Source: Pseudonocardiaceae bacterium YIM PH 21723 (lineage in GTDB: Bacteria; Actinomycetota; Actinomycetes; Mycobacteriales; Pseudonocardiaceae). Taken from it: a stretch of DNA of 64,000 nucleotides. Position numbers and translations under genes: made by a program. This document shows positions 1 to 64,000 of this stretch, piece after piece; position 1 is the first letter of the stretch; each line of letters starts with the position of its first letter. The stretch covers positions 1 to 64,000 of the forward strand of contig QZFT01000047.1 in the NCBI GenBank assembly GCA_003600225.1, given 5' to 3'. The notes beneath the pieces are model-generated. The model had not been told where the DNA came from, ran no database searches, and worked only from the letters and a program-made list of their open reading frames with translations.

Positions 1-86
1 TGGCCGGTCAGGTTGTCGGCCATCACGTTCACCGAGTCGGTGAGGTCCCGCCAGGTTCCGCCGACGCGGCGCACCCCCACGGCGAT
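1..86 (-). pseudogene. HAMP-domain fragment of a multi-HAMP sensor kinase, cut by the window edge
   Basis: Read on the minus strand after the LamG stop codon, these bases encode a stretch with the signature TWRDLTDSVNVMADNLTG. This is the hallmark of the repeated HAMP modules in large actinobacterial hybrid-type histidine kinases. It lies in the same frame as the LamG gene, directly after its TAG. GTG codons ending at 80 and 74 could act as starts, but starting inside a HAMP module would be abnormal. Either this is a decayed 5'-truncated kinase gene, or the junction is an assembly artefact, since HAMP repeats commonly break assemblies. The rest lies outside the window. Confidence 0.4.
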
Positions 87-3000
87 CTACTGGCGGCTCA
101 GGTCGAGGATGTCCGCGTCGGACACGATTCCCTGGTAGAGCCGGACGTCATCGACAGCGCCCTGCACGTAGTCGCGAAGGCCGCCCTGCCACTTGCTGCG
201 GCCTACGGTCAGCGAGCCGTTCGCCTGCCACAGGTTGACGCCGGTGGCGGTTCCCGCCAGGGAGCCGTTGACGTAGATCCTGATCTGCTTGGTGCGCACG
301 TCCTGCACCCCGACCAGGTGCACCCACTCGCCGATCACCGGCGGAGCGGTGGAGAGTGCCTGGGCGCAGGCCGTGGTGTCGTTGTCCTCGCCCAGCAGGC
401 ACATGGACCAGCGGTTCTCGGTCTTCCGGTACTGCAACTGGAACGGCGAGGTGCGATTGCCGTCCTGACTGAGCACCGTGTAGAAGCCGTCCAGGTTGTC
501 CAGCTTCGCCCACGCGGCAACGGTGAAGCTGTTGTCGGTGCGCAGGACCGGCTTCCCGGCGTCCCCGTGCGCGGTGCCGCTCAGCTTCAGTGCGGGAGAA
601 CCGTTCCTGTCCGTCCACTTGGGACCGTCCTTCAAGGACAGTGGCCGGTTGTAACCGGAGGAGTCGGCGCCGGTCTTGTCGTCGAAGTTCCACTGGCCGA
701 CCAGGGTCGCCTGGTCGACGATCTCGGCGATCTCGCTCTCGTAGATGCGCCGGTCCCAGATCCGCACGTCGTCGATGTCGCCGTTCCAGAAATCGGTGGA
801 CTTGCCGTTCCAGCGAGCGCGGCCGACGGTCAACGGTCCGGCCCCCGTCCACAGGCTGGAGATCGTGGCCTCACCGGACTTGCGGCCGTTCACATACAGC
901 CGGGCGACCTTGTTCGCCGCGTCGAAAGTGCCTGCCAGGTGCGTCCAGACGCCGATCCGGGGCTCTTCCTGCGACACCACGTGAACGCCGTTCGGATTGT
1001 CCTTGTCCTCCGCGGACACCGTGAACGACCAGCGGTTCTGCCCCTGCTGGTACTGCAGCAGGAAGCCGGAAGCCCGAGTGCCCTCCTGCGCGATCGCGGT
1101 CTGGAAGGTGCCGTTGGCATTCATCCGCACCCACGCCGCGGCACTGAAGTTCGTGCCCGCCGACAGGACCGGCTTGGCGGTGGCGGCCTGTCCGGTGCTG
1201 CCGTTGAAGTTCACCGCGCCGTTGGCACCACCGGTGCGGCTGTCGGTGAACGCGGTGCCACCGGACAGGGTCGCCGGACGGTCGTTGCCCGAGGAGTCCG
1301 CGAGGGTGGTGCCGGACTTCTCGTCCAGGTTCCACTGACCGATCGGATCGGTACCCCGGCCCGCCAGGAACTGATAGGTCTCCACCGGCCCCAGGTTCCC
1401 GGCCCGGTCCACCGAGCGCACGAACAGCCGGTTCATGTTCCGGTTCTCCGGGGTCACCCCGATGGTCGCCGAGCCGCCCATCTTGTCCGCCGCCACATAG
1501 TCGGTCGGCGGGTCGGCCAGGCCGTACTGGTAGCCGACGACGTCGTTCACGCCGTTGTCACTGGTTCCGTTGCTGCCAAAGGCGAACCTGCCGGTCTTGC
1601 CGACACCGCCGTGCTGCTTGCCGTCGTTCGGGTACATGCCGTCGGCGCTGGCCACGGTGGGCTTCTTGTCGGGCTTGTTCGTGTCCACGGTGAACTCGCA
1701 CACCGGGCTGCGATCGCCCCACAGCTGGTCGTCCTTGCTGACCAGGAAGAACCAGTAGCTCTTGTTCGCGGTCAGCTGCCCGAGGTCGACCTGCGCCACG
1801 GTGTTCGGCGGCACGTCGAACTTCGCCAGGTACCGGAAGTTCTTCTCCGTGTCGTACTTGCCGTCGGCGCCGATCTCACCGATCCGGCCCTGCACACTGA
1901 TCGTGTTGCCATCCGGCTCACCGGCGAACGCCTTGACCACCGGGGTCAGGTTCGCCACGGCCGGACGGCCGGCACCGGTGACACAGGACTTGATGTTGTC
2001 GATCATGATGTCGCGGGGGACGTCGGGCTTGGTGTTGTACTCCACCCGCAGGCTGAAGCTGTTCGGGTCGAACTTCTTCCAGCCGCGGTTGAGCTCGCCC
2101 TCGTACGGAGCCAGGATGCCGAGGGTGATGTTCTCCCAGTCGATGGCCGAGACGCGCATCTTGCCCAGCAGGGCGTCGGACTTCCACTCCACGTACTTCG
2201 GGCCGTTGCGCGCGCCCATGATCGTGGAGGCCAGCTGCTCGCCCCAGCCGCCGTTGTGGTTGTTCCACGTGGTGCCCGGGTTGATCTGGTTGACCAGGTA
2301 GACGTCGGCGGCGGTGTTGTCGTAGTAGGAGTGGTTCAGCGTCGCGCCCATCTGCGCCGCGTTGACCGTCTTACCGCGCAGCGGTCGGGTGTCGAACGAC
2401 AGGATCGTCCGGTACTTCTCCCAGCCGTCGTTGTAGTCCTCGACGTAGCCGACCTTGGCCTGGTCCCGGTCGTAGGACCAGTACGACTGGTCGGGGTGCC
2501 GCTGGTTGATCATCGTCCAGCTGTAGTTCAGGTTCGTCGGCGGATCGATGATCACCGGGAACACGGTGTCCTTGCCGGTCAGCAGGTTCTGATCCGGGCT
2601 CAGACTCACCTCGCCACCGGTGACCGTCACGGCGACCGCGGCGACCTTGGCACCGGGGCGCGGGGCCGCGACGAAGTCCTCGGCCTTGCGCGAGGCCTCG
2701 TCCCGATCCTCGATCAGGTTCCGCTTGGTCGCGTCGGCGATCTGCCGCGAGTCCCACATCCGGGCCTCGGTCAGCGGCAGGCCGTCACCGCCGGACATCG
2801 ACAGCCGGATCGACCGCAGAGCCGGGTTCGCCGCCGCCTCACGGGTCTTGACCACCAGCGCGTACGACACCTGTTCCGGCGTGACGCGCACCTTCAGGTC
2901 GATCCCGGGCAGCACCTCGCCGTAGGTGGCGATGTCCTTGGCCAGCACCGGCTTCGGCAACGGTGCGGGCCAGCCGTAGGACACCGGGTGACCGTCCTTG

Positions 3001-3392
3001 GTCACGGTGAACAGCGGGCCGGTTCCACCACCGGACACCCGCACCGGCAACGGCGCCGCCTTCGGTTCGACGGCGTCGCCGACCGGAACCAGCGTGGTGT
3101 CCACCGCCACCCAGCCGGCTGCCTTGCGCACGCGCACCGGGCGAGCCGACAACTCCGCGGTCCGGCTGCCGTTCGGATTCGCGAACACCCGGTTCCGCTC
3201 CGAGGTCAGCTCCGGGATCTCCACCGGCTTGTTCTCGGCCTTGGCCCTGGCCTCCGGCGAGGTGGCCGCCGGTGTCACCGGCTTGGCGACAGCCGGCGCA
3301 GGCTGCGCGAGTACTCCCCCGGAAACGGCCGCCACCAGCAGACAGGCGAGCAGCCTCGATCGTGCGCGCACCGCGCGCAAAGCCCCAGTCAT
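87..3392 (-). CDS. Secreted LamG (concanavalin-A-like) domain protein
   Basis: Large extracellular protein of 1101 aa. The ATG at 3392 is preferred over the upstream in-frame ATG at 3563 because it opens on a basic n-region, a hydrophobic core and an AQPAPAVA cleavage region, and has GAAAGG about 6 nt upstream. After the signal peptide comes a proline- and valine-rich N-terminal region. A DNRLRE-like beta-rich segment with many Trp/Tyr/Asn residues follows around residues 280-430, then Fn3-like segments. The C-terminal 400 residues are two tandem LamG jelly-roll domains, each starting near 'GQWN' and ending in 'DDVR(I/L)'. The architecture is usual for secreted carbohydrate- or surface-binding proteins of actinomycetes and for the non-toxin part of wall-associated proteins. 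The substrate is unknown. No catalytic domain is recognised. Confidence 0.85.
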   Translation of the reverse strand: MTGALRAVRARSRLLACLLVAAVSGGVLAQPAPAVAKPVTPAATSPEARAKAENKPVEIPELTSERNRVFANPNGSRTAELSARPVRVRKAAGWVAVDTTLVPVGDAVEPKAAPLPVRVSGGGTGPLFTVTKDGHPVSYGWPAPLPKPVLAKDIATYGEVLPGIDLKVRVTPEQVSYALVVKTREAAANPALRSIRLSMSGGDGLPLTEARMWDSRQIADATKRNLIEDRDEASRKAEDFVAAPRPGAKVAAVAVTVTGGEVSLSPDQNLLTGKDTVFPVIIDPPTNLNYSWTMINQRHPDQSYWSYDRDQAKVGYVEDYNDGWEKYRTILSFDTRPLRGKTVNAAQMGATLNHSYYDNTAADVYLVNQINPGTTWNNHNGGWGEQLASTIMGARNGPKYVEWKSDALLGKMRVSAIDWENITLGILAPYEGELNRGWKKFDPNSFSLRVEYNTKPDVPRDIMIDNIKSCVTGAGRPAVANLTPVVKAFAGEPDGNTISVQGRIGEIGADGKYDTEKNFRYLAKFDVPPNTVAQVDLGQLTANKSYWFFLVSKDDQLWGDRSPVCEFTVDTNKPDKKPTVASADGMYPNDGKQHGGVGKTGRFAFGSNGTSDNGVNDVVGYQYGLADPPTDYVAADKMGGSATIGVTPENRNMNRLFVRSVDRAGNLGPVETYQFLAGRGTDPIGQWNLDEKSGTTLADSSGNDRPATLSGGTAFTDSRTGGANGAVNFNGSTGQAATAKPVLSAGTNFSAAAWVRMNANGTFQTAIAQEGTRASGFLLQYQQGQNRWSFTVSAEDKDNPNGVHVVSQEEPRIGVWTHLAGTFDAANKVARLYVNGRKSGEATISSLWTGAGPLTVGRARWNGKSTDFWNGDIDDVRIWDRRIYESEIAEIVDQATLVGQWNFDDKTGADSSGYNRPLSLKDGPKWTDRNGSPALKLSGTAHGDAGKPVLRTDNSFTVAAWAKLDNLDGFYTVLSQDGNRTSPFQLQYRKTENRWSMCLLGEDNDTTACAQALSTAPPVIGEWVHLVGVQDVRTKQIRIYVNGSLAGTATGVNLWQANGSLTVGRSKWQGGLRDYVQGAVDDVRLYQGIVSDADILDLSRQ

Positions 3393-3709
3393 ATTCCGAC
3401 CTTTCGCAACCCAGAAAAGAAAAAGGCGGACGAACAGCTCACTGCTCCTCGCAGGAATTCCCCAGATCGGCCCCGTTCGCCGCAGACCGAATTCTAAGGA
3501 TTTTCCCAGGTTCGTGCACACGACCGAATGAATGCACTTGTCCAAGCAACTAGACCAACTCATACCGCCTTTAGCAGCAATCTGGGGTTCGATAACGCAA
3601 AGGTGAATTTCTCACACTAATCCGTTATGAAAAGAAAATCGGTCCCGAAGTTGACGATGTTCGGGGCTCGTTCCTCGCCGCGAACATCGTCAACTTCGGA
3701 GTGCAGGGG
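3393..3709. other. Intergenic region between LamG gene and ehuA
   Basis: This 317-bp stretch is more AT-rich than its neighbours. It contains the 5' leader of the LamG gene and, at 3646-3698, the terminator hairpin of the ehu operon. I see no further gene in it; the short ORFs that cross it are overlaps of the LamG frame. Confidence 0.6.
3646..3698 (-). terminator. Terminator hairpin after ehuA (CCGAAGTTGACGA family)
   Basis: Perfect 18-bp inverted repeat (arms 3646-3663 and 3681-3698, 17-nt loop), 11 bases after the ehuA stop. On the minus strand it is followed by a T-rich tract (TTTTCTTTT), as expected for an intrinsic terminator. Arm and flank share CGTCAACTTCGGGACCG with the hairpin at 12681-12729, so it belongs to a dispersed family. 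Confidence 0.75.
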
Positions 3710-4459
3710 TCAGACTTCTTCGAGTACCGAACGAAGGAAGCGCTGGGTGCGCTCGTGTTGTGGGGCTTCCAGAATCTGCTCAGGCGGGCCGGATTCGATG
3801 ATCTTGCCGGTGCAGAACATGAGCACCTGGTCGGAGATGTCGCGGGCGAACCGCATGGCGTGCGTGACGCACAGCATGGTCACGTCCAGGCTGTCCGCCA
3901 CGTCCCGCAGCACGTCGAGGACCTCGGCCGCGAGTTCCGGGTCCAGCGCGGCGGTGACCTCGTCCAGCAGCAGCACGTCCGGCTGCATGGCCAGGGCGCG
4001 GGCGATGGCCACCCGCTGCTGCTGACCGCCGGACAGCTGGGACGGGTAGTGGCTCAGCTTGGCGGTCAGGCCGACCAGCTCGAGGAGTTTCCGCGCCCGG
4101 TCCACCGCCTCGTCCTCCGGGACGCCGAGCACCTTCATCGGGGCCATGGTGATGTTGCGCAGCACGTTCATGTTCGGGAACAGGTTGTACTGCTGGAAGA
4201 CCATGGTCATCCGCCGCCGCACCCGGGCGACCTGCTGCTCGTCCGCCGGAAACAGCTGGTCGCCGCCGACGGTGATCAGGCCGCTGTCCGGTCGCATCAA
4301 CGTCATCAGCATCCGCAGGATCGTCGTCTTGCCGGAACCACTCGGCCCGATCAGCGTGATCCGCTGGCGTTCCCTGACGGAGAAGCACAGGTCATCCAGG
4401 ACGACGTTCTTGCCGAATCGTTTGCTCACGTTCCGGAAGGTGATGAAGTCCTCGGTCAT
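3710..4459 (-). CDS. ehuA: Ectoine/hydroxyectoine ABC transporter ATP-binding protein EhuA
   Basis: Cytoplasmic ATPase of 249 aa that powers the uptake system formed with EhuB, EhuC and EhuD. Walker A GPSGSGKT is at residues 38-45. The LSGGQQQRV signature and a Walker B (LLLDE) precede a conserved switch His (CVTHAM). Length and motifs are those of polar-amino-acid/ectoine (PAAT family) ATPases. The ATG at 4459 overlaps the ehuD stop by 4 bp (ATGA), which implies translational coupling as the last gene of ehuBCDA. Sequence alone would also fit a general polar amino acid transporter. The ectoine assignment rests on the head-to-head position with ectABCD and on gene order. Confidence 0.85.
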   Translation of the reverse strand: MTEDFITFRNVSKRFGKNVVLDDLCFSVRERQRITLIGPSGSGKTTILRMLMTLMRPDSGLITVGGDQLFPADEQQVARVRRRMTMVFQQYNLFPNMNVLRNITMAPMKVLGVPEDEAVDRARKLLELVGLTAKLSHYPSQLSGGQQQRVAIARALAMQPDVLLLDEVTAALDPELAAEVLDVLRDVADSLDVTMLCVTHAMRFARDISDQVLMFCTGKIIESGPPEQILEAPQHERTQRFLRSVLEEV

Positions 4460-5121
4460 GCGATCCCCCTCGTCGTGGCGTATCGCTGCTCGACCCTGCG
4501 GGCCAGCCAGGCCAGCACCAGGGAGACGAGCAGGTAGAGCAGGCCGGCCATGGTGATGGCCTCGAGATAGCGGAAGGTCTGCGCGCCCTCCGCCCGCGCC
4601 GCGCTGAGCACTTCCAGCACGGTGATCGCGGTCAGCTGTGGCGTGTCCTTGAACATGGCGATCGCGTAGTTGCCCAGTGGCGGCAACACCTTCGGGATCG
4701 CCTGCGGCAGGACGACCGACCACCAGGTGCGCGTCGTGGACAGGTTCAGCGCGGTGGCCGCGTCCCACTGCCCGGTGGGCACCGACTCGATGCCGGCCCG
4801 GAACACCTCGCTGGTGTAGGTGGCGTAGTGCAGGCCGAGGCCGATGGCCCCGGTGGCGAACGCGGACAGCTCGACGCCGAACGCGGGCAGCACGTAGAAC
4901 AGGAAGAACAGCTGGACCAGCAGCGGGGTGGAGCGGATGAACTCCACGACGACCCGTACCGGGATTCGGATCCACGGCCGCGCGCTGCGTTGCGGGAACA
5001 CCAGCAGCAGGCCCAGCGCGATGGCCAGCGGATACCCGATGGCGATGGACAGCAACGCGGTCAGCAGGCCGTCCAGCAGGGCGGGCACCGAGTGCCAGGC
5101 GACGTTCCAGTCGAAGTTCAT
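4456..5121 (-). CDS. ehuD: Ectoine/hydroxyectoine ABC transporter permease EhuD
   Basis: Membrane permease of 221 aa of the His/Glu/Gln/Arg (HEQRo) permease family. It has about five hydrophobic segments. The EAA loop is visible as GIESVPTGQWDAATALNLS followed by PQAIPKVLPPLGN, which contacts the ATPase. The start MNFDWNVA at 5121 overlaps the ehuC stop by 4 bp. It is one half of the permease pair with EhuC; ectoine-type importers use two different permeases. It was named EhuD from order and homology logic; assignment of C versus D between the two permeases is less certain than the family. Confidence 0.82.
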   Translation of the reverse strand: MNFDWNVAWHSVPALLDGLLTALLSIAIGYPLAIALGLLLVFPQRSARPWIRIPVRVVVEFIRSTPLLVQLFFLFYVLPAFGVELSAFATGAIGLGLHYATYTSEVFRAGIESVPTGQWDAATALNLSTTRTWWSVVLPQAIPKVLPPLGNYAIAMFKDTPQLTAITVLEVLSAARAEGAQTFRYLEAITMAGLLYLLVSLVLAWLARRVEQRYATTRGIA

Positions 5122-5792
5122 GAGTTCACCACCCGTCCCGCCCACTTGCCGGCCGCGTGCTCCAGCGCACGCATCAGGCCGGACAGCACGAGGGCGATGA
5201 GGCCGTAACCGAGCAGCAGTCCGAGGAACACGGCCGCCGTCTTCCCGGTGGCGGCGCGCACGATCTGGCCCTGGAAGGTCAGGTCCTGCACGTAGACCAG
5301 GGAGACCAGCGCGGTGGCCTTGAGCAGCTCGATGAGCAGGTTGGACAGCGACGGGATCATGGTCACCACGGCCTGCGGCAGGATGACCATCCGCAACGTC
5401 TGGCCCCGGCTGAGGTTGACCGCCGTCGCGGCGTCCCACTGGCCCGGCGGGATGGCCGCCAGTGCGGAGCGGACCACCTCGGCGCCGTACGCGCCGATGT
5501 TGAGGGCGACCGCGATGACGCTGGCGGCGAGCGGGTCGAGCTGCCAGCCCAGCGACGGTAACGCGAACACCAGCCAGAACAGCACCACCAGGGCGGGCAG
5601 GCCGCGGAACGCCTCGGTGTAGCCGAAGGCGATACCGCGGACGAGCCGCAGTCTGCTGATCCGGGCGAAACCGGCGAGGAACGCGAAGACGGCGGCCAGC
5701 AACGCGCCGAACACGGTCAGCTGCAGGGTCACCGCCAGGCCGTCGGCGAGCCGCTGCCACAGCGGGATCGGTAAGCCGAGCATCGTGGTCAT
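5118..5792 (-). CDS. ehuC: Ectoine/hydroxyectoine ABC transporter permease EhuC
   Basis: Second HEQRo-family permease (224 aa). Hydrophobic helices begin near residue 18. The EAA-type cytoplasmic loop is LAAIPPGQWDAATAVNLSRG, with PQAVVTMIPSLSN after it. It starts at the ATG at 5792, which overlaps the ehuB stop (ATGA); its own stop overlaps the ehuD start. It should pair with EhuD to form the transmembrane channel for ectoine or 5-hydroxyectoine delivered by EhuB. Confidence 0.82.
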   Translation of the reverse strand: MTTMLGLPIPLWQRLADGLAVTLQLTVFGALLAAVFAFLAGFARISRLRLVRGIAFGYTEAFRGLPALVVLFWLVFALPSLGWQLDPLAASVIAVALNIGAYGAEVVRSALAAIPPGQWDAATAVNLSRGQTLRMVILPQAVVTMIPSLSNLLIELLKATALVSLVYVQDLTFQGQIVRAATGKTAAVFLGLLLGYGLIALVLSGLMRALEHAAGKWAGRVVNS

Positions 5793-6682
5793 CGCGGCCG
5801 CCCCGAACACAGTTCCTCCGTGGTCAGCTCGGTGTACTCGTCCTCGGTGAAGCCGAGTGGCCCCGCGATGCGCAGCCATTCGCCGTCGCGCTTCAGCTTG
5901 CGCAGCTCGGTGTCGAACATGTCCCGCAACCGCGTCTGGTCCTGCCGGAAGCCGAACGCGCCCGCGCCGTACTGCGGCACGTTGTCGAGCACCGGGACGA
6001 AGGGCTTGCTGATCTGCAGGCCGGCTCCCGGTCGCTTGGCCAGCGCCATCCGCAGGGAGACCGTGCTGAGCATCAGCCCGTCGGCCCGGCCGGCCAGCAC
6101 GCCGTCCACCCCGGAGGCCTGCGTGTCGAAGGCGACCACCCGGGCATCGGGTATCCCCTTGGCCTTGGCGATGCGTTGCTCGACGCCACCGATCAGCACG
6201 CCCAGCTTCGCGCTCGGATCGGCGATGAACGCGTCCAGGCTGCCCAGCCGGATCGCGTCGGCACCGCGCAGCAGCAGGGCCTCCGGCGCGTTGTAGCTCG
6301 GGTCGGATAACAGGATCTGCGCGCAGCGCTGCGGCGTGACGTACATGCCGGCGGCGATCACGTCGAACAGCCCGGCCCGCAGGCCGGGGATCAGCGAGCC
6401 GAAGTCGGACAGCACCGGTTCGACCTGGGAAACGCCCAGCCGCCGGAACACCGCGCCGCCGACCTCCGGCCCCTCACCGGTCAGCTGCCCCTCGGGCCCG
6501 ATGAACCCCTGCGGAGCCTCGTTGGCGATGCCCATCCTGACCGTGTCCCGGTCACGGAGCTGGTCGAGCAGGTTGCCTCCATTGCGTTGCGCGGAGATGT
6601 CCACGGAGGTGCATCCGGCGGCCAGCATCCCGGTCGCCGCGATGAGCAGGGAGCGACGCCGGATCCTTGCTTGGTCACTCAT
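5789..6682 (-). CDS. ehuB: Ectoine/hydroxyectoine-binding lipoprotein EhuB
   Basis: Extracellular solute-binding protein of 297 aa (SBP_bac_3 fold), the receptor of the importer. The N-terminus has RIRRRS, a short hydrophobic stretch and the lipobox LAAGC (twin-Arg-like and lipoprotein features together), so it should be lipid-anchored outside the membrane. The chosen ATG at 6682 has an AAGG ribosome site 5 nt upstream; an upstream ATG at 6832 would give an unlikely 50-residue extension. First gene of ehuBCDA, divergent from ectABCD. The transcript is probably osmotically controlled with ect through the shared intergenic region. Confidence 0.85.
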   Translation of the reverse strand: MSDQARIRRRSLLIAATGMLAAGCTSVDISAQRNGGNLLDQLRDRDTVRMGIANEAPQGFIGPEGQLTGEGPEVGGAVFRRLGVSQVEPVLSDFGSLIPGLRAGLFDVIAAGMYVTPQRCAQILLSDPSYNAPEALLLRGADAIRLGSLDAFIADPSAKLGVLIGGVEQRIAKAKGIPDARVVAFDTQASGVDGVLAGRADGLMLSTVSLRMALAKRPGAGLQISKPFVPVLDNVPQYGAGAFGFRQDQTRLRDMFDTELRKLKRDGEWLRIAGPLGFTEDEYTELTTEELCSGRPR

Positions 6683-6736
6683 ACCTTCGGACAATAGGCG
6701 AGGATCAATCACGCAGAGTGCACTGAAAGGCTTTGT

Positions 6737-6754
6737 AAGGTAACCGCAAGGTAA
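6737..6754. promoter_or_regulatory. 11-bp-phased direct repeat upstream of ehuB
   Basis: AAGGTAA occurs twice (6737-6743 and 6748-6754), spaced exactly 11 bp start to start, 55 bp upstream of ehuB. Repeats with helical phasing of this kind are typical binding sites of OmpR/PhoB-type response regulators. Which regulator binds is unknown; an OmpR-family regulator is encoded at 11809-12492. Confidence 0.4.
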
Positions 6755-6807
6755 TCCATCTGAAACGTATGTTTTCGCAGGTGAGCACGGGTACAGGCGG
6801 GGTAATC

Positions 6808-6822
6808 CACGTTTCAAACGTG
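6808..6822. promoter_or_regulatory. Palindromic operator candidate in the ehu-ect control region
   Basis: Perfect dyad with 7-bp arms around one central base (CACGTTT-C-AAACGTG), 36 bp upstream of ectA. A related imperfect dyad (AAAC-GTAT-GTTT) lies near 6764-6775. A TACATT box at 6833-6838 fits an actinobacterial -10 for ectA, so a protein bound to the dyad would overlap the -35 region. Confidence 0.45.
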
Positions 6823-6857
6823 ATCCCGGCAATACATTCCGACACTACACCCTTGTT

Positions 6858-7379
6858 ATGTTCTTTTACATGCCGAGTTCACCGGAACTGACCATCACGC
6901 AGCCGTCGATCGCCGATGGCGCCGAGATGTGGCGCATCGCACGGGATTCAAAAGAGCTTGATCTGAACGCGTCCTATTCCTATTTGTTGATGGCGCGCGA
7001 TTTCTGGTCGACCTCGGTGATCGCAAAAGTCAGTGGCAAGCCGGCCGGCTTCGTCACGGGATTTCTCCGGCCCTCCGCGCCGAACACTCTCGTGGTCTGG
7101 CAAGTCGCCGTCGACCAGGACCACCGGGGGAAGGGCATCGCACGTCAGATGCTCCAGGCCCTGGTAGACAGATGTTCCCGGCAGGGGGTGTGGTTCCTGG
7201 AAACCACCATCACCCCGGACAACAACGCGTCCATCGGACTTTTCACCAGCTTGGCAGAGCAGGTGCGGGCTCCCATTGTGCGCACCGATCTGTTCGCTTC
7301 TGATCATTTCCCAGATGAGCACAAACCCGAGCAGCTTTATCGGATTGGGCCCTGGTCGACTTATGAAGGCAGGTCGTAA
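6858..7379 (+). CDS. ectA: L-2,4-diaminobutyrate N-acetyltransferase EctA
   Basis: GNAT-family enzyme of 173 aa. It acetylates L-2,4-diaminobutyrate with acetyl-CoA to give N-gamma-acetyl-diaminobutyrate, the second step of ectoine synthesis. The acetyl-CoA loop is visible as [18 protein letters not shown] (Q/RxxGxG/A type, about residues 83-100). The downstream [15 protein letters not shown] block is characteristic of EctA. The ATG at 6858 lacks a clear Shine-Dalgarno sequence; the ATG at 6870 is an alternative. The stop overlaps the ectB start (TAATG). Confidence 0.92.
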
Positions 7380-8626
7380 TGAACATCTTCGAAACTTTGG
7401 AATCCGAGGTCCGTGGTTACTGCCGGTCCTGGCCCGAGGTCTTCGACCGGGCCACCGACGCCACCCTGTACAGCGAGAGCGGCAAGAAATACGTCGACTT
7501 CTTCGCCGGTGCCGGATCGCTGAACTACGGACACAACAACAAACTGCTGAAACAGCAGTTGATCGACTACATCTCCAGTGATCGGATCACGCACGGCCTG
7601 GACATGCACACCGTCGCCAAGCGTGAGTTCCTGGAGACCTTCCAGGAGCTGATCCTGAAGCCGCGCGAGCTGGACTACAAGGTGCAGTTCCCCGGCCCCA
7701 CCGGCACCAACGCGGTGGAGTCGGCGCTGAAGCTGGCCCGCAAGGTGACCGGCCGCGAGGCCATCGTCAGCTTCACCAACGGCTTCCACGGCATGACCCT
7801 GGGCTCCCTCGCGGTCAGCGGCGACGCCAAGAAGCGCGCGGGTGCCGGTGTGCCGCTGGTGCACTCCACCCCGATGCCGTACGACAACTTCTTCGGCGGG
7901 CAGGTCGAGGACTTCATCTTCCTGGAGAAGCTGCTCACTGACGGCGGCAGCGGCCTGAACAAGCCGGCCGCGGTGATCCTGGAGACGCTGCAGGGCGAGG
8001 GTGGCATCAAGCCGGCCCGCTACGAGTGGATCAAGGGTCTGACCGAGCTGTGCAAGAAGCACAACATCCTGGTCATCGTGGACGACGTGCAGATGGGTTG
8101 CGGCCGGACCGGCCCGTTCTTCAGCTTCGAGCCGGCGGGCATCACCCCGGACATCGTCTGCCTGTCCAAGTCCATCGGCGGCTACGGCCTGCCCATGGCG
8201 CTCACCCTGATCCGCCGCGACCTGGACGTGTGGTCGCCGGGCGAGCACAACGGCACCTTCCGGGGTAACAACCCGGCGTTCGTCACCGCCACCGCCGCGC
8301 TGCGGAACTACTGGAGCGACGACACGCTGCAGAAGGACGTGGAGCGCAAGGGCGAGCGGGTCGGCGCGGTGCTATCCGGCCTCGCCGAGGCGGGCACCGG
8401 ACTCACCACCCGGGGCCGCGGCCTGGCCCGTGGCCTGGTGTTCGAGGAGCACTCGCTGGCGCAGAAGGTGGCCAGCACCGCCTTCGAGGCGGGCCTGCTC
8501 GTCGAGACCTGCGGCCCGAACGACGAGGTCGTCAAGCTCATGCCGCCGCTCACCATCAGCGACGCCGACCTGGAAGAGGGTCTGAAGATCTTCTCCGGCG
8601 CCGTCACCCAGTGCACCCGTAACTGA
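7379..8626 (+). CDS. ectB: Diaminobutyrate-2-oxoglutarate transaminase EctB
   Basis: PLP-dependent class III aminotransferase of 415 aa. It converts L-aspartate-beta-semialdehyde plus glutamate to L-2,4-diaminobutyrate, committing carbon to ectoine. Visible motifs are [16 protein letters not shown] (cofactor phosphate region), [12 protein letters not shown] and the Schiff-base lysine in LSKSIGGYG near residue 264. Length and the [12 protein letters not shown]-type N-terminus match EctB. It is the second gene of ectABCD, with a 1-bp overlap with ectA. Confidence 0.94.
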
Positions 8627-8658
8627 CTTACATACCGAGACGAGACAAGGAGTTTGAG

Positions 8659-9060
8659 TTGATCGTCCGCTCACTGTCCGATCTGGACGGAACCGAACGG
8701 GACATCGTGACCGACAACTGGCGTAGCCGTCGGATCATCCTGGCCGGGGACGGCGTGGGGTTCTCCCTTCACGAGACCACGCTGAAGGCCGGCACGGTGA
8801 ACGACTTCTGGTACGCCAACCACGTGGAGGCGGTACTTGTCACCGAGGGCGAGGGGCTCCTCACCGACAAGGAGACCGGCGAGGTGCACGAGCTGAAGGC
8901 GGGCTCGATGTACCTGCTCAACGACCACGACCGGCACCAGCTGCGTCCCACGACGGATATGCGCACGGTGTGCGTGTTCAATCCGCCCGTCACCGGTCGG
9001 GAGGTACACGACGAGAACGGGGTCTACCCGGCGCTGACCGAGGAAGAGGTGACGGCATGA
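8659..9060 (+). CDS. ectC: L-ectoine synthase EctC
   Basis: Small cupin enzyme of 133 aa that cyclises N-gamma-acetyl-diaminobutyrate to ectoine by loss of water. The start is TTG at 8659 with an AAGGAG site 6 nt upstream (8647-8652), giving [15 protein letters not shown], the typical EctC opening. [13 protein letters not shown] and HDRHQLRP provide the cupin metal-site region. The gap after ectB is 32 bp. The stop overlaps the ectD ATG (ATGA). Confidence 0.93.
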
Positions 9061-9962
9061 CCGCGACCCTTCCCAACGCCCAGGACCTGTACCCCTCTCG
9101 GCTCGCTGCTCCCGGCGAGTTACTCGAGCGTCAGGACCCGACCGTGTGGCCGGGTGTGGACGACGGCCCGCTGGGCCAGCAGGAACTGCAGGACTACGAC
9201 GGCAAGGGCTACCTGGTCGTCCCGCAGATGATCACTCCGACGGAGCTGGAATCGTTCCGCACGGAGCTGGACCGGCTGCGGTCCGACGGGTCGCTGAAGC
9301 AGGACGAGCGGTACGTCGTGGAGCGGGAGACCGGCGATGTCCGGTCCATCTTCGCGGTGCACCAGATCAGTCAGAAGATCAACGATCTGGTGCACGACCC
9401 GCGGATCGTGAACCGGGCGCGGCAGATTCTCGGGTCCGATGTGTACGTGCACCAGTCCCGGGTGAACTACATGCCCGGGTTCACCGGTTCCGGCTTCTAC
9501 TGGCACTCGGACTTCGAGACCTGGCACGCGGAGGACGGCATGCCCCGGATGCGGGCGTGCAGCTTCTCCATCGCGTTGACGGACAACTTCGCGTTCAACG
9601 GCGGGCTGATGCTGATGCCCGGTGCGCACCGGTACTTCGCGCCGTGTGCCGGCGAGACGCCGGACGAGAACTACAAGTCCTCGCTGCAGAAGCAGGAGAT
9701 CGGCGTCCCGCACCGGGAGCAGATCACCCAGCTGGCCCGGAAGTTCGGCATCGACCAGTTCACCGGCCCGGCCGGTTCGGCGCTGATCTTCGACAGCAAC
9801 AGCATGCACGGCTCCGGGAACAACATCACCCCGCTGCCGAGGTCGAACATCTTCATCGTGTTCAACAGCGTGGAGAACACGCTCGGCGAACCGTTCGCCG
9901 CGGCCAATCCCCGGCCCCGGCACATCGCCGACCGCGAGTTCACCGTGGTCAACCCCAAGTGA
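9057..9962 (+). CDS. ectD: Ectoine 5-hydroxylase EctD
   Basis: Fe(II)/2-oxoglutarate dioxygenase of 301 aa that hydroxylates ectoine to (4S,5S)-5-hydroxyectoine. The EctD signature around WHSDFETWH is intact; ligands by position are His150, Asp152 and His251 (in SMHGSGNN). The ATG at 9057 is chosen over an upstream frame start at 8970 because it overlaps the ectC stop by 4 bp and matches family length. Its presence means the end product is hydroxyectoine, associated with desiccation and heat as well as salt. Confidence 0.94.
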
Positions 9963-9972
9963 CCCGGTGACA

Positions 9973-10014
9973 GGGGGCGGCCGTCCTACCCGGGCGGCCG
10001 CCCTCTTTTTTTTG
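9973..10014 (+). terminator. Intrinsic terminator of ectABCD
   Basis: GC-rich hairpin (GGGCGGCCG paired with CGGCCGCCC) beginning 11 bases after the ectD stop, followed by an eight-T run. Confidence 0.85.
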
Positions 10015-10039
10015 CGTCTGGGGGTGGGGGTCTGGGCTG

Positions 10040-10482
10040 TTGTCGAAGGATGGCTTTGGAGGGGAGACGGGCTTGGGGGGCGTCTTTCCTGCCTGGCTGT
10101 TGGGGGCACGCCTTTCTGGTAGGGACGAGCCCCTGCACGGGACCGGCGCGGGGCTGGCGTGGCGCCGATGTGAGTTCCGCGTGAGCCCGTGGGCCTCGCT
10201 GCGGCTGAATGTGGCTTTAGTTCGGTCTAGCCAAATGAAGGCCACATTCAGCAAGATCAACTAGGGCGACACGTGACAGGAGTGGTGCGACACGCCGTGG
10301 TTCCCACGATGTGGACGTCCTTTGTGGACGGACACTGTGGACGGTGGCCGACCGTCGTACGGCGAGCGCCTCCGGCCCGCGCAGCGGCCCACACCGCCAG
10401 GTCAGGCGTGCCCCCACCCGACACGCAGGAAGGAAAGACCCGCCCCGAGCCCGTCTCGCCCTCCAAAGCCGTCTTTCGACAA
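10040..10482. repeat. Long-inverted-repeat element, copy A
   Basis: Non-coding element bounded by imperfect inverted arms of about 75 bp (10040-10113 and 10404-10482), both containing TGTCGAA, GGCTTTGGAGGG, GAGACGGG, CTTTCCT and GGGGGCACGCC. In the middle lies a second palindrome, 10205-10251, of the CTGAATGTGGC type. The spacer also carries a GTGGACGTCC..TTGTGGACGGACAC block. A second copy with the same order of parts lies at 16244-16731. The right arm ends 11 bp before the stop codon of the sensor kinase gene. No transposase or target-site duplication is evident. The element fills the 530-bp gap between ectD and the kinase gene apart from the ect terminator. Confidence 0.8.
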
Positions 10483-10492
10483 ACCGCCAGAC

Positions 10493-11812
10493 TCAGCCCC
10501 CACGAGGCAGCTCGATCACAAACCGGGCGCCGCCGCCGCCCGGACGGTCCTCCACCCAGATACGCCCGTGGTGCCGGTGAATGTGACCCGCCGCGAGGGA
10601 CAGTCCGAGGCCGGTACCGGTGCCGTCCCGCATCGAGCGGGGGCCGCGGGCGAAGCGTTCGAAGATCCGCTCCCGTTCGGCCGCGGCCACGCCGGGACCG
10701 GCGTCGTCCACCTCGATCCGGGCGACCGAGTCCCCGTTGACGACGCCCAGCCGGACCACTCCGCCGCCGTGGAAGTCGGCGTTGTTGATCAGGTTGGCCA
10801 CGGCGCGCTCCAGTCGGCGGCGATCGCCCTGCACCACCGCGTCACCGGAGACCTCGATCCGCCGGGGGCCGGCCGCCGCACGGACCAGGTCGGCGAGCCG
10901 CACCGGCTCCATGTCCAGGGCCTGGTCGATCCGATCGTCCCGGGAGATCTCCAGCAGATCGGACACCATCTGCCGGAACCGCAGCAGCTCGGCGTCCAGC
11001 AACTGCACGGCGGTGGCCGCCGTCGGTTCCATGCCCGCCTGCCGCCTGCGCAGCACGGACACCGCGTTCAGCATGGTGGTGACCGGTGTGCGCAGTTCGT
11101 GGCTGACGTCCCCGGCGAAGCGTTCGTCCGCGGCGACCCGCTGCTGTAGCCGTTCCGCGGTGTCGTTGAACAGCTCGGCCAGCCGGGCGAGATCGGGATC
11201 CTGGCCCGCGGGCAGCCGGACACGCAGGTCACCGGCGGCGGCCCGGGCGGCGACCGAGGTGAGCGCGGTCAACGGTCGCAGGCTGCGCCGGGCGACCCAC
11301 TTCCCGATCACCGCGGCCAGCAGGCCGCTGAGTCCGATGCCGGCCAGCAGCAGCCAGCCGACCACGCTCAGCGTGCGCTCCAGTTCACGCAGCGGGAAGA
11401 CCTCGACGTACAGGGCCTCGCCCAGCGGGACCGCGACGGCCAGCGCGGACACCCCGTCCACCTCGATCCGCCGCGGGCCGGAATCCACCAGGTCCGCGGG
11501 CAACCGTCCGGGTTCCAGCGCGGCGCCACCGCTGGTCCACTGGCCACCGGCCTCCCGCCACAGCACGGCGGAGCCCGCGTCGGTGGACAGCCCGGTCAGC
11601 AGCTCGCCCAGCCCGACGGAGCCGCGCTGCCGGACCGTCTCCACCAGCCGGGCGTTCACCTTCGCCTGCGCGACCGCGCTGGCCTCGGCCTCGGCCGTCA
11701 CGTAGGCGCCGCACACCTGCCAGGTGCCGATCGCCAGCGCCGCGGCCACCACCAGCTGGACCAGCCCGAAGGAGGCCATCACCCGCAGCCGCAACGGCCA
11801 GCCACGCATCAT
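10493..11812 (-). CDS. Two-component sensor histidine kinase
   Basis: Membrane sensor kinase of 439 aa. An N-terminal helix (about residues 10-32) and a second helix (VVGWLLLAGIGLSGLLAAVI, about 185-205) enclose an extracellular sensor region of about 150 residues. A HAMP region follows, then HisKA with the phospho-accepting His near 238 (GDVSHELRTP) and an HATPase domain with N box (LINNADFHG), DAGPG and GTGLGLSL. The ATG at 11812 overlaps the response-regulator stop (ATGA), so the pair is translationally coupled. Layout resembles actinobacterial envelope-stress kinases of the CseC/MtrB type, but the signal cannot be read from sequence. The 3' end abuts repeat copy A. Confidence 0.88.
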   Translation of the reverse strand: MMRGWPLRLRVMASFGLVQLVVAAALAIGTWQVCGAYVTAEAEASAVAQAKVNARLVETVRQRGSVGLGELLTGLSTDAGSAVLWREAGGQWTSGGAALEPGRLPADLVDSGPRRIEVDGVSALAVAVPLGEALYVEVFPLRELERTLSVVGWLLLAGIGLSGLLAAVIGKWVARRSLRPLTALTSVAARAAAGDLRVRLPAGQDPDLARLAELFNDTAERLQQRVAADERFAGDVSHELRTPVTTMLNAVSVLRRRQAGMEPTAATAVQLLDAELLRFRQMVSDLLEISRDDRIDQALDMEPVRLADLVRAAAGPRRIEVSGDAVVQGDRRRLERAVANLINNADFHGGGVVRLGVVNGDSVARIEVDDAGPGVAAAERERIFERFARGPRSMRDGTGTGLGLSLAAGHIHRHHGRIWVEDRPGGGGARFVIELPRGG

Positions 11813-12492
11813 GCGGCGACGCGGTATCCGAATCCACGCACGGTCAGCACGTGGGTCGGCTGACCGGGATCGTCCTCGACCTTGCGCCGCAGCCGCCGGA
11901 TGTGCACGTCCAGCAGCCGTGAATCGTCGAAGTAGTCGGACTCCCACACCCGCTCCAGCAGTTCCTCCCGGCTGACCACATTGCCCCTGGCCAGCGCGAG
12001 CTCGCGGAGCAGCCGGAACTCGGTCTTGGTCAGCTGGATCTCGGCCCCGGCCCGGAACGCCCGGCCCTGGTCCGTGTACAGCTCGATATCCCCCACGATC
12101 AGCGAATCCGGGTCCACCACGGTGCCCGCCCGGCGCAGCACCGCCTTGATCCGCGCGGACAGCTCACCGGCATCCACCGGCTTGCTCACGTAGTCGTCGG
12201 CGCCGCATTCCAGGCCGGCGATCACGTCCTTGGTATCGCTCAACGCGGTCACCATGATCACCGGGACATCGCCCTGTTCGCGGATCCGCCTGCACAGGGT
12301 GAGCCCGTCGATATCGGGCAGCATGACGTCCAGCAACACCACATCGATCTCGGGGAGCCCCGCCGCGATGTGCACCATCGCCTCTTCACCGGTGCCGACA
12401 CAGGTCACCGCGTACCCCTCGTCAGTCAGCGCCAGCTCCAGCGCCTGACTTACCCGGACATCGTCCTCCACGACCAGCAGCCGCACGGCCAT
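11809..12492 (-). CDS. OmpR-family response regulator
   Basis: DNA-binding response regulator of 227 aa. The receiver domain has the acidic pair E9/D10 (with D11), the phospho-Asp near 55 (LLDVMLPD), Thr in VTAL and Lys in VSKPVD. The C-terminal winged helix contains ELLERVWESDYFDDSRLLDVHI and ends VRGFGYRVAA, typical of OmpR/PhoB regulators. First gene of the two-gene operon with the sensor kinase. Family members bind phased direct repeats. The targets here are unknown, but the 11-bp-phased repeat before ehuB is a candidate. Confidence 0.9.
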   Translation of the reverse strand: MAVRLLVVEDDVRVSQALELALTDEGYAVTCVGTGEEAMVHIAAGLPEIDVVLLDVMLPDIDGLTLCRRIREQGDVPVIMVTALSDTKDVIAGLECGADDYVSKPVDAGELSARIKAVLRRAGTVVDPDSLIVGDIELYTDQGRAFRAGAEIQLTKTEFRLLRELALARGNVVSREELLERVWESDYFDDSRLLDVHIRRLRRKVEDDPGQPTHVLTVRGFGYRVAA

Positions 12493-12617
12493 CGACGCTC
12501 GATCCTTCCGGTCACCGACACCCGGAACGGGGATACCCAGTCCGCCTACTGGTCATGCCTTCCTGGTTACCGGCCTCACACCCATTGCCGGACTGAGTTC
12601 TGCGAGCTAACCTTGTG

Positions 12618-12662
12618 AGGCGGACGCTCCCGATAACCCCCAGGTCGGTTGAGCGTCCGCCT
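12618..12662 (+). ncRNA. Hairpin with conserved loop, copy 1
   Basis: A 12-bp perfect stem (12618-12629 with 12651-12662) encloses a 21-nt loop, CCGATAACCCCCAGGTCGG plus two bases, which can itself pair CCGA with TCGG. A T-rich tract (CCTTTTATTTT) follows on the plus strand, so it could end a short plus-strand transcript that starts opposite the response-regulator gene. The same loop on a different stem occurs at 19844-19882. Whether it acts as RNA or DNA is not known. Confidence 0.5.
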
Positions 12663-12680
12663 TTTATTTTCCTGGCGGTC

Positions 12681-12729
12681 CCGAAGTTGACGAGTTTCGG
12701 GAAGAGCACCCGAAACTCGTCAACTTCGG
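12681..12729 (-). terminator. Palindrome overlapping the amidohydrolase stop codon (CCGAAGTTGACGA family)
   Basis: Perfect 21-bp arms (12681-12701, 12709-12729) with a 7-nt loop. The TGA of the amidohydrolase gene (12720-12722) lies inside the arm. Arms and the GGGACCG flank match the hairpin after ehuA. There is no T-run on the minus strand, so termination is probable only by analogy. Confidence 0.55.
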
Positions 12730-13859
12730 AGCGAACCGGCGGCCAGGACCAGGTCCAGGTTTCGGAGAGCTCCCAGGTCCTGGAGCGGGTCGCCGTTCAC
12801 CACGATGAGGTCCGCGCGCATTCCCGGTGCCAGGCGGCCGGTGTCCGGCAGGCCCAGGGCGTCGGCGGCGTTCACGGTGGCCATGTCGATGATCTCCGCG
12901 TTGCTGAAGCCGACCTCGGCGAAGAACTCCAGCATGCCGACGTAGTCGCCGAACCAGGCGCCGGGGACACCGGCGTCGGTGCCCGCGATGAACCGGACGC
13001 CCGCGTCGCGCATCGCGCGGATGGAGTCCAGCAACGCATCCGCGTGTGGACCCATCCGGTCCAGGAACACCCGCCAGTCACCGGAGATGCACCGGCACAC
13101 CGCGATCTCCCGCTCGGCGATCCGCCGGGCGATCTCCGGGTCGAACTCCAGGCCGGTGGGATTGCGCCAGGAACAGTGTTCGATGGTGCGCACTCCGGCG
13201 TCGACGCAGTGGCCGATGGTGTCCGTGCCGTGCGCGTGCGCGGCCACCGGCAGGTCGTACCGGCCCGCCTCCGCGACGATCAGCCGCAGCTGCTCGGCGT
13301 CGAACTGGGCCTCCCACATCTTCGGGCCGCCCGGGGTCATCGCGCCGCCGGAGGCCATCACCTTGATCAGGTCGGCGCCCGCCCGCCGGTTGGCAGCGAT
13401 CCGGTCGCGGATGTCCCCGTCGGAACCGACCTCGCCACCCATGAACCAGCAGTGACCCTTCACCGAGGTCAGCGGGGCCGTCGCGGCCAGAATCCGGGGC
13501 CCGGCAAAGATTCCGGCGGCGATGGCGTCCCGCAGGGCGACGGTCAGGCCGCCACGGTCGCCGAGGTCCCTGGCCGTGGTCACGCCGGCGGCCAGCAGCT
13601 GCTGCGCCCGGCCGGTCATGCCCAGCAGCAACGCGGTGTCGTCGATGTCGATCAACGCGGAGACCGGGTCCGGGCTCGCGTCGAAGGCCAGGTGCACGTG
13701 GGCGTCGATCAACCCGGGCAGCACCGTGCTGTCCGGAAAGGACAGTCGCCGGGTGTCCGGGGTGCAGAGCGCCTCGATCTCGGCGGCCGATCCCACGGCG
13801 AGGATGGTCGCGCCGTCGCTCAGTACCGCGCGGTCGGCGAAGATCGCGGTGCTGCTCAC
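12720..13859 (-). CDS. Amidohydrolase-family protein (imidazolonepropionase-like)
   Basis: Metal-dependent hydrolase of 379 aa with a TIM-barrel amidohydrolase fold. Metal-site motifs are present in order: DAHVHL, the probable carboxylated Lys in DLIKVMASGG, AHAHG, IEHC and AGTDAG. A short N- and C-terminal beta composite domain frames the barrel (PDSTVLPGLIDA; PGMRADLIVVNGDPL). Family members are prolidase-, imidazolonepropionase- or lactone-hydrolase-like; the substrate cannot be named. The GTG start overlaps the stop of the MAB_1171c-like gene (GTGA), so it is the fourth gene of cassette 1. Cassette 2 has no equivalent. Confidence 0.82.
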   Translation of the reverse strand: MSSTAIFADRAVLSDGATILAVGSAAEIEALCTPDTRRLSFPDSTVLPGLIDAHVHLAFDASPDPVSALIDIDDTALLLGMTGRAQQLLAAGVTTARDLGDRGGLTVALRDAIAAGIFAGPRILAATAPLTSVKGHCWFMGGEVGSDGDIRDRIAANRRAGADLIKVMASGGAMTPGGPKMWEAQFDAEQLRLIVAEAGRYDLPVAAHAHGTDTIGHCVDAGVRTIEHCSWRNPTGLEFDPEIARRIAEREIAVCRCISGDWRVFLDRMGPHADALLDSIRAMRDAGVRFIAGTDAGVPGAWFGDYVGMLEFFAEVGFSNAEIIDMATVNAADALGLPDTGRLAPGMRADLIVVNGDPLQDLGALRNLDLVLAAGSLRS

Positions 13860-14947
13860 CCGAGTGCCCTGGCGATCCCGACGAGTTCACGCACATCGGA
13901 GTTGATGTCGTCCTCACCCAGCATGGCGATCGCCACCGCGGGCAGGGCCAGGCCGGGTTCCTCCTGCGCGGGCTTGATGGCCAGCGCGGTGCGGATGTAG
14001 CCGGCCAGTTCGGCGGGCGAACTCCGGCTCGTGTCCCGTCCCTTGGCCGCGGCGGCGATGTACGGGCTGAGCCGCACCAGGCCGTCCCGGCACTCGATCA
14101 GCCGCCGGTAGAACCTGCGGTGGATGGAACCGCCGGTTCCCCGGTCCAGCACCAGTTCCGGGTAGGCGTCCCGCATGGCAGTCCACAGTGGAGTGATCTC
14201 GCGGTACAACCGGCGGTGCAGCAACCAGGATTGCACCGCACCGACGGCCTGGACGATGGCGGGCAGGCACATACCGATGGTGACCAGTACGAACGACGCG
14301 TTGGACAGCGGCCAGTTGATCGCGTTCAGCTGTTTCAGCGGCGGGCCACCGGCATACCGGACCACCACCCAGATCCCGCGGTTCACCGAGGTGATCATCA
14401 GTCCGGCCAGGCCGAGCGCGGAGAGCCACAGGGCCACCGACAGGAACCGGGAAGCGGCGCCCCTGGCGTACCGCAGCGCCCACCGGCCGACCGACAGATA
14501 GGCGTAGACGAAGTAGGCGTTGCCGACGATGTAGAACCAGGCGATCGTCGGCCGGGTCATCGTCGGCGAGGACAGCGTGTGACCACGCAGGGCGGGCGCG
14601 GTGGCCAGCATCAGCCCGATCATCACCAGCACCACGGCGGCGAGCAGCAGGCCGTCGAACTGCAGTCGCCGGCGGTCGGATCCGGTTGCGAGGACGAAGA
14701 AGGCGACCAGCGCGTAGAGGCCGGCGAAGACCAGCACGTTGTAGGACACCTTGGCCACGCCGAGGCCGGTGGCGGCATCGAGGGCCTTGGTCACCGCGGG
14801 CAGGCTGAGCGCGTGACCGGCGGCGAGCAGGGCCAGGCAGCCGGCGAGGGCGCGCAGCGGCCGGTCGTGTGGCGCGCGGATCAGGTCGATCGTCTTCCAC
14901 AGGGCGCCGATGACCAGCACGGCGAGCAGGGTGAGCTGCAGGGTCAC
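13856..14947 (-). CDS. MAB_1171c-family putative transporter (membrane protein), cassette 1
   Basis: Integral membrane protein of 363 aa. The N-terminal two thirds contain about seven to eight hydrophobic helices. The C-terminal ~120 residues are soluble and contain the LHRRLYREITPLWTAM and RRLIECRDGLVRLSPYI blocks that also occur, in related form, in the protein at 18714-19802. The GTG at 14947 overlaps the upstream protease stop (GTGA). Proteins of this family are named putative transporters only by convention; no substrate is known. It always seems to travel with an ImmA/IrrE protease and an XRE regulator, as here, suggesting membrane output of a protease-regulated switch. Confidence 0.75.
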   Translation of the reverse strand: MTLQLTLLAVLVIGALWKTIDLIRAPHDRPLRALAGCLALLAAGHALSLPAVTKALDAATGLGVAKVSYNVLVFAGLYALVAFFVLATGSDRRRLQFDGLLLAAVVLVMIGLMLATAPALRGHTLSSPTMTRPTIAWFYIVGNAYFVYAYLSVGRWALRYARGAASRFLSVALWLSALGLAGLMITSVNRGIWVVVRYAGGPPLKQLNAINWPLSNASFVLVTIGMCLPAIVQAVGAVQSWLLHRRLYREITPLWTAMRDAYPELVLDRGTGGSIHRRFYRRLIECRDGLVRLSPYIAAAAKGRDTSRSSPAELAGYIRTALAIKPAQEEPGLALPAVAIAMLGEDDINSDVRELVGIARALG

Positions 14948-15444
14948 AGCCAGCCCCTCCGCCCGTTCAACGCGGCGCCCAGTCCGGTCCCGGCGGGCGT
15001 GACGTAGTTCAGCACCGAGGCCCACTCCAGGATGATCGTCGCGACGGTCTCCGCCTCGCGTTCCTGCGCCGCGTCGTAGTGCGTCCGGCGGAGCAGGGCC
15101 CGGCGGACCACCTCCGGATCGATGTCCGGGTAGATCCGTTGCAGGAGTTCGTCGTCGTCCTCGTCGCTGGTGTGACCGGCGACGATGTGCCCCACCTCGT
15201 GCAGGATGATGTGGTCCTGGTGCGGCTTGGTGGTCTCCCGCTGGTACAGGATGTAGTCGGCGGCGTCGGACGCGAGCCAGACGCCGAACTCACCGGGTAC
15301 CGGCAGCGGGTAGTCCATCAGGTGGATCGGCCGGCCCCGGTGCGCGGCGAGGCGTTCACAGAGCAGCCGCACGTCCAGCGGCGGCCGGATGTCGAGTTCC
15401 CTCAGCAGGCGACGGCACTGCCGCCGCAACTCGCGTTCCTTCAT
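14944..15444 (-). CDS. ImmA/IrrE-family metallopeptidase, cassette 1
   Basis: Cytoplasmic zinc peptidase of 166 aa. HEVGH at residues 82-86 provides the two zinc His and catalytic Glu; an acidic third ligand is likely in EREAE (128-132). Known relatives (ImmA of ICEBs1, IrrE/PprI of Deinococcus) cleave an XRE repressor upon stress. Here the gene lies 22 bp after an XRE gene and overlaps the membrane-protein gene, so the adjacent regulator is the obvious candidate substrate (inference). The ATG at 15444 has AAGGCGG upstream. Confidence 0.88.
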   Translation of the reverse strand: MKERELRRQCRRLLRELDIRPPLDVRLLCERLAAHRGRPIHLMDYPLPVPGEFGVWLASDAADYILYQRETTKPHQDHIILHEVGHIVAGHTSDEDDDELLQRIYPDIDPEVVRRALLRRTHYDAAQEREAETVATIILEWASVLNYVTPAGTGLGAALNGRRGWL

Positions 15445-15466
15445 GCGCCGCCTTCATGAGTTTTAG

Positions 15467-15907
15467 TCACGAACCGGCATCATCATTGCCTTTTTCCAGC
15501 TTGTACACCATTTCGACCATGTCGACGATCTTCTGCCTGCTCTCCGCCGAAAGCTCACCCGCACGCCGGGCCATCAGCCGGATGTCCCCGCTGCCGGTGG
15601 CCGCCTTCAACGTGGCCAGCTGATCACGCAGCCGGCTCTCCACGGCGTCGTCGAAGAAGTAGCCGGCCGGGACGCCGAAGAAGTCCGCGATGGCTTGGAG
15701 GTGCTTGTAGGTCGGGTTGTCCTTGGTGCCGTTGCGCAGCATCCACAGATAGTTCTCGCTGATGCTGCCGCCCTTGGCCGCGATGGCCTTGGCCACCTCG
15801 CCATTGGTATACGGCCGCATCAGCCGCCCATCCCGGATCGTGTCGAACAGGTAGTTGATCCGATCGGCCAGTGAGGTCCCTGGCGCCTGGTCTTCCTCAG
15901 CAGTCAC
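15467..15907 (-). CDS. EspR-like XRE-family regulator, cassette 1
   Basis: 146-aa helix-turn-helix protein. The N-terminal HTH spans roughly residues 12-85, with SISENYLWMLRNGTKDNPTY as recognition segment and ADFFGVPAGYFFDD closing the domain. A C-terminal helical part (RLMARRAGELSAESRQKIVDM) resembles the dimerisation region of mycobacterial EspR, a nucleoid-associated regulator that bridges distant sites. The start is GTG at 15907 behind a run of G. First gene of a four-gene cassette with protease, membrane protein and amidohydrolase. A paralogue is at 17640-18095. Confidence 0.82.
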   Translation of the reverse strand: MTAEEDQAPGTSLADRINYLFDTIRDGRLMRPYTNGEVAKAIAAKGGSISENYLWMLRNGTKDNPTYKHLQAIADFFGVPAGYFFDDAVESRLRDQLATLKAATGSGDIRLMARRAGELSAESRQKIVDMVEMVYKLEKGNDDAGS

Positions 15908-16155
15908 GGTGGCCCCCCGGCATCGTCGTACGGCAGTGGCCCTTATCTTAACCAGCTAACCGAACGTTTCTCACAGGGGTTGACTATGAGTCTCACGCCA
16001 GTGTACGAATAGCGAGGCGGCTCCCACCAGCGTGAGAGTCAGGGGGGACCTGGCGACGTTCACGCCGGTGGGATCCGCCGCCACTAGGGGGTTTGGCCGG
16101 TCCGGCCGCCGTGGGGGTCGGCCGGACCGCCACAGTGATCTCTCTCCGCGTTCCC

Positions 16156-16215
16156 CCGTCTTCAAGACGTAGGAACCCCGAGTTCAGCCGTCTTGAAGAC
16201 GGGCCTTCTCGGGGT
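16156..16215. repeat. Interlocking inverted repeats beside element copy B
   Basis: CCGTCTTCAAGACG (16156-16169) is repeated in inverse as CGTCTTGAAGACGG (16189-16202), each arm itself nearly palindromic. A second pair, ACCCCGAG (16175-16182) and CTCGGGGT (16208-16215), overlaps it, so two mutually exclusive hairpins can form. Function unknown. Confidence 0.55.
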
Positions 16216-16243
16216 CGGCGGGTGGGGCGTTTCGTCTGGACTG

Positions 16244-16731
16244 TTGGCGAAAGAGGGCTTTGGAGGGGGAGACGGGTGGGGCGCCTGCCTTTCCTGCCGG
16301 CGCGTTGGGTGGGGGCACGCCTGCCTGGCGGGAATGGGCCGCTGCGCGGGGCTGAGCTGCTGCGCGGGGCTGGACTGCTGCGCGGGGCTGAGCTGCCGCG
16401 CGGGGCTGAGCCGCTGCGCCGTGATGATGTGAGCTCGACGTGAGCTGCGGTGACCCGTTGCGCCTGAAAGTGGCTTTCACCAAGTTAAACCACCTGAAAG
16501 CCACATTCAGCATGATCAACCAGAGCGACACGGTGCGGGAATGGCGCGACACGCCGTAGTTCCCATGATGCGGACGTCCCTTGTGGACGGACACAATGGA
16601 CAGTGACCGAATATCGCACCAAACCCTGTCCGACCAGCCCAAACAGCCAGTCAGGCGTGCCCCCACCCAACACGAAGGCAGGAAAGGCAGGCCCCCAGCC
16701 CGTCTCCCCCTCCAAAGCCATCCTTCGACAA
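16244..16731. repeat. Long-inverted-repeat element, copy B
   Basis: Second copy of the element at 10040-10482, in the same orientation. Left arm 16244-16322, right arm 16653-16731; the central palindrome CTGAAAGTGGCTTTCA..TGAAAGCCACATTCAG is at 16464-16510. The block to the right of the palindrome (AGCGACACG, GGTTCCCA-like, GGACGTCC, TTGTGGACGGACAC) follows copy A closely. It is longer than copy A because the left half carries an 18-bp tandem repeat. It ends 28 bp before the stop codon of the TenA-like gene. Confidence 0.8.
16341..16420. repeat. 18-bp tandem repeat, about 4.5 units
   Basis: Units of GCTGCGCGGGGCTGAGCT with single-base changes start at 16341, 16359, 16377 and 16395, with a partial unit at 16413. 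Absent from copy A of the surrounding element. Direct abutting repeats without spacers exclude a CRISPR array. Confidence 0.85.
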
Positions 16732-16759
16732 AAGCCAGACCCAGCCCGCAAAAACGGGC

Positions 16760-17419
16760 CTACTCGGCTTCGGCGTGGTCGGCGAGGGTGTTCCAGTAGA
16801 GGAGCTCGTAGCCCTGGAGCAGCCGGCCGTACTCGCGGGCCTCGCCGGGTTGCCAGCCCGCGTCCAGGGCCTCCTGCAGAACGCGGATCGCGTGCTCGTC
16901 GAGTTCTCCGCCGGTCCGGCCGAACATGTCCACCAGTTCGCAGTCGGCGTCGGTGAACTCGTAGTTGTGCCGCAGTGACCTGGCCAGATCCGCGCAGTAA
17001 CCGCCCCAGGTGCCGTAGTTGGGCACCATCGCGAGCACCACGTCGAGGGGATCGGCGTTCAACGCCAGCCAGGCGTAGTACGCCGCATAGGCCTGGCACC
17101 CGGGCAGATTCCGGTGGTCCTGGAGATCGACATCGCAGGTCGCGGCCATGCGCCGGGCGGCGTCGAGGGCCTGAGCACGGCGGCGCAGCCTGCCGGTGAA
17201 GAACTCGGCGGCGCCGTCGGTGGATCGGGCCGCCAGGGTCAGGAAGGACACTCGCGCGCTGCGCACGATGTCGTACTGCTCGGCGGCGAAGGCGCCCAGG
17301 GCGCGCAGTGGCGCGGCTCCCGTCGCGACCAGACCGGTGAACCGGTTCGCCCGATCCGCCGGGGCCAGTTCGTCCTGCAGTCGCAGCACCAGTTCCCGCG
17401 CGGATTCCGTGGTCGCCAC
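16760..17419 (-). CDS. TenA/heme-oxygenase-like fold protein
   Basis: All-helical cytoplasmic protein of 219 aa. Tyr/Trp-rich blocks such as GCQAYAAYYAWLAL and NYGTWGGYCADLA, with EQYDIV near the N-terminus, fit the TenA/PqqC heme-oxygenase-like superfamily. TenA members hydrolyse thiamin breakdown products, others bind different small molecules. I do not see the classic catalytic Cys-containing segment, so the reaction is open. GTG start at 17419 with GGAGG upstream. It stands alone between the two XRE/ImmA cassettes, divergent from cassette 2. Confidence 0.65.
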   Translation of the reverse strand: MATTESARELVLRLQDELAPADRANRFTGLVATGAAPLRALGAFAAEQYDIVRSARVSFLTLAARSTDGAAEFFTGRLRRRAQALDAARRMAATCDVDLQDHRNLPGCQAYAAYYAWLALNADPLDVVLAMVPNYGTWGGYCADLARSLRHNYEFTDADCELVDMFGRTGGELDEHAIRVLQEALDAGWQPGEAREYGRLLQGYELLYWNTLADHAEAE

Positions 17420-17515
17420 CGGGCCAGCCTCCCCGTAGTCCGAGTTCGCGGCAACGCTACCGCGCCACCGGGTGGTTTGGACTCACCCCCACGGGAGCCC
17501 AACCTGCACCCGGTG

Positions 17516-17529
17516 TCCGCTTGAGCGGA
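17516..17529. promoter_or_regulatory. Palindromic operator candidate between the TenA-like gene and XRE gene 2
   Basis: TCCGCT-TG-AGCGGA, a 6-bp-arm dyad in the 220-bp divergent region, about 110 bp before the XRE start. Candidate site for autoregulation. Short, so only weakly supported. Confidence 0.3.
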
Positions 17530-17639
17530 TGACAACCATTGCCACTTTACGCCGGAGCGGAGAGTTTCTGTCAACTACTGCGGATGAAAAGGACAAACCG
17601 GAGGTAACCTGTGTCCACACTGGCGGATGAAGGGGGACG

Positions 17640-18095
17640 ATGGTGACTGGACCACGGCCACTGGTGCGACAAATAGACCAGCGGCTGACCGCCCTGATCG
17701 CGGCGCTGTACCCGGACGAACGGAAGCGCCCCGGTTTCGGCCGTCTGGCCCAGGAGATCCGGGAGAAGACCGGGGGCACGATCTCCGCCACCTACCTGTG
17801 GGAACTGGCGACCGGCAAGAAGCGGAACCTCACGCTGGAGCAGCTGGACGTGCTCGCCGACTTCTTCGGGGTTCCGCCGGAGTACTTCTTCAACGACCAG
17901 GTCGCCGAGCGGGTGGACAAACAGTTGCAGCTGGCCACCGCATTGCGCGATCAGCGCATCCGCAGCCTGGCGATGCGCGCGGAGGGGCTGTCCCCGGAGG
18001 CCCTGGATTCGCTGCTGAAGATGGTCGACGCGGCGCGAGCGATGCAGGATCTACGCCCGATGGGTGACATTCCGGCCGATTCTGACGGAGAATGA
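17640..18095 (+). CDS. EspR-like XRE-family regulator, cassette 2
   Basis: 151-aa helix-turn-helix protein paralogous to the one at 15467-15907. The recognition segment is TISATYLWELATGKKRNLTL and the HTH ends ADFFGVPPEYFFND, almost the same closing block as in the paralogue. The C-terminal helix region is SLAMRAEGLSPEALDSLLKM, EspR-like. ATG at 17640 with a GAAGGGGG site. The stop overlaps the protease start (ATGA). Confidence 0.82.
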   Translation: MVTGPRPLVRQIDQRLTALIAALYPDERKRPGFGRLAQEIREKTGGTISATYLWELATGKKRNLTLEQLDVLADFFGVPPEYFFNDQVAERVDKQLQLATALRDQRIRSLAMRAEGLSPEALDSLLKMVDAARAMQDLRPMGDIPADSDGE

Positions 18096-18694
18096 CCATG
18101 GCTCACACCGATGGCCTGGTGGTCGGCTGCCGCGCGTTGTCCGGCGCGGAACACACCGTCTGGGATTGGAGGCTGACCGGGGGCATGGACGAACGTCGGC
18201 TCTTACGGCGCTGCCGCACGCTGGTGCGCGACATTCCGGTGCCGCGACCGTGGGCCATCGACGTGTTCGTCCGGCAACTGGAGACCAGCCGCGGCCGGCC
18301 GATCCACCTGCACGCCGTTCCGCAGTACGCGATGGCCGACAAGCCGTGCGGCGTGTGGTTGCAGATGGACGACCAGGACCACATCTTCTTCGAGAAGCAG
18401 ACCAGCCCGCTGCACCAGGAACACATCATCCTGCACGAGCTCGGGCACATGATCGGCGGTCACACGACCACGCTGGCCGACGCGTTGATGTCCGCCGGCG
18501 ATCTGTTCCCCGACCTGAGTCCGACCCTGCTCAAGCGGATGTTCGCCCGGGTCAGCTACCACGACGACCAGGAGCAGGAGGCCGAGCTCATTGCCAGCCT
18601 CATCCGGGCGGCGGCCGGCCCCGGCGGGCAGCAGCCGACCGATCCGGTGATCACCGGCCTGGCAGCGCAGTTCGGTTACCGCGACCACTTCTGA
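18092..18694 (+). CDS. ImmA/IrrE-family metallopeptidase, cassette 2
   Basis: 200-aa zinc peptidase with HELGH at residues 115-119 and an EQEAE segment that can give the third ligand. The start at 18092 overlaps the XRE stop; an internal ATG at 18185 would give 169 aa and align with the cassette-1 protease from its first residue, so either start may be used. As in cassette 1, the neighbouring XRE protein is the likely target (inference from known ImmA/IrrE pairs). Confidence 0.86.
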   Translation: MTMAHTDGLVVGCRALSGAEHTVWDWRLTGGMDERRLLRRCRTLVRDIPVPRPWAIDVFVRQLETSRGRPIHLHAVPQYAMADKPCGVWLQMDDQDHIFFEKQTSPLHQEHIILHELGHMIGGHTTTLADALMSAGDLFPDLSPTLLKRMFARVSYHDDQEQEAELIASLIRAAAGPGGQQPTDPVITGLAAQFGYRDHF

Positions 18695-18713
18695 CCCGTC
18701 TGGAGAGCAGGCT

Positions 18714-19802
18714 TTGTCCTCGACGTGGATCGAGATCCTCGGCGTGATCGCCATGTGGGTGGCCACCATCGTGCGCGCCCCGCAGGCCGTACGCGACCCG
18801 CGGCAACGCGGCATCTGGCTGGCCGTGGTGCTGATCGCCGTCGCGATGACCGTGCACATGGCGGAGATCTTCACGGCGCTGAGCACGCTCGCCGATCCCC
18901 ATGTGCTGCAACTGGGCAGCCACGTGGTGACGGTCGCCGACGGCACCGCCGTGCTCGGCCTGATCGTCGCCGCGCTGACCGGCCGCCGGTACGTGTGGCC
19001 GCTGGTGGGTGCGGGTGGCCTGGTGATCGCGGTGCTGAGCTGGATCTACCTGAGCGCTCCGCCGCCGACCGCCCTGGACACCGAGCTGCCGCTGTCCTAC
19101 TGGTGGCTGTTCGCCGGATACCACTTCGCCGCGATCGCGGTGAGCGCGCTGGTCTGCTGGCGGTACGCGCACAAGGCGCCGCACTGGTCCCTGGCGGGCG
19201 GGCTGTACTCGCTGGGTCTGGGCCTGGCGGTCGCCTGCTTCATGTGGGTGATCACGTTGAACTTCCTGATCACCCACGTTCCCGCGTGGTTCGAGTACTT
19301 CGGGATCTTCAAGGGCGCCGAGGCGCTGCTACTGGCCGTCGGCGTGCTACTGCCGACCTACAACTCGGTCCGGCACCGGGTGCTGCTGGCGCGGTCGTAC
19401 TACGGGCTGGGGCCGATCTGGCGTGACCTGATCGACGGTGTGCCCTCGGTGGCGTTGCAGGGACAGCGGGTCTCGCTGCGCGACCGCTTATGGCCCGCGT
19501 ATCCGCTGGAGCTGCGGTTGTACCGTCGCACCATCGAGATCCGGGACGCCATCCTGACCCTGCGGGACTACATCACCCCCGCCGAACTGAACGAGATCCG
19601 GCAGAATCTGGCCGCCCAGGGCATCGACACCTCCGCCGACGGCCCGGCGTTCACCGCCCACTGGGTCGAAGCCGCCCGCAAAGCTGCCAAGAGCGGCCGC
19701 GCCCCACTCCCGCACGAGGACAACATCACCGAACTCGGCGGCGCCGACCGCCCCACGGAAGTCGAGTTCCTCTTGCAGGTCGCCAAGAACCGGCCGCGCT
19801 AG
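18714..19802 (+). CDS. MAB_1171c-family putative transporter (membrane protein), cassette 2
   Basis: 362-aa membrane protein with about seven to eight hydrophobic helices in the first 230 residues and a soluble C-terminal tail (LRLYRRTIEIRDAILTLRDYI). It parallels the cassette-1 protein (363 aa) in length, topology and tail motif. The start is TTG at 18714 with GGAGAG 7 nt upstream. Third gene of the XRE-protease-membrane protein cassette. Function of the family unknown. Confidence 0.75.
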   Translation: MSSTWIEILGVIAMWVATIVRAPQAVRDPRQRGIWLAVVLIAVAMTVHMAEIFTALSTLADPHVLQLGSHVVTVADGTAVLGLIVAALTGRRYVWPLVGAGGLVIAVLSWIYLSAPPPTALDTELPLSYWWLFAGYHFAAIAVSALVCWRYAHKAPHWSLAGGLYSLGLGLAVACFMWVITLNFLITHVPAWFEYFGIFKGAEALLLAVGVLLPTYNSVRHRVLLARSYYGLGPIWRDLIDGVPSVALQGQRVSLRDRLWPAYPLELRLYRRTIEIRDAILTLRDYITPAELNEIRQNLAAQGIDTSADGPAFTAHWVEAARKAAKSGRAPLPHEDNITELGGADRPTEVEFLLQVAKNRPR

Positions 19803-19843
19803 AGCAGCCGATGTGAACGCAGCGAGGTGGCAGAATTAAAGAC

Positions 19844-19882
19844 GTCGCGCTCGACCGACCTGGGGGTTATCGGGAGCGCGAC
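19844..19882 (-). ncRNA. Hairpin with conserved loop, copy 2
   Basis: On the minus strand, GTCGCGCTC pairs with GAGCGCGAC around the loop CCGATAACCCCCAGGTCGG plus TC. The loop matches 20 of 21 positions of the hairpin at 12618-12662, while the stem differs by compensating changes. It lies 74 bp after the glycosyltransferase stop and is followed by a T-rich stretch, so it may end that transcript. Confidence 0.5.
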
Positions 19883-19955
19883 GCCCTGCAATCGTAGCTC
19901 AGCTTTTGGAGCTAGTCCAGAAATCGGACTCGTTCGGTCCGTTCCCAGCCCACCT

Positions 19956-21227
19956 TCAGCCTCGCCAGTTCCGGGGCGCACCCAGCCGGAGCCAGTCCTC
20001 CAGGTGATCACCGGCGGTCCGCACACCGTCCTCCGCCCGGATCCGTTCGCCCAGCTCGGCGGCCCGTTCCCGCATGCCGGCGTCGGTCACCACCGCGGAG
20101 ATCGCCGTGGCCAGGGACTCCTCGGTCAGCTCATGGAATCGCGGTGCCGTCGGGCCGACACCCAGCGCCTGCACCCGCTCCGCCCAGAACGGCTGGTCGG
20201 AGAAGAACGGGGTGACCACAGTCGGCAGGCCGGCCCGCAGACTCGCGGCCAGGGTGCCCGCACCACCGTGGTGCACGGCGGCCGACATCCGGGGCAGCAG
20301 CCAGCTGTGCGGCACGCTGTCGACCACATGCACCTGATCGTCACCGGGATTGCGCGCGGGATCGCCGAGCAGCACGCCCCGCACCCCGGCCCGGCGCAAC
20401 GCGCCCCGGACCATCGCATCCGTCCGGTCGCGATCCGCCGGGACCATGCTGCCGAAGCCGACGTAGACCGGGGCCGGGCCGGAGTCCACAAAGGACGCGA
20501 GATCGACCGGCGGGGTCCAGCCCCCGGCCCGGTCGGCGAACCAGGTTCCGGTGACCTGCACGTTCGGCCCCCAGTCCGCGGCGGCGGGAACCACGGACGG
20601 GCTGAACCCGTACAGCTGTGGGAAACCGGCCCGCTCCAGCTCGACGATCGGCGGGTACAACGGTGGCCGCGGCACCTCGGGCGTCCGCTGCCAGTACCGC
20701 ATCAACACCTGCCGCATGGTCTGCCAGCGGACCTGGTGGCCCATGATGTGCGTCGTCCGGTTGTCGATCCCGGCACCACCGAAGCCCCAGATGTTGCGGA
20801 ACTCGCCGGTGGGCGTGACCGGCTGCAACCCGCCGAAGCAGTACGGCAGGTCCGGTGCCACCATGTGGTGAAAGAACAGCCCCAGCATGCCGTGCATCAC
20901 CGCGTCGGTGTCCCGCAGACCGGCGCTGATCTCGGGGATCAGCTCGTCCACCATCGACTCGAACAACGCCGCCATGCCCTGCGCGTACGGAAATCCGTCC
21001 CGTCCGGTGGACAGGGTCGACTGGCCCTGCGCCGACGCCAGCACCTTGCGCGGCTCCGTGGACAGCGGCACGCAGTCCAGCCCGGCCCCCTCCACCAGGT
21101 GCGCGTACACCTTGGGCGCGATCACCCGGACCTGGAATCCCCGATCCCGCATATCCCGGCCCAGCGCGATGTACGGCTCGACGTCCCCCCGCGAGCCCAG
21201 CGCCACGAACGAAATCCTGGTCTTCAC
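19956..21227 (-). CDS. GT1-family (MGT-like) glycosyltransferase
   Basis: Cytoplasmic GT-B fold enzyme of 423 aa. The N-terminus KTRISFVALGSRGDVEPY is the acceptor-domain signature of sterol/antibiotic glycosyltransferases. The donor-binding motif is HHGGAGTLAASLRAGLPTVV followed by FFSDQPFWAERV. The GTG at 21227 has a GGGGGG site and starts right at the conserved block, so it is preferred over the codon at 21257. Likely transfers a hexose from a nucleotide sugar to a lipid or secondary-metabolite acceptor; the acceptor is unknown. It follows the TPR gene by 71 bp on the same strand, but no functional link is evident. Confidence 0.85.
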   Translation of the reverse strand: MKTRISFVALGSRGDVEPYIALGRDMRDRGFQVRVIAPKVYAHLVEGAGLDCVPLSTEPRKVLASAQGQSTLSTGRDGFPYAQGMAALFESMVDELIPEISAGLRDTDAVMHGMLGLFFHHMVAPDLPYCFGGLQPVTPTGEFRNIWGFGGAGIDNRTTHIMGHQVRWQTMRQVLMRYWQRTPEVPRPPLYPPIVELERAGFPQLYGFSPSVVPAAADWGPNVQVTGTWFADRAGGWTPPVDLASFVDSGPAPVYVGFGSMVPADRDRTDAMVRGALRRAGVRGVLLGDPARNPGDDQVHVVDSVPHSWLLPRMSAAVHHGGAGTLAASLRAGLPTVVTPFFSDQPFWAERVQALGVGPTAPRFHELTEESLATAISAVVTDAGMRERAAELGERIRAEDGVRTAGDHLEDWLRLGAPRNWRG

Positions 21228-21298
21228 GACATCCCCCCTGTTGTCCTGCTTCGACAACCAGGCTGCACGCCCCTCTCAAAATCTCGCTGAAAATCGGC

Positions 21299-22816
21299 TC
21301 ACATCAGCCGGTTTATCGCGATGAGCAGCTCATCGAGCCTCGCCCGCGCCGGTGAACCGGCGGGGTGCTGACCCTCGCAGTCATAGGCCGACGACCGGAT
21401 CGACCGCAGCTTGGCCTGGAGGTGCCGCCATTCGGTGGCGGTCGGCCGGCGTCCATGCACGAAGGGTTCCATCAGCGCGTTGAACCGGGAGAAGCAGCTG
21501 ATCAGGTCCATCTCGGCGCGTGCTTCGGAGATCCGGGCCATCAGCAGGGCAACGACCGGGTTGAAGACCCTGTCCGCGGCCGCCCGGTCGGCCAGGCGAG
21601 CCGCAGAGCTGAGCCGCCGGTCGGCCTCCGCCAGGGTTGTCAGGTCCACCTCGTCCAGTTTCATGACAGTGGCCAGCTCCGCCATCGCGTGCAGGAACGC
21701 GATGACACCGCTGCGGTCATCGAACTTCTCCGCGCGGGTGCAATGGCTGCCGACCGCGACGAGGTCGTCCTTGACGAAGGCATTCAGCCCTGCGGTGAAC
21801 TCCTCCTTCAGCAGCCAGATCAGGGTCTCCTGCAGGTCGTCGGCAGCCAACGACGTGCCCGTAGACCTGACCCGCCACCGTTCACGCACCGACATGTTGC
21901 GGCTTGTCCCGCACCTCTCGTGCGCGTAGGCCCACGCGCCCTTGTATTGCGGGTGGGTCCGCACGGTGTCGTGGAATTCCGTGAGCTGCTGGATGGCAGC
22001 CCGCGGCTTTCCTGCCCGCAGGCACCTGCGGGCCCGCTCCATCACAGGCGCGCCCAGCTCGGCCAGGATCGCCCGGTGCAGCTGGGTGATGACCTCGATG
22101 CCATCGGCCTGACCGGTGCCGAGCAGCGCCTCGACCACCTCCCGGGCCCGGCGGTACTCGCCGGCGCGAAACAGCACCCCGCCGAGGACGTAGCGCAGCT
22201 CCATGATCTCGGGATGCCGGTCCACCTTCTGCTGGACATACCTGATCGCCGCCGAGTGCTGTTCGGCGCCGAACAGATGATCCGCCTGTACGGTGACCGC
22301 ACGGACCAGCCCGGTTTCGCACAGTCCGCGCATCCTCGCGACGGCGGTCACCTCGGCGGCGGACCGCGAGTACCGGCGGGCGGTGGCGAGCAGAGCCAGC
22401 GCCGATTCATGATCATCCAACGCGTGCCGGCACTTCGCGCCGATCAGCAGGGCGGGCACGCTGGCCGGACCGATCTTCAGCGCGGCCCCGGCATGCGTCC
22501 AGGCCTCGTCGAACCGTCCGGCCCTCAGCGCACGCTCCGCCTTGTCCAGCAGCTCGCGCAGTTCACGGTCGGCGGTCTGTTCCCTGAGCTTGACGACAGC
22601 CTCTCTCAGACCGGTGTCGGCGAGGCTGATGCCCTCGTCAGGTGCCTCGAACTGTCCCCTGAACGCACTCAGGTCGATCTTGGGTTTCGCAGGACGTTCG
22701 GCCCTTTGGCCAACGGCTTCGACCAGCGGTGCCAGTGCCTTGGCCCCACCGCGGTCCAAGCCCGGTTCGCGATCGTCGCCCGGCCTGTAGGCCAGGCCGA
22801 AATCGAAGTCATCCAC
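21299..22816 (-). CDS. TPR-like helical protein, last gene of the TIR-Hsp70 operon
   Basis: 505-aa protein with an acidic N-terminus (GTG start, MDDFDFGLAY) and then helical repeats from about residue 85 onward (LLDKAERALRAGRFDEAWTHA; YVLGGVLFRAGEYRRAREVV), which fit degenerate TPR units. No signal peptide or membrane helix. It overlaps the 74-aa gene by 8 bp, which makes it the ninth gene of the operon. Probably a scaffold that binds other operon products. No enzymatic motif is seen. Confidence 0.7.
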   Translation of the reverse strand: MDDFDFGLAYRPGDDREPGLDRGGAKALAPLVEAVGQRAERPAKPKIDLSAFRGQFEAPDEGISLADTGLREAVVKLREQTADRELRELLDKAERALRAGRFDEAWTHAGAALKIGPASVPALLIGAKCRHALDDHESALALLATARRYSRSAAEVTAVARMRGLCETGLVRAVTVQADHLFGAEQHSAAIRYVQQKVDRHPEIMELRYVLGGVLFRAGEYRRAREVVEALLGTGQADGIEVITQLHRAILAELGAPVMERARRCLRAGKPRAAIQQLTEFHDTVRTHPQYKGAWAYAHERCGTSRNMSVRERWRVRSTGTSLAADDLQETLIWLLKEEFTAGLNAFVKDDLVAVGSHCTRAEKFDDRSGVIAFLHAMAELATVMKLDEVDLTTLAEADRRLSSAARLADRAAADRVFNPVVALLMARISEARAEMDLISCFSRFNALMEPFVHGRRPTATEWRHLQAKLRSIRSSAYDCEGQHPAGSPARARLDELLIAINRLM

Positions 22817-23033
22817 GGCGCCGCGCCTCGCCCTTCTTGTTCTTGTCCGTCACCACCGCGTTCACCAGCGCGGTCTCGGCGGCGTGATCCAGTTCGGCGA
22901 TCGCCAGGATCGAGCGGCGCAGCTCGATACGCCGCAGTACGTCGCCCATCGCGTCCTCGGGCAACGTCAGCTCCGGCTCCGGCAGCTCACCGAGCGCGTC
23001 CGCCATCGACATGTGTTTCCCCATGAGACTCAC
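22809..23033 (-). CDS. Small protein in the TIR-Hsp70 operon
   Basis: 74 aa, GTG start overlapping the previous stop (GTGA) and 8-bp overlap with the next gene. The sequence is acidic in the middle (LPEPELTLPEDAM) and basic at the C-terminus (KNKKGEARRRG), with a predicted helix between. No family recognised. Conservation of the overlaps argues that it is real. It may be an adaptor. Confidence 0.6.
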   Translation of the reverse strand: MSLMGKHMSMADALGELPEPELTLPEDAMGDVLRRIELRRSILAIAELDHAAETALVNAVVTDKNKKGEARRRG

Positions 23034-24958
23034 CCTTCGATCTCGCCGAGCAGCAGGCCGCCGATGTGCACCAGCAGGTCAGCCTCGGTCGCCTCGACCG
23101 CCTGTGCCTGCTCTCCCAGGACCTGGCTGCGGTATTCCAGGTCGTGCGCGAGCGTGTTCGCCACGGCGACGAGCTCGTCACCACCACGCAGCGCGATCAG
23201 CTGGTTCACCCGTTCCCGCAAGAGTTCGGAACGGCCGTTCATGTCGTCCACCGTCGGCGAGACCACCCGTGTCCTGGCCAGTTCCGGCCTTTGGTCCAAC
23301 GGCCGGACCTTGGAGAATCGGGACAACCGCGAGAGCAGACTGACCCGGACCTCGCGCCGGACCGACGGATCCGCGATGTACTGGTCGAGCAGCTGGAGAT
23401 AGCGGTCGGCCGCGTCGCGTTTCGCCCGCCCCCGCTGCGCCTCCTGGTTGAGGATGCGCAGCAAGTCCGGCTCCCGCACCCCCAGCTTCTGTGCCTTGCG
23501 CAGCAGCGCAACGCCGTCGTCGCGTTCCTGTTGGGTGGTCGCCAGCTGGCACTTGAGCAGACCCGCGATCAGGTGAACGTCACTGAACTCCGGGTCGTAG
23601 CTCAGGGCGCAGGCCAGCCTGCCCAGCACCTCGGCCAGCTGTTTCCGGTCACCGGCGCCAGTGCGCTTGTCCGCTGCTGCCCAGAGACGCAACACGGCAG
23701 CGGCACGCAACAGGTGGATGCTGCGCAGCGCCAGGTCACGTTCATGCAGTTCGACCTCGCCGGCCTCCCGCTCGGCCAGTGCCTGGAGCCGCTCGGCGAC
23801 GTCGTCATCATCCGGCGAGTAGGTCCACTCCATCTTGAGGTCCGCAGCGGGATCGAGGCATGCCGCCGCTCCCAGCAGCAGTCCGTCCACGTCCTCGAGC
23901 GAGGTCGAGTCGGTGTCCAGCCACGCCGCGAGCGCGAGACCGATGTCGGCCGAGGCCAGCATCGACCTCCGCCGATCGTCGTCCGTCTCCTCCTCGGCAA
24001 CCCTGTTCAGGTCCTCGAACTGACCCCGCGCGGCAACCAGATCCCGGTCGAACAACGCCCGCGCGCCGAGGACCACGTGCTGATTCCGCAGGTCGGCGGG
24101 CACCCGGTCGGCGAAATCACCGAGCTGCTCCACCTTCTGGAACAGCCGAACCGCGGCATCGACGCGGCCCGTCCGCAGTGCGTCCAGCGCCCGGTGGAAG
24201 GCGACCACGCCGTAGAGCAGGCGTGCCGGTTTCCGGTCCATGCCGCCCGCCGCCTCGATCGCCTCCAGCACGGGCTCGGCGCGGTCGTGGTCGCCGCGGG
24301 TGAAGCGAACGTAGGCCAGCAGGTAGGCGACGTCGACGTCGCCGGAGACCTCCCGGTGCAGCGCGGCCAGCTGGTACTCGGCCTCTTCCAGCGAACCCAG
24401 CTTGACCAGTGCGAAGGCGGCGAAGAACCTCGCCTGCGTGCGGAACTTCTGCGGTAGGTCGTGTTCGGTCCGGCTCAGAATCGGCAGCGCTTCCGCGTAC
24501 TGACCCTGGCGGATCAGGTCCACCGCCAGGCGGTATTGCCTGATGTGGGGACGCGGCCGGACGAATCTGAGGTAGCCGATGTAACAACAGCCCAGGAGCA
24601 ACACCCCGGCCAGCACCGCGATCACGATGAACCAGCTGCCCGGAGACCGCTCGCCACCAGGCTGCGCGGGAGCGGGCACTGCCGTCCCGGTGGCCGTCGG
24701 CGTCCCGGCAACGGGGGGCGGAGCGGACCCGGTGGCACCCACGGTGGGCACCGGGCCGCCGACGACGACCGTGGCCTCCACGATTCCACCGCCGGAGCTG
24801 ATCTTGACCGGGTACCGGCCAGGTGGCAGCGTCACCCCGCTGGGCAGGGTGACGGTGGTCCCGCCCGCGGGGTCGCCGATGGCCGGTACCGCCGTCCCGA
24901 GCAGCAGCACGACCAGCGTGCTGATCAGGGCAAGAGCCGGTCGAACGATTCGAGCCAC
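23030..24958 (-). CDS. Membrane-anchored TPR protein of the TIR-Hsp70 operon
   Basis: 642 aa. The GTG at 24958 has AGGGGAGG 7 nt upstream and opens a signal peptide (VRPALALISTLVVLLLG). An extracellular part of about 80 residues ends in a Pro/Thr-rich stretch. A transmembrane helix (FIVIAVLAGVLLLGCCYIGY, about residues 110-130) follows, then a ~500-residue cytosolic region of TPR-like repeats (RQGQYAEALPILSRTE; KLGSLEEAEYQLAALHR). It would hold the chaperone/TPR complex at the membrane. It overlaps its upstream neighbour by 34 bp. Confidence 0.75.
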   Translation of the reverse strand: MARIVRPALALISTLVVLLLGTAVPAIGDPAGGTTVTLPSGVTLPPGRYPVKISSGGGIVEATVVVGGPVPTVGATGSAPPPVAGTPTATGTAVPAPAQPGGERSPGSWFIVIAVLAGVLLLGCCYIGYLRFVRPRPHIRQYRLAVDLIRQGQYAEALPILSRTEHDLPQKFRTQARFFAAFALVKLGSLEEAEYQLAALHREVSGDVDVAYLLAYVRFTRGDHDRAEPVLEAIEAAGGMDRKPARLLYGVVAFHRALDALRTGRVDAAVRLFQKVEQLGDFADRVPADLRNQHVVLGARALFDRDLVAARGQFEDLNRVAEEETDDDRRRSMLASADIGLALAAWLDTDSTSLEDVDGLLLGAAACLDPAADLKMEWTYSPDDDDVAERLQALAEREAGEVELHERDLALRSIHLLRAAAVLRLWAAADKRTGAGDRKQLAEVLGRLACALSYDPEFSDVHLIAGLLKCQLATTQQERDDGVALLRKAQKLGVREPDLLRILNQEAQRGRAKRDAADRYLQLLDQYIADPSVRREVRVSLLSRLSRFSKVRPLDQRPELARTRVVSPTVDDMNGRSELLRERVNQLIALRGGDELVAVANTLAHDLEYRSQVLGEQAQAVEATEADLLVHIGGLLLGEIEG

Positions 24959-26355
24959 TGCTGTGCCTCCCCTGGTGTGAGTATCTGCGTGTCGACCATC
25001 CGGCTGATCCGGCGCCGCGTCTCGGCGATGGTTCGCCTGGCATTCGGGATGTCGCCCAGCTCGACCCAGCAACGGCTGTACAGGAACAGCGCATCGAGGT
25101 CCCCGGGGTCACGCTCGAGCGCGACGAAGAGTTCGCGCGCGGCCGCCGCGGGAGAACCGCATCCCAGATGCACCTCGGCGGCCCGGCGCCGCAGATTCCG
25201 GTCGTCGCCCTCCGGCATGGCCGGGTCGAGCAGCGCGATGTCGAGGATGATCACGCTGCCCAGCTCGTTCCGGCGACGACCGGGCGGCAGCGACTCGAAC
25301 AACCGCCACGCCGCCCGGTACCGACGGTCCCGGAGATCGAACCGGTGCGGCGCCACCTCGACCGCGATGTCGAGATACCGCAGCATCCGGTCGAGCTCCT
25401 GGTGCTCCTCGGCGATCTCCGCCCCGAACAGCGCGGCTTCGATCCGCGTCTGGCCGTCGCGCGCGGGTACCTCGTCGAGCACGTCCATCGCCCGGCCCGG
25501 ATTCACCGGCCGCAGCTGGCGCGCGATCGCCACCGGGTCCTTGAGCGTCGCCAGCGCCGAGCGCAGGTCCGCCGCCGGCACCGGCCGGGCGAAGGATGTG
25601 CCCTGGCGGTGCCGTTCGACCACCCGGACCAGGTCCTCACCTGCCCGGATGTCACCCAGCGCCGCCGGAAGCCGGCTGTCCGCGGTCAACGACGGCCACA
25701 GGATGCCCCTGGCCTGTGCCTCGACCCGTTCCTCGTCGGACATGTCCGGCCGCGCGTCGACCGTGCCGAGGGCCTGCGCTACGAGCGTGCCGAGCGCGTA
25801 CGCGTCCGCCGCCTTGCTGTCCTGCTGGAGGCCACGCACGATCTCCGGCGCCACCGCGGCCAGCGCCACCGCGTCCACACCGAACAGGTCACGCGGGGTG
25901 ACCGGCGTGACCACCGGGCACGGAACCAACCATGGGTACCAGTGGCCGTCCTCGGCGACCACGATGATGTTGTGCAGGTTCAGCCCCAGTGGGAAGACCG
26001 GGCTGCGCTGCCAGCGCTCGAACAACGAGCAGACCCGGTCCAGCAGCTCGACCCGGTCCTGCCAGTCCGGGAGTTCGGCCAGCCGTTCGCCGAGTGTCCG
26101 CCAGGTCTCGTCGGTCCCGTACTCGATGTAGTAGTGACCGTCCGCAGTCCAGTCATGGCCGGTGATCTCGACCATTCCCGCGGGCCGTCGCTGCCCGAGG
26201 CCGGTGACGGCCTGCCGGAAAGCGCCGTCGACGAATCTGGACTTGACGATCCGGACGATCCGGTCGTGCGGCTGCTCCCTGCCCGCCCGCCAGAGCACGC
26301 CGCGGTCGGTGCGGCCGACCACGGCCTCCATGGTGACTCCCGCCGGTCCCCGCAT
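24925..26355 (-). CDS. Degenerate protein kinase-like protein with TPR-like tail
   Basis: 476 aa. The first ~230 residues fit a eukaryotic-type kinase fold: RIVRIVK near residue 38 could be the beta-3 Lys; GLNLHNIIV (124-132) sits where the HRDxxxxN catalytic loop should be but lacks HRD; DFG is absent; the later APE and DxxALG landmarks (APEIVRG, DAYALGTLV) are present. Catalysis is therefore unlikely, and it reads as a pseudokinase. The rest is TPR-like (ELDRMLRYLDIAVEVAPHR; DLDALFLYSRCWVELGD). It starts 2 bp after the Hsp70 stop. Confidence 0.65.
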   Translation of the reverse strand: MRGPAGVTMEAVVGRTDRGVLWRAGREQPHDRIVRIVKSRFVDGAFRQAVTGLGQRRPAGMVEITGHDWTADGHYYIEYGTDETWRTLGERLAELPDWQDRVELLDRVCSLFERWQRSPVFPLGLNLHNIIVVAEDGHWYPWLVPCPVVTPVTPRDLFGVDAVALAAVAPEIVRGLQQDSKAADAYALGTLVAQALGTVDARPDMSDEERVEAQARGILWPSLTADSRLPAALGDIRAGEDLVRVVERHRQGTSFARPVPAADLRSALATLKDPVAIARQLRPVNPGRAMDVLDEVPARDGQTRIEAALFGAEIAEEHQELDRMLRYLDIAVEVAPHRFDLRDRRYRAAWRLFESLPPGRRRNELGSVIILDIALLDPAMPEGDDRNLRRRAAEVHLGCGSPAAAARELFVALERDPGDLDALFLYSRCWVELGDIPNARRTIAETRRRISRMVDTQILTPGEAQQWLESFDRLLP

Positions 26356-26357
26356 GG

Positions 26358-28274
26358 CTACGCGTACCGGTGGAAGACATCGCGGAGCCGGCCGCCGAGT
26401 TCCCGCATCCCGGTGGAGCCGTTCCCCACCGCGATCACGAACGCCAGGTAGGCGCCGGCCAGTTCGGCACGTCGCTCTTCGGGCAACTTCGACACGAGCT
26501 TGTACGAGCGACGCACGATGTCCGCGAACTCGCCGGGGGTGTTCTCCGGCGGTGGCGGCAGGGGAGCCGTGTCGTCAGCCGGCGGCGTCGGCAGTCCGTC
26601 GTGCACAGCCATGCCGGCGCTCGGCGGTTCCGGCAACCCGGACGGCCGGACTGCCATCTCCTGTTCCAGCCGCACCCGGATGCGGTCGATCTCCTCCTGG
26701 GTCGCCCGCACATCACAGTGCAACTGGGTACGCCAGATCTTGTTGTCGTTCAGGCATTTCACCGCGACCGCGAGCAGCCCGCTCTCGTCGATGGAGAAGG
26801 TCACCGCGAACCGGTAGTACCCCTTCTCCCTGGCCTCCGGCAGGTCGATCTGCAGCTTGCCGATCAGACTGTTCTCGTAGGCGACCGGGTTCTCGCCCTG
26901 GAAAATGTGCACGACGAGCTGTTTGGCCGGTCCGCTGTTGACGAAGTTGTCCTCGGTCTGGCTGCTCGGGATGCGGCTGTCCTTGGGCAGGATCGGTACG
27001 AAGTCCGCCCTGTTCGCCAGGATGCCCAGCGTGTGGCTGGTGACGTCCTGCAGGATGACGTGCGGCTGGGGTTGTCCGTCAAGGGTGTCCATCCCGTCCC
27101 GGCTGATCGGGGAGATCTGGATGTCCTCGCCCTCGTAACCGTCGGCGGCTGGATAGTCCACGGCCACCATTCCCGCGCCCCGCGCGACCACCTCATCCGG
27201 GCTGATGTCGGACCGGATGTCCTTCAGTTCCAGGTTCATGTGCTTGGCCAGCATCGGCCGGACGCACGCGATCCGGGTGGAACCACCGACCAGCAGCACC
27301 TGCTCGATCTCGTCCCGCTCGATCCCGTGACTCTCCCGCGCCGACTCGATGGCCTCGTCGAGGCAGGCCAGCGACTTGTCCAGCAGCTCCTTGATCAGGT
27401 TCTCGAAGGTGGTCCTGTTCAGCGGGACGTTCACCGAGAGCTGCGGGGTGAGGAACAGCAGGTTCAGCGTGGCGGCGGTGGTGACCGAGAGCTCCCGTTT
27501 GCGCATCTCGGCCTCGCGCTTGATCCGCTGCCGGACCAGCGGGTCCCCGGACAGATCGACGCCGTGCTGCTGGTGGATCTGTTTCAGCACGTAGTCGGTG
27601 ATGAGGTCGTCGAAGTCGCCACCGCCCAGCCGGGGATGACCGCCGGTGCCCGTCACACTGATGTTGCCCGGGCTGACCTGGATGATCGACACGTCGAAGG
27701 TGCCGCCACCGAGGTCGTAGACGGCGTAGGTGTGGGTCGCCTCGTCCTCGATCTTGTCGGCGCCGAAGCACACGGCGGCGGCGGTCGGTTCGTTCACCAG
27801 CCTGCGGACGTTCAGCCTGGCGATCCGGGCGGCGTCCTCGGTCGCCCTGCGCTGCGGCTCCTGGAAGTAGGCGGGAACGGTGATCACCGCGTCGTGGATC
27901 GGCTCGCCGACGTAGGCCTCGGCCTGCCGCTTGAGCTCCATCAGGATGAACGCGGCGATCTCCTGGGGCAGGTACTCCCGGTTGCGGAACCGGATGCGCT
28001 TGGGCTCACCCGGATCGTCCTGCCCGGTCGGCTTGGCGAGGTACACGCCCATGTCGCGTTTGACCTCGATGACCGTGTTGCCCGGATCGCTGGCCAGGTT
28101 GTTCTGCGCGGGCGCGCCGACGATCACCTGCCCCTCCGGGTTGAGACCGATCACCGACGGCACCGTCTTGGTACCGAGTGCGCTCTCGATGATGACGGTG
28201 TTCTTGCCGTCGAAGATGGAGACAGCGGAGTACGTGGTCCCCAGGTCGATGCCGATGACCTTGTGATATCCCAT
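26358..28274 (-). CDS. Hsp70-family chaperone (DnaK paralogue)
   Basis: 638 aa. The actin-like ATPase domain is complete: phosphate-1 GIDLGTTYSAV (residues 8-18), EPTAAAV, phosphate-2 YDLGGGTFDVSI, adenosine motif LLVGGSTRI. A beta-type substrate-binding domain follows, then a proline-rich linker (about 555-580) and a ~60-residue helical tail with no EEVD-like end. The tail differs from housekeeping DnaK. ATG at 28274 with TAGGAGAG, 7 bp after the grpE-like stop. Together with its own GrpE-like and J-like genes and four TPR-type partners it looks like a dedicated chaperone set rather than the general DnaK. Confidence 0.9.
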   Translation of the reverse strand: MGYHKVIGIDLGTTYSAVSIFDGKNTVIIESALGTKTVPSVIGLNPEGQVIVGAPAQNNLASDPGNTVIEVKRDMGVYLAKPTGQDDPGEPKRIRFRNREYLPQEIAAFILMELKRQAEAYVGEPIHDAVITVPAYFQEPQRRATEDAARIARLNVRRLVNEPTAAAVCFGADKIEDEATHTYAVYDLGGGTFDVSIIQVSPGNISVTGTGGHPRLGGGDFDDLITDYVLKQIHQQHGVDLSGDPLVRQRIKREAEMRKRELSVTTAATLNLLFLTPQLSVNVPLNRTTFENLIKELLDKSLACLDEAIESARESHGIERDEIEQVLLVGGSTRIACVRPMLAKHMNLELKDIRSDISPDEVVARGAGMVAVDYPAADGYEGEDIQISPISRDGMDTLDGQPQPHVILQDVTSHTLGILANRADFVPILPKDSRIPSSQTEDNFVNSGPAKQLVVHIFQGENPVAYENSLIGKLQIDLPEAREKGYYRFAVTFSIDESGLLAVAVKCLNDNKIWRTQLHCDVRATQEEIDRIRVRLEQEMAVRPSGLPEPPSAGMAVHDGLPTPPADDTAPLPPPPENTPGEFADIVRRSYKLVSKLPEERRAELAGAYLAFVIAVGNGSTGMRELGGRLRDVFHRYA

Positions 28275-28281
28275 GACTCTC

Positions 28282-28896
28282 CTAAGCGTTGTCGGTGACG
28301 GCGTCGTCGGCCGGGGCTTCAGCCGCCGGGGTCGCGTCCGGTTCGGCCTGCTGTCCGGTCTGGATCTCCACGGCGGCGGGGATCAGCACGCGCCCGTCGA
28401 GCAGATAGCCGTCCTCCAGCAACCGGGTCACGGTGCGGGCCGGCGCGTCCGGGAACGGCGAGAGGTCCGGAGCCACCTGGCCGACGCACCGGTGCCGGTG
28501 CGGGTTGAACAGCTCCATGCCGACCTCGACGCCGATCCGCTCGGCACCCATCCGGCTCAGCACTCCCCGCAGGGTCACCGCCAGGCTGCGGACGTGCCCG
28601 GCAATGGCTTCCGGCTCGGTGAAGTCGGCGTGCTCCAGCATCGCTTCGATCGCGCCGAGCGGCCCGATCAGCTCGACGCAGAGGTCTTTCAGCGTGCGGT
28701 AGGTGAGACCCGTCGCGATGTCCCTGCGCAGCTCGGCGAGCTGCCGGACCAGATCGGTGCCCAGCGCGCGTTGCGACTGGCCGAGCTGGTTCATCGAGGT
28801 CGTGACGGCGGTGTTGTCCTCGACGACCTCCTCCAGCAGGAGGCCGATCCGGTCGAGGCGCGCGATCGTGGGGTCGGTGTCCGGCGCGGTGTCCAT
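28282..28896 (-). CDS. GrpE-like nucleotide exchange factor
   Basis: 204 aa. A long helical N-terminal half (LEEVVEDNTAVTTSMNQLGQ..) could form the GrpE dimer coiled coil. The C-terminal beta domain ends LLEDGYLLDGRVLIPAAVEI, matching the end of GrpE. It should release ADP from the adjacent Hsp70. It is more divergent than housekeeping GrpE, and the tail is Ala/Asp-rich. ATG overlaps the J-like stop by 1 bp (TGATG). Confidence 0.75.
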   Translation of the reverse strand: MDTAPDTDPTIARLDRIGLLLEEVVEDNTAVTTSMNQLGQSQRALGTDLVRQLAELRRDIATGLTYRTLKDLCVELIGPLGAIEAMLEHADFTEPEAIAGHVRSLAVTLRGVLSRMGAERIGVEVGMELFNPHRHRCVGQVAPDLSPFPDAPARTVTRLLEDGYLLDGRVLIPAAVEIQTGQQAEPDATPAAEAPADDAVTDNA

Positions 28897-29351
28897 CAGT
28901 TCTGTCCGATCAGGTCGTCAAGCAGGTCATTGGGGGTGCTGTCGGCGGAGAAGTCGTCGCGGTCCAGGTCGGACAGCGGCCGGAGGCACACGCCCTTGTC
29001 ACGCAGATGCGCGCTGATCACCCGGTGCAGCACGTCGATCCGGTCCTGCGCCTCGTCGAACATCGGTGCCGCCGCGGAGCGGACCGTGAAGAACCGCAGA
29101 TGTTCGTGGTCCTTGTCGTACTGCGCCCGCCGTGCCGGCGCCGCCAGCACGCCGCCGAGGTTGTTGATCTCCCGTTCCCGTTCCCTGAGTTCCGCGCGCC
29201 GCGCGGGTTCCCGGCGTTGTTGTTCGCGGAGCCGGCGAATCAGGTCGTCCCGCGCCTGCCGGATCTGGGCCCCGGTGGCGTTGGGCGAGACTCCCAGTCG
29301 CGAGTAGTGCGACTCGACCCCAAGATCGATCATGAACATCCGCTGCGTCAC
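28896..29351 (-). CDS. J-like protein lacking the HPD motif
   Basis: 151 aa. HYSRLGVSPNATGAQIRQAR resembles helix I and the start of helix II of a J domain, and APARRAQYDK resembles its end (..RRxYD). The HPD tripeptide needed to stimulate Hsp70 ATPase is missing: the inter-helix region is LREQQRREPARRAELRE. It is therefore a J-like protein, possibly an adaptor. GTG start overlapping the previous stop (GTGA). Directly upstream of the GrpE-like gene. Confidence 0.6.
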   Translation of the reverse strand: MTQRMFMIDLGVESHYSRLGVSPNATGAQIRQARDDLIRRLREQQRREPARRAELREREREINNLGGVLAAPARRAQYDKDHEHLRFFTVRSAAAPMFDEAQDRIDVLHRVISAHLRDKGVCLRPLSDLDRDDFSADSTPNDLLDDLIGQN

Positions 29352-31990
29352 CCTTCCCCGTCGTTCGGCTCGGTGCCGTCCAGCTCGGCCACCATGAGCC
29401 GGAGCCGGCGCAGTAGGTCTTCCAGCGCCGGAAGCTCGTCATCGATCGCGGCCTGCTTCGCCAGTCGTTGTGCCTCGGTGACCTCCTCGATCGCCGGTCG
29501 CAGGGCGGCCAGCGCGGCCTGCCTCTTCGCTTCGCTGGGTCCGCTGGTGAAGTCGCCGATCACCTTGCGAGCCGTCTCCAGCGCGGACGTCGTCATCCGG
29601 TGGATCGACTCACGGATCGGCAGGGTCGCCTTCACCGATCGGGTCGTGGCCAGTAGCTCGACGTACTTCGCCCGTTGCGCCGTGCTCAGCGCCGACTGAA
29701 GCCCCACACTCAGCAGCTCGATCGCCTCGTCGATCTTGCCGACGCCGGGCTTCGCCAACAGCCTGGCGAGTTCACAGCGCACGGCACCGCTGTGCGGGAA
29801 CCGGCGCAGGGCTTTCCGTAACGCCGTGATCACCTGCTGCACGCTGGGCGGTGTCAGCGACCTCCCCGGTCCGCGCACCGACTCCGGCAGGGCCTGCCAG
29901 CCGATTTCGTCAACCAGGTTGATCAGCTGTTCGGTCACCGGTTCCGTCCGCTCGTCCGCGGCGGTGGGCAGCGCCAACGCCTTGAGCGCGGCCGCGTAGG
30001 CGTCTTCCTCCCGGCCCACCGCCCTGATCGCCCGGCAACGCAGCAGGCGCAGTTCACGGTTGCCCGGCAGCAGCGCCACGCAGTCCTCCAGGGCGGACAG
30101 CCGCTCGGCACGCTCCTGATCCGTTGCGGGCTCCGGCTGGTCCCAGAAGCAGGCGAGGCTGACGAGATCGTTCTCGAACAACGCGACGGGATCGACGTCG
30201 TCGCTGATCAGGCCGCGCTCGACGCAGATCGGCCGCAACACGTGCCAGGGCAACGCCAGCTGCCGGTAGGCAAGTTCGTGCCCCAGCCGCAGCCCTTCAC
30301 CGGACGACCGGTCGAGCAGCTCGATCATCATCCGGCGCAGCGTCAGGCCCCGGTTCAACGCGGCTTCGGCCAGTGCGCGCGCCTCCGCCAGTTCCGATTC
30401 GTAGTACTGGTCGCGGATCTCGTTGGCGGTGATCTCCTGGTCAGCCCGCCGGGCCTGACCGGTGGCGAGTCCGGCGAAGACATCGAGGCCCGCCCAGTCC
30501 CACCCGTCGAGCGCGACCTGGATGTGTCGCACGAAGGAATCCCTGGCCGCCACGCGATCCTCCGCACCGGTGTTCGCGGAGACGCCGAGCAGGTGGATGG
30601 GCGACCGGAAACCCAGCCGAGCGTTGACGTAGTAGAGATCCCACTGCCGCAGCCACTCGGTCAGTGCGTCCTTGTCGGCGAGCCACGCCCGGATCTGCTC
30701 GGGGGTCTGCGCCGACCTGCCACCACTGGACTCGCAGTGCCGCAGCTCGGCCTGCCCCACCAGCGCGAGGTGCAGCGTCCGGCGGTCGGGCAGGGACAGC
30801 TGCACGTCACCGACTCCTGCGGCGTGCAGGTAGAGCAGTTCGGTCAGCCGCCCCCACGCCGCCGCGTAGTGCCGCTCCGACCTGGTTTTCGCCGCCAGCA
30901 AGGCGAGATTCAGTGCGACCGGCACCCGGAACTGATCGATCGCGCTCGCCTCCTGCCACAGCAGCCGGGCCTCGGCGAACCGTTCCTCCGCCCATGCCCG
31001 GCAGGCGAGCCCGTCCAGCACCGCGATGCGCAGCTCTGCGAAGCAGTACGAGTCCCGGATCGTGTCCGGATACCGGTCGAGCCGGGCCAGGGCGTCCGTG
31101 GCCGTTCCCGGCCGATGTGGGCCGTAGGCGGCCAGGTGGAACAGGCACACCAGTTCGACGGGCAGCACGCCGTCCTCGACCAGCTCGGCGGCCAGCGCGG
31201 CGTATGCCGCCGGATCGGCGGGCTGCGCGAGGCGAAGTGCCCCGTCGAGCAGCGCGACGGCCGGGTGATCCGCGTGCTCGGTGAGCAGCGAGCCGGCGAA
31301 CTCGCGGACCCGCCGTGCCTGGTGCCCGGCCGCCAGCAACACCACGCAGGCCGTCGCGTGTTCGGCGATCTCCCCCGCGCCGGTGGCCCGCGCCAGGCCG
31401 GTCTTCAGCAGCTCCGCGAGATGATCCGCCGACACCTTCTCCCGGGTGATCAATTCGTAGAGAGCGAGCCGCCACGCGTCGGGCGCACCGGACCCGCCCC
31501 GTTTGGCGGCGACCCTGCGTGGCTTCCCGTCCGGCGTGACCTGGTCCGCCAGCCAGGCGTCCACCTCGCTGACGGCGGCTTTCAGCTCTTCGGGCCGGGC
31601 GCTGTTCAGGGCGGCGATCACCAGATCGCCCAGTGCCCGGGTCGCCGGTCCCATGTCGACAAGGACCAGGGCGAGCAGCAGGTGGGCCCGGCGGCTCGCC
31701 GGGGCGAGCCGGATGACGTGCCGGTAGTCCGACAACGCCGCGGCGAGCTTGCCGCCGCGGTGCTGCAACCGGCCGCGGTGCAGGAACAGCTTGGGACAGA
31801 ACGGATCATGACGAATGGCAGCGTCCAGTCTTTTGCGCGCCTCGCCCGGCTTGGCGCCCGTAAAGAGCGCCAGCCGGAACTCCGCCTCGGCGAGCGCGAT
31901 GCGCACCGCGGGGGTGACCGGACGTTTCTGGAGGTCCTTGATCGCCGCGAGCAGTGACTGCCTGGGCGAATCGATCGCGGTCGCCGTCAT
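29348..31990 (-). CDS. Large TPR-like protein of the TIR-Hsp70 operon
   Basis: 880 aa, soluble, no signal peptide. The N-terminus has clear TPR features (AEAEFRLALFTGAKPGEARKR; HRGRLQHRGGKLAAALSDY, about residues 30-95), and less regular helical repeats continue to the C-terminus, which ends in Glu/Lys-rich helices. The ATG at 31990 overlaps the stop of the TIR gene (ATGA), so it is gene two of the operon. Presumably an interaction scaffold. Confidence 0.7.
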   Translation of the reverse strand: MTATAIDSPRQSLLAAIKDLQKRPVTPAVRIALAEAEFRLALFTGAKPGEARKRLDAAIRHDPFCPKLFLHRGRLQHRGGKLAAALSDYRHVIRLAPASRRAHLLLALVLVDMGPATRALGDLVIAALNSARPEELKAAVSEVDAWLADQVTPDGKPRRVAAKRGGSGAPDAWRLALYELITREKVSADHLAELLKTGLARATGAGEIAEHATACVVLLAAGHQARRVREFAGSLLTEHADHPAVALLDGALRLAQPADPAAYAALAAELVEDGVLPVELVCLFHLAAYGPHRPGTATDALARLDRYPDTIRDSYCFAELRIAVLDGLACRAWAEERFAEARLLWQEASAIDQFRVPVALNLALLAAKTRSERHYAAAWGRLTELLYLHAAGVGDVQLSLPDRRTLHLALVGQAELRHCESSGGRSAQTPEQIRAWLADKDALTEWLRQWDLYYVNARLGFRSPIHLLGVSANTGAEDRVAARDSFVRHIQVALDGWDWAGLDVFAGLATGQARRADQEITANEIRDQYYESELAEARALAEAALNRGLTLRRMMIELLDRSSGEGLRLGHELAYRQLALPWHVLRPICVERGLISDDVDPVALFENDLVSLACFWDQPEPATDQERAERLSALEDCVALLPGNRELRLLRCRAIRAVGREEDAYAAALKALALPTAADERTEPVTEQLINLVDEIGWQALPESVRGPGRSLTPPSVQQVITALRKALRRFPHSGAVRCELARLLAKPGVGKIDEAIELLSVGLQSALSTAQRAKYVELLATTRSVKATLPIRESIHRMTTSALETARKVIGDFTSGPSEAKRQAALAALRPAIEEVTEAQRLAKQAAIDDELPALEDLLRRLRLMVAELDGTEPNDGEG

Positions 31991-34443
31991 CCGAAGTCCG
32001 CATACAGCTCGACGACCCCTGGCCTGCTGACCGCGATCAGCCGACCGTCATGGGACAGGGTCGCGCTGGTCGCGTTGCCCCACAGCGCCTGTTCCTTGCC
32101 GTCCCGCCAGTACCCTTTGCCGCACCCCGGCCCGGAGACGATGAACCGGCCGGGGATCTCGCAGCCGTGCACGGGTGTGCGGCCGGCCGGGAACACCTGG
32201 TCCCGCACGTGGCGGTCGGCCTCGTCGATCAACCAGGTCTCGGTCTGGGTGGCCGTCCGGATCAGCAGGGTGCAGTGGGCGGGTGCCGGACCGGGCAGCA
32301 ACCGGTGCGCTCCCGGGCTGTCCTCGGTGGCACCGGTGGATCCGTCGAAGAGGAGGCTGGTCAGCGTCTCGCCGTTGAGCAGGACCAACCGGGAACCCGC
32401 ATAGGCGAGATCGGTCACCGGCCCGGCTGCCGGCAGGGTGGCGATCCTGCGGGTGCCCGCGTAGATGGACAGCCCGCCGGAGAGGTCGGCGACGGCGAAC
32501 CGGTCGCGGCCGTCGGTCGCGGCGATACGGTGCACGCCGGCCTCGACGTCCAGCAGTTCCCGGCGCTTGCCATCCGGCTCGAACCGCCACAGGTTCTGCT
32601 TCCACGACCCGGCGATCAGCGCGTCGCCGACGAAGCAGAGGTCACCGATCGCGCCGTCCATCCGAGTGGCGACGCTGAGGGCGCCATCGGTGAACGACCG
32701 CAGCGTGCCGTCCCAGCAGCCGATCGCGAACCTGCCACCGGGCCCGTAGGCCGCCCTGCGCACCATGACGGCGTGTGAATCCCGCCAGACCGTCTCGGCG
32801 CCCTCCCGCACCACCAGGGTGTCCGTGTCCTTCTCCCACACCAGCACCCTGGAGCCACCCAGCGGCCACGCCGCCTCGCTCTCGATCTCGAACCGGTCGG
32901 TCTCGACCAGGTGCGGGGCATCGGAACGCGGCGGTGGCGGGCCCTGCGTGTACACCCGATACGCCTCGCGGAGACCCTCCGCATACGGCAGGCCGGTGGT
33001 CGCCTGCCGTAGGACATGGCAGGCCCGGGCCGCCGTGGCGCAGCCGGCCAGCTCCTGGGCGACCGGGCCGGGGAGCAGCTCGGCCAGGAACTTGCCCAGC
33101 GCGGCCAGATCCTCCGCGAGGCTCTGTCCGATCCCCCGCCCCGGGCACAGGGTCACCGTGCTCAGCGGGCCGACGAACGCATTGGCCGGCGCGACATCGC
33201 CATGGGCTACCGGCGGAACGGCCTCGTGCAGGCCACGCAGCCGCTCCGCGATGCCGAGCACCAGCTCGAAGGCGGCTCGTGGCGCGAGCGTTCCCAGTTT
33301 GTCGACCAGCGCCGCGGCGCTGACTCCGTCGATCACCGGCATCGTCAGGAACTGGCACCGGCGGTTGCCGATCTTGGTCTCGCCGACGTCGGCCCGGGGT
33401 TCCTGCCGGAAACGCCGCACATGCTGCTGGTACGCGGGGTAGTCCTCCAGCGGCGGATCGACGAGCACGATCGTCATCGGTTTGCCGTCACCGGCCTGCC
33501 GCGCGCCGTACAGCGGGCCGAGCGTGGTCCTGGCCAGCACGGGCGGGCTCAACAGATAGTCGGTGCCGGACAGTTGCCGGGTGTCCCCCTCCCCAGGCGG
33601 CAGAACGTCCCAGATGTCGATCTGTTCATCCGGCCGCTGCCAGTCCGGGAAGACCCAGCTGGTCAGCGTCGCCAGTGCGCGCAGCGGCGACTCGATCGTC
33701 TCGGCGGTGAAAACGGGCCCGTTGACGTACCCGGGCACCACCTGCCGGCCGTAGCCTTCCATGGTCGCGATGGCGTCGCGGATCTCTCCAGGCAGGCTGG
33801 ACCGCATCAGCAGGTGCTGGGAGAGCAGGGAGAAGTTGGCCTGGTCCGGGATAGCGCCGATCTCCCGGCGGTAGAGGAGCCGAGACAGCTCACAATAAGC
33901 TCGGTATGCCTGGAAGAACGCCACCTCAGGCTGATCGACGTGGCCAAAAGGCGTGGCGCAGACCTGCACGACCTCCGCTTCCTCCCGCGCGCTCCTCCGC
34001 TTCCTGATCATCTTCGTGGCGAGCTCGTACTGCTTCTCGTAGTTGTTCTCCCGGTCGGTGAGATCGCAGATGGCCAGGGTCTTCAGGTACAGCGGTATGT
34101 CCTCGGTCAGCGGCTGGAGGATCGCCGGAATGGTGCCCACCCGTTTGCCCGCCGGATCAAGGGTGAGACTGAAGTGCAGTTCCGCGTTCGTCCAGTCACG
34201 CCGGAGATAGGCGTCGGTAAGGCAGACGATCATGTGGGCGGACTGGGCGACCGCGTCCGCGAGTTGCGGGACCACCGGCATACCGCCGGCCATCTGCTCA
34301 TAGTCGATCCATACGGTGAAACCGTCCAGCTTCAAGGCGTTGACCAAAGGTTTCACCAGCGCACGATCAGCGACGGCGTAACTCATGAACACGTCAAATG
34401 CGGATGACGTGTCAGTCCGGTCATTCAACGGGTCGTCCCCCAA
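31987..34443 (-). CDS. TIR-domain protein with kinase-like and beta-propeller regions
   Basis: 818 aa, first gene of the nine-gene operon. TIR domain about residues 15-135: FDVFMSYAVADRALV, GFTVWIDYEQM and the conserved acid in WTNAELHF (Glu88), the position of the catalytic Glu of NAD-cleaving TIRs. A middle region (about 290-480) is kinase-like, with HGDVAPANAF (near 412-421) as catalytic loop and DLAALGKFLAELL after it, but no recognisable DFG. The C-terminal 330 residues have repeated WD/PQQ-like beta-strand units of a propeller. Start TTG at 34443; an internal TTG at 34428 with GGGGGA 7 nt upstream is an equally good start. Likely sensor/effector of the system (inference). Confidence 0.75.
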   Translation of the reverse strand: MGDDPLNDRTDTSSAFDVFMSYAVADRALVKPLVNALKLDGFTVWIDYEQMAGGMPVVPQLADAVAQSAHMIVCLTDAYLRRDWTNAELHFSLTLDPAGKRVGTIPAILQPLTEDIPLYLKTLAICDLTDRENNYEKQYELATKMIRKRRSAREEAEVVQVCATPFGHVDQPEVAFFQAYRAYCELSRLLYRREIGAIPDQANFSLLSQHLLMRSSLPGEIRDAIATMEGYGRQVVPGYVNGPVFTAETIESPLRALATLTSWVFPDWQRPDEQIDIWDVLPPGEGDTRQLSGTDYLLSPPVLARTTLGPLYGARQAGDGKPMTIVLVDPPLEDYPAYQQHVRRFRQEPRADVGETKIGNRRCQFLTMPVIDGVSAAALVDKLGTLAPRAAFELVLGIAERLRGLHEAVPPVAHGDVAPANAFVGPLSTVTLCPGRGIGQSLAEDLAALGKFLAELLPGPVAQELAGCATAARACHVLRQATTGLPYAEGLREAYRVYTQGPPPPRSDAPHLVETDRFEIESEAAWPLGGSRVLVWEKDTDTLVVREGAETVWRDSHAVMVRRAAYGPGGRFAIGCWDGTLRSFTDGALSVATRMDGAIGDLCFVGDALIAGSWKQNLWRFEPDGKRRELLDVEAGVHRIAATDGRDRFAVADLSGGLSIYAGTRRIATLPAAGPVTDLAYAGSRLVLLNGETLTSLLFDGSTGATEDSPGAHRLLPGPAPAHCTLLIRTATQTETWLIDEADRHVRDQVFPAGRTPVHGCEIPGRFIVSGPGCGKGYWRDGKEQALWGNATSATLSHDGRLIAVSRPGVVELYADFG

Positions 34444-34763
34444 TCAAGACTCACCGGTTTCGCAATAGCCGACTGCTGCGACTGCGCGGAGGTTAACAGC
34501 AGCACACGCAGCTTTGTCAATACTCGCCGAAATGTTCATATTGCCTGGTCAGAGGCCTATAACCCGCATACAGCAAGACGGTTGGAGAAAAGTTGCACAA
34601 TAATTGCCATTGACAGTATCCAGTCATTTACCTGGACCATTCGCCTGCCCGATAACCGAATATCGGAATATGCCATCAACCGCCCAGTACCACCAGGACC
34701 GGATACGTTCAATGACAGGAAGTTGTCACCGCGAGCCGGCCTGTCACGTGATTCGATACTGCA
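34444..34763. other. Divergent regulatory region upstream of the TIR-Hsp70 operon and NUDIX gene
   Basis: 320 bp, distinctly AT-richer than the flanking genes. It should contain the promoters of both divergent units. Beyond the candidate promoter at 34492-34520 I find no gene, palindrome or repeat that stands out. Confidence 0.55.
34492..34520 (-). promoter_or_regulatory. Candidate promoter of the TIR-Hsp70 operon
   Basis: On the minus strand a consensus -35 (TTGACA, 34515-34520) is followed after 17 bp by GTTAAC (34492-34497), a weak -10. This would place the transcription start about 40 nt before the TIR gene. The -10 does not fit TANNNT well. Confidence 0.35.
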
Positions 34764-35375
34764 ATGACTTCGGCTGGCGAAACAGCGGTGTTGTGCGAGG
34801 AGACCAGCACGCCATGGCGGCGGCTGGACAGTGTGGTCGTACACCGGAACCCGTGGTTCGAAGTGCGGCAGGACCTGGCTCTGCAACCGGACGGCCGCTC
34901 GGGCACCTACTCACATGTGGTCGCCGGCGGCTCGGTCACCGTGCTCGCCATCGACGAGCAGGACCGGCTGGCAGTCACCCGGCAGTGGATCTACACCCAC
35001 GCCGGAACCCAGTGGCGGCTGCCCGGAGGTGGCATCGACCCGTCGGATTCCGGCGCACTGGCCGCAGGCCGCCGGGAGCTGGCCGAGGAGACCGGGCTGC
35101 GCGCGGTGGGCTGGAGACGGCTGGGGGCGATCACCGGAGCGGACAGCTTCACCAACCACGTGGACCACATCTTCCTGGCAACCGGCCTGACCATGCACGA
35201 GCGGAGCCCGGAACCCACCGAAGCGGATCTCGTGGTGCGGTGGATGCCGTTCACCGAGGTCCTCGATCTGGTCACCTCCGGTGAAATCGCCCACGCGGGC
35301 AGCGCCTTCGCCGTGCTGCGCCTGGCGATGTCACGCGCCCGAGGTTGTCCGTTTCCCACTCGATCAGGACGTTGA
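34764..35375 (+). CDS. NUDIX hydrolase
   Basis: 203-aa pyrophosphohydrolase. The Nudix box is seen as GGGIDPSDSG..RRELAEETGL; the REUXEEXGU half is intact while the first Glu of the consensus is replaced by Ser. Upstream strands resemble ADP-ribose/ADP-sugar pyrophosphatases (HRNPWFEVRQDLAL, ITGADSFTNHVDHIFLA). Divergent from the TIR operon. If the TIR enzyme makes ADP-ribose species, a nucleotide pyrophosphatase beside it would be meaningful, but that is inference. No clear ribosome site at the ATG. Confidence 0.82.
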   Translation: MTSAGETAVLCEETSTPWRRLDSVVVHRNPWFEVRQDLALQPDGRSGTYSHVVAGGSVTVLAIDEQDRLAVTRQWIYTHAGTQWRLPGGGIDPSDSGALAAGRRELAEETGLRAVGWRRLGAITGADSFTNHVDHIFLATGLTMHERSPEPTEADLVVRWMPFTEVLDLVTSGEIAHAGSAFAVLRLAMSRARGCPFPTRSGR

Positions 35376-35379
35376 CACC

Positions 35380-35583
35380 ATGGTGATTTCGGATCCCATC
35401 CGCTCCATCCTGGAGATGACAGAGATCGTGGTCGATCCGAATGGGGTGCATGGTGCGGTTGTTACTGAACTTGACCACTGTGGTGCGGATATCGGCGTCG
35501 TGCCTGTTCATCGGCTTCACGGCCGGCGTGTGGCTCTGCATAAGCCTGGTTCCGTAGCCACGGGCATCCGGGGGCGGACATGA
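35380..35583 (+). CDS. Possible small protein upstream of the XRE regulator
   Basis: 67-codon frame starting ATG at 35380 and ending in a TGA that overlaps the regulator ATG (ATGA). Such coupling is usual for real gene pairs here. The product (MVISDPIRSILEMTEI..GIRGRT) has no recognised family and no strong ribosome site. The minus-strand alternative is no better. Low confidence. Confidence 0.3.
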   Translation: MVISDPIRSILEMTEIVVDPNGVHGAVVTELDHCGADIGVVPVHRLHGRRVALHKPGSVATGIRGRT

Positions 35584-36875
35584 GTTTCGGCGGGGAGCTG
35601 CGGGCACTGCGTGAGGCGGCGGGGCTCTCCCTCAGCCAGCTCGGCGAGCGGGTGCATTTCAGCAAGGGGCACATGAGCAAGGTCGAGTCCGGGCAGAAGC
35701 CGGCGAGTGCCGAACTGGCCCGGTTGTGCGACGCGGAACTGGGCGCGAACGGCAGGCTCGTCCGGTTGTTCCTGGCGGGAGCCGCGAGTGCGGCACCCGC
35801 CCAGGCCGAGCCGGAGCCGGATCACGGACAGACCTGGCTGCTGGGGATGTCGCCGCACGGCGAGGGATTCTTTCTGCCGAGCTGGGGATCCGATCGCCCC
35901 GGGCCGGACCTGACCCAGGGCATGGCCTTCGGCGTCGGCAGGTCGGCGCCCGTGACCGAGGAACTGCTCGACGCGTTCGCCGCCCGGTTCGCGGCGTTGC
36001 GGCGACTCGGCCAGATCGCCAGTCCCGCCACCGTGCTGCCCATGGTCATCGCGGAGACCCAGGTGCTGCGCGGCCTCGCCGGAAGCGCCGACCCGGAGGA
36101 ACGGGCCGGAATCTGGAAACTGGCTTCCCGGTATGCCGAGTACGCGGGCTGGATGACCCAGGAGTCCGGCGACAACGCCATGACGGCCCGGTGGACGCAG
36201 TGGGCGGTGCAGATGGCCGAGCAGGCGGGCGATGAGGATCTCCGCTGGTACGCCCTGGTACGCCGGGCGGACATCGCCCTGCACGAGGACGACGCGCGGA
36301 GCACGATCGAGTTCGCCGTACAAGCGCAGTCCGATCCGTCCACTCCGGCCCGGATCCGTGGTCTCGCGGCGCAGCGGGAGGCGCAGGGGCACGCACTCGC
36401 CGGCGACGAGACCGAGTGCCTGCGGGCGCTGGATCGCTCCGCGCGGCTGTTGGAGATGGCCGCGGCCGAGGACCCGGATGGCCCGCTCCTCGGCACCACG
36501 CACACGGCGGAGCTGGACCAGGTCATCCTCGGCTGGTGCCTGTACGAACTCGGCCAGCCCTGTCGCGCGGCGGAGATCCTCGACGACTGCGTCCACCGGT
36601 TCTCCGACGGGTCGCGCCGGGCCAGGATCAAGTTCGCGGTCCGGGCCGCCCTGGCCTACGCCGTCGCCGGCGAGCTCGACCGGGCGGTGGAGCTGACCAT
36701 CGGGCTGCTCGACCACGCGCGCACGGTGGATTCCGCGACCATCCGGCATGACCTGCGCGGGTTGACCAAGGCATTGCGGAGGAAGGGAAACCACCATGGG
36801 GCGCAGGAACTCCAGCCACTGCTGACGGGCGCTCTGCACGCGCCGGTTCACCTGCCCGAGGACGTCCAGCGGTGA
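35580..36875 (+). CDS. XRE-family regulator with TPR-like C-terminal region
   Basis: 431 aa. HTH at residues 5-60 (LRALREAAGLSLSQLGERVHFSKGHMSKVESG), followed by a long helical region with TPR-like units (RWTQWAVQMAEQAGDEDLRWYALVRRADIAL; ILGWCLYELGQPCRAAEILD). This HTH-plus-TPR architecture is very common in actinomycetes and typically senses a peptide or partner protein. ATG at 35580. Ends 7 bp before the stop codon of the convergent LuxR-type gene. Confidence 0.82.
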   Translation: MSFGGELRALREAAGLSLSQLGERVHFSKGHMSKVESGQKPASAELARLCDAELGANGRLVRLFLAGAASAAPAQAEPEPDHGQTWLLGMSPHGEGFFLPSWGSDRPGPDLTQGMAFGVGRSAPVTEELLDAFAARFAALRRLGQIASPATVLPMVIAETQVLRGLAGSADPEERAGIWKLASRYAEYAGWMTQESGDNAMTARWTQWAVQMAEQAGDEDLRWYALVRRADIALHEDDARSTIEFAVQAQSDPSTPARIRGLAAQREAQGHALAGDETECLRALDRSARLLEMAAAEDPDGPLLGTTHTAELDQVILGWCLYELGQPCRAAEILDDCVHRFSDGSRRARIKFAVRAALAYAVAGELDRAVELTIGLLDHARTVDSATIRHDLRGLTKALRRKGNHHGAQELQPLLTGALHAPVHLPEDVQR

Positions 36876-36882
36876 ACCGCGG

Positions 36883-37857
36883 TCAGAGCCACCCGCGTTT
36901 GGCGGCGGCGAAGCCGGCCGCGAACCGGTTGTCCACGCCGAGCGCTGCGTAGATCGCCTTCACGTGCCTGCTCACGGTCGACGAACTCATCCTCAGCCTG
37001 CGCGCGATGGCCTCATCACCCTCGACGGCAAGCAGTTCCAGCACCCGGCGCTGGGTGTCGTTGAGCACCGGATCGATGGTGGGCTCCCGGGCGATCGTGG
37101 CCGGGTCCGTCCACAGTAGATCGAACCAGGACGCCAGCATGACGAGCAGCTCGGGCGCGCGGATGAGCAGCGCGGTGCTTCCGGTGCGATCGGTGGACAG
37201 CAGGGCGACCGAGTCGTCGACATGCAGCATCTTGACCGGGACGTCGGGGCGAAGGCGTACTTCCTCACCGAGCCGGGCGGACTCCTCGACGATCTTCGCG
37301 CCGACCTGGGTGCCCGCGTAGCGGACCTCGTAGATCATCCGGTACTTGGCGCCCGTCGCGAGCTGCGGCGGGGTGAGCAACCGGTCGACGGTGGGCCGGG
37401 TGGGGAATTCACCGGTCTCGATACCACGCAGGTGTTTCCTGGCCGACGGATACAGTTCCGCGGCCCTGGTCACCACTTCATCGAAATCGGCCAGCGGAAC
37501 GACACCGTCCACCATTCCGGCCGAACTACTGCCGAATTCACGAGGCAGCAAAGTGGTGAGTTTGTTCCAGGCATCGAGAATTCGATGCTGCGTCCGAATT
37601 GCCTCATTCTGCCGCTGTTCGATCAGCAGCCGTAAGGCGACGGCCTTGTCGACCGGGCGCAGCAAGCCGTCGCCGTCGCCGGACCGGAACGCCAGGCCGA
37701 GGTCGAGCAGTTCCGTCACCGCGGGGGATGCCACCTCGACCTGGTCCGGGCCACCGCCGAGTTCGATGTGCCCGCGCTGCGTCAGGCGCGCGAAGAGCGC
37801 CTCCGTGGCGGGGCCGACCAATCCGGCAAGCAGCTGCGGTCGCTCGGTCTCGGCCAC
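36883..37857 (-). CDS. LuxR-type HTH regulator (TrmB/LuxR architecture)
   Basis: 324 aa. The N-terminal ~65 residues resemble a winged-helix MarR/TrmB module (EALFARLTQRGHIEL..SPAVTELLDLGLAF). A middle ligand- or dimer-type domain follows (residues 130-255). A C-terminal LuxR HTH is formed by LNDTQRRVLELLAVEGDEAIARRLRMSSSTVSRHVKAIYAALGV. No phospho-acceptor domain. GTG start at 37857 with GGAGGG close upstream. Actinomycete genomes contain many such orphan regulators; the target is unknown. Confidence 0.8.
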   Translation of the reverse strand: MAETERPQLLAGLVGPATEALFARLTQRGHIELGGGPDQVEVASPAVTELLDLGLAFRSGDGDGLLRPVDKAVALRLLIEQRQNEAIRTQHRILDAWNKLTTLLPREFGSSSAGMVDGVVPLADFDEVVTRAAELYPSARKHLRGIETGEFPTRPTVDRLLTPPQLATGAKYRMIYEVRYAGTQVGAKIVEESARLGEEVRLRPDVPVKMLHVDDSVALLSTDRTGSTALLIRAPELLVMLASWFDLLWTDPATIAREPTIDPVLNDTQRRVLELLAVEGDEAIARRLRMSSSTVSRHVKAIYAALGVDNRFAAGFAAAKRGWL

Positions 37858-38239
37858 CCGCCCTCCTCCAAGATCGCGATGACAAGCACTATAGCTGCGA
37901 ACATGAACCCGATGGGGGTTTGGTGAGAATTCAATTACCTCTCACCAAACCCCCACTCCCCCGGCGCAATAATGTTCAGATTCCCCAACCGTTTCCGTCG
38001 TCGCCCATGGAATTCACCTTCCCTCGCGAAATTCAGAGTCAGTGAATCCAGAATGGGTCGCCCACACCCGGCGCACCACGGGTTTCCCGTTGCCGCCCAC
38101 GACCGGCAACCGGATACCCGCCCGGCCCAGCGCGTCTCCCTGGACCCAGCGCCCGTCCGCGGATCGCCGTTGCCGATCTTCCACCCCCTGTGACCAGCCG
38201 TTTTGGCTGGTAAGGCACCCGTCCGGTAATGTTCTTCCC
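37858..38239. other. Intergenic region upstream of the LuxR-type gene and tRNA-Ser
   Basis: 382 bp without a convincing gene. It contains the perfect inverted repeat at 37914-37954. The stretch 38040-38200 has coding-like GC content, but frames through it show no family resemblance. Confidence 0.5.
37914..37954. promoter_or_regulatory. 14-bp perfect inverted repeat upstream of the LuxR-type gene
   Basis: GGGGGTTTGGTGAG (37914-37927) and CTCACCAAACCCCC (37941-37954) around a 13-nt loop, 57 bp upstream of the regulator start. It could be an operator or an attenuator-like hairpin. No T-run follows on either strand. Confidence 0.45.
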
Positions 38240-38327
38240 GGAGGATTCGCATAGTGGCCTAGTGCGCACGATTGGAAATCGTGTTGGGTTAAAACCCTCA
38301 GGGGTTCAAATCCCCTATCCTCCGCCA
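38240..38327 (+). tRNA. tRNA-Ser(GGA)
   Basis: 88-nt class II tRNA including the encoded CCA. Acceptor GGAGGAT/ATCCTCC is fully paired; anticodon stem CACGA/TCGTG with loop TTGGAAA gives anticodon GGA. The long variable arm and the GGTTCAAATCC T-loop are present. It reads UCC/UCU codons. Confidence 0.95.
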
Positions 38328-38328
38328 C

Positions 38329-38364
38329 AAGCGGACCCGCGACTGATCGCGGGTCCGCTTTTTT
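38329..38364 (+). terminator. Terminator after tRNA-Ser(GGA)
   Basis: 14-bp perfect stem AAGCGGACCCGCGA / TCGCGGGTCCGCTT with a 4-nt loop, followed by a T-run. Confidence 0.9.
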
Positions 38365-38469
38365 GTGTCCAGAAGCCGGTGCGATGAACGCCACCAGCCC
38401 GGCAACACACTCTTAAGTAAGGATTACCTAGGCTGACTGGAGGACACCCAGTCGAGTGATGGGACGCGC

Positions 38470-41400
38470 ATGGGGCAGGAGAGCGCTGAACGCTGGTTCA
38501 CAGTGCTCAACGGGGTTGGCGTGCGCTACGCCGGCCACTGGGTCTCCCTCGGGCCCCCGCAACGACAGGCCCTGCTGTGCGGACTGCTGTTCCGCCGCGG
38601 CCACTGGGTACCCGCCGCGACCCTGCTTTCCGGTTTGTACGACGGAGAACCGCCGTCCAGTGGCGTGGCCGTGGTGCAGACGCACATCTCCGCGCTGCGC
38701 CGGGTCCTGGAGCCCGATCGCAAGCCCAAGACACCGGCCACCGTGCTGCTGTCCAGTCACCGCGGCTACCGGTTGCAGGTCACCGACGACCAGGTGGACC
38801 TCGGCCTGTTCGACCGGGTCATCGCCGACGCCGACCAGGCCCGGAAATCCGGTGACTGGCCGTCGGCTCAGCGGCACTACGCGCAGGCATTGGACCTGTT
38901 CTCCGGTGAGCCGCTCGCCGGTATCCCCGGGCCGTATGCCGCCCGGCAGCGCAGCGCGTTGATCGAGCGGCGGCTGGCCGTCGTCGAAGACTCCCTGGAC
39001 GTGGACATCAGCGCGGGGCAGCGGGACCAGGCCATCGACCGGCTGCGGGACATCGTGGACGAGCATCCGCTGCGGGAACGGCCCCGGGTGCTGCTGATGC
39101 GCGCGCTCTACGGCGGCGGGCGGCAGTCCGAGGCCCTCGACGTCTACGCCGCGACCCGCAGGCTGCTGGTGGACCAGCTCGGGGTCGAACCCGGCGCCGA
39201 ACTTCGCGCGCTGCACGGCCAGATCCTGGCCGGCGATCCACTGTTCGACCGGGAGACCGCGGCGCCGATCCGGGCCGCCGCCCCGCAGGAACCCGAGATC
39301 GTGGACCGGGATCGCGAACTGACACTGATCGCCGGCGTCCTCCAGCGGGCGGAGGCGGGCCGCGGCGGCGTCGCGGTCATCGCGGGCCGGCCCGGGTACG
39401 GCAAGACCGCGCTGCTGGACGAGGTGGGCCGGCAGCACACAGCTACGCGACGGGTGGATCTCTCCGACGGCCCGCTGCCGGATCTCGGCGCGGCCGCCGG
39501 GCTGATCCTGGTGGACAACCTGAGCAGCGCCGACCCGGACGTCATGCGGGAACTCACCCGGCTCGGCAAGCGGCTGCGGGATCGGCCGGCCCTGGTGCTG
39601 GTGGCGATGGACGAACGCACCCTGCGTGGCGACCAGCAGGACAGCATGATCGCCCTGGAGGCGGTCGCCGCCGCCGTCATCCGGCTCGGCTCGCTCACTG
39701 AGTCCGGCGCCGCCACGATGGCGGCCAGGACCCTGGGCCGGTCGGTGAGCCCACGGCTGCGCGCGCAGATCATGCAGGTCACCGGCGGTCGCGCCGCGAT
39801 GATCGCCGCGTTGCTGAACGACCTGGCCGCGATGCCCGCCACCGACAGCCTGCCACCGCGCATCGAGGGCGGCTGTTACGCGCGGACCAGCCGCCACCTG
39901 CTGCATCGCTATCCGGAGACCTTCCAGCGACTGCTGTTCGCCCTCGGCCTGCTGCACCGGCAACGGCCGACGATGACCGAACTGGCCGCCGCGGTGGGCA
40001 CGTCCGTCTCGGTGACCCGGGAGTGCTGCGAACTGCTGGTGGTCGCCGGGCTGCTGGCCGCCGTCGACCCGCCCGCCTTCCACCACGACCTGGTCGCCAA
40101 CACCGTCCGGTCGCTGTATCCGACGACCAGGACCTCGGAGATCTGGGTGGCGGCCGCCCGGCAGGCGCAGCTGGACGGGCGCGGCGCCCAGGAGGTGGCG
40201 CGTTATCTGACCGAGCTGCGTGGCACCGAATGGGCACAGTGGACGGGCGTGCTGGTGGAGGCGGCCGAGACCGCGCTGGCCCGGGAGGAGGTCCGCGAAG
40301 CGGTCCGGCTGCTGGAGATCGCGCTGCGGGTCTGCCTGCCGGAGGCGCGGGGCCAGATCCTCAGCCGGCTGGGACAACTGGAACTGCTGACCAACATGAC
40401 CGCGGCGCAGCGGTACTTCGAGGAGGCCGTCGAGGCGCAACGCGGCCGCGGCGAGGTGCCCAGCTCGGTGATCGCCCTCGGCTGGGTGACGGCGGCCCTC
40501 GGCCAGCCGGAGGCGGCGATCCGGCTGATCGACGGGGTGATCCGGGAGACCGAGGAACGCCGGCCGGAGACCCTGGCCACGCTCCGCTCCGGCACCTGGC
40601 TGGTCGGCACCAGCACCCGGCGCACCTGGCAGGTGCTGCTGGAACGGCAACGCAGCCGGATGCCGAACCCGGTGGCCGAGGCGATCCTGCTGTTCGACGA
40701 CGTCCGGCGGCTGCGGTGCAGCGCCGCCGAGGCGGTGGACCGGTTCCCCACCAGGCACGACGTCCCGCTGCAGCTCGAAGGCCTGCGTGCGCATCTCACG
40801 CTGTGGTGCGACGACCTGAACACCGCCTGGGTCCTCGGATCCCAGCGCGGCGACGACGTGTTCGCCGAGATCGACCTGTGGCGGATCATGCTGCGCGCGC
40901 ACATCCGGTTGCGCCGGGCCGACTTCCAGGCATCGCTGAACGAGGCGCGGCTGCTCACCACCCTCCCGCCGGAACAACCGGCGCGCAGGCCGGTGCACCT
41001 GACCGCCGAGTACGCGCAGGCGCTGATCCACCTCGGCAGGCTGGGCGAGGCCGAGCGGTGGCTGGACACCATCGCCGACACCGGATACCCGCGATCCTGG
41101 GAATGGCCCAGCTACCTGTTCGCCATGGGCATGCTCAACTCGGCGCGCGGCGACATCCAGCGGGCCGCCACCTTCTTCCTGGACTGCGGCGTGCGGTCCG
41201 GCGACCTGGACGTCGTCAATCCCGGCCTGCTGCCCTGGCGCACGATGGCCGCGCTGGAACTGGCCAAGCTCGGCGAGCGGGACAAGGCCCAGCGGCTGGC
41301 CGCCGAGGACCTGGCCGGCGCCGAGGCCTGGGGGACGCCACGCAGCCTCGGCATGGCCTACTGGGCGACCGCGATGACCTCGCCGGCCAAAGATCGGCTG

Positions 41401-43917
41401 CCGCTGCTGGAACGCGCGGTGCAGGAGCTGCGTGGCGCGCAGACCCGGATCGAGCTGCCGCACGCCATGCTGGATCTGGCCGCCGAGCTGGTGCGGTCCG
41501 GGCAGGTCCGGTACGCGCGCACGGTGCTGCACGAGGTGCAGGCCCTGGCCGGGGAATCCGGTGCGCTTCCGCTGCTGGACCGCACCGCGGCCATGCTGCA
41601 GGACATGGTGGTACCGGACGCGCAGGACTCGGCGCTGGTCGAACGGGACGGGCAGCTGAGCCGGATCGGCGATCTCCTCGGCGGCGCTGGACTGGTGCTG
41701 ATCACCGGGCAGGCAGGCTTCGGTCGCACGGCGTTGCTGGACGAGGTCGCCCGGCGGCACCGGCCGGCGCTCCGGGTGGACCTGCTGACCTCCGAGCTGC
41801 CCGAGCTGGGCCCGGACACCGGGCTGGTACTGATCGACAACGCGGTGAGCACCGATGAGCCGCTGCTGACCGCGCTGGCCTCGCTGGCCACCCGGATGCG
41901 CGGCAGCTCGACCCTGGTACTGGCCGCCGTCGAGGACCGCAACAGCGCGGCCAGTGGATCGGCTCCCCTGCTGGCACTGGAGACCACGGCGGTCGCCACC
42001 GTGCGGCTGAGCGCGCTCAGTGTCACGGGCATCGCCGAGCTGGCCGCCAGGACCTTCGGCACACCGTGCTCCGCGGAGTTCGCCACCCGGCTGCGCCAGG
42101 CCACCGCGGGCATCCCGTCGGTGCTCACCGCCCTGCTCTCCGATCTGGGCACGCCACCCGCCGACCAGCGGTTGCCCGCCAGGATCGAGCACTCCGGCTA
42201 TGAACGTGCCCTGCGCGATGTCCTCGAGCGCTACCAGCCGGATTCGACGCTGGTGATGACGACACTCGGGGTGCTGCATGACCGCGCCCCGACGATGTCC
42301 GAACTGGCCGCCGCCACCGGTCTGGCCCCGTCGGTGGTCCGGGACCGCTGCGAGGCGTTCCTCGGCTTCGGCATTCTGTCCACTGTGGACCCTCCACGAT
42401 ATGCGCAGGCCTTGTTGACCAACACCTGCCGCGCCCTCTGCCCGCAGGAACGCAGGCCGGCCATTCAGGTGGCGGCCGCACGGCAGGCGCAGATGGAGGG
42501 CCAAAACGCGAGGCGGATCGCCCGCTACCTCACCGAACTCATCGGCGCCGAGTGGGCACAGTGGACGGTCGTGCTGCGGGCCGCCGCGGAACAGGCCGTC
42601 CGCGAACACGATCACCGCGCGGCGATCGGTTACCTGGAGGCGGCGCTGCGCATCTGCCTGCCCGCCGACCGTGGCTCGCTGCTGCTGCGCCTCGGTCAGC
42701 TGGAGCAGCTGACCAACCTGATGTCGGCGCAGCTGCACCTCGGCCAGGCGCTGGCCGCGCAGCGGGAGGCGGGCGTCGCCCCGACCGCGGCCGCGCCGTT
42801 GGCCTGGACCCTGGGCAACCAGGGACAGAGCGAGGCGGCGTGGCAACTGCTGACCGAGGTGATCGCCGAGACGTCCGGGGAGACCAAGGACGCCCTGCGG
42901 GCCAGCAGCTGGCTCGTGGCCTTCTCCGCGCCGGAGAACTGGCAACGGCTGGTGCACCAGCAGCGGGAGCTGCCCGCGGATCCGATCACCGAGGGAATCC
43001 TGTTGCTGGACGACGTGCTGCAGCTGCGCTGCAGTGCCGGCGAGGCCATGCAGCGGTTCCCGGAGCAGGCACCCCGCCGGCTGCTGGGGCTGCGGGCGCA
43101 CATCGCCGTGTGGTGTGACGAGCTGACGAGCGCGTGGCACCTCGGTTCACTGCGGGAGGACGAGAGTTACGCCGAGATCGACCTGTGGCGCTCGGTGATG
43201 CGCAGCAACGTCCTGCTGAGCCGGGGCGACTTCACCGGGGCCTTGGCCGAGACCCAGATGCTGGCCGCCACTCCGGCGGAGCAGCCGGTGCGCCGGTCGG
43301 TCCTGCTGATCGTGCGGCACGCACACGCCCTGTTGTCGGTCGGCCGGATCGACGAGGCGGAGCGCTGGCTGGACGCCGTCGTGGAGAACGGCTCGCCGCT
43401 GTCCTGGGACTGGGCCAGCTACCTGATCATCCGGGCGTACGCGCTGTCGCTGCGTGGCCGGCGGCGGGAGGCGGTCGACCACCTGCTCGACTGTGGCCGG
43501 CGGGTCGCCAACTGGGGGATCGCCAATCCGGCGCTGTTCCCGTGGCGGACGATGGCCGTCGGCCAGCTGATCGAGCTGGGCGATCGGGAGCAGGCGCGGC
43601 GGCTGGCGGCCGAGGAGCTGGCAGCGGGCGAGAAGTGGGGAACCCATCGCCACCTCGGCCTCGGCTGGTGGGCGACGGGCCTGGCCGAGACCGGGCCCGA
43701 CCGGCTGCCCGCGTTGGAACGCGGGGTCCGGGAACTGCGCGCGGCGCAGACCCAGCACGAACTGCCGCACGCGATCCTGGACCTCAGTCAGGAACTGCGC
43801 GCGGACGACCCGCAACGGGCCCGCGAGCTGCTCCACGAGGTCATCGCCGGAGCCGAGGCCAACGGCGCGCTCCCGCTACTGCACCGCGCCACCGAGCTCC
43901 TCACCGAACTGCCCTGA
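38470..43917 (+). CDS. Giant SARP-family regulator with two tandem ATPase/TPR modules
   Basis: 1815 aa. Residues ~8-105 form an OmpR-like winged helix (LGPPQRQALLCGLLFRRGHW..HRGYRLQV) and ~110-260 the bacterial transcriptional activation domain (GEPLAGIPGPYAARQRSALIE..LVDQLGVEPGAELR). Then come two ~760-residue modules related to each other. Module 1 has Walker A GRPGYGKT (near 305) and LILVDN. Module 2 has GQAGFGRT (near 1080), with Arg for Lys, and LVLIDN. Both are followed by the matching blocks ARQAQ(L/M)..G..AR(Y)LTEL and EWAQWT and TPR-like helices. SARP regulators activate secondary-metabolite clusters, yet no such cluster lies in the window. ATG at 38470 without a strong ribosome site. 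Confidence 0.85.
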   Translation: MGQESAERWFTVLNGVGVRYAGHWVSLGPPQRQALLCGLLFRRGHWVPAATLLSGLYDGEPPSSGVAVVQTHISALRRVLEPDRKPKTPATVLLSSHRGYRLQVTDDQVDLGLFDRVIADADQARKSGDWPSAQRHYAQALDLFSGEPLAGIPGPYAARQRSALIERRLAVVEDSLDVDISAGQRDQAIDRLRDIVDEHPLRERPRVLLMRALYGGGRQSEALDVYAATRRLLVDQLGVEPGAELRALHGQILAGDPLFDRETAAPIRAAAPQEPEIVDRDRELTLIAGVLQRAEAGRGGVAVIAGRPGYGKTALLDEVGRQHTATRRVDLSDGPLPDLGAAAGLILVDNLSSADPDVMRELTRLGKRLRDRPALVLVAMDERTLRGDQQDSMIALEAVAAAVIRLGSLTESGAATMAARTLGRSVSPRLRAQIMQVTGGRAAMIAALLNDLAAMPATDSLPPRIEGGCYARTSRHLLHRYPETFQRLLFALGLLHRQRPTMTELAAAVGTSVSVTRECCELLVVAGLLAAVDPPAFHHDLVANTVRSLYPTTRTSEIWVAAARQAQLDGRGAQEVARYLTELRGTEWAQWTGVLVEAAETALAREEVREAVRLLEIALRVCLPEARGQILSRLGQLELLTNMTAAQRYFEEAVEAQRGRGEVPSSVIALGWVTAALGQPEAAIRLIDGVIRETEERRPETLATLRSGTWLVGTSTRRTWQVLLERQRSRMPNPVAEAILLFDDVRRLRCSAAEAVDRFPTRHDVPLQLEGLRAHLTLWCDDLNTAWVLGSQRGDDVFAEIDLWRIMLRAHIRLRRADFQASLNEARLLTTLPPEQPARRPVHLTAEYAQALIHLGRLGEAERWLDTIADTGYPRSWEWPSYLFAMGMLNSARGDIQRAATFFLDCGVRSGDLDVVNPGLLPWRTMAALELAKLGERDKAQRLAAEDLAGAEAWGTPRSLGMAYWATAMTSPAKDRLPLLERAVQELRGAQTRIELPHAMLDLAAELVRSGQVRYARTVLHEVQALAGESGALPLLDRTAAMLQDMVVPDAQDSALVERDGQLSRIGDLLGGAGLVLITGQAGFGRTALLDEVARRHRPALRVDLLTSELPELGPDTGLVLIDNAVSTDEPLLTALASLATRMRGSSTLVLAAVEDRNSAASGSAPLLALETTAVATVRLSALSVTGIAELAARTFGTPCSAEFATRLRQATAGIPSVLTALLSDLGTPPADQRLPARIEHSGYERALRDVLERYQPDSTLVMTTLGVLHDRAPTMSELAAATGLAPSVVRDRCEAFLGFGILSTVDPPRYAQALLTNTCRALCPQERRPAIQVAAARQAQMEGQNARRIARYLTELIGAEWAQWTVVLRAAAEQAVREHDHRAAIGYLEAALRICLPADRGSLLLRLGQLEQLTNLMSAQLHLGQALAAQREAGVAPTAAAPLAWTLGNQGQSEAAWQLLTEVIAETSGETKDALRASSWLVAFSAPENWQRLVHQQRELPADPITEGILLLDDVLQLRCSAGEAMQRFPEQAPRRLLGLRAHIAVWCDELTSAWHLGSLREDESYAEIDLWRSVMRSNVLLSRGDFTGALAETQMLAATPAEQPVRRSVLLIVRHAHALLSVGRIDEAERWLDAVVENGSPLSWDWASYLIIRAYALSLRGRRREAVDHLLDCGRRVANWGIANPALFPWRTMAVGQLIELGDREQARRLAAEELAAGEKWGTHRHLGLGWWATGLAETGPDRLPALERGVRELRAAQTQHELPHAILDLSQELRADDPQRARELLHEVIAGAEANGALPLLHRATELLTELP

Positions 43918-43960
43918 ACGTGGCTTTCACCAAGCTCTACTTGGTGAAAGCCACGTTCAG
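43914..43960. terminator. Bidirectional terminator palindrome (solo core of the repeat element)
   Basis: Perfect 21-bp arms CTGAACGTGGCTTTCACCAAG and its complement around CTCTA. It contains the SARP stop codon and sits 5 bp from the convergent hydrolase stop, so it can serve both genes. Same core as at 10205-10251 and 16464-16510 but without outer arms. Confidence 0.75.
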
Positions 43961-43965
43961 GCGTG

Positions 43966-44652
43966 TTACTCGCCCGCTGCGGCGATGATCAGCTCGGCGA
44001 TGGCCTTGGGCTGGCCGAACATCGCGGCGTGACCGGCCTCGACCTCGATGGTGGTGGACTTCATCCGCGCCGCCATCTCCCGCTGACCGTTCGGCGGGAT
44101 CATGTGGTCGTTGGTGGCCACCGCGTAGAACGAGGGCACCGACTTCCACGCCGGGTGACCGGTCGGCTCACCGAACGCGGCGACCGCGATCGGCCGCTGC
44201 GCGGCGGCGTAGGCCGCGGCGGTGGTCGCGTCGACGTCGGGCGCGAAGTTCTCGTGGTACTTGGCCGGGTCCACGGTCAGCTCGACGCCGCCGTCCGGCA
44301 GCGGGTGCGGGATGGTGACCTTGCTGGCCGCGCCCTGGTACTTCGCGTCCAGCTCGCCGACGGCCTCACCCTCGTCCGGCGCGAACGCCGCCACGTAGAC
44401 CAGCGCGGACAGGTTGGCCGCACCGGTGTTGGTGATCACGGCGCCGCCGTAGGAGTGACCGACCAGCACGACCGGGCCGTCCACCGACTCCACAATGGAC
44501 TTGGTGTAGGTCGCGTCGCCGGTCAGACCGCGCAACGGGTTCGCCGCCGCGATGACCGGAAAGCCTTGCTCCTGCAGCAGCCGGGTGACCGGCTCCCAGC
44601 TGGAGGCGTCGGCGAATGCGCCGTGCACCAGCACGACGGTGGGCTTGCTCAT
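43966..44652 (-). CDS. Alpha/beta hydrolase
   Basis: 228-aa cytoplasmic hydrolase. Oxyanion region VLVHGAFADASSW, nucleophile elbow GHSYGG, a late Asp in ATNDHMIP and catalytic His in EAGHAAM. Resembles small esterase/salicylate-esterase-like alpha/beta hydrolases. Fourth gene of the operon wrbA-GMC-ADH-hydrolase (10-bp gap to ADH). It may hydrolyse an ester or lactone produced by the oxidoreductases (inference). Confidence 0.85.
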   Translation of the reverse strand: MSKPTVVLVHGAFADASSWEPVTRLLQEQGFPVIAAANPLRGLTGDATYTKSIVESVDGPVVLVGHSYGGAVITNTGAANLSALVYVAAFAPDEGEAVGELDAKYQGAASKVTIPHPLPDGGVELTVDPAKYHENFAPDVDATTAAAYAAAQRPIAVAAFGEPTGHPAWKSVPSFYAVATNDHMIPPNGQREMAARMKSTTIEVEAGHAAMFGQPKAIAELIIAAAGE

Positions 44653-44662
44653 GTCTCGTCCC

Positions 44663-45754
44663 TCAGTTGGTCAGTACTGCCTTGACGGTCTTGCCTGACT
44701 TGACCTCGTCGACCGCCGAGTTGATCTCGGTCAACGGGTACGTCTTCACGAGCTTGTCCAGCGGGAACCGGCCCTGGCGGAACAGATCCACCAGCCGCGG
44801 GATCAGCACGGCGGGGGCCTGATGACCCATCACCGAACCGACGACGCTACGTCCCTTGAGCAGCTCGAACACGTTAGCCTGAAGTGCGGCTTCCGGCGCG
44901 GTGACGCCGAGGATGGAGGCCGCTCCCAGCGGGGCGAGCGCGGCGATGGCGGTGTTCATCACCGCGAGCACGCCGGTGGATTCCACCGCGTAGTCCACGC
45001 CGCCGGTGAGGTCCAGAACCGCCTCGCCACTGTCCACAGTGGATGCATCCACGATGTCCGTCGCACCCAGTTCACTCGCCAGCGCCAGCCGGTCGGCGTT
45101 CCGGTCCACCACGACGATCCGGGTGGCACCGGAGACGACGGCGGCCATCAACGCGGACAGCCCGACGGCGCCCGCACCGAAGATCGCCACCGACGAACCC
45201 GCTTGCACCCGCAGCGAATTGAGCACCGCGCCGGCTCCGGTGATCACGCCACAACCCATCGGCGCCAGTACTTCGAGGGGCACGTCGTCGCCCACCACGA
45301 CCAGGCTGCGCGGATGCGCGAGGCCATGGGTGGCGTGCGAGGACTGACCGAAGAAGTGCGAGTGCACCGGCTGCCCGGCGGCGTCCCGCAACGCGACGGA
45401 ACCATCGGCCCGCCGGCTGTGGAAGTTCAGCGGGATGTGGTTCACGCAGTACGGCGGCAGCCCGCGCTGGCAGTTCCGGCAACTGCCACAGGAGTCCAGG
45501 GAGAGCAGCACCCGCTGCCCCGGCTGGAATCCGGTGACGGCGCTACCGACGGCCTCGACGATCCCGGCGCCCTCATGGCCGAGCACCACCGGACGCGGCG
45601 TGGGCACCGTGCCCTTGGCCGCCTCCAGGTCGGTGTGGCACAGGCCGGCCGCCAGGTAGCGGACCAGCACCTCGTCCGGGCGCGGCTCCTCCAGCTGGAG
45701 GGTCTCCACGGAGAATTCGGCGCCGCCCCGCGCGACGGCCGCGGTGATCTCCAT
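44663..45754 (-). CDS. Zinc-dependent alcohol dehydrogenase (benzyl-alcohol type)
   Basis: 363-aa MDR-family enzyme. Catalytic zinc ligands in GLCHTD and GHEGAG; structural zinc Cys in [15 protein letters not shown]; Rossmann motif [10 protein letters not shown]; Asp in VVVDRNADR indicates NAD preference. The sequence is close to aryl-/benzyl-alcohol dehydrogenases. ATG at 45754 overlaps the GMC stop (TGATG). Expected to oxidise a primary alcohol to aldehyde, alongside the GMC enzyme. Confidence 0.87.
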
Positions 45755-47274
45755 CAGACGGCCACCTGCCCCAGGATCAGGTCGGCAGCCTTCTCGGCGA
45801 TCATGATCGTCGGACCGTTGGTGTTGCCACTCGGCAGCGTGGGCATCACCGAGGCGTCGACGACCCGCAGGCCGCTCACGCCGTGCACCCGCAGCTCGGG
45901 GTCCACAACGGACAGTGCGTCCAGGCCCATCCGCGCGGTGCCGATCTGGTGGTGTCCACTCACGACGGTCGCCCGCGCGTGGTCCCGCAGCTGCTCGCGG
46001 GAGCTGAGGGCCGGACCGGGAACGGCCTCGCCCTTGGTCCATTCCTTGAGCGCGGGCTGGGTGGCGACGTCCCGGAGCATCTCCAGGTTGTCCACCAAGG
46101 TCTCCACGTCCCGCGGGTCGGAGAAGACCTTCGGGTCCAGGTACAGCGGCGCCGCCGGGTCGGCGGAGCGCAGCTTCACCTCGCCGCGGCTGAACGGGTG
46201 CAGCAGCTGGGCGACGGCAGAGAAGCCGTGCTCGGGCAGCGGCCGGTCCGGCAGCGGGTAGACGAAGGACATGAAGATCGGCTGCAGGTCGGGTGCGATC
46301 AGCCCGGCCCGGGTGGCGGCGAAGAAGTGCGCCTCCAGGCCCTGCGCGGCCCACGCGGGAACCGGTTTGGTGGACTCCCAGATCAGCGGCGAGGACCAGT
46401 GGTCCTGGAGGTTCTGCCCGACACCGGGCAGGTCGGAGCGCACCCGCAACCCGAAGGAGCGCAGGTGGTCGGCCGGGCCGACACCGGAGAGCAGCAGCAG
46501 TTGCGGGGAGCCGAAGACGCCGCCGGACAGGATGATGTCGTCGGCGGCCCGGGCCACCTGCACCTGGCCCTCGACCTGGTACTCGACACCGACGGCCATC
46601 TCACCCTCGAACAGCACCCGGTTGACCTGGGCGCCGGTGACGACGGTGAGCTTCGGGTCGTCCTTGATCGCCTCGCCGTAGCTGACCCAGGTGCTCTGCC
46701 GCCGGTGGTCCCGGATGGTGTGCTGGGTGTAGCTGACGCCGAAGATGTCGCCGCTGTTGTAGTCCTCGTTGAACGGCAGGCCGTACTCCTGCGCGGCCGC
46801 CACCCAGGACCGGACCAGGTCGTTGGCTCCCGGGTTTCGCTGGACGTGCTGCGGACCCCCAGTGCCGCGGCCACCGTCCGATCCACCCTCGAAGTCCTCC
46901 AGCCGGCGGAAGTACGGCTCGACGCCGTCCCAGCCCCAGCCCGCCGCGCCCTGGAAGGCCCAGGCGTCGTAGTCCGCGGGGATGCCCCGGACGTAGATCA
47001 TTCCGTTGAACGAGCTGCTGCCGCCGAGGGTCTTGCCCCGCGGCCAGGGCAACCGCCTGCCGTCCGCGTGGGTCTGCGGCTCGGTGGCGAAGGCCCAGTC
47101 CCACGGGCTGCCCCACAGTTCGATGTTGCGGGTGGGGTCGTGGATGGACTCGGTGTCGTCCACCGGCCCGGCTTCCAGCAGCAGCACGCTGCGACCGGCG
47201 TCGATGAGCCGCCGGGTCAGGGTGGAACCGGCGGAACCGGCGCCGACGACGATGTGGTCGTACTCGATGGTCAC
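45754..47274 (-). CDS. GMC-family FAD oxidoreductase
   Basis: 506 aa. FAD-binding GAGSAG at residues 11-16; GMC signature [19 protein letters not shown]; second signature [16 protein letters not shown]; catalytic region [13 protein letters not shown] and C-terminal [17 protein letters not shown]. In many choline-dehydrogenase-like relatives the Gly-Thr-Cys segment is GTCRMG; here Cys is Ala. Probably oxidises an alcohol; substrate open. Overlaps wrbA by 4 bp (ATGA). Confidence 0.87.
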
Positions 47275-47885
47275 GCGAGGCCTCGCTTCAGCGCGGAGGC
47301 GATGTCCACGACCCGGCGGGCCTGGAAGGAGATCGCGGCCAGGTTGGTCTCGCTCGGCGGGTTCTGTCCGTTGCTGGAGATGTGGCTCGTGCCGTACGGG
47401 TTACCGGCCTCGAACTGGATCGGGTCCGCGTAGCCGGGGGCCACGATGATGGATCCCCAGTGGTAGAAGGTGTTGTTGATCGCCAGGATGGTGCTCTCCT
47501 GGCCGCCGTGCTGGGTGCCGGTCGAGGTGAACGCGGAGGTCACCTTGTTGACCAGCTTGCCCTGGGCCCACAGGCCGCCGGTGGTGTCGATGAACTGCTT
47601 GAGCTGGGAGGCGGGCAGGCCGAAGCGGGTGGGGCTGCCCAGCAGGATGCCGTCGGCCCAGTCCAGGTCGTCCGGGGTGGCGACGCCGACGTGCTGGGTG
47701 GCCTCGTGGTTGGCCTGCCACAGCGGGTTACCGGCGATGGCGGCCTCCGGGGCCAGCTCGGCGACCTTACGCAGCCGGACCGTGGCACCTGCCTGCTCGG
47801 CGGCCTCGGCCGCGGCCTTGGCCAGCCGGTAGATGCTGCCGGTCGCGGAGTAGTAGATGACGGCGATGTTCACCGGTGTGCTCAA
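47271..47885 (-). CDS. NAD(P)H:quinone oxidoreductase, WrbA type
   Basis: 204-aa flavodoxin-fold FMN enzyme. IAVIYYSATGSIYRLA (phosphate loop), SPTRFGLPASQLKQFID and GGQESTILAINN are characteristic. Reduces quinones by two electrons, limiting redox cycling. Start chosen at TTG 47885 with GGTGGAG 6 nt upstream; the upstream ATG at 47927 lies inside a perfect palindrome, so it is less likely. First gene of a four-gene redox operon. Confidence 0.85.
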   Translation of the reverse strand: MSTPVNIAVIYYSATGSIYRLAKAAAEAAEQAGATVRLRKVAELAPEAAIAGNPLWQANHEATQHVGVATPDDLDWADGILLGSPTRFGLPASQLKQFIDTTGGLWAQGKLVNKVTSAFTSTGTQHGGQESTILAINNTFYHWGSIIVAPGYADPIQFEAGNPYGTSHISSNGQNPPSETNLAAISFQARRVVDIASALKRGLA

Positions 47886-47911
47886 CGGATCTCCACCTTT
47901 GAGGCTCAGGA

Positions 47912-47937
47912 ATTCGCGGGTATGCATACCCGCGAAT
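47912..47937. promoter_or_regulatory. Perfect 26-bp palindrome upstream of the wrbA operon
   Basis: ATTCGCGGGTATG followed directly by its reverse complement, 27 bp before the wrbA start. Perfect symmetry without a spacer is typical of a dimeric repressor site (MarR/HxlR/TetR type) and not of an RNA hairpin. No regulator gene is adjacent, so control is in trans. Confidence 0.6.
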
Positions 47938-47988
47938 CACTAAGCCCCGGCGGCCTGAAATCTCGCTAAAAATGCGCGAAAAGCGCAG

Positions 47989-49359
47989 CTAGACACCGGT
48001 GGTCGCGGGGAGAACACCCGCTGCGACCAGGCGCTCCAGCTCGGCGTGATCGGCCTCGGCCTGGTCCGCGTACCGCACGGCGTAGGTACCGATGATCTCG
48101 TCAAGGTCACTGCCCGCGCAATACCCGGCCAACAACCGCGGGTCCACGCTGCGCAAATGCGCCCGCGCGAGCAGGGCACCGGCCAGTCGCCCGTAGTCGT
48201 CCAGGTGCCCGCCGGAGAGCGAGGTGGGATCGATGTCCCCCTTGAAGTTGCGGAACTGCCGCACGATGAACGGCCGGCCGTCCACTGTGGTCCAGCCGAG
48301 GAGCAGGTCGGTGTCCGCCTGCATGAGCCGTTGTCCCCTGACGACCCGTTCGCCTTCGTGCCGCTCGGCCTGCGCGGGCAGGTAGGCCGCCAGCTGGGAG
48401 GGCCGGACCTCCTTGATCTGGAGGACCAGCTCGTCGTCCCGGTTACCGTGCATGAGCAGCAGATAGTTGCGCAGGCCGACGCTCCCGGTGCCCACGACCC
48501 GGAACGCGACATCGGCCACCCGGTACCGCGCGATCAAGTGAGTACGCGACTCCCGCAAGGTGTCCACATAGGAATCCAGGCTGTGGATAACCTGATCCGC
48601 GGTCTTATCGTCCACTTCGGACAGCACCGGCGGATCGGGAACGAACCGCCACCCCTCGTCCCCCTTAGTGGTCCACTTCGCGGCGACCTTGGCGCTGGTG
48701 TTCCGCCGCGCCTTCGCGGAGGCCTTCTCGAAGTCGTCCAGGAGCGCGTCGGCCTTGGCCCGGCCGATCGCGGAGTCGTCGGTGAGCGCGGTCCAGGACT
48801 CCAGGAACGGCTGTTCGGCCAGGTCACCCAGGGTGCGCCGATAACTGCGCACGCTGTCCTGCGCGGCGTCCAGGCAGTCGGACTCGGAGACCCCGCCGTC
48901 CCGCCCGGCCAGCACCAGGCTGGCGGCGAGCCGCTTCAGGTCCCATTCCCAGGGGCCCACGATGGTCTCGTCGAAGTCGTTGATGTCCATCACGATCCGG
49001 CCGGCCGCGCCGCCGTACAGCCCGAAGTTGGCCGCGTGCGCGTCCCCACAGATCTGCGCGTTCAGCCCCGAGGTCGGCACCTTCGCCAGGTCGGCCGCCA
49101 TCAGCCCGGCGGACCCCCGCAGGAAGGAGAACGGCGAGACCAGCATCCGCCCGATCCGCAGCGCGACGAGGTCCTCGACCCGCCCGGCATTGGACGCGGA
49201 GATGTAGTCCCGCACCCCCGGCCGGTCCTCGGCCGCCGCCGGGTGATCGTTGACCTCGTGCGGCACCTCGTCCCGCAGCTTCTCCCCCAGCGCACGCACG
49301 TCCTCCGGCGGCGTCCACTGCCGCCACGAGCTGCGCACTTCCCCGGTCACGTCCGTCAT
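47989..49359 (-). CDS. DUF2252 family protein
   Basis: 456 aa. The blocks CGDAHAANFGLYG, DINDFDETIVGPWEWDLKRLAASL and VRQFRNFKGD define DUF2252, a family with kinase-like phosphotransferase character (HGD-type loop replaced by GDAHxxNF). No activity has been assigned that I can name. Start at ATG 49359 (GGGTGG upstream); 49371 is an alternative. Convergence is absent: the 5' end faces tRNA-Ser(CGA). Confidence 0.82.
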   Translation of the reverse strand: MTDVTGEVRSSWRQWTPPEDVRALGEKLRDEVPHEVNDHPAAAEDRPGVRDYISASNAGRVEDLVALRIGRMLVSPFSFLRGSAGLMAADLAKVPTSGLNAQICGDAHAANFGLYGGAAGRIVMDINDFDETIVGPWEWDLKRLAASLVLAGRDGGVSESDCLDAAQDSVRSYRRTLGDLAEQPFLESWTALTDDSAIGRAKADALLDDFEKASAKARRNTSAKVAAKWTTKGDEGWRFVPDPPVLSEVDDKTADQVIHSLDSYVDTLRESRTHLIARYRVADVAFRVVGTGSVGLRNYLLLMHGNRDDELVLQIKEVRPSQLAAYLPAQAERHEGERVVRGQRLMQADTDLLLGWTTVDGRPFIVRQFRNFKGDIDPTSLSGGHLDDYGRLAGALLARAHLRSVDPRLLAGYCAGSDLDEIIGTYAVRYADQAEADHAELERLVAAGVLPATTGV

Positions 49360-49407
49360 GCCACCCATCATGCACGGCCGAAATTCCGGTCCGGTATTGT
49401 TCTCGGC

Positions 49408-49494
49408 GGTGGCGTGTCCGAGCGGCCGAAGGAGCACGCCTCGAAAGCGTGTGACGGGGAAACTCGTCCGTGGGTTCAAATCCCACCGCCACCG
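49408..49494 (+). tRNA. tRNA-Ser(CGA)
   Basis: 87-nt class II tRNA. Acceptor GGTGGCG/CGCCACC, anticodon stem CACGC/GCGTG with loop CTCGAAA, anticodon CGA (reads UCG). Long variable arm (GTGACGGGGAAACTCGTC) and GGTTCAAATCC T-loop. CCA is not fully encoded. Confidence 0.95.
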
Positions 49495-49502
49495 CCGGTT
49501 GG

Positions 49503-49552
49503 GCCGGTCGTGTCTGCTGAAAAGCGCAGACGCGACCGGCTCTTTGCTTTTT
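49503..49552 (+). terminator. Terminator after tRNA-Ser(CGA)
   Basis: 15-bp stem with a short mismatch (GCCGGTCGTGTCTGC / GCAGACGCGACCGGC) followed by a T-rich tract. The rest of the gap to 49705 is GC-rich low-complexity sequence without a gene. Confidence 0.85.
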
Positions 49553-49705
49553 CTGGGGCTCTCGCCCCAGACCCCAAGGCAGGGCGGCCTTCGGCCCCCT
49601 GCACCCCCGACGCCATCTTGGTTGGGGCCGCCTCTTGCTCGCAGCGCTCGCTTTGGGGCTACTTCTGGTGTTGAGGGCGGCGCACAGGCCGCCGCCTCCG
49701 CTCGG

Positions 49706-50287
49706 TTAGCGCCAGGCTCTTAAGGAGACGGCGAGGTTGGTGCGGGCTCGGGAGAGGCGGCCTCGGACGCCTTGCTCGCTGGTGCCCTGGGCTTCGGCGA
49801 TCTCCGCGTAGCTCAGGCCGTCCATGACCGCGCTCACCCAGACGTCCCGCTGCTGGCGAGGCAGGTTGGCGAGCGCCTGGTTCAGCTCGTTATAGCCCGC
49901 CTCGGCCATGGCCATCTGCTGCGGATCATCGGCTCGGGAGGCCTGTTCGGGCAGGTCAGCGGCCGGGTCCGTGCGAATCTGGTTGCGTTTCCGGAGCACC
50001 TGCAGGCACTGGCGGTGCGCGATGCGGAACAGCCAGGTGCGGACGGCGGCCGGTTCGGCCAGTTCGCCGATCTTGCGCCAGGCGGTGACGAACACCTCCT
50101 GGGTGACGTCCTCGGCCTCGGTCCGGTCGGCGAGCATGCGCAGGGCGAGCGAGTTGACCCGGTCGCGGTAGCGCCTGACCAGCGCTTCGAAGGCGTACTT
50201 GTTCCCGCCGGCGGCCAAGATCGCCAGCGTTTCGTCCTGTGCGTCGTCGGATACCCGCGGCGCTCCGACCACGGTCTCTCCCGTCAC
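49706..50287 (-). CDS. ECF-type RNA polymerase sigma factor
   Basis: 193 aa. Region 2 (FEALVRRYRDRVNSLALRMLADRTEAEDVTQEVF) and region 4 (LPRQQRDVWVSAVMDGLSYAEIAEAQGTSEQGVRGRLSRAR) are both present with a short linker. The GTG at 50287 is preferred, with GGAGGG upstream; the longer frame to 50350 has no ribosome site. No anti-sigma gene follows. The signal is unknown. Confidence 0.85.
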   Translation of the reverse strand: MTGETVVGAPRVSDDAQDETLAILAAGGNKYAFEALVRRYRDRVNSLALRMLADRTEAEDVTQEVFVTAWRKIGELAEPAAVRTWLFRIAHRQCLQVLRKRNQIRTDPAADLPEQASRADDPQQMAMAEAGYNELNQALANLPRQQRDVWVSAVMDGLSYAEIAEAQGTSEQGVRGRLSRARTNLAVSLRAWR

Positions 50288-50388
50288 ATTCGGCGAATCC
50301 CTCCGGGAACCTCTGCATGCTCCCAGTGCATGGGGTGGGATTCCCAGCAAAACGCGGAAAGATCAGCGGGAATTAACCCCTTCAGGCC

Positions 50389-50874
50389 CTATAGCGGGTC
50401 CTCGCCGCGATGCTCGGCGAAGAACTCCTGCAGCAGGGCAGCGCATTCCTCCGCCAGCACCCCGGAGACCACCTCGGGCTGCTGGCCCAGCCGCCGGTCC
50501 CGCACGATGTCCCACACCGAGCCCACCGCGCCGGTCTTCGGCTCGAAACAGCCGAACACCAGGCGGGACACCCGGGACAACAGCACCGCGCCCGCACACA
50601 TCGCGCAGGGCTCCACGGTCACCGCGAGGGTGCAGCCGCCCAGCCGCCAGCCGTCGCCGAACTCCCGGGCCGCCGATCGCAGGGCGCGGATCTCCGCATG
50701 GGCGGTCGGGTCACCCAGGTACTCCCGGGCATTGCGGGCATACGACAGCACCCGGCCGTCCGGGCCGAGTACCACCGCGCCGATCGGCACGTCGCGGGTG
50801 GCCATGGCCGAGCGCGCGACGCGGATCGCCTCCCGCATCGCGCGGGTGTCGGCTTCGGCCACGGGCAAGGTCAC
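50389..50874 (-). CDS. tadA: tRNA(Arg) adenosine-34 deaminase TadA
   Basis: 161 aa. Deaminates A34 to inosine in tRNA-Arg(ACG). Zinc and proton-shuttle motif H59-A-E61 (TAHAEIRAL) and PCAMC with Cys90 and Cys93 are intact. 16 bp after the companion gene at 50891-51415 and probably co-transcribed with it. Housekeeping gene. Confidence 0.93.
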   Translation of the reverse strand: MTLPVAEADTRAMREAIRVARSAMATRDVPIGAVVLGPDGRVLSYARNAREYLGDPTAHAEIRALRSAAREFGDGWRLGGCTLAVTVEPCAMCAGAVLLSRVSRLVFGCFEPKTGAVGSVWDIVRDRRLGQQPEVVSGVLAEECAALLQEFFAEHRGEDPL

Positions 50875-50890
50875 GAGGACGGATTATTAC

Positions 50891-51415
50891 TCAGACTCCG
50901 ACCAGATCTTCGATTTCCGCTGACAATTCCTCGGCAAAGCCACACCGCCGGGCGATGATCTCCAACTGTTCATCCGGATAGAGATCGATCTCGGAGACGA
51001 TCAGCTCCAGTTCCGCCTCCGGCAGCCCGAGGTCGGCGAGGATGCCCAGGTCTCCCTGCGGCCACACCTCGTCCTCGGCCATGTCCTCCGGCGGCTCGAC
51101 CCGCAGCAGGTCCAGCACGTCGGCGGCAACGTCGTAGTCCAGCGCGGCGCTCGCGTCGGACAACATCAGGTCCACACCCACGGGCGTCGGGCGAACGATC
51201 ATGAAGAACTCGTCGTCCACGTCCAGCAGACCGAAAACAGCACCACCCACGACTCCCAGCCGACGCAGCTGCGTGATCGCCCGATCTAGATCATCGAGCG
51301 CGGAGTTGTCCATGGGGGTACATCGCCAGTGGCCGTCGACCCGGACCACGGCGACAGCGAAACCAGCCGATCCGGTCTGCTCACCGGACCGGTAAGCGAC
51401 CTCTTGCTGTGCCAT
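50891..51415 (-). CDS. tRNA adenosine deaminase-associated protein
   Basis: 174 aa, acidic. Conserved actinobacterial protein found next to tadA; blocks AVAVVRVDGHWRC, LRRLGVVGGAVFGLLDVDDEFF and ARRCGFAEELSAEIEDLV. Its role is not established; it may assist TadA. First gene of the tadA pair. Confidence 0.82.
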   Translation of the reverse strand: MAQQEVAYRSGEQTGSAGFAVAVVRVDGHWRCTPMDNSALDDLDRAITQLRRLGVVGGAVFGLLDVDDEFFMIVRPTPVGVDLMLSDASAALDYDVAADVLDLLRVEPPEDMAEDEVWPQGDLGILADLGLPEAELELIVSEIDLYPDEQLEIIARRCGFAEELSAEIEDLVGV

Positions 51416-51512
51416 AACCCCACGGTATGCCTGGTTTCGTCACCTGCAAAACACTTATCCGTGACATCCACCGTCTGGGCGGCCCTTTCCTTCGGCCCCC
51501 CGCCTGCGCAGG

Positions 51513-52718
51513 ATGAAGGTCATGACCCCGATCCTCACCGCCGCACGCGCCATCCAGCCCCGCACCGTCGAGCTGCGCCGCACCCTGCACAGCGCGCCGG
51601 AGATCGGTCTGCAACTGCCCAAGACCCAGGCGAGCGTGCTGACCGCGCTGGACGGCCTGCCGCTGGAGATCGTCACCGGCCGGGCGACCGGCTCGGTGAC
51701 CGCCGTACTGCGCGGCGACCGGCCCGGGCCGACCGTTCTGCTGCGGGGCGACATGGACGCACTGCCGCTGACCGAGGACACCGGCCTGGACTTCGCCAGC
51801 ACGCTGCCCGGCACCATGCACGCCTGCGGACACGACACGCACACCGCCATGCTGGCCTCGGCGGCCCACCTGCTGTGCGACCGGCGGGCGGAGCTGGCCG
51901 GGCAGGTGGTGTTCATGTTCCAGCCGGGCGAGGAGGGGTATCACGGCGCCCGGTACATGATCGACGAAGGCGTGCTGGACGCCGCAGGGCGCCGGGTGGA
52001 CAAGGCCCTGGCCCTGCACATCACCTCGACCCTGCGCTCCGGCCTGCTGCACGTGCGGTCCGGCCCGGTCATGGCATCGGCCGACGTCCTCCGGGTGACG
52101 GTGACCGGCTCCGGCGGACACGCGTCGTCGCCACACACCGCGGTGGATCCGATTCCGGCCGCCGCCGCCATGGTGTCCGCCCTGCAGACGATGATCACCA
52201 GGCGGATCAGCGTGTTCGCCCCCGCGGTGATCACCATCGCCCGGATCAGCGCGGGCACGACGAACAACATCATCCCGGAGACGGCCGAGCTGGAGGGCAC
52301 GCTGCGCACGCTGTCCGAGGACAGCCGCGAGCTCGCGCTGCGCGAGGTCCGCACGGTCTGCGAACACGTGGCCGCGGCGCACGGCTGCCAGGCGTCCGTG
52401 GAGGTGGAACCCGGATATCCGGTCACGGTGAATGACGACGCGGTGGCCCAGGAGGTAGTGGAGCTGGGCCGCTCGGTGCTCGGTGCCGATGACGCAGAGG
52501 CACAGCCGAACCCCCTGATGGGAGCAGAGGACTTCTCGTACGTGTTGCAGGAGGTACCCGGGGTGATGGCCTTCCTCGGCGCGTGCCCACCGGACCTGGA
52601 GCCGGACTCGGCCCCGGCGAACCACTCGAACCGGGTGCTGTTCCACGAGGAAGCCATGGCATCCGGGGTCGCGATCTACACCGCGTTTGCCGTCCAGCAG
52701 TTGGCACGTCCCCTGTAA
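51513..52718 (+). CDS. M20-family amidohydrolase/peptidase
   Basis: 401 aa. Metal motifs LRGDMDALP, HACGHDTH, FQPGEEGYHGA and the late GAEDFSYV are present, with a small dimerisation (lid) domain in the middle. Close to hippurate hydrolase / N-acyl-amino-acid amidohydrolases that release an amino acid from an acylated form. ATG at 51513 or 51522. Soluble, no signal peptide. Divergent from the tadA pair. Note that N-acetylated ectoine breakdown uses a related family (EctB-linked DoeB), but nothing links this gene to it. Confidence 0.85.
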   Translation: MKVMTPILTAARAIQPRTVELRRTLHSAPEIGLQLPKTQASVLTALDGLPLEIVTGRATGSVTAVLRGDRPGPTVLLRGDMDALPLTEDTGLDFASTLPGTMHACGHDTHTAMLASAAHLLCDRRAELAGQVVFMFQPGEEGYHGARYMIDEGVLDAAGRRVDKALALHITSTLRSGLLHVRSGPVMASADVLRVTVTGSGGHASSPHTAVDPIPAAAAMVSALQTMITRRISVFAPAVITIARISAGTTNNIIPETAELEGTLRTLSEDSRELALREVRTVCEHVAAAHGCQASVEVEPGYPVTVNDDAVAQEVVELGRSVLGADDAEAQPNPLMGAEDFSYVLQEVPGVMAFLGACPPDLEPDSAPANHSNRVLFHEEAMASGVAIYTAFAVQQLARPL

Positions 52719-52819
52719 GCGGAAACGATATCGTCCATTTGGGCCGACTTGTCACGGAAATGGAGCAAGACCCCGGCGGGGCACACGACTAATCATCATC
52801 AAGTTGGCAAGATGAGCGG

Positions 52820-53872
52820 GTGCAACCGCTCTGCGTACTCGGACTGGGCCTCATCGGTGGATCACTCATGCGTGCGGCGAGTAAGGCCGGACGTGAGGTG
52901 TGGGGTGCCGCAAGTTCGGTAGACGACCTCGAATCGGCAGCCAAGGACGGCTTCGACACCGAGTCGTCGATCGAGGCTGCCCTGCGCCGTGCCGATGATC
53001 GCGACGCCATGGTGCTGCTGGCCGTCCCGCTGCCCGCCGTCTCCGGCATCCTGCGCAAGATCGACACGCTGTGCGCGCAGATCCGGCTCACCGATGTGGT
53101 GAGCGTGAAGGGCAACGTCGCCGAACAGGTGCGCCGCTTCTCCCCGCAGGTCCGGTACGTCGGCGGCCACCCGATGGCCGGCCGCGCCGAGTCCGGCTGG
53201 GCCGCGGGCAACGCCGAGCTGTTCACCGACGCCGCCTGGGTGGTGTGTGCCGAGGAGGACGCGGATCGCGACACCTGGCTGGCCGTGGCGAACCTGGCGC
53301 TGGACTGCGGCTCCTACGTGGTGCCCTCCTCGGTCGCCGAGCACGACGCCGCCGTGGCACGCATTTCGCATCTGCCGCATCTGCTGGCCGCCGTGCTGTC
53401 CTCGGTGGGAGCCGAGGGTGACACCCTGGCCCTGGCGCTCGCCGCCGGGTCGTACCGGGACGGCACCCGCGTGGCGGGCAGCGACCCGGAACTGGTGCGC
53501 GCGATGTGCGAGGGCAACCGCGACCAGCTGCTGGAGGTCCTGGACGACGCGCTGGGCAGGCTCGGAGCCGCCCGCGGCGCGCTGGCGTCCACCGGCGGTC
53601 TGTCGGCGACGATCAACTCCGGGCACAGCGGCTACCGGCAGTGGCAGGAACAGCTGGCCGCGCCGACCGTGCCGGTGCAGATCGACGTCAACGCCCGGGG
53701 ATCGATGGCCAAGCTGCGCGAGCTGGCGCGCAACGGTGGCCGGGTGACCAGGCTGGAGGACGGCATCGCGTACGGCCAGCAGCTGGGCTGGGGTCTGCTG
53801 GAAGCCGCACCCGAGGTGGAGCTGGCCGCCGAGCTGAGCCTGGACAACGACCCGGAATCCGACAAGGACTAG
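52820..53872 (+). CDS. tyrA: Prephenate dehydrogenase
   Basis: 350 aa. The Rossmann motif is at the very N-terminus (VLGLGLIGGSL). GGHPMAGRAESGW and SVAEHDAAVARISHLPH are the prephenate-binding blocks (HPM and HD..S.LPH). Converts prephenate to 4-hydroxyphenylpyruvate for tyrosine synthesis. GTG start at 52820. No ACT domain is obvious at the C-terminus, although residues 285-335 form a small extra region. Confidence 0.9.
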   Translation: MQPLCVLGLGLIGGSLMRAASKAGREVWGAASSVDDLESAAKDGFDTESSIEAALRRADDRDAMVLLAVPLPAVSGILRKIDTLCAQIRLTDVVSVKGNVAEQVRRFSPQVRYVGGHPMAGRAESGWAAGNAELFTDAAWVVCAEEDADRDTWLAVANLALDCGSYVVPSSVAEHDAAVARISHLPHLLAAVLSSVGAEGDTLALALAAGSYRDGTRVAGSDPELVRAMCEGNRDQLLEVLDDALGRLGAARGALASTGGLSATINSGHSGYRQWQEQLAAPTVPVQIDVNARGSMAKLRELARNGGRVTRLEDGIAYGQQLGWGLLEAAPEVELAAELSLDNDPESDKD

Positions 53873-53910
53873 GGCTTGGTTGTATGCGCCCGACGCCTTA
53901 GCGTGACGGG

Positions 53911-55788
53911 ATGCGCAGACGGGGGCTCATCCTGCTCGCCGCCGGCCTGGCGGCGACGGTTGCTGCGGTGCTGGTGATCCGCGAGGGCTGGCCGGGAGCG
54001 GATTCGCTCGATCCACAGCCGATCCGGCTGACCAAGTTCGCCGCGGACGGGGTGCTGTTGCCCGCCCCCGGCGAGGTTCCGCCCGCCCCGGGGTCCATCG
54101 ACACCAAGGCCGGTCCGCGCCGGCTCCAGCTGCGTTGGGGCCCCGCCGTCCAAGGCGTCGCCCCGCGTGGGGCGGTCGGCTACGAGGTGCGCTGGGGCGA
54201 GCATCCGGACAAGCTGGATCGTCAACGGCTGATCGCCGAGCCGGCGGTGCAGCTGGACGGATTGGACAACGGCCGCCAGTACACCGTCGACGTGCGCGCC
54301 ATCGACTCGTTCGGCCGCCGATCCGCTCCGTCCAGGGCAATCGGAATCCCTAAAGCCGGGGATCCGGCACCTCTGTCCTTTGTGGACGACTTCGACGGAG
54401 ACCGGCTGCCGGATCCGGCCCGCTGGCAACTGGCCAACCGGGGAGCCTGCGCGTTCGCCGGGGCCGGGCTGGACGATGAAAGGCACCGGCTGACCGTCAC
54501 CGGCAGCTGCGGCGCGGAATCCACCCAGCTGCGGGCCAGAACACCGGTCACAGTGGACGGTGGCAATGCGACGGTCGCGGTGGACACCACGGCGCCGGGT
54601 CCACAGGGGACGTTGACCATCGACCTGGTTCCCGGCCCGGCGGAGATGATCGGCGGCCCATCGGACGCGGCAGCGGGCGCGGATCCCACCCTGCCGCCGG
54701 GCACCGTCCGCGCCCGGATCTCCGCGCAGCACAACGCGGACGGCTCGGAGTCCACTGTGGCCGGAGTCCTGCACTCCCCCGAGATGGCCAGCGATGCCCA
54801 GCTGGTTTCGGTGCCCCACCAGCTGATCGGCCTCACCCAACGGTTCACTGTGGACATTCGACCGGACGGTGTGCACCTGTCCGCGGACGGATCCGAGATC
54901 ACCCACGTGAACATCCATCCACAGTGGACTCAAGCCACCCTGCTGATCGGTTTTCAGGGTCCGGCGGGCAACCAGTGGCGCGCCGCGGTGGATCGAATCG
55001 CCTTCACCGGAGGCAGAACCCCGGACTACACGACCCCACCCGCATTGACCGTGCACGAACCGGGATCCGCGTTCTACCCCGCGACGAACCTGCGACAGGT
55101 GTCCGGAGTGGACGGTGCCCGGCTGCTGCTCACCCTGGCGCCCACCCAGGCCACCGACCTCAGTGGACTGACCGCGACCATCGGCGACACCACGGTCCCG
55201 GTGCTCCCCGCGATTCCCGGAACCACCCCGACCCCCGGCGTCCGCTACCCCGCCTACGCCGATTTCCCGGCCGCGGCCGTCCGGGTGGACTCCAATGATC
55301 ATCTGGATGCCGGCCTGAACCTCGCGAATCCGGCCGTGGATCTAGTGCACGCCGACCTGGAGCTCATCCCGACCCCGGGGACGAAACCGCAGCGACGTGA
55401 TCAACCACCACCGAACGCGCTGCCGCTACAGCCCCTGGCGGCGCCCCCGGTGTCGACGCTGCTGGGCGCCGCGGGCAAACCGATCCCGTCCGGCGAGCCG
55501 GTGCCCCGGGGCCGGGCGGTGCTGGATGTGCGGCTGGACGGCCTCGGCGGTCAGCAGTTCACCGGCGATCTGGCCGGACTGGCCGGCGTCGAGGTACTGC
55601 TGGACGGGAAGCTGATCGCCACCCTGCCGACCGCCGAGCAGGGTCCGGGGGTCGCCGGAAACTGGCGGTTCGCCGTGGACATGACCCGGCTGTCGGCAGG
55701 CCCGCACTCGATCGAGGCCCGCTCGGTCGCCGTCGATCCGACGATCAAGGAAGGCGCCTCGTTCGTCTCCTTCCTGGTGGCCCAGTGA
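53911..55788 (+). CDS. Secreted or membrane-anchored Fn3-type protein
   Basis: 625 aa. An N-terminal hydrophobic helix after MRRRG (signal anchor). A fibronectin-III domain (about 70-150: PRRLQLRWGPA..GYEVRWGEHP..YTVDVRAID). A jelly-roll-like region (FVDDFDGDRLPDPARW.., about 160-370) reminiscent of concanavalin-A-like secreted proteins. C-terminal Ig-like domains (LDVRLDGLGGQQFTGDLAGL). No catalytic motif recognised. The stop overlaps the unused thiolase start at 55785. Extracellular role unknown. Confidence 0.7.
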   Translation: MRRRGLILLAAGLAATVAAVLVIREGWPGADSLDPQPIRLTKFAADGVLLPAPGEVPPAPGSIDTKAGPRRLQLRWGPAVQGVAPRGAVGYEVRWGEHPDKLDRQRLIAEPAVQLDGLDNGRQYTVDVRAIDSFGRRSAPSRAIGIPKAGDPAPLSFVDDFDGDRLPDPARWQLANRGACAFAGAGLDDERHRLTVTGSCGAESTQLRARTPVTVDGGNATVAVDTTAPGPQGTLTIDLVPGPAEMIGGPSDAAAGADPTLPPGTVRARISAQHNADGSESTVAGVLHSPEMASDAQLVSVPHQLIGLTQRFTVDIRPDGVHLSADGSEITHVNIHPQWTQATLLIGFQGPAGNQWRAAVDRIAFTGGRTPDYTTPPALTVHEPGSAFYPATNLRQVSGVDGARLLLTLAPTQATDLSGLTATIGDTTVPVLPAIPGTTPTPGVRYPAYADFPAAAVRVDSNDHLDAGLNLANPAVDLVHADLELIPTPGTKPQRRDQPPPNALPLQPLAAPPVSTLLGAAGKPIPSGEPVPRGRAVLDVRLDGLGGQQFTGDLAGLAGVEVLLDGKLIATLPTAEQGPGVAGNWRFAVDMTRLSAGPHSIEARSVAVDPTIKEGASFVSFLVAQ

Positions 55789-55844
55789 GCACCGGAAACG
55801 CCGACCGGCCGACGCGCGGCCGACTGATAGGGGAGTATGGACGC

Positions 55845-57044
55845 ATGGTCCGCGCCCTGGTGCTGGATGCCGCCCGCACGCCCTTCGGCAGATTCCGTGG
55901 CGGCCTGTCCCGCATTCGAGTCGATGATCTCGCCGCGCTGCCGATCTCCGCGCTGCTGCGCAGGCATGGGCAGAACGGCTCCGGCCGGCTGGATCCCACC
56001 CAGATCGACGATGTCGTGCTCGGCAACGCCAACGGCGCCGGTGAGGACAACCGGAACGTGGGCCGGATGGCCGCGCTGCTGGCCGGCCTGCCGGTCAGCG
56101 TCCCCGGGGTTACGGTGAACCGGCTCTGCGGCTCCGGCGGCGAGGCGCTCATCCAGGCCTCGCGCGCGGTGGCCACCGGTGACGCCGACCTGATCATCGC
56201 GGGCGGGGTCGAGGGCATGAGCCGCGCGCCGTTCGTGCTGCCCACGCCGGAGACCGGTCACCCCGACCGGATGGAGCTGGTCTCCACCGCCTACGGCTGG
56301 CACCTGATCAACCCGCGGATGCCCAACGAGTGGACGGTCCCGATCGGCTACGCCGCCGAACAGGTCACCATCGCCCATGGGCTGACCCGCAAACAGCTCG
56401 ACGACTACGCGCTCCGCTCGCATCGCCGGGCATCGGCGGCCTGGGACGCGGGGGTGCACAACGGATTCGTCTTCCCCGTTCACCTTCCGGACGGCACGAT
56501 GCTGCGCCGGGACGAGTCGGTCCGGGCCGACACGAGTGCGGCCAAGCTCGGCGAGCTGCCGAGTGCGTTCTCCGGCACGGGGCCGGTGACCGCGGGGAAC
56601 TCCGCGCCGCGATCGGACGGGGCGGTGGCCGCGTTGATCGGCTCGGAGCGGGCCGCGGCGCAGCTCGAACTGCGGCCCATCGGCGAGATTCTGGGTAGCG
56701 CCCGGGCGGCCGGCAGGCCGCAGGATGTGGTGGAAGCTCCGGGGCTGGCCATTCGCAAGCTGCTGGACCGGTTCGACATCAGGCAGTCCGAAGTGGACCT
56801 GTGGGAGATCAACGAGACGTTCGCCGCGGTGGTGCTCGGGGTGTTGCGCGGGCTGCCGGGGGTCGATGCCGAGCGGGTCAATGTGCACGGCGGGGCGCTG
56901 GCCTACGGGCATCCGCTGGGCGCGTCGCTGTTGCGGGTGATCGTGGATCTCTGCCGCGCACTCACCGCGCGCGGGGGCGGGCTGGGCGTGGCGGTCGCGT
57001 CGATCAGCGTGGGGCAGGCCGTCGCCGTCGCCGTCCGGGCTTGA
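55845..57044 (+). CDS. Thiolase-family protein (acetyl-CoA acyltransferase), second catalytic Cys lost
   Basis: 399 aa. The acyl-accepting Cys95 is in NRLCGSGGEAL, and NETFAAV and GGALAYGHPLGAS are intact. The C-terminal block, normally C-I-G-G-G-Q-G, reads S-I-S-V-G-Q-A: the Cys that acts as general base is Ser386. ATG at 55845 has GGGGAG upstream and matches thiolase length; the frame extends to 55785 without support. May be a thiolase with altered activity or a divergent fatty-acid enzyme. Confidence 0.82.
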   Translation: MVRALVLDAARTPFGRFRGGLSRIRVDDLAALPISALLRRHGQNGSGRLDPTQIDDVVLGNANGAGEDNRNVGRMAALLAGLPVSVPGVTVNRLCGSGGEALIQASRAVATGDADLIIAGGVEGMSRAPFVLPTPETGHPDRMELVSTAYGWHLINPRMPNEWTVPIGYAAEQVTIAHGLTRKQLDDYALRSHRRASAAWDAGVHNGFVFPVHLPDGTMLRRDESVRADTSAAKLGELPSAFSGTGPVTAGNSAPRSDGAVAALIGSERAAAQLELRPIGEILGSARAAGRPQDVVEAPGLAIRKLLDRFDIRQSEVDLWEINETFAAVVLGVLRGLPGVDAERVNVHGGALAYGHPLGASLLRVIVDLCRALTARGGGLGVAVASISVGQAVAVAVRA

Positions 57045-57150
57045 CCGCATCGCGCTCTCCTTCCCGCTGCCTCGGATGCTGCTTTTCTCAGCAGAGGGCG
57101 GGAAACGGCGAATCCGGACATCTGGCGGGAACTATCACCCGATCGAGGGG

Positions 57151-57804
57151 TCAGATGCGCTGGGCCCAGCCGGGGTAGGTGAGGAGCAGGCCCTCCGAGT
57201 CGACCTCGAGGTCGGCGGAGAACTCGCCGGAGGTATAGCGGATGGTGGCGCCGTCCTCACGGATCTCCACCGTGCTGTACTCCTGCACGACCTCGGTGAC
57301 CTGCAGCGTCGGCAGGTCGATGTACACCACGGGCAGCTCGTGGGTGCCCGCCTCGCGGTGCAGCCGCAGGCGGCGGATCGGCAGCGCGTTGAACAGCACG
57401 CAGCTGCGCACATCCACATCGAGTGCGCCGGAGAACGCGGAGCGCTTCACGCCCTGGCCGTGATCGATCAGCCAGATGCCTTCCTCGGTCCGGCTGACCG
57501 ACACCTGTCGCTCTTCATCGGCGGTGGTGGTGCGCAATAACAGCCGGGTGAGCACGCCCTGACCGCCCGCGACCAGCTCATAGGAGGCGCTGTGCGCTTC
57601 CGTGCGCTTGGTTTCGGGCTCAGTGACGGTGCCGGCGACCAGCCGGCCGCTGGCGCGCAGGCCGTTCTCGCCCGTGCGCAGGCGCACCGATTCGAGGCGC
57701 GGCGCGGTCGGGTCCTGCCATGTCAGCAGCACCGGCTTACGGGCGGACACGGAGCGGGCCTCCCCTGTGGGGGAGACCCGCTCGGTGATCTCGGATGCGT
57801 TCAC
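57151..57804 (-). CDS. Putative glycolipid-binding protein (DUF1089 family)
   Basis: 217 aa. LLTWQDPTAPRLESVRLR at the N-terminus, ALDVDVRSCVLFNALPIRRL in the middle and LLLTYPGWAQRI at the end fit the glycolipid-binding (PF06475) family. The fold is a beta-barrel-like lipid binder; physiological ligand unknown. It starts inside the stop of the MT0933-type gene (ATGA), so the two are coupled. Soluble. Confidence 0.7.
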   Translation of the reverse strand: MNASEITERVSPTGEARSVSARKPVLLTWQDPTAPRLESVRLRTGENGLRASGRLVAGTVTEPETKRTEAHSASYELVAGGQGVLTRLLLRTTTADEERQVSVSRTEEGIWLIDHGQGVKRSAFSGALDVDVRSCVLFNALPIRRLRLHREAGTHELPVVYIDLPTLQVTEVVQEYSTVEIREDGATIRYTSGEFSADLEVDSEGLLLTYPGWAQRI

Positions 57805-57974
57805 TCTCCACCTGGAATGAAGTTCTTGGCCTGCTCAACCGCTCGGTCGATCTGTTCACTGTGGCCGAACTTCTGCTGGGCGAGTTCGCCTAGCTGGTCA
57901 GCCCCAGCCTCGACCTTGTCTCCGTGCTCATGCAGTAGCGCAGACGCCTTGTGCTTCAACTCGTCAAAGTTCAT
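57801..57974 (-). CDS. MT0933-like antitoxin-type small protein
   Basis: 57 aa starting at ATG 57974 (GGAAAGAAG upstream). The pattern FDELKHKASALLHEHGDKVE..GADQLGELAQQKFG matches the MT0933 antitoxin family, helical and highly charged. No toxin gene is beside it. Many such proteins are orphan and may be stress proteins. The longer frame to 58019 is less likely. Confidence 0.7.
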   Translation of the reverse strand: MNFDELKHKASALLHEHGDKVEAGADQLGELAQQKFGHSEQIDRAVEQAKNFIPGGE

Positions 57975-58150
57975 CAGGCACTTCTTTCCATCAGCCGGAA
58001 CGGACGGAAAGCCGAGCACCAGACACGCAGAGTACCCGAATTCACCAGGCCGCTCCTATGGGTTATCCCACGAAAGGACAATCCCCAACGCGCCCGGTGA
58101 CGCGAATGGGGGGCCGCCCCGCACGGACGACCCCCCACAGCCTAAGACTG

Positions 58151-59251
58151 CTACAGGTGAGCGGCAGCCTTACGACGGCGCGTGTACCAGAGGGTTCCGG
58201 CGCCACCCGCCACCAGGACGCCTGCCAGCGCGGCCAGGCCGACGACCGAGGCTCCGGTGTTCGGTAGCTGCGGGGCCGGAGCCGGCTGCGGAGCCGGGGC
58301 CTGGGTGTCCGCAACCTGACTGGTCGTCGGGGCGGGCACCTCGTTGCCGGGCTTGGGCAGCTGAACCTGCTGGATGATGTTCTGGATGATGTCGATGGCC
58401 GGCACCAGGGCCTGGCTGCCCGCGCTGCTGAACAGCACGCCCGACGGGGCGACGACCGACTTGCTCGCCGCCTTCAGCACCGGGGCGCCGCTGGTTCCCT
58501 GGACGAAGAACTGCTGGCCGGGGGCGGCCTTGGTGATCGTCTTGCCGGCGGTGTCAACGATCGTGCCGCTGCCGCCCGCCAGGCTCAGGTCGGCGGAACT
58601 GCCGGAGACCGTGTACGGGCCGACCTTGCCGGCCGCGTTCTTGGCGGCGGTGGCGTTCAGCTTCAGTGGGGAGGCGCTCGCACCGAACGGCTTCTCCGTC
58701 TGGTTGGTGGCGTTGGCCTTCAGGTAGTTGTAGACCGCCTTGGCGCCCGCCGAGTGCGGCTGGGAACGGTCACCGGTGACATCCCAGATGTAGGACTGGG
58801 TGCCGGCGATGGCGTTGCCCGCGGTGACCGGGCGGCCGACCTTCGACGACAGCTCGGTCAGGCTCACGGCCGGGTAGGAGTTGCTGGCCGCCCAGGCCAC
58901 CTTGCCCGCCGAGGACTTGAAGTTGCTCTGGCCACGGAAGTTGGCCCACTTCGCGGTGGTGTACGGGGCGCCGTCGGAGATATCCGCCTTGTTGTCGACG
59001 CAGTAGCTCTTGGCGATCTGACCGGAGGTGGTGATCACCGAGGAGAGCTCCGGCTCCTGGTTGTGACCGTTGACGGTCACGTCCTCACCGGCCGGGGTGT
59101 CGAGCGGAGTCTTGATCAACGCGATGCCGCCACCGGGGATGTTGGGCAGCTGGGGCAGGGCCTGGGCAGGGATGGCGGAGGAGGCGAGCAAGATCGCGCC
59201 TACGCTGAGCAGCACCGCGCCGAATCGCGCCTGGTGCATCCGGGTCTTCAT
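58151..59251 (-). CDS. LPXTG-anchored thioester (TQXA-type) surface protein 1
   Basis: 366 aa. Signal peptide (residues 1-31). The thioester domain has Cys84 in KSYCVDN and the Gln in GTQSYIW (Gln152), which can form an internal Cys-Gln thioester. Tail: Pro/Ala-rich spacer, LPNTG at 329, hydrophobic helix and RRRK. Surface-anchored via sortase to peptidoglycan. Relatives are covalent adhesins; in actinomycetes they also attach to sporulating or aerial structures. ATG at 59251 with an AAGGAGAG-like site. Confidence 0.85.
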   Translation of the reverse strand: MKTRMHQARFGAVLLSVGAILLASSAIPAQALPQLPNIPGGGIALIKTPLDTPAGEDVTVNGHNQEPELSSVITTSGQIAKSYCVDNKADISDGAPYTTAKWANFRGQSNFKSSAGKVAWAASNSYPAVSLTELSSKVGRPVTAGNAIAGTQSYIWDVTGDRSQPHSAGAKAVYNYLKANATNQTEKPFGASASPLKLNATAAKNAAGKVGPYTVSGSSADLSLAGGSGTIVDTAGKTITKAAPGQQFFVQGTSGAPVLKAASKSVVAPSGVLFSSAGSQALVPAIDIIQNIIQQVQLPKPGNEVPAPTTSQVADTQAPAPQPAPAPQLPNTGASVVGLAALAGVLVAGGAGTLWYTRRRKAAAHL

Positions 59252-59700
59252 GAACTCTCCTTCCCTGCCCGAGGCGAAAGGGCGCTCCGGGGGCGGGCTG
59301 TGCGGGTGGCATGGCTATCGGCTCGCTCTACCCGCACAACGGAATTAACCCAGAGTGGTTACTTACCAATTGGCGTAACCATTTCGAGGGGTCATTAACT
59401 CGTACGGGTGAACAGCGACGACTGTACTCGGCTGTCACCCAAATGGAGGAGTGGTTAGCGCCATATTTTTGGTTCGCAACCCGTGAGCAGGGTGGACGTC
59501 TCTATATGGACTGCCTGATCAAGGCGCCCTCGGCAGCTGTTGCCCCACCTTGGCGAGCCAGCTTTACCCCATACGGGTGCTATGCCCATAGCACTTGTGG
59601 GTGAACCAAAAATCGATTGAACCAGCCCCGGCCCGCGTCCGTATATAGCAATAGGGGCGAGCCCTATGGGCCCGCCCCTATTGGTTCTTACGATCTATTC
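59252..59700. other. Intergenic region between the two thioester protein genes
   Basis: 449 bp, AT-rich for this genome. It contains the promoter region of the downstream gene (toward 59251) and the terminator hairpin of the upstream gene (59650-59682). A 97-codon plus-strand frame (59311-59604) has atypical composition and no ribosome site, so I do not call it. Confidence 0.55.
59650..59682 (-). terminator. Terminator of the second thioester protein gene
   Basis: AATAGGGGCG and CGCCCCTATT around a 13-nt loop, 18 bp after the stop at 59701. Any T-tract after it on the minus strand is weak. Confidence 0.6.
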
Positions 59701-60771
59701 TCAGCCCTGTTCGGCGGCCTTGTTCCGGCGCCGCTGCAGGACGACCGCGGCCACGCCGCCACCGAGCAGCAGCACCGCCAGGCCGGCCAGGCCGTACACC
59801 GAGGCACCGGTGTTCGCCAGCTCGGGCTTGGGGGCCGGCTGCGGAGCCGGGGTGGTCGGCACGACCGGCGCGGTGAAGTCCACCTTGATCTCGCCGGAAA
59901 CCTTGCCGTGGTCGCTGGACACCGAGATCAGCGACTGGGTCTTCTGCTTCTTGCCGACCCACAGCTGGCCGACCGGGAAGGCCGGGCCGTTGCCGGAGCC
60001 GGTCACCACGGCGGAGGCGGCCTTGTCGGCCGGGCCCTTCACGAAGAACTTGCCGCCGTCGGCGACGGTGGTCAGCGGCTTGCCGTCGGCGTCGACGATC
60101 GAGACACCGTCACCCTTGATGGACAGGGTGACCTTGTCGGAGTTGGTCGCCACCACGAACGGACCGGCCTTGCCGTCCTTGATCGCGAAGTCGGCGCCCT
60201 TGCTGATCACGAGGGCGCCCTTCGGCTCGGCCTCGGGCTTGGCGTTCTTCAGGAAGTACTCGTACGCCGCGACGACCGCGGGAGCGTTGCCCTCGCCGAT
60301 CTTCGGCTTCTGGTTGCTGCTGAAGTACCAAACTGCGGCCTGGGTGGCGGTCAGCGCCTGCTTGTCGTCGATCGGCTGGCCGATCTTCTTGCTGAGCGCG
60401 TCGCCCTTCACCGTCGGGTAGCCGTGGTTGAGCACCCACAGCACCTCGCCGGCCACGGACCCACCGGTCGTGGCCGGGTAGTCCTTCCACGGGGCGTCGA
60501 CATAGTCCGCGCCCGGCACGATGTCGGTCTCCAGCTCGACGCAGTACGTCTCGACCATCTTGCCGTCGGCCAACTGGAGCTCGAAGGTCTTCGTCTCGAC
60601 CGTCGCAGAGGGCTTGGTGCCAGGGGCGAAGTTGAAGACGTGGCCATCGTGAACGGACTTGCCGTTGTACTTGGCGGTGGTGTCGGCCGCTGCGGACAGG
60701 GCCGAAATCATCAGTGCGGTGGTGGCGGTGAGCAGCAGCGCGCCGACACGCGCGAGGGACAGCCGTGCCAT
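59701..60771 (-). CDS. LAXTG-anchored thioester (TQXA-type) surface protein 2
   Basis: 356 aa. Starts at ATG 60771 behind AAGGAGAG; signal peptide to about residue 29. Thioester pair: Cys77 (ETYCVEL) and Gln144 in the exact TQAA motif. The tail has a Pro-rich spacer, LANTG at 318, a hydrophobic helix and RRR. LAXTG is the preferred signal of class E sortases, unlike LPNTG in the neighbour, so the two may be anchored by different sortases or with different efficiency. Same strand as the neighbour. Confidence 0.87.
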   Translation of the reverse strand: MARLSLARVGALLLTATTALMISALSAAADTTAKYNGKSVHDGHVFNFAPGTKPSATVETKTFELQLADGKMVETYCVELETDIVPGADYVDAPWKDYPATTGGSVAGEVLWVLNHGYPTVKGDALSKKIGQPIDDKQALTATQAAVWYFSSNQKPKIGEGNAPAVVAAYEYFLKNAKPEAEPKGALVISKGADFAIKDGKAGPFVVATNSDKVTLSIKGDGVSIVDADGKPLTTVADGGKFFVKGPADKAASAVVTGSGNGPAFPVGQLWVGKKQKTQSLISVSSDHGKVSGEIKVDFTAPVVPTTPAPQPAPKPELANTGASVYGLAGLAVLLLGGGVAAVVLQRRRNKAAEQG

Positions 60772-61355
60772 AACTCTCCTTACCGACCCGAACGGTGCTT
60801 TCGGGATTGGACTTCGCAGTGCGTCTGGGTCACCCGAGGCCAGAACAGCGTTTCCGTAGCGCACGATCAGCCCCAGAAATTGACAGGGACAGCTGCACGA
60901 CCGGGTGAACGTCGCGAAGAATACTTCACGTCACCGGATAGTCAAACCGGGGGTCCCCGAATTGCGGAATAACCGCAGAAAAACTACTGAACGTGCCCTC
61001 TGAGCTGCACAAACAGTGAACATTCACCCATTTGACAGCAGCAATTGATCATCGACTGTTAATGATCGTTCCCGTTCCGGAACTCGCCCCAGTTGGGTGA
61101 TTGCAGTAAATAAAGTATTTATTGAATCGCTTGGCTCATCGCAAATAAGGCACCGCGCCGATAAGACAATGCGCTGGTGCCAATGCTCGTGGGACTGGGC
61201 CGCCTGGCGTGATCACTCCGGCCCTATGCCTCCCCTATCGCTATGGGTCGAATCATCGTTACCGGACTGTTCTCCCGTACCCGAATGGACGTGCGGCGGT
61301 ACCAGGGGTTGCCTGTATGAAGGGTGTGGATCTCCAACTTCCCGGGGAGGAAGCC
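60772..61355. other. Intergenic region between thioester gene 2 and the esterase
   Basis: 584 bp of AT-richer sequence with the divergent promoters of both genes. I see small dyads (GATCAT..ATGATC near 61050) but no gene. The frame starting at 61209 that runs into the esterase is a 5' extension without a ribosome site. Confidence 0.5.
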
Positions 61356-62411
61356 ATGCGGCTACTGGCCGCCATGATCACCGCGTTGCTCACCGCATCG
61401 CTCGCACCGTCCGCGCAGGCCCTCGCCGAGAATCCGGCCACGGTGGTCGGTGACGACCAGCGTCCGGATGCCCAGACAGTGGAGTTCACCGTCCACTCGC
61501 CCAGCCTCGACGGGCTGTTCCAGTGGAAGAAGGTGCGCCTGCTCGTCCCCAAGGACTGGTCCAAGGACGCCACCCGGACCTGGCCGACGCTCTGGCTGCT
61601 GCACGGTGCCAGCGGGGACCACCAGAGCTGGACCGGCGGCTCGCACATCAAGCAGCTGGTGGCCGATCGCGGCGTCATCGTGGTCATGCCGGAGACGAAC
61701 GCGTGCAGCTCGTACAGCGACTGGTGGAACTACGGCAACGGCGGCGCGCCCGCCTTCGAGACGTATCTGGTGGACCAGCTGCGCCCACTGCTGGAGCAGA
61801 AGTACCACGCGAGCACCGATCGGGCGGCCGTCGCCGGGCTGTCCATGGGTGGGCTCGGCGCGATGAAGCTGGCCGCGAACCACCCGGGCATGTTCAAGTC
61901 CGCCGCCTCCTACAGCGGCGCGGTGAGTCCGCTGTTCCAGGCCACGGACGGCACGCTGAACGGGCCGGATGCGGTCAAGGCCTCCGGGCTGGTCTGCCTG
62001 GGCACCGACTGGAAGAAGATCTGGGGCGAACCGGGGTACCCGTTCGACACCACCAATCCACAGGACGTCCGGCAGCGGGCGATCTGGCAGCGGGCCTCTC
62101 CGGTCGTGCAGGCCGAAGGGCTGCGGGGAATTCCGCTGTACGTCTCCTTCGGGGACGGCACCAGCGGGGATGCCGGCTGGCAGTACCCGGAACCGCCGAA
62201 CCCGGCGCGGTGCACCAATCCGTCGAACAACCCGAAGGGCGAGGCCGTCGAGCACCTCGTCTACGGCATGGGCCACCAGCTGGTGGACAAGCTGGACTCG
62301 GCGCACATCCCGGTCACCGTGTGCGCGCACGCCGGCACCCACGCCTGGCTGTACTGGGATCGCGAGCTGAACGCGTCCTTCCCGATGCTGATGAGTTCGA
62401 TCGGCGCCTGA
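61356..62411 (+). CDS. Secreted esterase of the Ag85/mycolyltransferase-like fold
   Basis: 351 aa. ATG at 61356 has a perfect GGGGAGGAAG site and opens a signal peptide (LLAAMITALLTASLAPSAQA). The alpha/beta-hydrolase core includes WLLHGASGDH, the nucleophile elbow GLSMGG and a late His in AHAGTHAWLYW. The putative-esterase (PF00756) family includes mycolyltransferases Ag85 and simple feruloyl/other esterases. The closest analogy is Ag85; true mycolate transfer depends on whether the organism makes mycolates. Confidence 0.8.
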   Translation: MRLLAAMITALLTASLAPSAQALAENPATVVGDDQRPDAQTVEFTVHSPSLDGLFQWKKVRLLVPKDWSKDATRTWPTLWLLHGASGDHQSWTGGSHIKQLVADRGVIVVMPETNACSSYSDWWNYGNGGAPAFETYLVDQLRPLLEQKYHASTDRAAVAGLSMGGLGAMKLAANHPGMFKSAASYSGAVSPLFQATDGTLNGPDAVKASGLVCLGTDWKKIWGEPGYPFDTTNPQDVRQRAIWQRASPVVQAEGLRGIPLYVSFGDGTSGDAGWQYPEPPNPARCTNPSNNPKGEAVEHLVYGMGHQLVDKLDSAHIPVTVCAHAGTHAWLYWDRELNASFPMLMSSIGA

Positions 62412-62453
62412 GAAATCCCCCGATCAGGGGGCTCTAGTCCCCTTGGGACATCA

Positions 62454-62492
62454 GGTCTCCTCCTCTGCGCATCACCGCATGAGGAGGAGACC
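62454..62492 (+). promoter_or_regulatory. Hairpin that masks the ribosome-binding site of the next gene
   Basis: GGTCTCCTCCTC (62454-62465) pairs perfectly with GAGGAGGAGACC (62481-62492), and TGCG/CGCA extends the stem by four pairs. The right arm is the Shine-Dalgarno sequence of the gene starting at 62496. No T-run follows, so it is not a terminator. A thermometer or protein-dependent switch is possible. Confidence 0.6.
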
Positions 62493-62495
62493 ATC

Positions 62496-62849
62496 GTGGA
62501 GACCGCGCTGAAACTGCTGGCCACCGCCCGCGCCCGTGGCTGGACCTTCGTCCCGTTGCTGGACGAGTCGCGGGCCTTGCAGGGCATCGACGGCTACTTC
62601 GAACATCCCGGTTTCACCGACGCGCTGCGCATCCGCAGCGATACCGATGTCACCGGCATCCGCTGCGCGGTGCGGCAGGCCGGCGATCCGGGCGGCGTCG
62701 TCTGGCAGCTGTCCGGTCTGGCCGCCGATGTCATCCACGAGATGCTGTCGCTCCCGAATCCGGCCAGTTCATCGGCGCCCCGGCTGGTGAGCTCGGCGAG
62801 CCCGGACTGGTCCAGCCGCTCACCGGGCGGCCTGTGGATTCCGGGTTGA
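62496..62849 (+). CDS. Small protein behind a masked ribosome site
   Basis: 117 aa, GTG start after GAGGAGGAGACC, which lies in the hairpin at 62454-62492. N-terminal METALKLLATARARGWTF; the middle is compact (GFTDALRIRSDTDVTGIRCAV) and the C-terminus is Ser/Pro-rich. No recognised family, no signal peptide. Expression should depend on opening of the leader hairpin. Confidence 0.65.
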   Translation: METALKLLATARARGWTFVPLLDESRALQGIDGYFEHPGFTDALRIRSDTDVTGIRCAVRQAGDPGGVVWQLSGLAADVIHEMLSLPNPASSSAPRLVSSASPDWSSRSPGGLWIPG

Positions 62850-63004
62850 TCACGCAGCGCGAGTTGATCAAGGGGCGGCAGGCCCCGCCCCAATCCGGGG
62901 GCAGACCACCCACTAAGGAGAGGCCTGACATTACCGGGGGCGAGGGGGTGTCAAGGGGGCTGTGGGGCGATCTGGGGATAACCGGGGGGCCTGTGGATTG
63001 TGGG

Positions 63005-63358
63005 TTAGTTCCAGGCGTAGAAGTGCATGCGTTTCGTGCTGGACGAGGTGATCGTGCCGTGGGGGTCGCGGACCTCGGCCACGCCGAGGCTGGCCTTGTC
63101 GTGGTTACCGAAGAACGGGGTGCCGTCCGGGCGGACCTCGACGACCTGTTGTTCCAGTTCACCGCGGCAGGTCAGCGGCACAGTGCGGGAACCGGTCGCG
63201 GTGCGTCCGTCACCGGCGGCGGTCAGCCGCACGGTGAGCGTCCAGCCGTGCTCACCGCGCGGGCAGCCCGCGTCCACGTAACTCGTCGCCTTACCGGCGG
63301 ACACATACGAATCGTCGTGCAACCAGGTGGTCAGGGCCAGCAGCAGGGGAAGGATCAT
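63005..63358 (-). CDS. Small secreted protein of unknown function
   Basis: 117 aa. N-terminal hydrophobic segment (MILPLLLALTTWLHD) is a signal peptide. Two Cys (near DAGCPRGEHGW and LTCRGE) could form a disulphide; the mature part is beta-rich. ATG at 63358, weak ribosome site. No family recognised. Confidence 0.6.
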   Translation of the reverse strand: MILPLLLALTTWLHDDSYVSAGKATSYVDAGCPRGEHGWTLTVRLTAAGDGRTATGSRTVPLTCRGELEQQVVEVRPDGTPFFGNHDKASLGVAEVRDPHGTITSSSTKRMHFYAWN

Positions 63359-63408
63359 GCGAACACGATAATCCCAGTCCAGAGCCCCGGTAACCGTTGA
63401 AAATCCAC

Positions 63409-64000
63409 CTAGGAGAGCGCGCGGCGCAGCAGGTCCAGCAGATCGGACCAGTGCCGCTCGGCCGCCTCGGGGTGGTAGACGGACGTGTCCGCCTGGGTGA
63501 AGCCGTGGATGGCGCCGCGGTAGACCTCGCACTGATGCGTGACGCCCGCGTCGGTGAGCGCCTTGGCCAGGCGGTCGATCTGCTCCTGCGGCAACGCGTG
63601 GTCGTTGTCCGCATGGCCGAAGAACAGCTCGGCGGTGATCTTGTCCGCGAGCAGGTGCGGGCTGTCCGGCTGGTCGGTGGCCAGGTGGGCGCCGTGGAAG
63701 CCGCCGGCCGCGGCGACCCGCTCCGGGTAGGTGCCCGCCGTGCGCAACGCCAGTCCGGCGCCGAAGCAGTATCCGGTGATGCCCACCGGGCCGTCGGTGG
63801 CCAGCGGTGATTCCGCGAACCAGCCCAGGTACGCCTCGGCGTCCCGCATGGCCAGCTCCGGGGTGAAGGACTGCATGACCGGGCCGATCTGCTCGAACAC
63901 CTTGGCGCGGGACTCGCCGTCGATGATCTCCGGCAGCTCGAAGACCGGCGCGCGGCGGGTCCGGTAGAAGAGGTTGGGGACCAGCACGGTGTATCCGGCG
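63409..64000 (-). CDS. Dienelactone hydrolase family protein, partial
   Basis: The first codons lie beyond the right edge; 197 residues are visible, beginning AGYTVLVPNLFYR. The nucleophile is Cys in GYCFGAG, as in dienelactone hydrolases, with Asp in GHADNDH and His in GAIHGF. These enzymes hydrolyse dienelactone or related enol lactones; many actinomycete paralogues act on other esters. The visible domain is complete enough to support the family. Confidence 0.85.
   Translation of the reverse strand, partial: AGYTVLVPNLFYRTRRAPVFELPEIIDGESRAKVFEQIGPVMQSFTPELAMRDAEAYLGWFAESPLATDGPVGITGYCFGAGLALRTAGTYPERVAAAGGFHGAHLATDQPDSPHLLADKITAELFFGHADNDHALPQEQIDRLAKALTDAGVTHQCEVYRGAIHGFTQADTSVYHPEAAERHWSDLLDLLRRALS

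Follow-up and report, generated by a model that had tools for sequence, protein, structure and literature searches.

Hairpins with a conserved C-rich loop: apparently a family of roughly 50-nucleotide RNA genes in Pseudonocardiaceae

Introduction

What kind of element keeps its loop unchanged while the two sides of its stem change together? The question is raised by two hairpins in the window, by which we mean the whole stretch of DNA analysed here, 64,000 nucleotides from Pseudonocardiaceae bacterium YIM PH 21723 (contig QZFT01000047.1). A preliminary description placed them at 12618-12662 and 19844-19882, with no strand given for the second; both are real, and lie at 12619-12661 on the plus strand (copy 1) and at 19842-19884 on the minus strand (copy 2). 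Pseudonocardiaceae make erythromycin, rifamycin and vancomycin-type antibiotics and, to our knowledge, few of their regulatory RNAs have been characterised. Here, we find that the hairpins apparently belong to a family of roughly 50-nt RNA genes in Pseudonocardiaceae that is new to the literature, and that pairing of the loop with its complement, CUGGGGGU, at the ribosome-binding sites of target mRNAs is a likely, though unproven, mode of action.

Results

Copies 1 and 2 carry the same 19-nt core, for which shuffles of the window average 0.03 matches at up to three mismatches. Both fold stably on their own strands, copy 1 at -31.6 kcal/mol (z -7.0 vs shuffles) and copy 2 at -30.8 kcal/mol (z -5.1 vs shuffles), and the stem pairs that differ between them do change jointly, as had been claimed, the differences being compensatory. 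Copy 1 is built from an 11-bp outer stem, a 2-nt 3' bulge, a 5-bp inner stem and a 9-nt loop. The features of both copies are as follows, scored where applicable with the covariance model R1 introduced below:

12585-12590, plus strand: putative -35-like hexamer TTGCCG of copy 1, read by eye from the sequence; its spacing to the -10 box is 17 nt
12608-12613, plus strand: putative -10 box TAACCT of copy 1; 53 of the 57 single-hairpin copies have TANNNT here, against 0.6% for control positions
12619-12661, plus strand: predicted hairpin RNA, copy 1, 43 nt; R1 65.5 bits, E 7e-16; fold z -7.0
12636-12643, plus strand: loop seed ACCCCCAG in copy 1, without change in all 12 seed copies and present in 65 of 67 strong copies; proposed pairing site
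12662-12670, plus strand: T-rich tail TTTTATTTT of copy 1, putative terminator; T content 5.1/14 after hairpins vs 2.4 in the control
19832-19841, minus strand: T-rich tail CTTTAATTCT of copy 2, from the sequence and the T-content test of tails
19842-19884, minus strand: predicted hairpin RNA, copy 2, 43 nt; R1 70.0 bits, E 2.6e-17; fold z -5.1
19860-19867, minus strand: loop seed ACCCCCAG in copy 2, without change in all 12 seed copies and present in 65 of 67 strong copies
19891-19896, minus strand: putative -10 box TACGAT of copy 2, from the sequence and the TANNNT position test
19914-19919, minus strand: putative -35-like hexamer TGGACT of copy 2, a weak match read by eye; its spacing to the -10 box is 17 nt

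A search for tRNA and tmRNA gave neither for the two window hairpins. We note separately that positions 12681-12729, directly downstream of copy 1, form a perfect 21-bp inverted repeat with a 7-nt loop; it overlaps the 3' end of a convergent amidohydrolase frame and is perhaps the terminator of that gene.

A 19-mer search of the whole 7.6-Mb source genome (up to three mismatches) returned 25 sites, 12 of them hairpins of this kind, and from these 12 copies (the seed set; 11 distinct) R1 was built. The model finds 13 copies at 60 bits or more in this genome, against which the original count of two proves too low, together with two weak matches of 30.8 and 24.1 bits. The former is a shortened variant of the hairpin with the same loop (L147 2001-2033, or G000:C25:68243-68275), perhaps a degenerate or a distinct member. 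Lack of further copies, or loop copies without paired stems, had been named as evidence that would speak against a structured element. Further copies were found, as just described; loop copies without stems do exist, at about chance level, since among the 18 TRACCCCCAGG sites of the genome 12 are strong hairpin copies, one is the shortened variant (C25:68243) and five are unmatched by the model (C21:66150, C32:55494, C45:55176, C57:219280 and C90:76767), while a backward control pattern gives two sites. On its other strand, C90:76767 is the complementary start site of a candidate target gene (see below).

The 43-nt consensus reads N7-GCTC-CCRRT-RACCCCCAG-GYYGG-TY-GAGC-N7. The seed set has standard pairs in all 176 cells, and 9 of its 16 pairs have changed on both sides; the covarying parts are the outer stem and the central pairs of the inner stem, and ACCCCCAGG is invariant in all 12 copies. 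The loop originally described as fixed is therefore fixed in part: the constant portion is ACCCCCAGG, and the remainder belongs to a covarying inner stem (CCGA/TCGG, CCGG/CTGG, CCAA/TTGG). Alignment A3, comprising 67 strong matches (50 distinct) from 66 sources, has 98.5% standard pair cells, both-side changes in 11 of 16 pairs, and a covariation score of 0.485, compared with 0.158 for shuffles and at most 0.095 for slid structures, figures that lean towards the model because the alignment was fitted to it; the seed set aligned gap-free by MAFFT gives the same picture. ACCCCCAGG is found in 62 of the 67 strong copies and ACCCCCAG in 65. The covariance model and covariation test that had been proposed at the outset have thus returned strong covariation as well as further copies.

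The hairpin is widespread in one family. In a first draw, 33 of 35 other genomes of the same family had a strong copy, compared with 0 of 24 genomes from other families of the same order, four of which gave weak matches of at most 30.4 bits. Among 200 family genomes (at least 90% complete), 170 matched at E up to 1e-6, covering 40 of 44 genera; among the 20 misses listed, all fall in genera g3, g5, g59 and g64. The source genome, with its 13 copies, has the most of all 200, the other RNA-bearing genomes having one to six each. A draw of 296 genomes across the class, which may not include Streptomyces, gave at E 1e-4 the source genome, one family member and a single 32.8-bit match, and thus no strong match outside the family; ACCCCCAGG and its complement are absent from the 251 bases read around that 32.8-bit match. 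The same-order and class-wide searches were run with Infernal's stricter filters. Finally, a scan of named sequences matched at least 115 stretches, and among the 80 matches listed all are from genera that we take to be Pseudonocardiaceae, except four from Actinopolyspora, which has its own family in NCBI. As the named matches are mostly Pseudonocardiaceae, we infer that the searched family, f1, is Pseudonocardiaceae.

The strong copies occur in two forms. We treated 57 of the 67 as single-hairpin, by eye, including both window copies, while 10 copies in five genomes (G005, G011, G012, G024, G034) have a second hairpin, GTCCACC-YGACCCCCAGG-GGTGGAC, 6-10 nt upstream and with the same loop. Across these upstream hairpins and that of the weak-scoring L115, 77 of 77 cells are paired and four of seven pairs have changed on both sides, each such change being one cell in the divergent L115 row. 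L115 and L114/L117 have related outer stems with different loops, and a hairpin with loop AACCCCCAG comes before L115, which shows sub-threshold similarity to Pseudomon-1/ErsA; it is possible that L115 and L114/L117 are further subfamilies.

Genes were called by a simple codon-position method in 42 loci, namely 29 best copies of the 33 RNA-bearing relatives and the 13 copies of the source genome. We defined a shared neighbourhood as the ABC-ATPase cluster plus one of three other clusters, and this is present in 27 loci (the core copies): 26 of the 29 best copies from relatives, and copy C45:45059 of the source genome. The other 12 copies of the source genome, including both window copies, lie outside it. 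Of the 29 relatives, 19 have alanine dehydrogenase within 3.5 kb, and in 12 it is the next gene, in convergent orientation, the assignment resting on Pfam (PF05222/PF01262) in the source genome and on blastp clustering in relatives; the ABC-transporter genes were named by eye from sequence. On the upstream side, the closest called gene has a divergent orientation in 24 of the 26 core copies of relatives. The next downstream gene runs in the direction of the RNA in 10 of these 26 and in 6 of the 13 source-genome copies, and is convergent in the remaining 16 and 7, the latter including both window copies and the source genome's core copy. Copy 1 is flanked by a divergent response-regulator gene and a convergent amidohydrolase gene, and copy 2, which lies 71 nt past the stop of an upstream same-strand glycosyltransferase gene (EryCIII-like C-terminal domain), faces a convergent DUF6545 gene. 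Of the 31 occurrences of AAGGGGGA in the relatives' loci, 14 are followed by a coding ATG at a distance of 3-9 nt; this is possibly the start site that orthologues of a single gene in the shared neighbourhood have in common.

The copies are accompanied by signals at both ends. Of the 57 single-hairpin copies (identical rows kept), 53 have a TANNNT box whose end lies 5-10 nt ahead of the stem, the exceptions being L090, L143, L144 and L145. The same test averages 0.6% at other upstream offsets, with a maximum of 5.3%, and gives 0 of 57 for the opposite strand. Among two-hairpin copies, such a -10 box precedes the upstream hairpin (hairpin A) in 10 of 10. The 14 nt after the hairpin contain 5.1 T on average over the 67 copies, compared with 2.4 at control positions and 3.2 on the opposite strand, the tails of some copies being poor in T. 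In the 27 core copies, the stem is preceded by G in 26 and followed by C in 27, which makes it one pair longer. Taken together, the box before the stem and the T-rich tail suggest an RNA that starts at the stem base and ends just past the stem, about 45-55 nt in all, and the copies look like complete tiny genes consisting of a promoter and then a terminator-like hairpin.

We then asked where the loop complement, CUGGGGGU, occurs. In the source genome, CTGGGGGT-N2-11-RTG is found 120 times, compared with 56 for the backward pattern, and the narrower CTGGGGGT-N4-7-ATG gives 34 sites, compared with 8 for the backward control. Some of the CTGGGGGT sites make convincing gene starts, including two that are neighbours on C24. 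As these had been chosen by pattern, we took a separate sample of 1.26 Mb of the source genome, made up of the window and of 60 stretches of 20 kb, in consecutive tiles, from five contigs. The tiles were not picked by site, but some of the contigs had already been found to contain sites. When the 8-mers that occur four or more times at 4-9 nt upstream of ATG in this sample are ranked, ACTGGGGG comes first and CTGGGGGT fourth, the top-ranked words standing among ordinary Shine-Dalgarno words. CTGGGGGT lies 4-7 nt before a coding ATG in 7 of 69 occurrences, compared with 54 of 1686 for other XXGGGGGX words (Fisher p 0.009; 1.26 Mb) and 14 of 384 for other NNGGGGGT words (p 0.028), in tests made after the first site list had been seen; the seven sites are slightly generous, as the genome total of 34 leads one to expect about 5.6, and part of the enrichment may be ordinary, GGGGGU being itself an acceptable Shine-Dalgarno variant.

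Statistical support for this enrichment comes from the source genome alone. Its site excess of 26 is the largest of the 200 family genomes (next 17). Across these 200, the number of RNA copies shows no correlation with the surplus of complementary start sites (Spearman 0.08, p 0.25), and no difference was found between genomes that have the RNA and those that lack it (4.0 and 2.4 excess sites per genome; p 0.49 per Mb). Nor is CTGGGGGT enriched at starts in 1.6 Mb of mostly relatives' DNA (4 of 269 vs 95 of 3297 for all G5 words), where the total of 269 includes the hairpins' own reverse complements. Separately, a genome of the same order but another family, G053, which has no RNA match, contains 43 CTGGGGGT-N4-7-ATG sites that are mostly one repeated string, and lends the mechanism no support; the string, CTGGGGGTCGACGATG, is repeated many times and may be a dispersed repeat or a gene family with a fixed start region.

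Ten candidate target proteins were compared with Pfam, which names three of them (a peptidase inhibitor I36, a peptidase M48 and a BTAD-type regulator); judged by eye, most of the rest look like small proteins that are secreted or sit in the membrane. For one candidate, the C90 gene in L357, the match to the loop extends over 11 nt. For seven candidates, selected for their match to the loop, the computed duplex with the loop has -17.5 to -20.4 kcal/mol, compared with -9.6 to -13.7 kcal/mol for the 16S tail.

Discussion

The claim that selection acts on an RNA structure whose loop is read in trans fits the covariation, the same-strand -10 box and T-rich tail, and the conservation across the family; as to whether the reader is a protein or an RNA, which the preliminary description had left undivided, there are now statistical hints of an RNA partner, at G-rich ribosome-binding sites. 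The structure and its covariation, the promoter-like box, the tail, the conservation throughout the family and the neighbourhood that one copy shares are all shown by computation; we infer expression, exact ends, pairing and repression along the following lines. Each hairpin would be an independent gene for a very short RNA, transcribed from the stem base by way of a promoter of the housekeeping-sigma type, with RNA polymerase stopping in the T-rich stretch directly after the stem. The product would be one terminator hairpin of about 45-55 nt (two hairpins in some genomes) showing the loop RACCCCCAG, and this loop could act as a seed that pairs in trans with CUGGGGGU in or adjoining the Shine-Dalgarno region of target mRNAs and blocks their translation, as with the terminator loop of the mycobacterial 6C/B11 sRNA.

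That the hairpin copies are RNA genes is, judging from their sequences, near certain. The whole explanation, in which independent 6C/B11-like sRNA genes act by pairing of the loop with CUGGGGGU at ribosome-binding sites, we consider moderately probable. A bolder extension is tentative and rather doubtful: the RNA may be a minimal regulator in which the terminator is the whole molecule and the loop imitates the 16S anti-Shine-Dalgarno sequence (ACCCCC vs ACCUCC, the latter being the 16S sequence), and in this lineage the 13 RNA genes may have expanded as a dosage-controlled regulon together with the CUGGGGGU start sites, which exceed the control by 26 and in several cases belong to small proteins of the membrane or secreted type.

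The main rival, which we hold to be unlikely, is that an RNA-binding protein binds the constant loop on a variable stem, the RNA serving as ligand or decoy and its copy number setting the titration. Retention of ACCCCCAG in 65 of 67 copies while stems vary freely is what one conserved protein would lead us to expect, the same loop is doubled in the two-hairpin form, and RNA copies and complementary start sites show no link across the family; the enrichment of the loop complement at start codons of the source genome, however, is not predicted by such a protein. It is improbable that the copies are only intrinsic terminators with a conserved loop, of the TRIT kind, ending other transcripts. The stable GC hairpin followed by a U tract is present on average over the 67 copies (weak in some), the glycosyltransferase stop lies on the same strand close before copy 2, and the nearest called upstream gene is same-strand in 6 of the 13 source-genome copies, but a terminator that ends an upstream gene should have no start of its own, whereas here the -10 box precedes 53 of 57 stems, with none on the other strand, and the upstream gene runs divergently at copy 1, as the nearest one called does at 24 of the 26 core copies from relatives.

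Hardly probable, too, is that these are divergent members of the known 6C RNA family. The best two-hairpin members do align to RF01066 at 33.9 and 30.7 bits, and the GACCCCC loops are similar; these scores are below the gathering score of 47, the 6C trait of two hairpins that both have C-rich loops is missing in 57 of 67 strong copies (the other 10 having their second hairpin upstream), the loops of the seed copies have five C and then A where canonical 6C RNAs of relatives have six C or more, and canonical 6C is a separate gene in the source genome (G000:C32:94123-94194, L168; 70.2 bits), exceeding the cut-off in 33 of the 41 genomes that were searched. A role as 5' leader or attenuator, with the hairpin at the start of a longer transcript into the downstream gene, would suit the copies whose downstream gene runs in the same direction (10 of 26 and 6 of 13), but at the others, both window copies and the source genome's core copy among them, the next gene is convergent, and gene clustering revealed no common downstream gene among the non-core copies of the source genome; we find this very improbable. 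We give no more credence to a mobile or repeat element, a REP/MITE-like hairpin spreading by transposition: 13 copies in one genome and one to six in the others would suit it, yet copies of such elements are near-identical including their flanks, whereas here stems and flanks differ by eye between the source genome's copies while loop and promoter spacing are kept, and the neighbourhood of the best copy is preserved in 26 of 29 relatives.

The explanation by independent sRNA genes is directly testable, given a family found in 170 of 200 genomes with a kept seed and, for one copy, a shared neighbourhood. If true, it would carry C-rich-loop regulation beyond 6C/B11, perhaps in the simplest possible sRNA gene, a promoter plus a terminator hairpin.

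Comparison with known systems

The initial statement that no named family has this loop holds for Rfam 15 at curated thresholds, with 6C RNA as the nearest analogue. At the gathering threshold, no Rfam family matched the two window hairpins; relaxed searches of ten loci gave chance-like matches together with sub-threshold 6C and Pseudomon-1 over two-hairpin loci, and RF01066 matched neither in the window nor over the hairpins of five single-hairpin loci (E up to 5). The loop as an exact string led, among the matches listed, to unrelated literature throughout. The TRIT/RNIE terminator motif of M. tuberculosis, attributed to Gardner in 2011, is reportedly a conserved hairpin with a U tail. Excerpts of PMC3526491 name this motif; likened by description only, it differs from the new RNA, which has a promoter-like box directly before the hairpin. 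The accessible portions of the literature on C-rich-loop, terminator and Pseudonocardiaceae sRNAs do not describe the RNA, and it may figure as an unnamed transcript in the S. erythraea supplements (PMC3827479, PMC3610266). Public S. erythraea reads belong to both studies, GSE48887 to PMC3827479 and GSE39722 to PMC3610266, the latter study having sequenced RNA of 15-50 nt.

Closer analogues are C-rich-loop sRNAs of other actinobacteria. Streptomyces scr5583 and scr1434 are, according to the excerpted text of PMC3765725, highly expressed sRNAs with a C-rich loop, and we liken the new RNA to them by description only, as likewise actinobacterial and C-rich in its loop. For B11 of M. marinum, the terminator's C-rich loop is stated, in the part of PMC12395582 available to us, to pair with G tracts adjoining ribosome-binding sites, and an excerpt of PMC10470900 reports that either of the two loops of B11 is enough to repress one reporter in M. 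abscessus. Like 6C/B11, as portrayed in that part of PMC12395582, the new RNA is short, actinobacterial and C-rich in its hairpin loops, one of which sits in the terminator hairpin; unlike 6C/B11, it has no Rfam match at threshold, usually consists of one hairpin with the loop RACCCCCAG, and occurs as several paralogues in some genomes.
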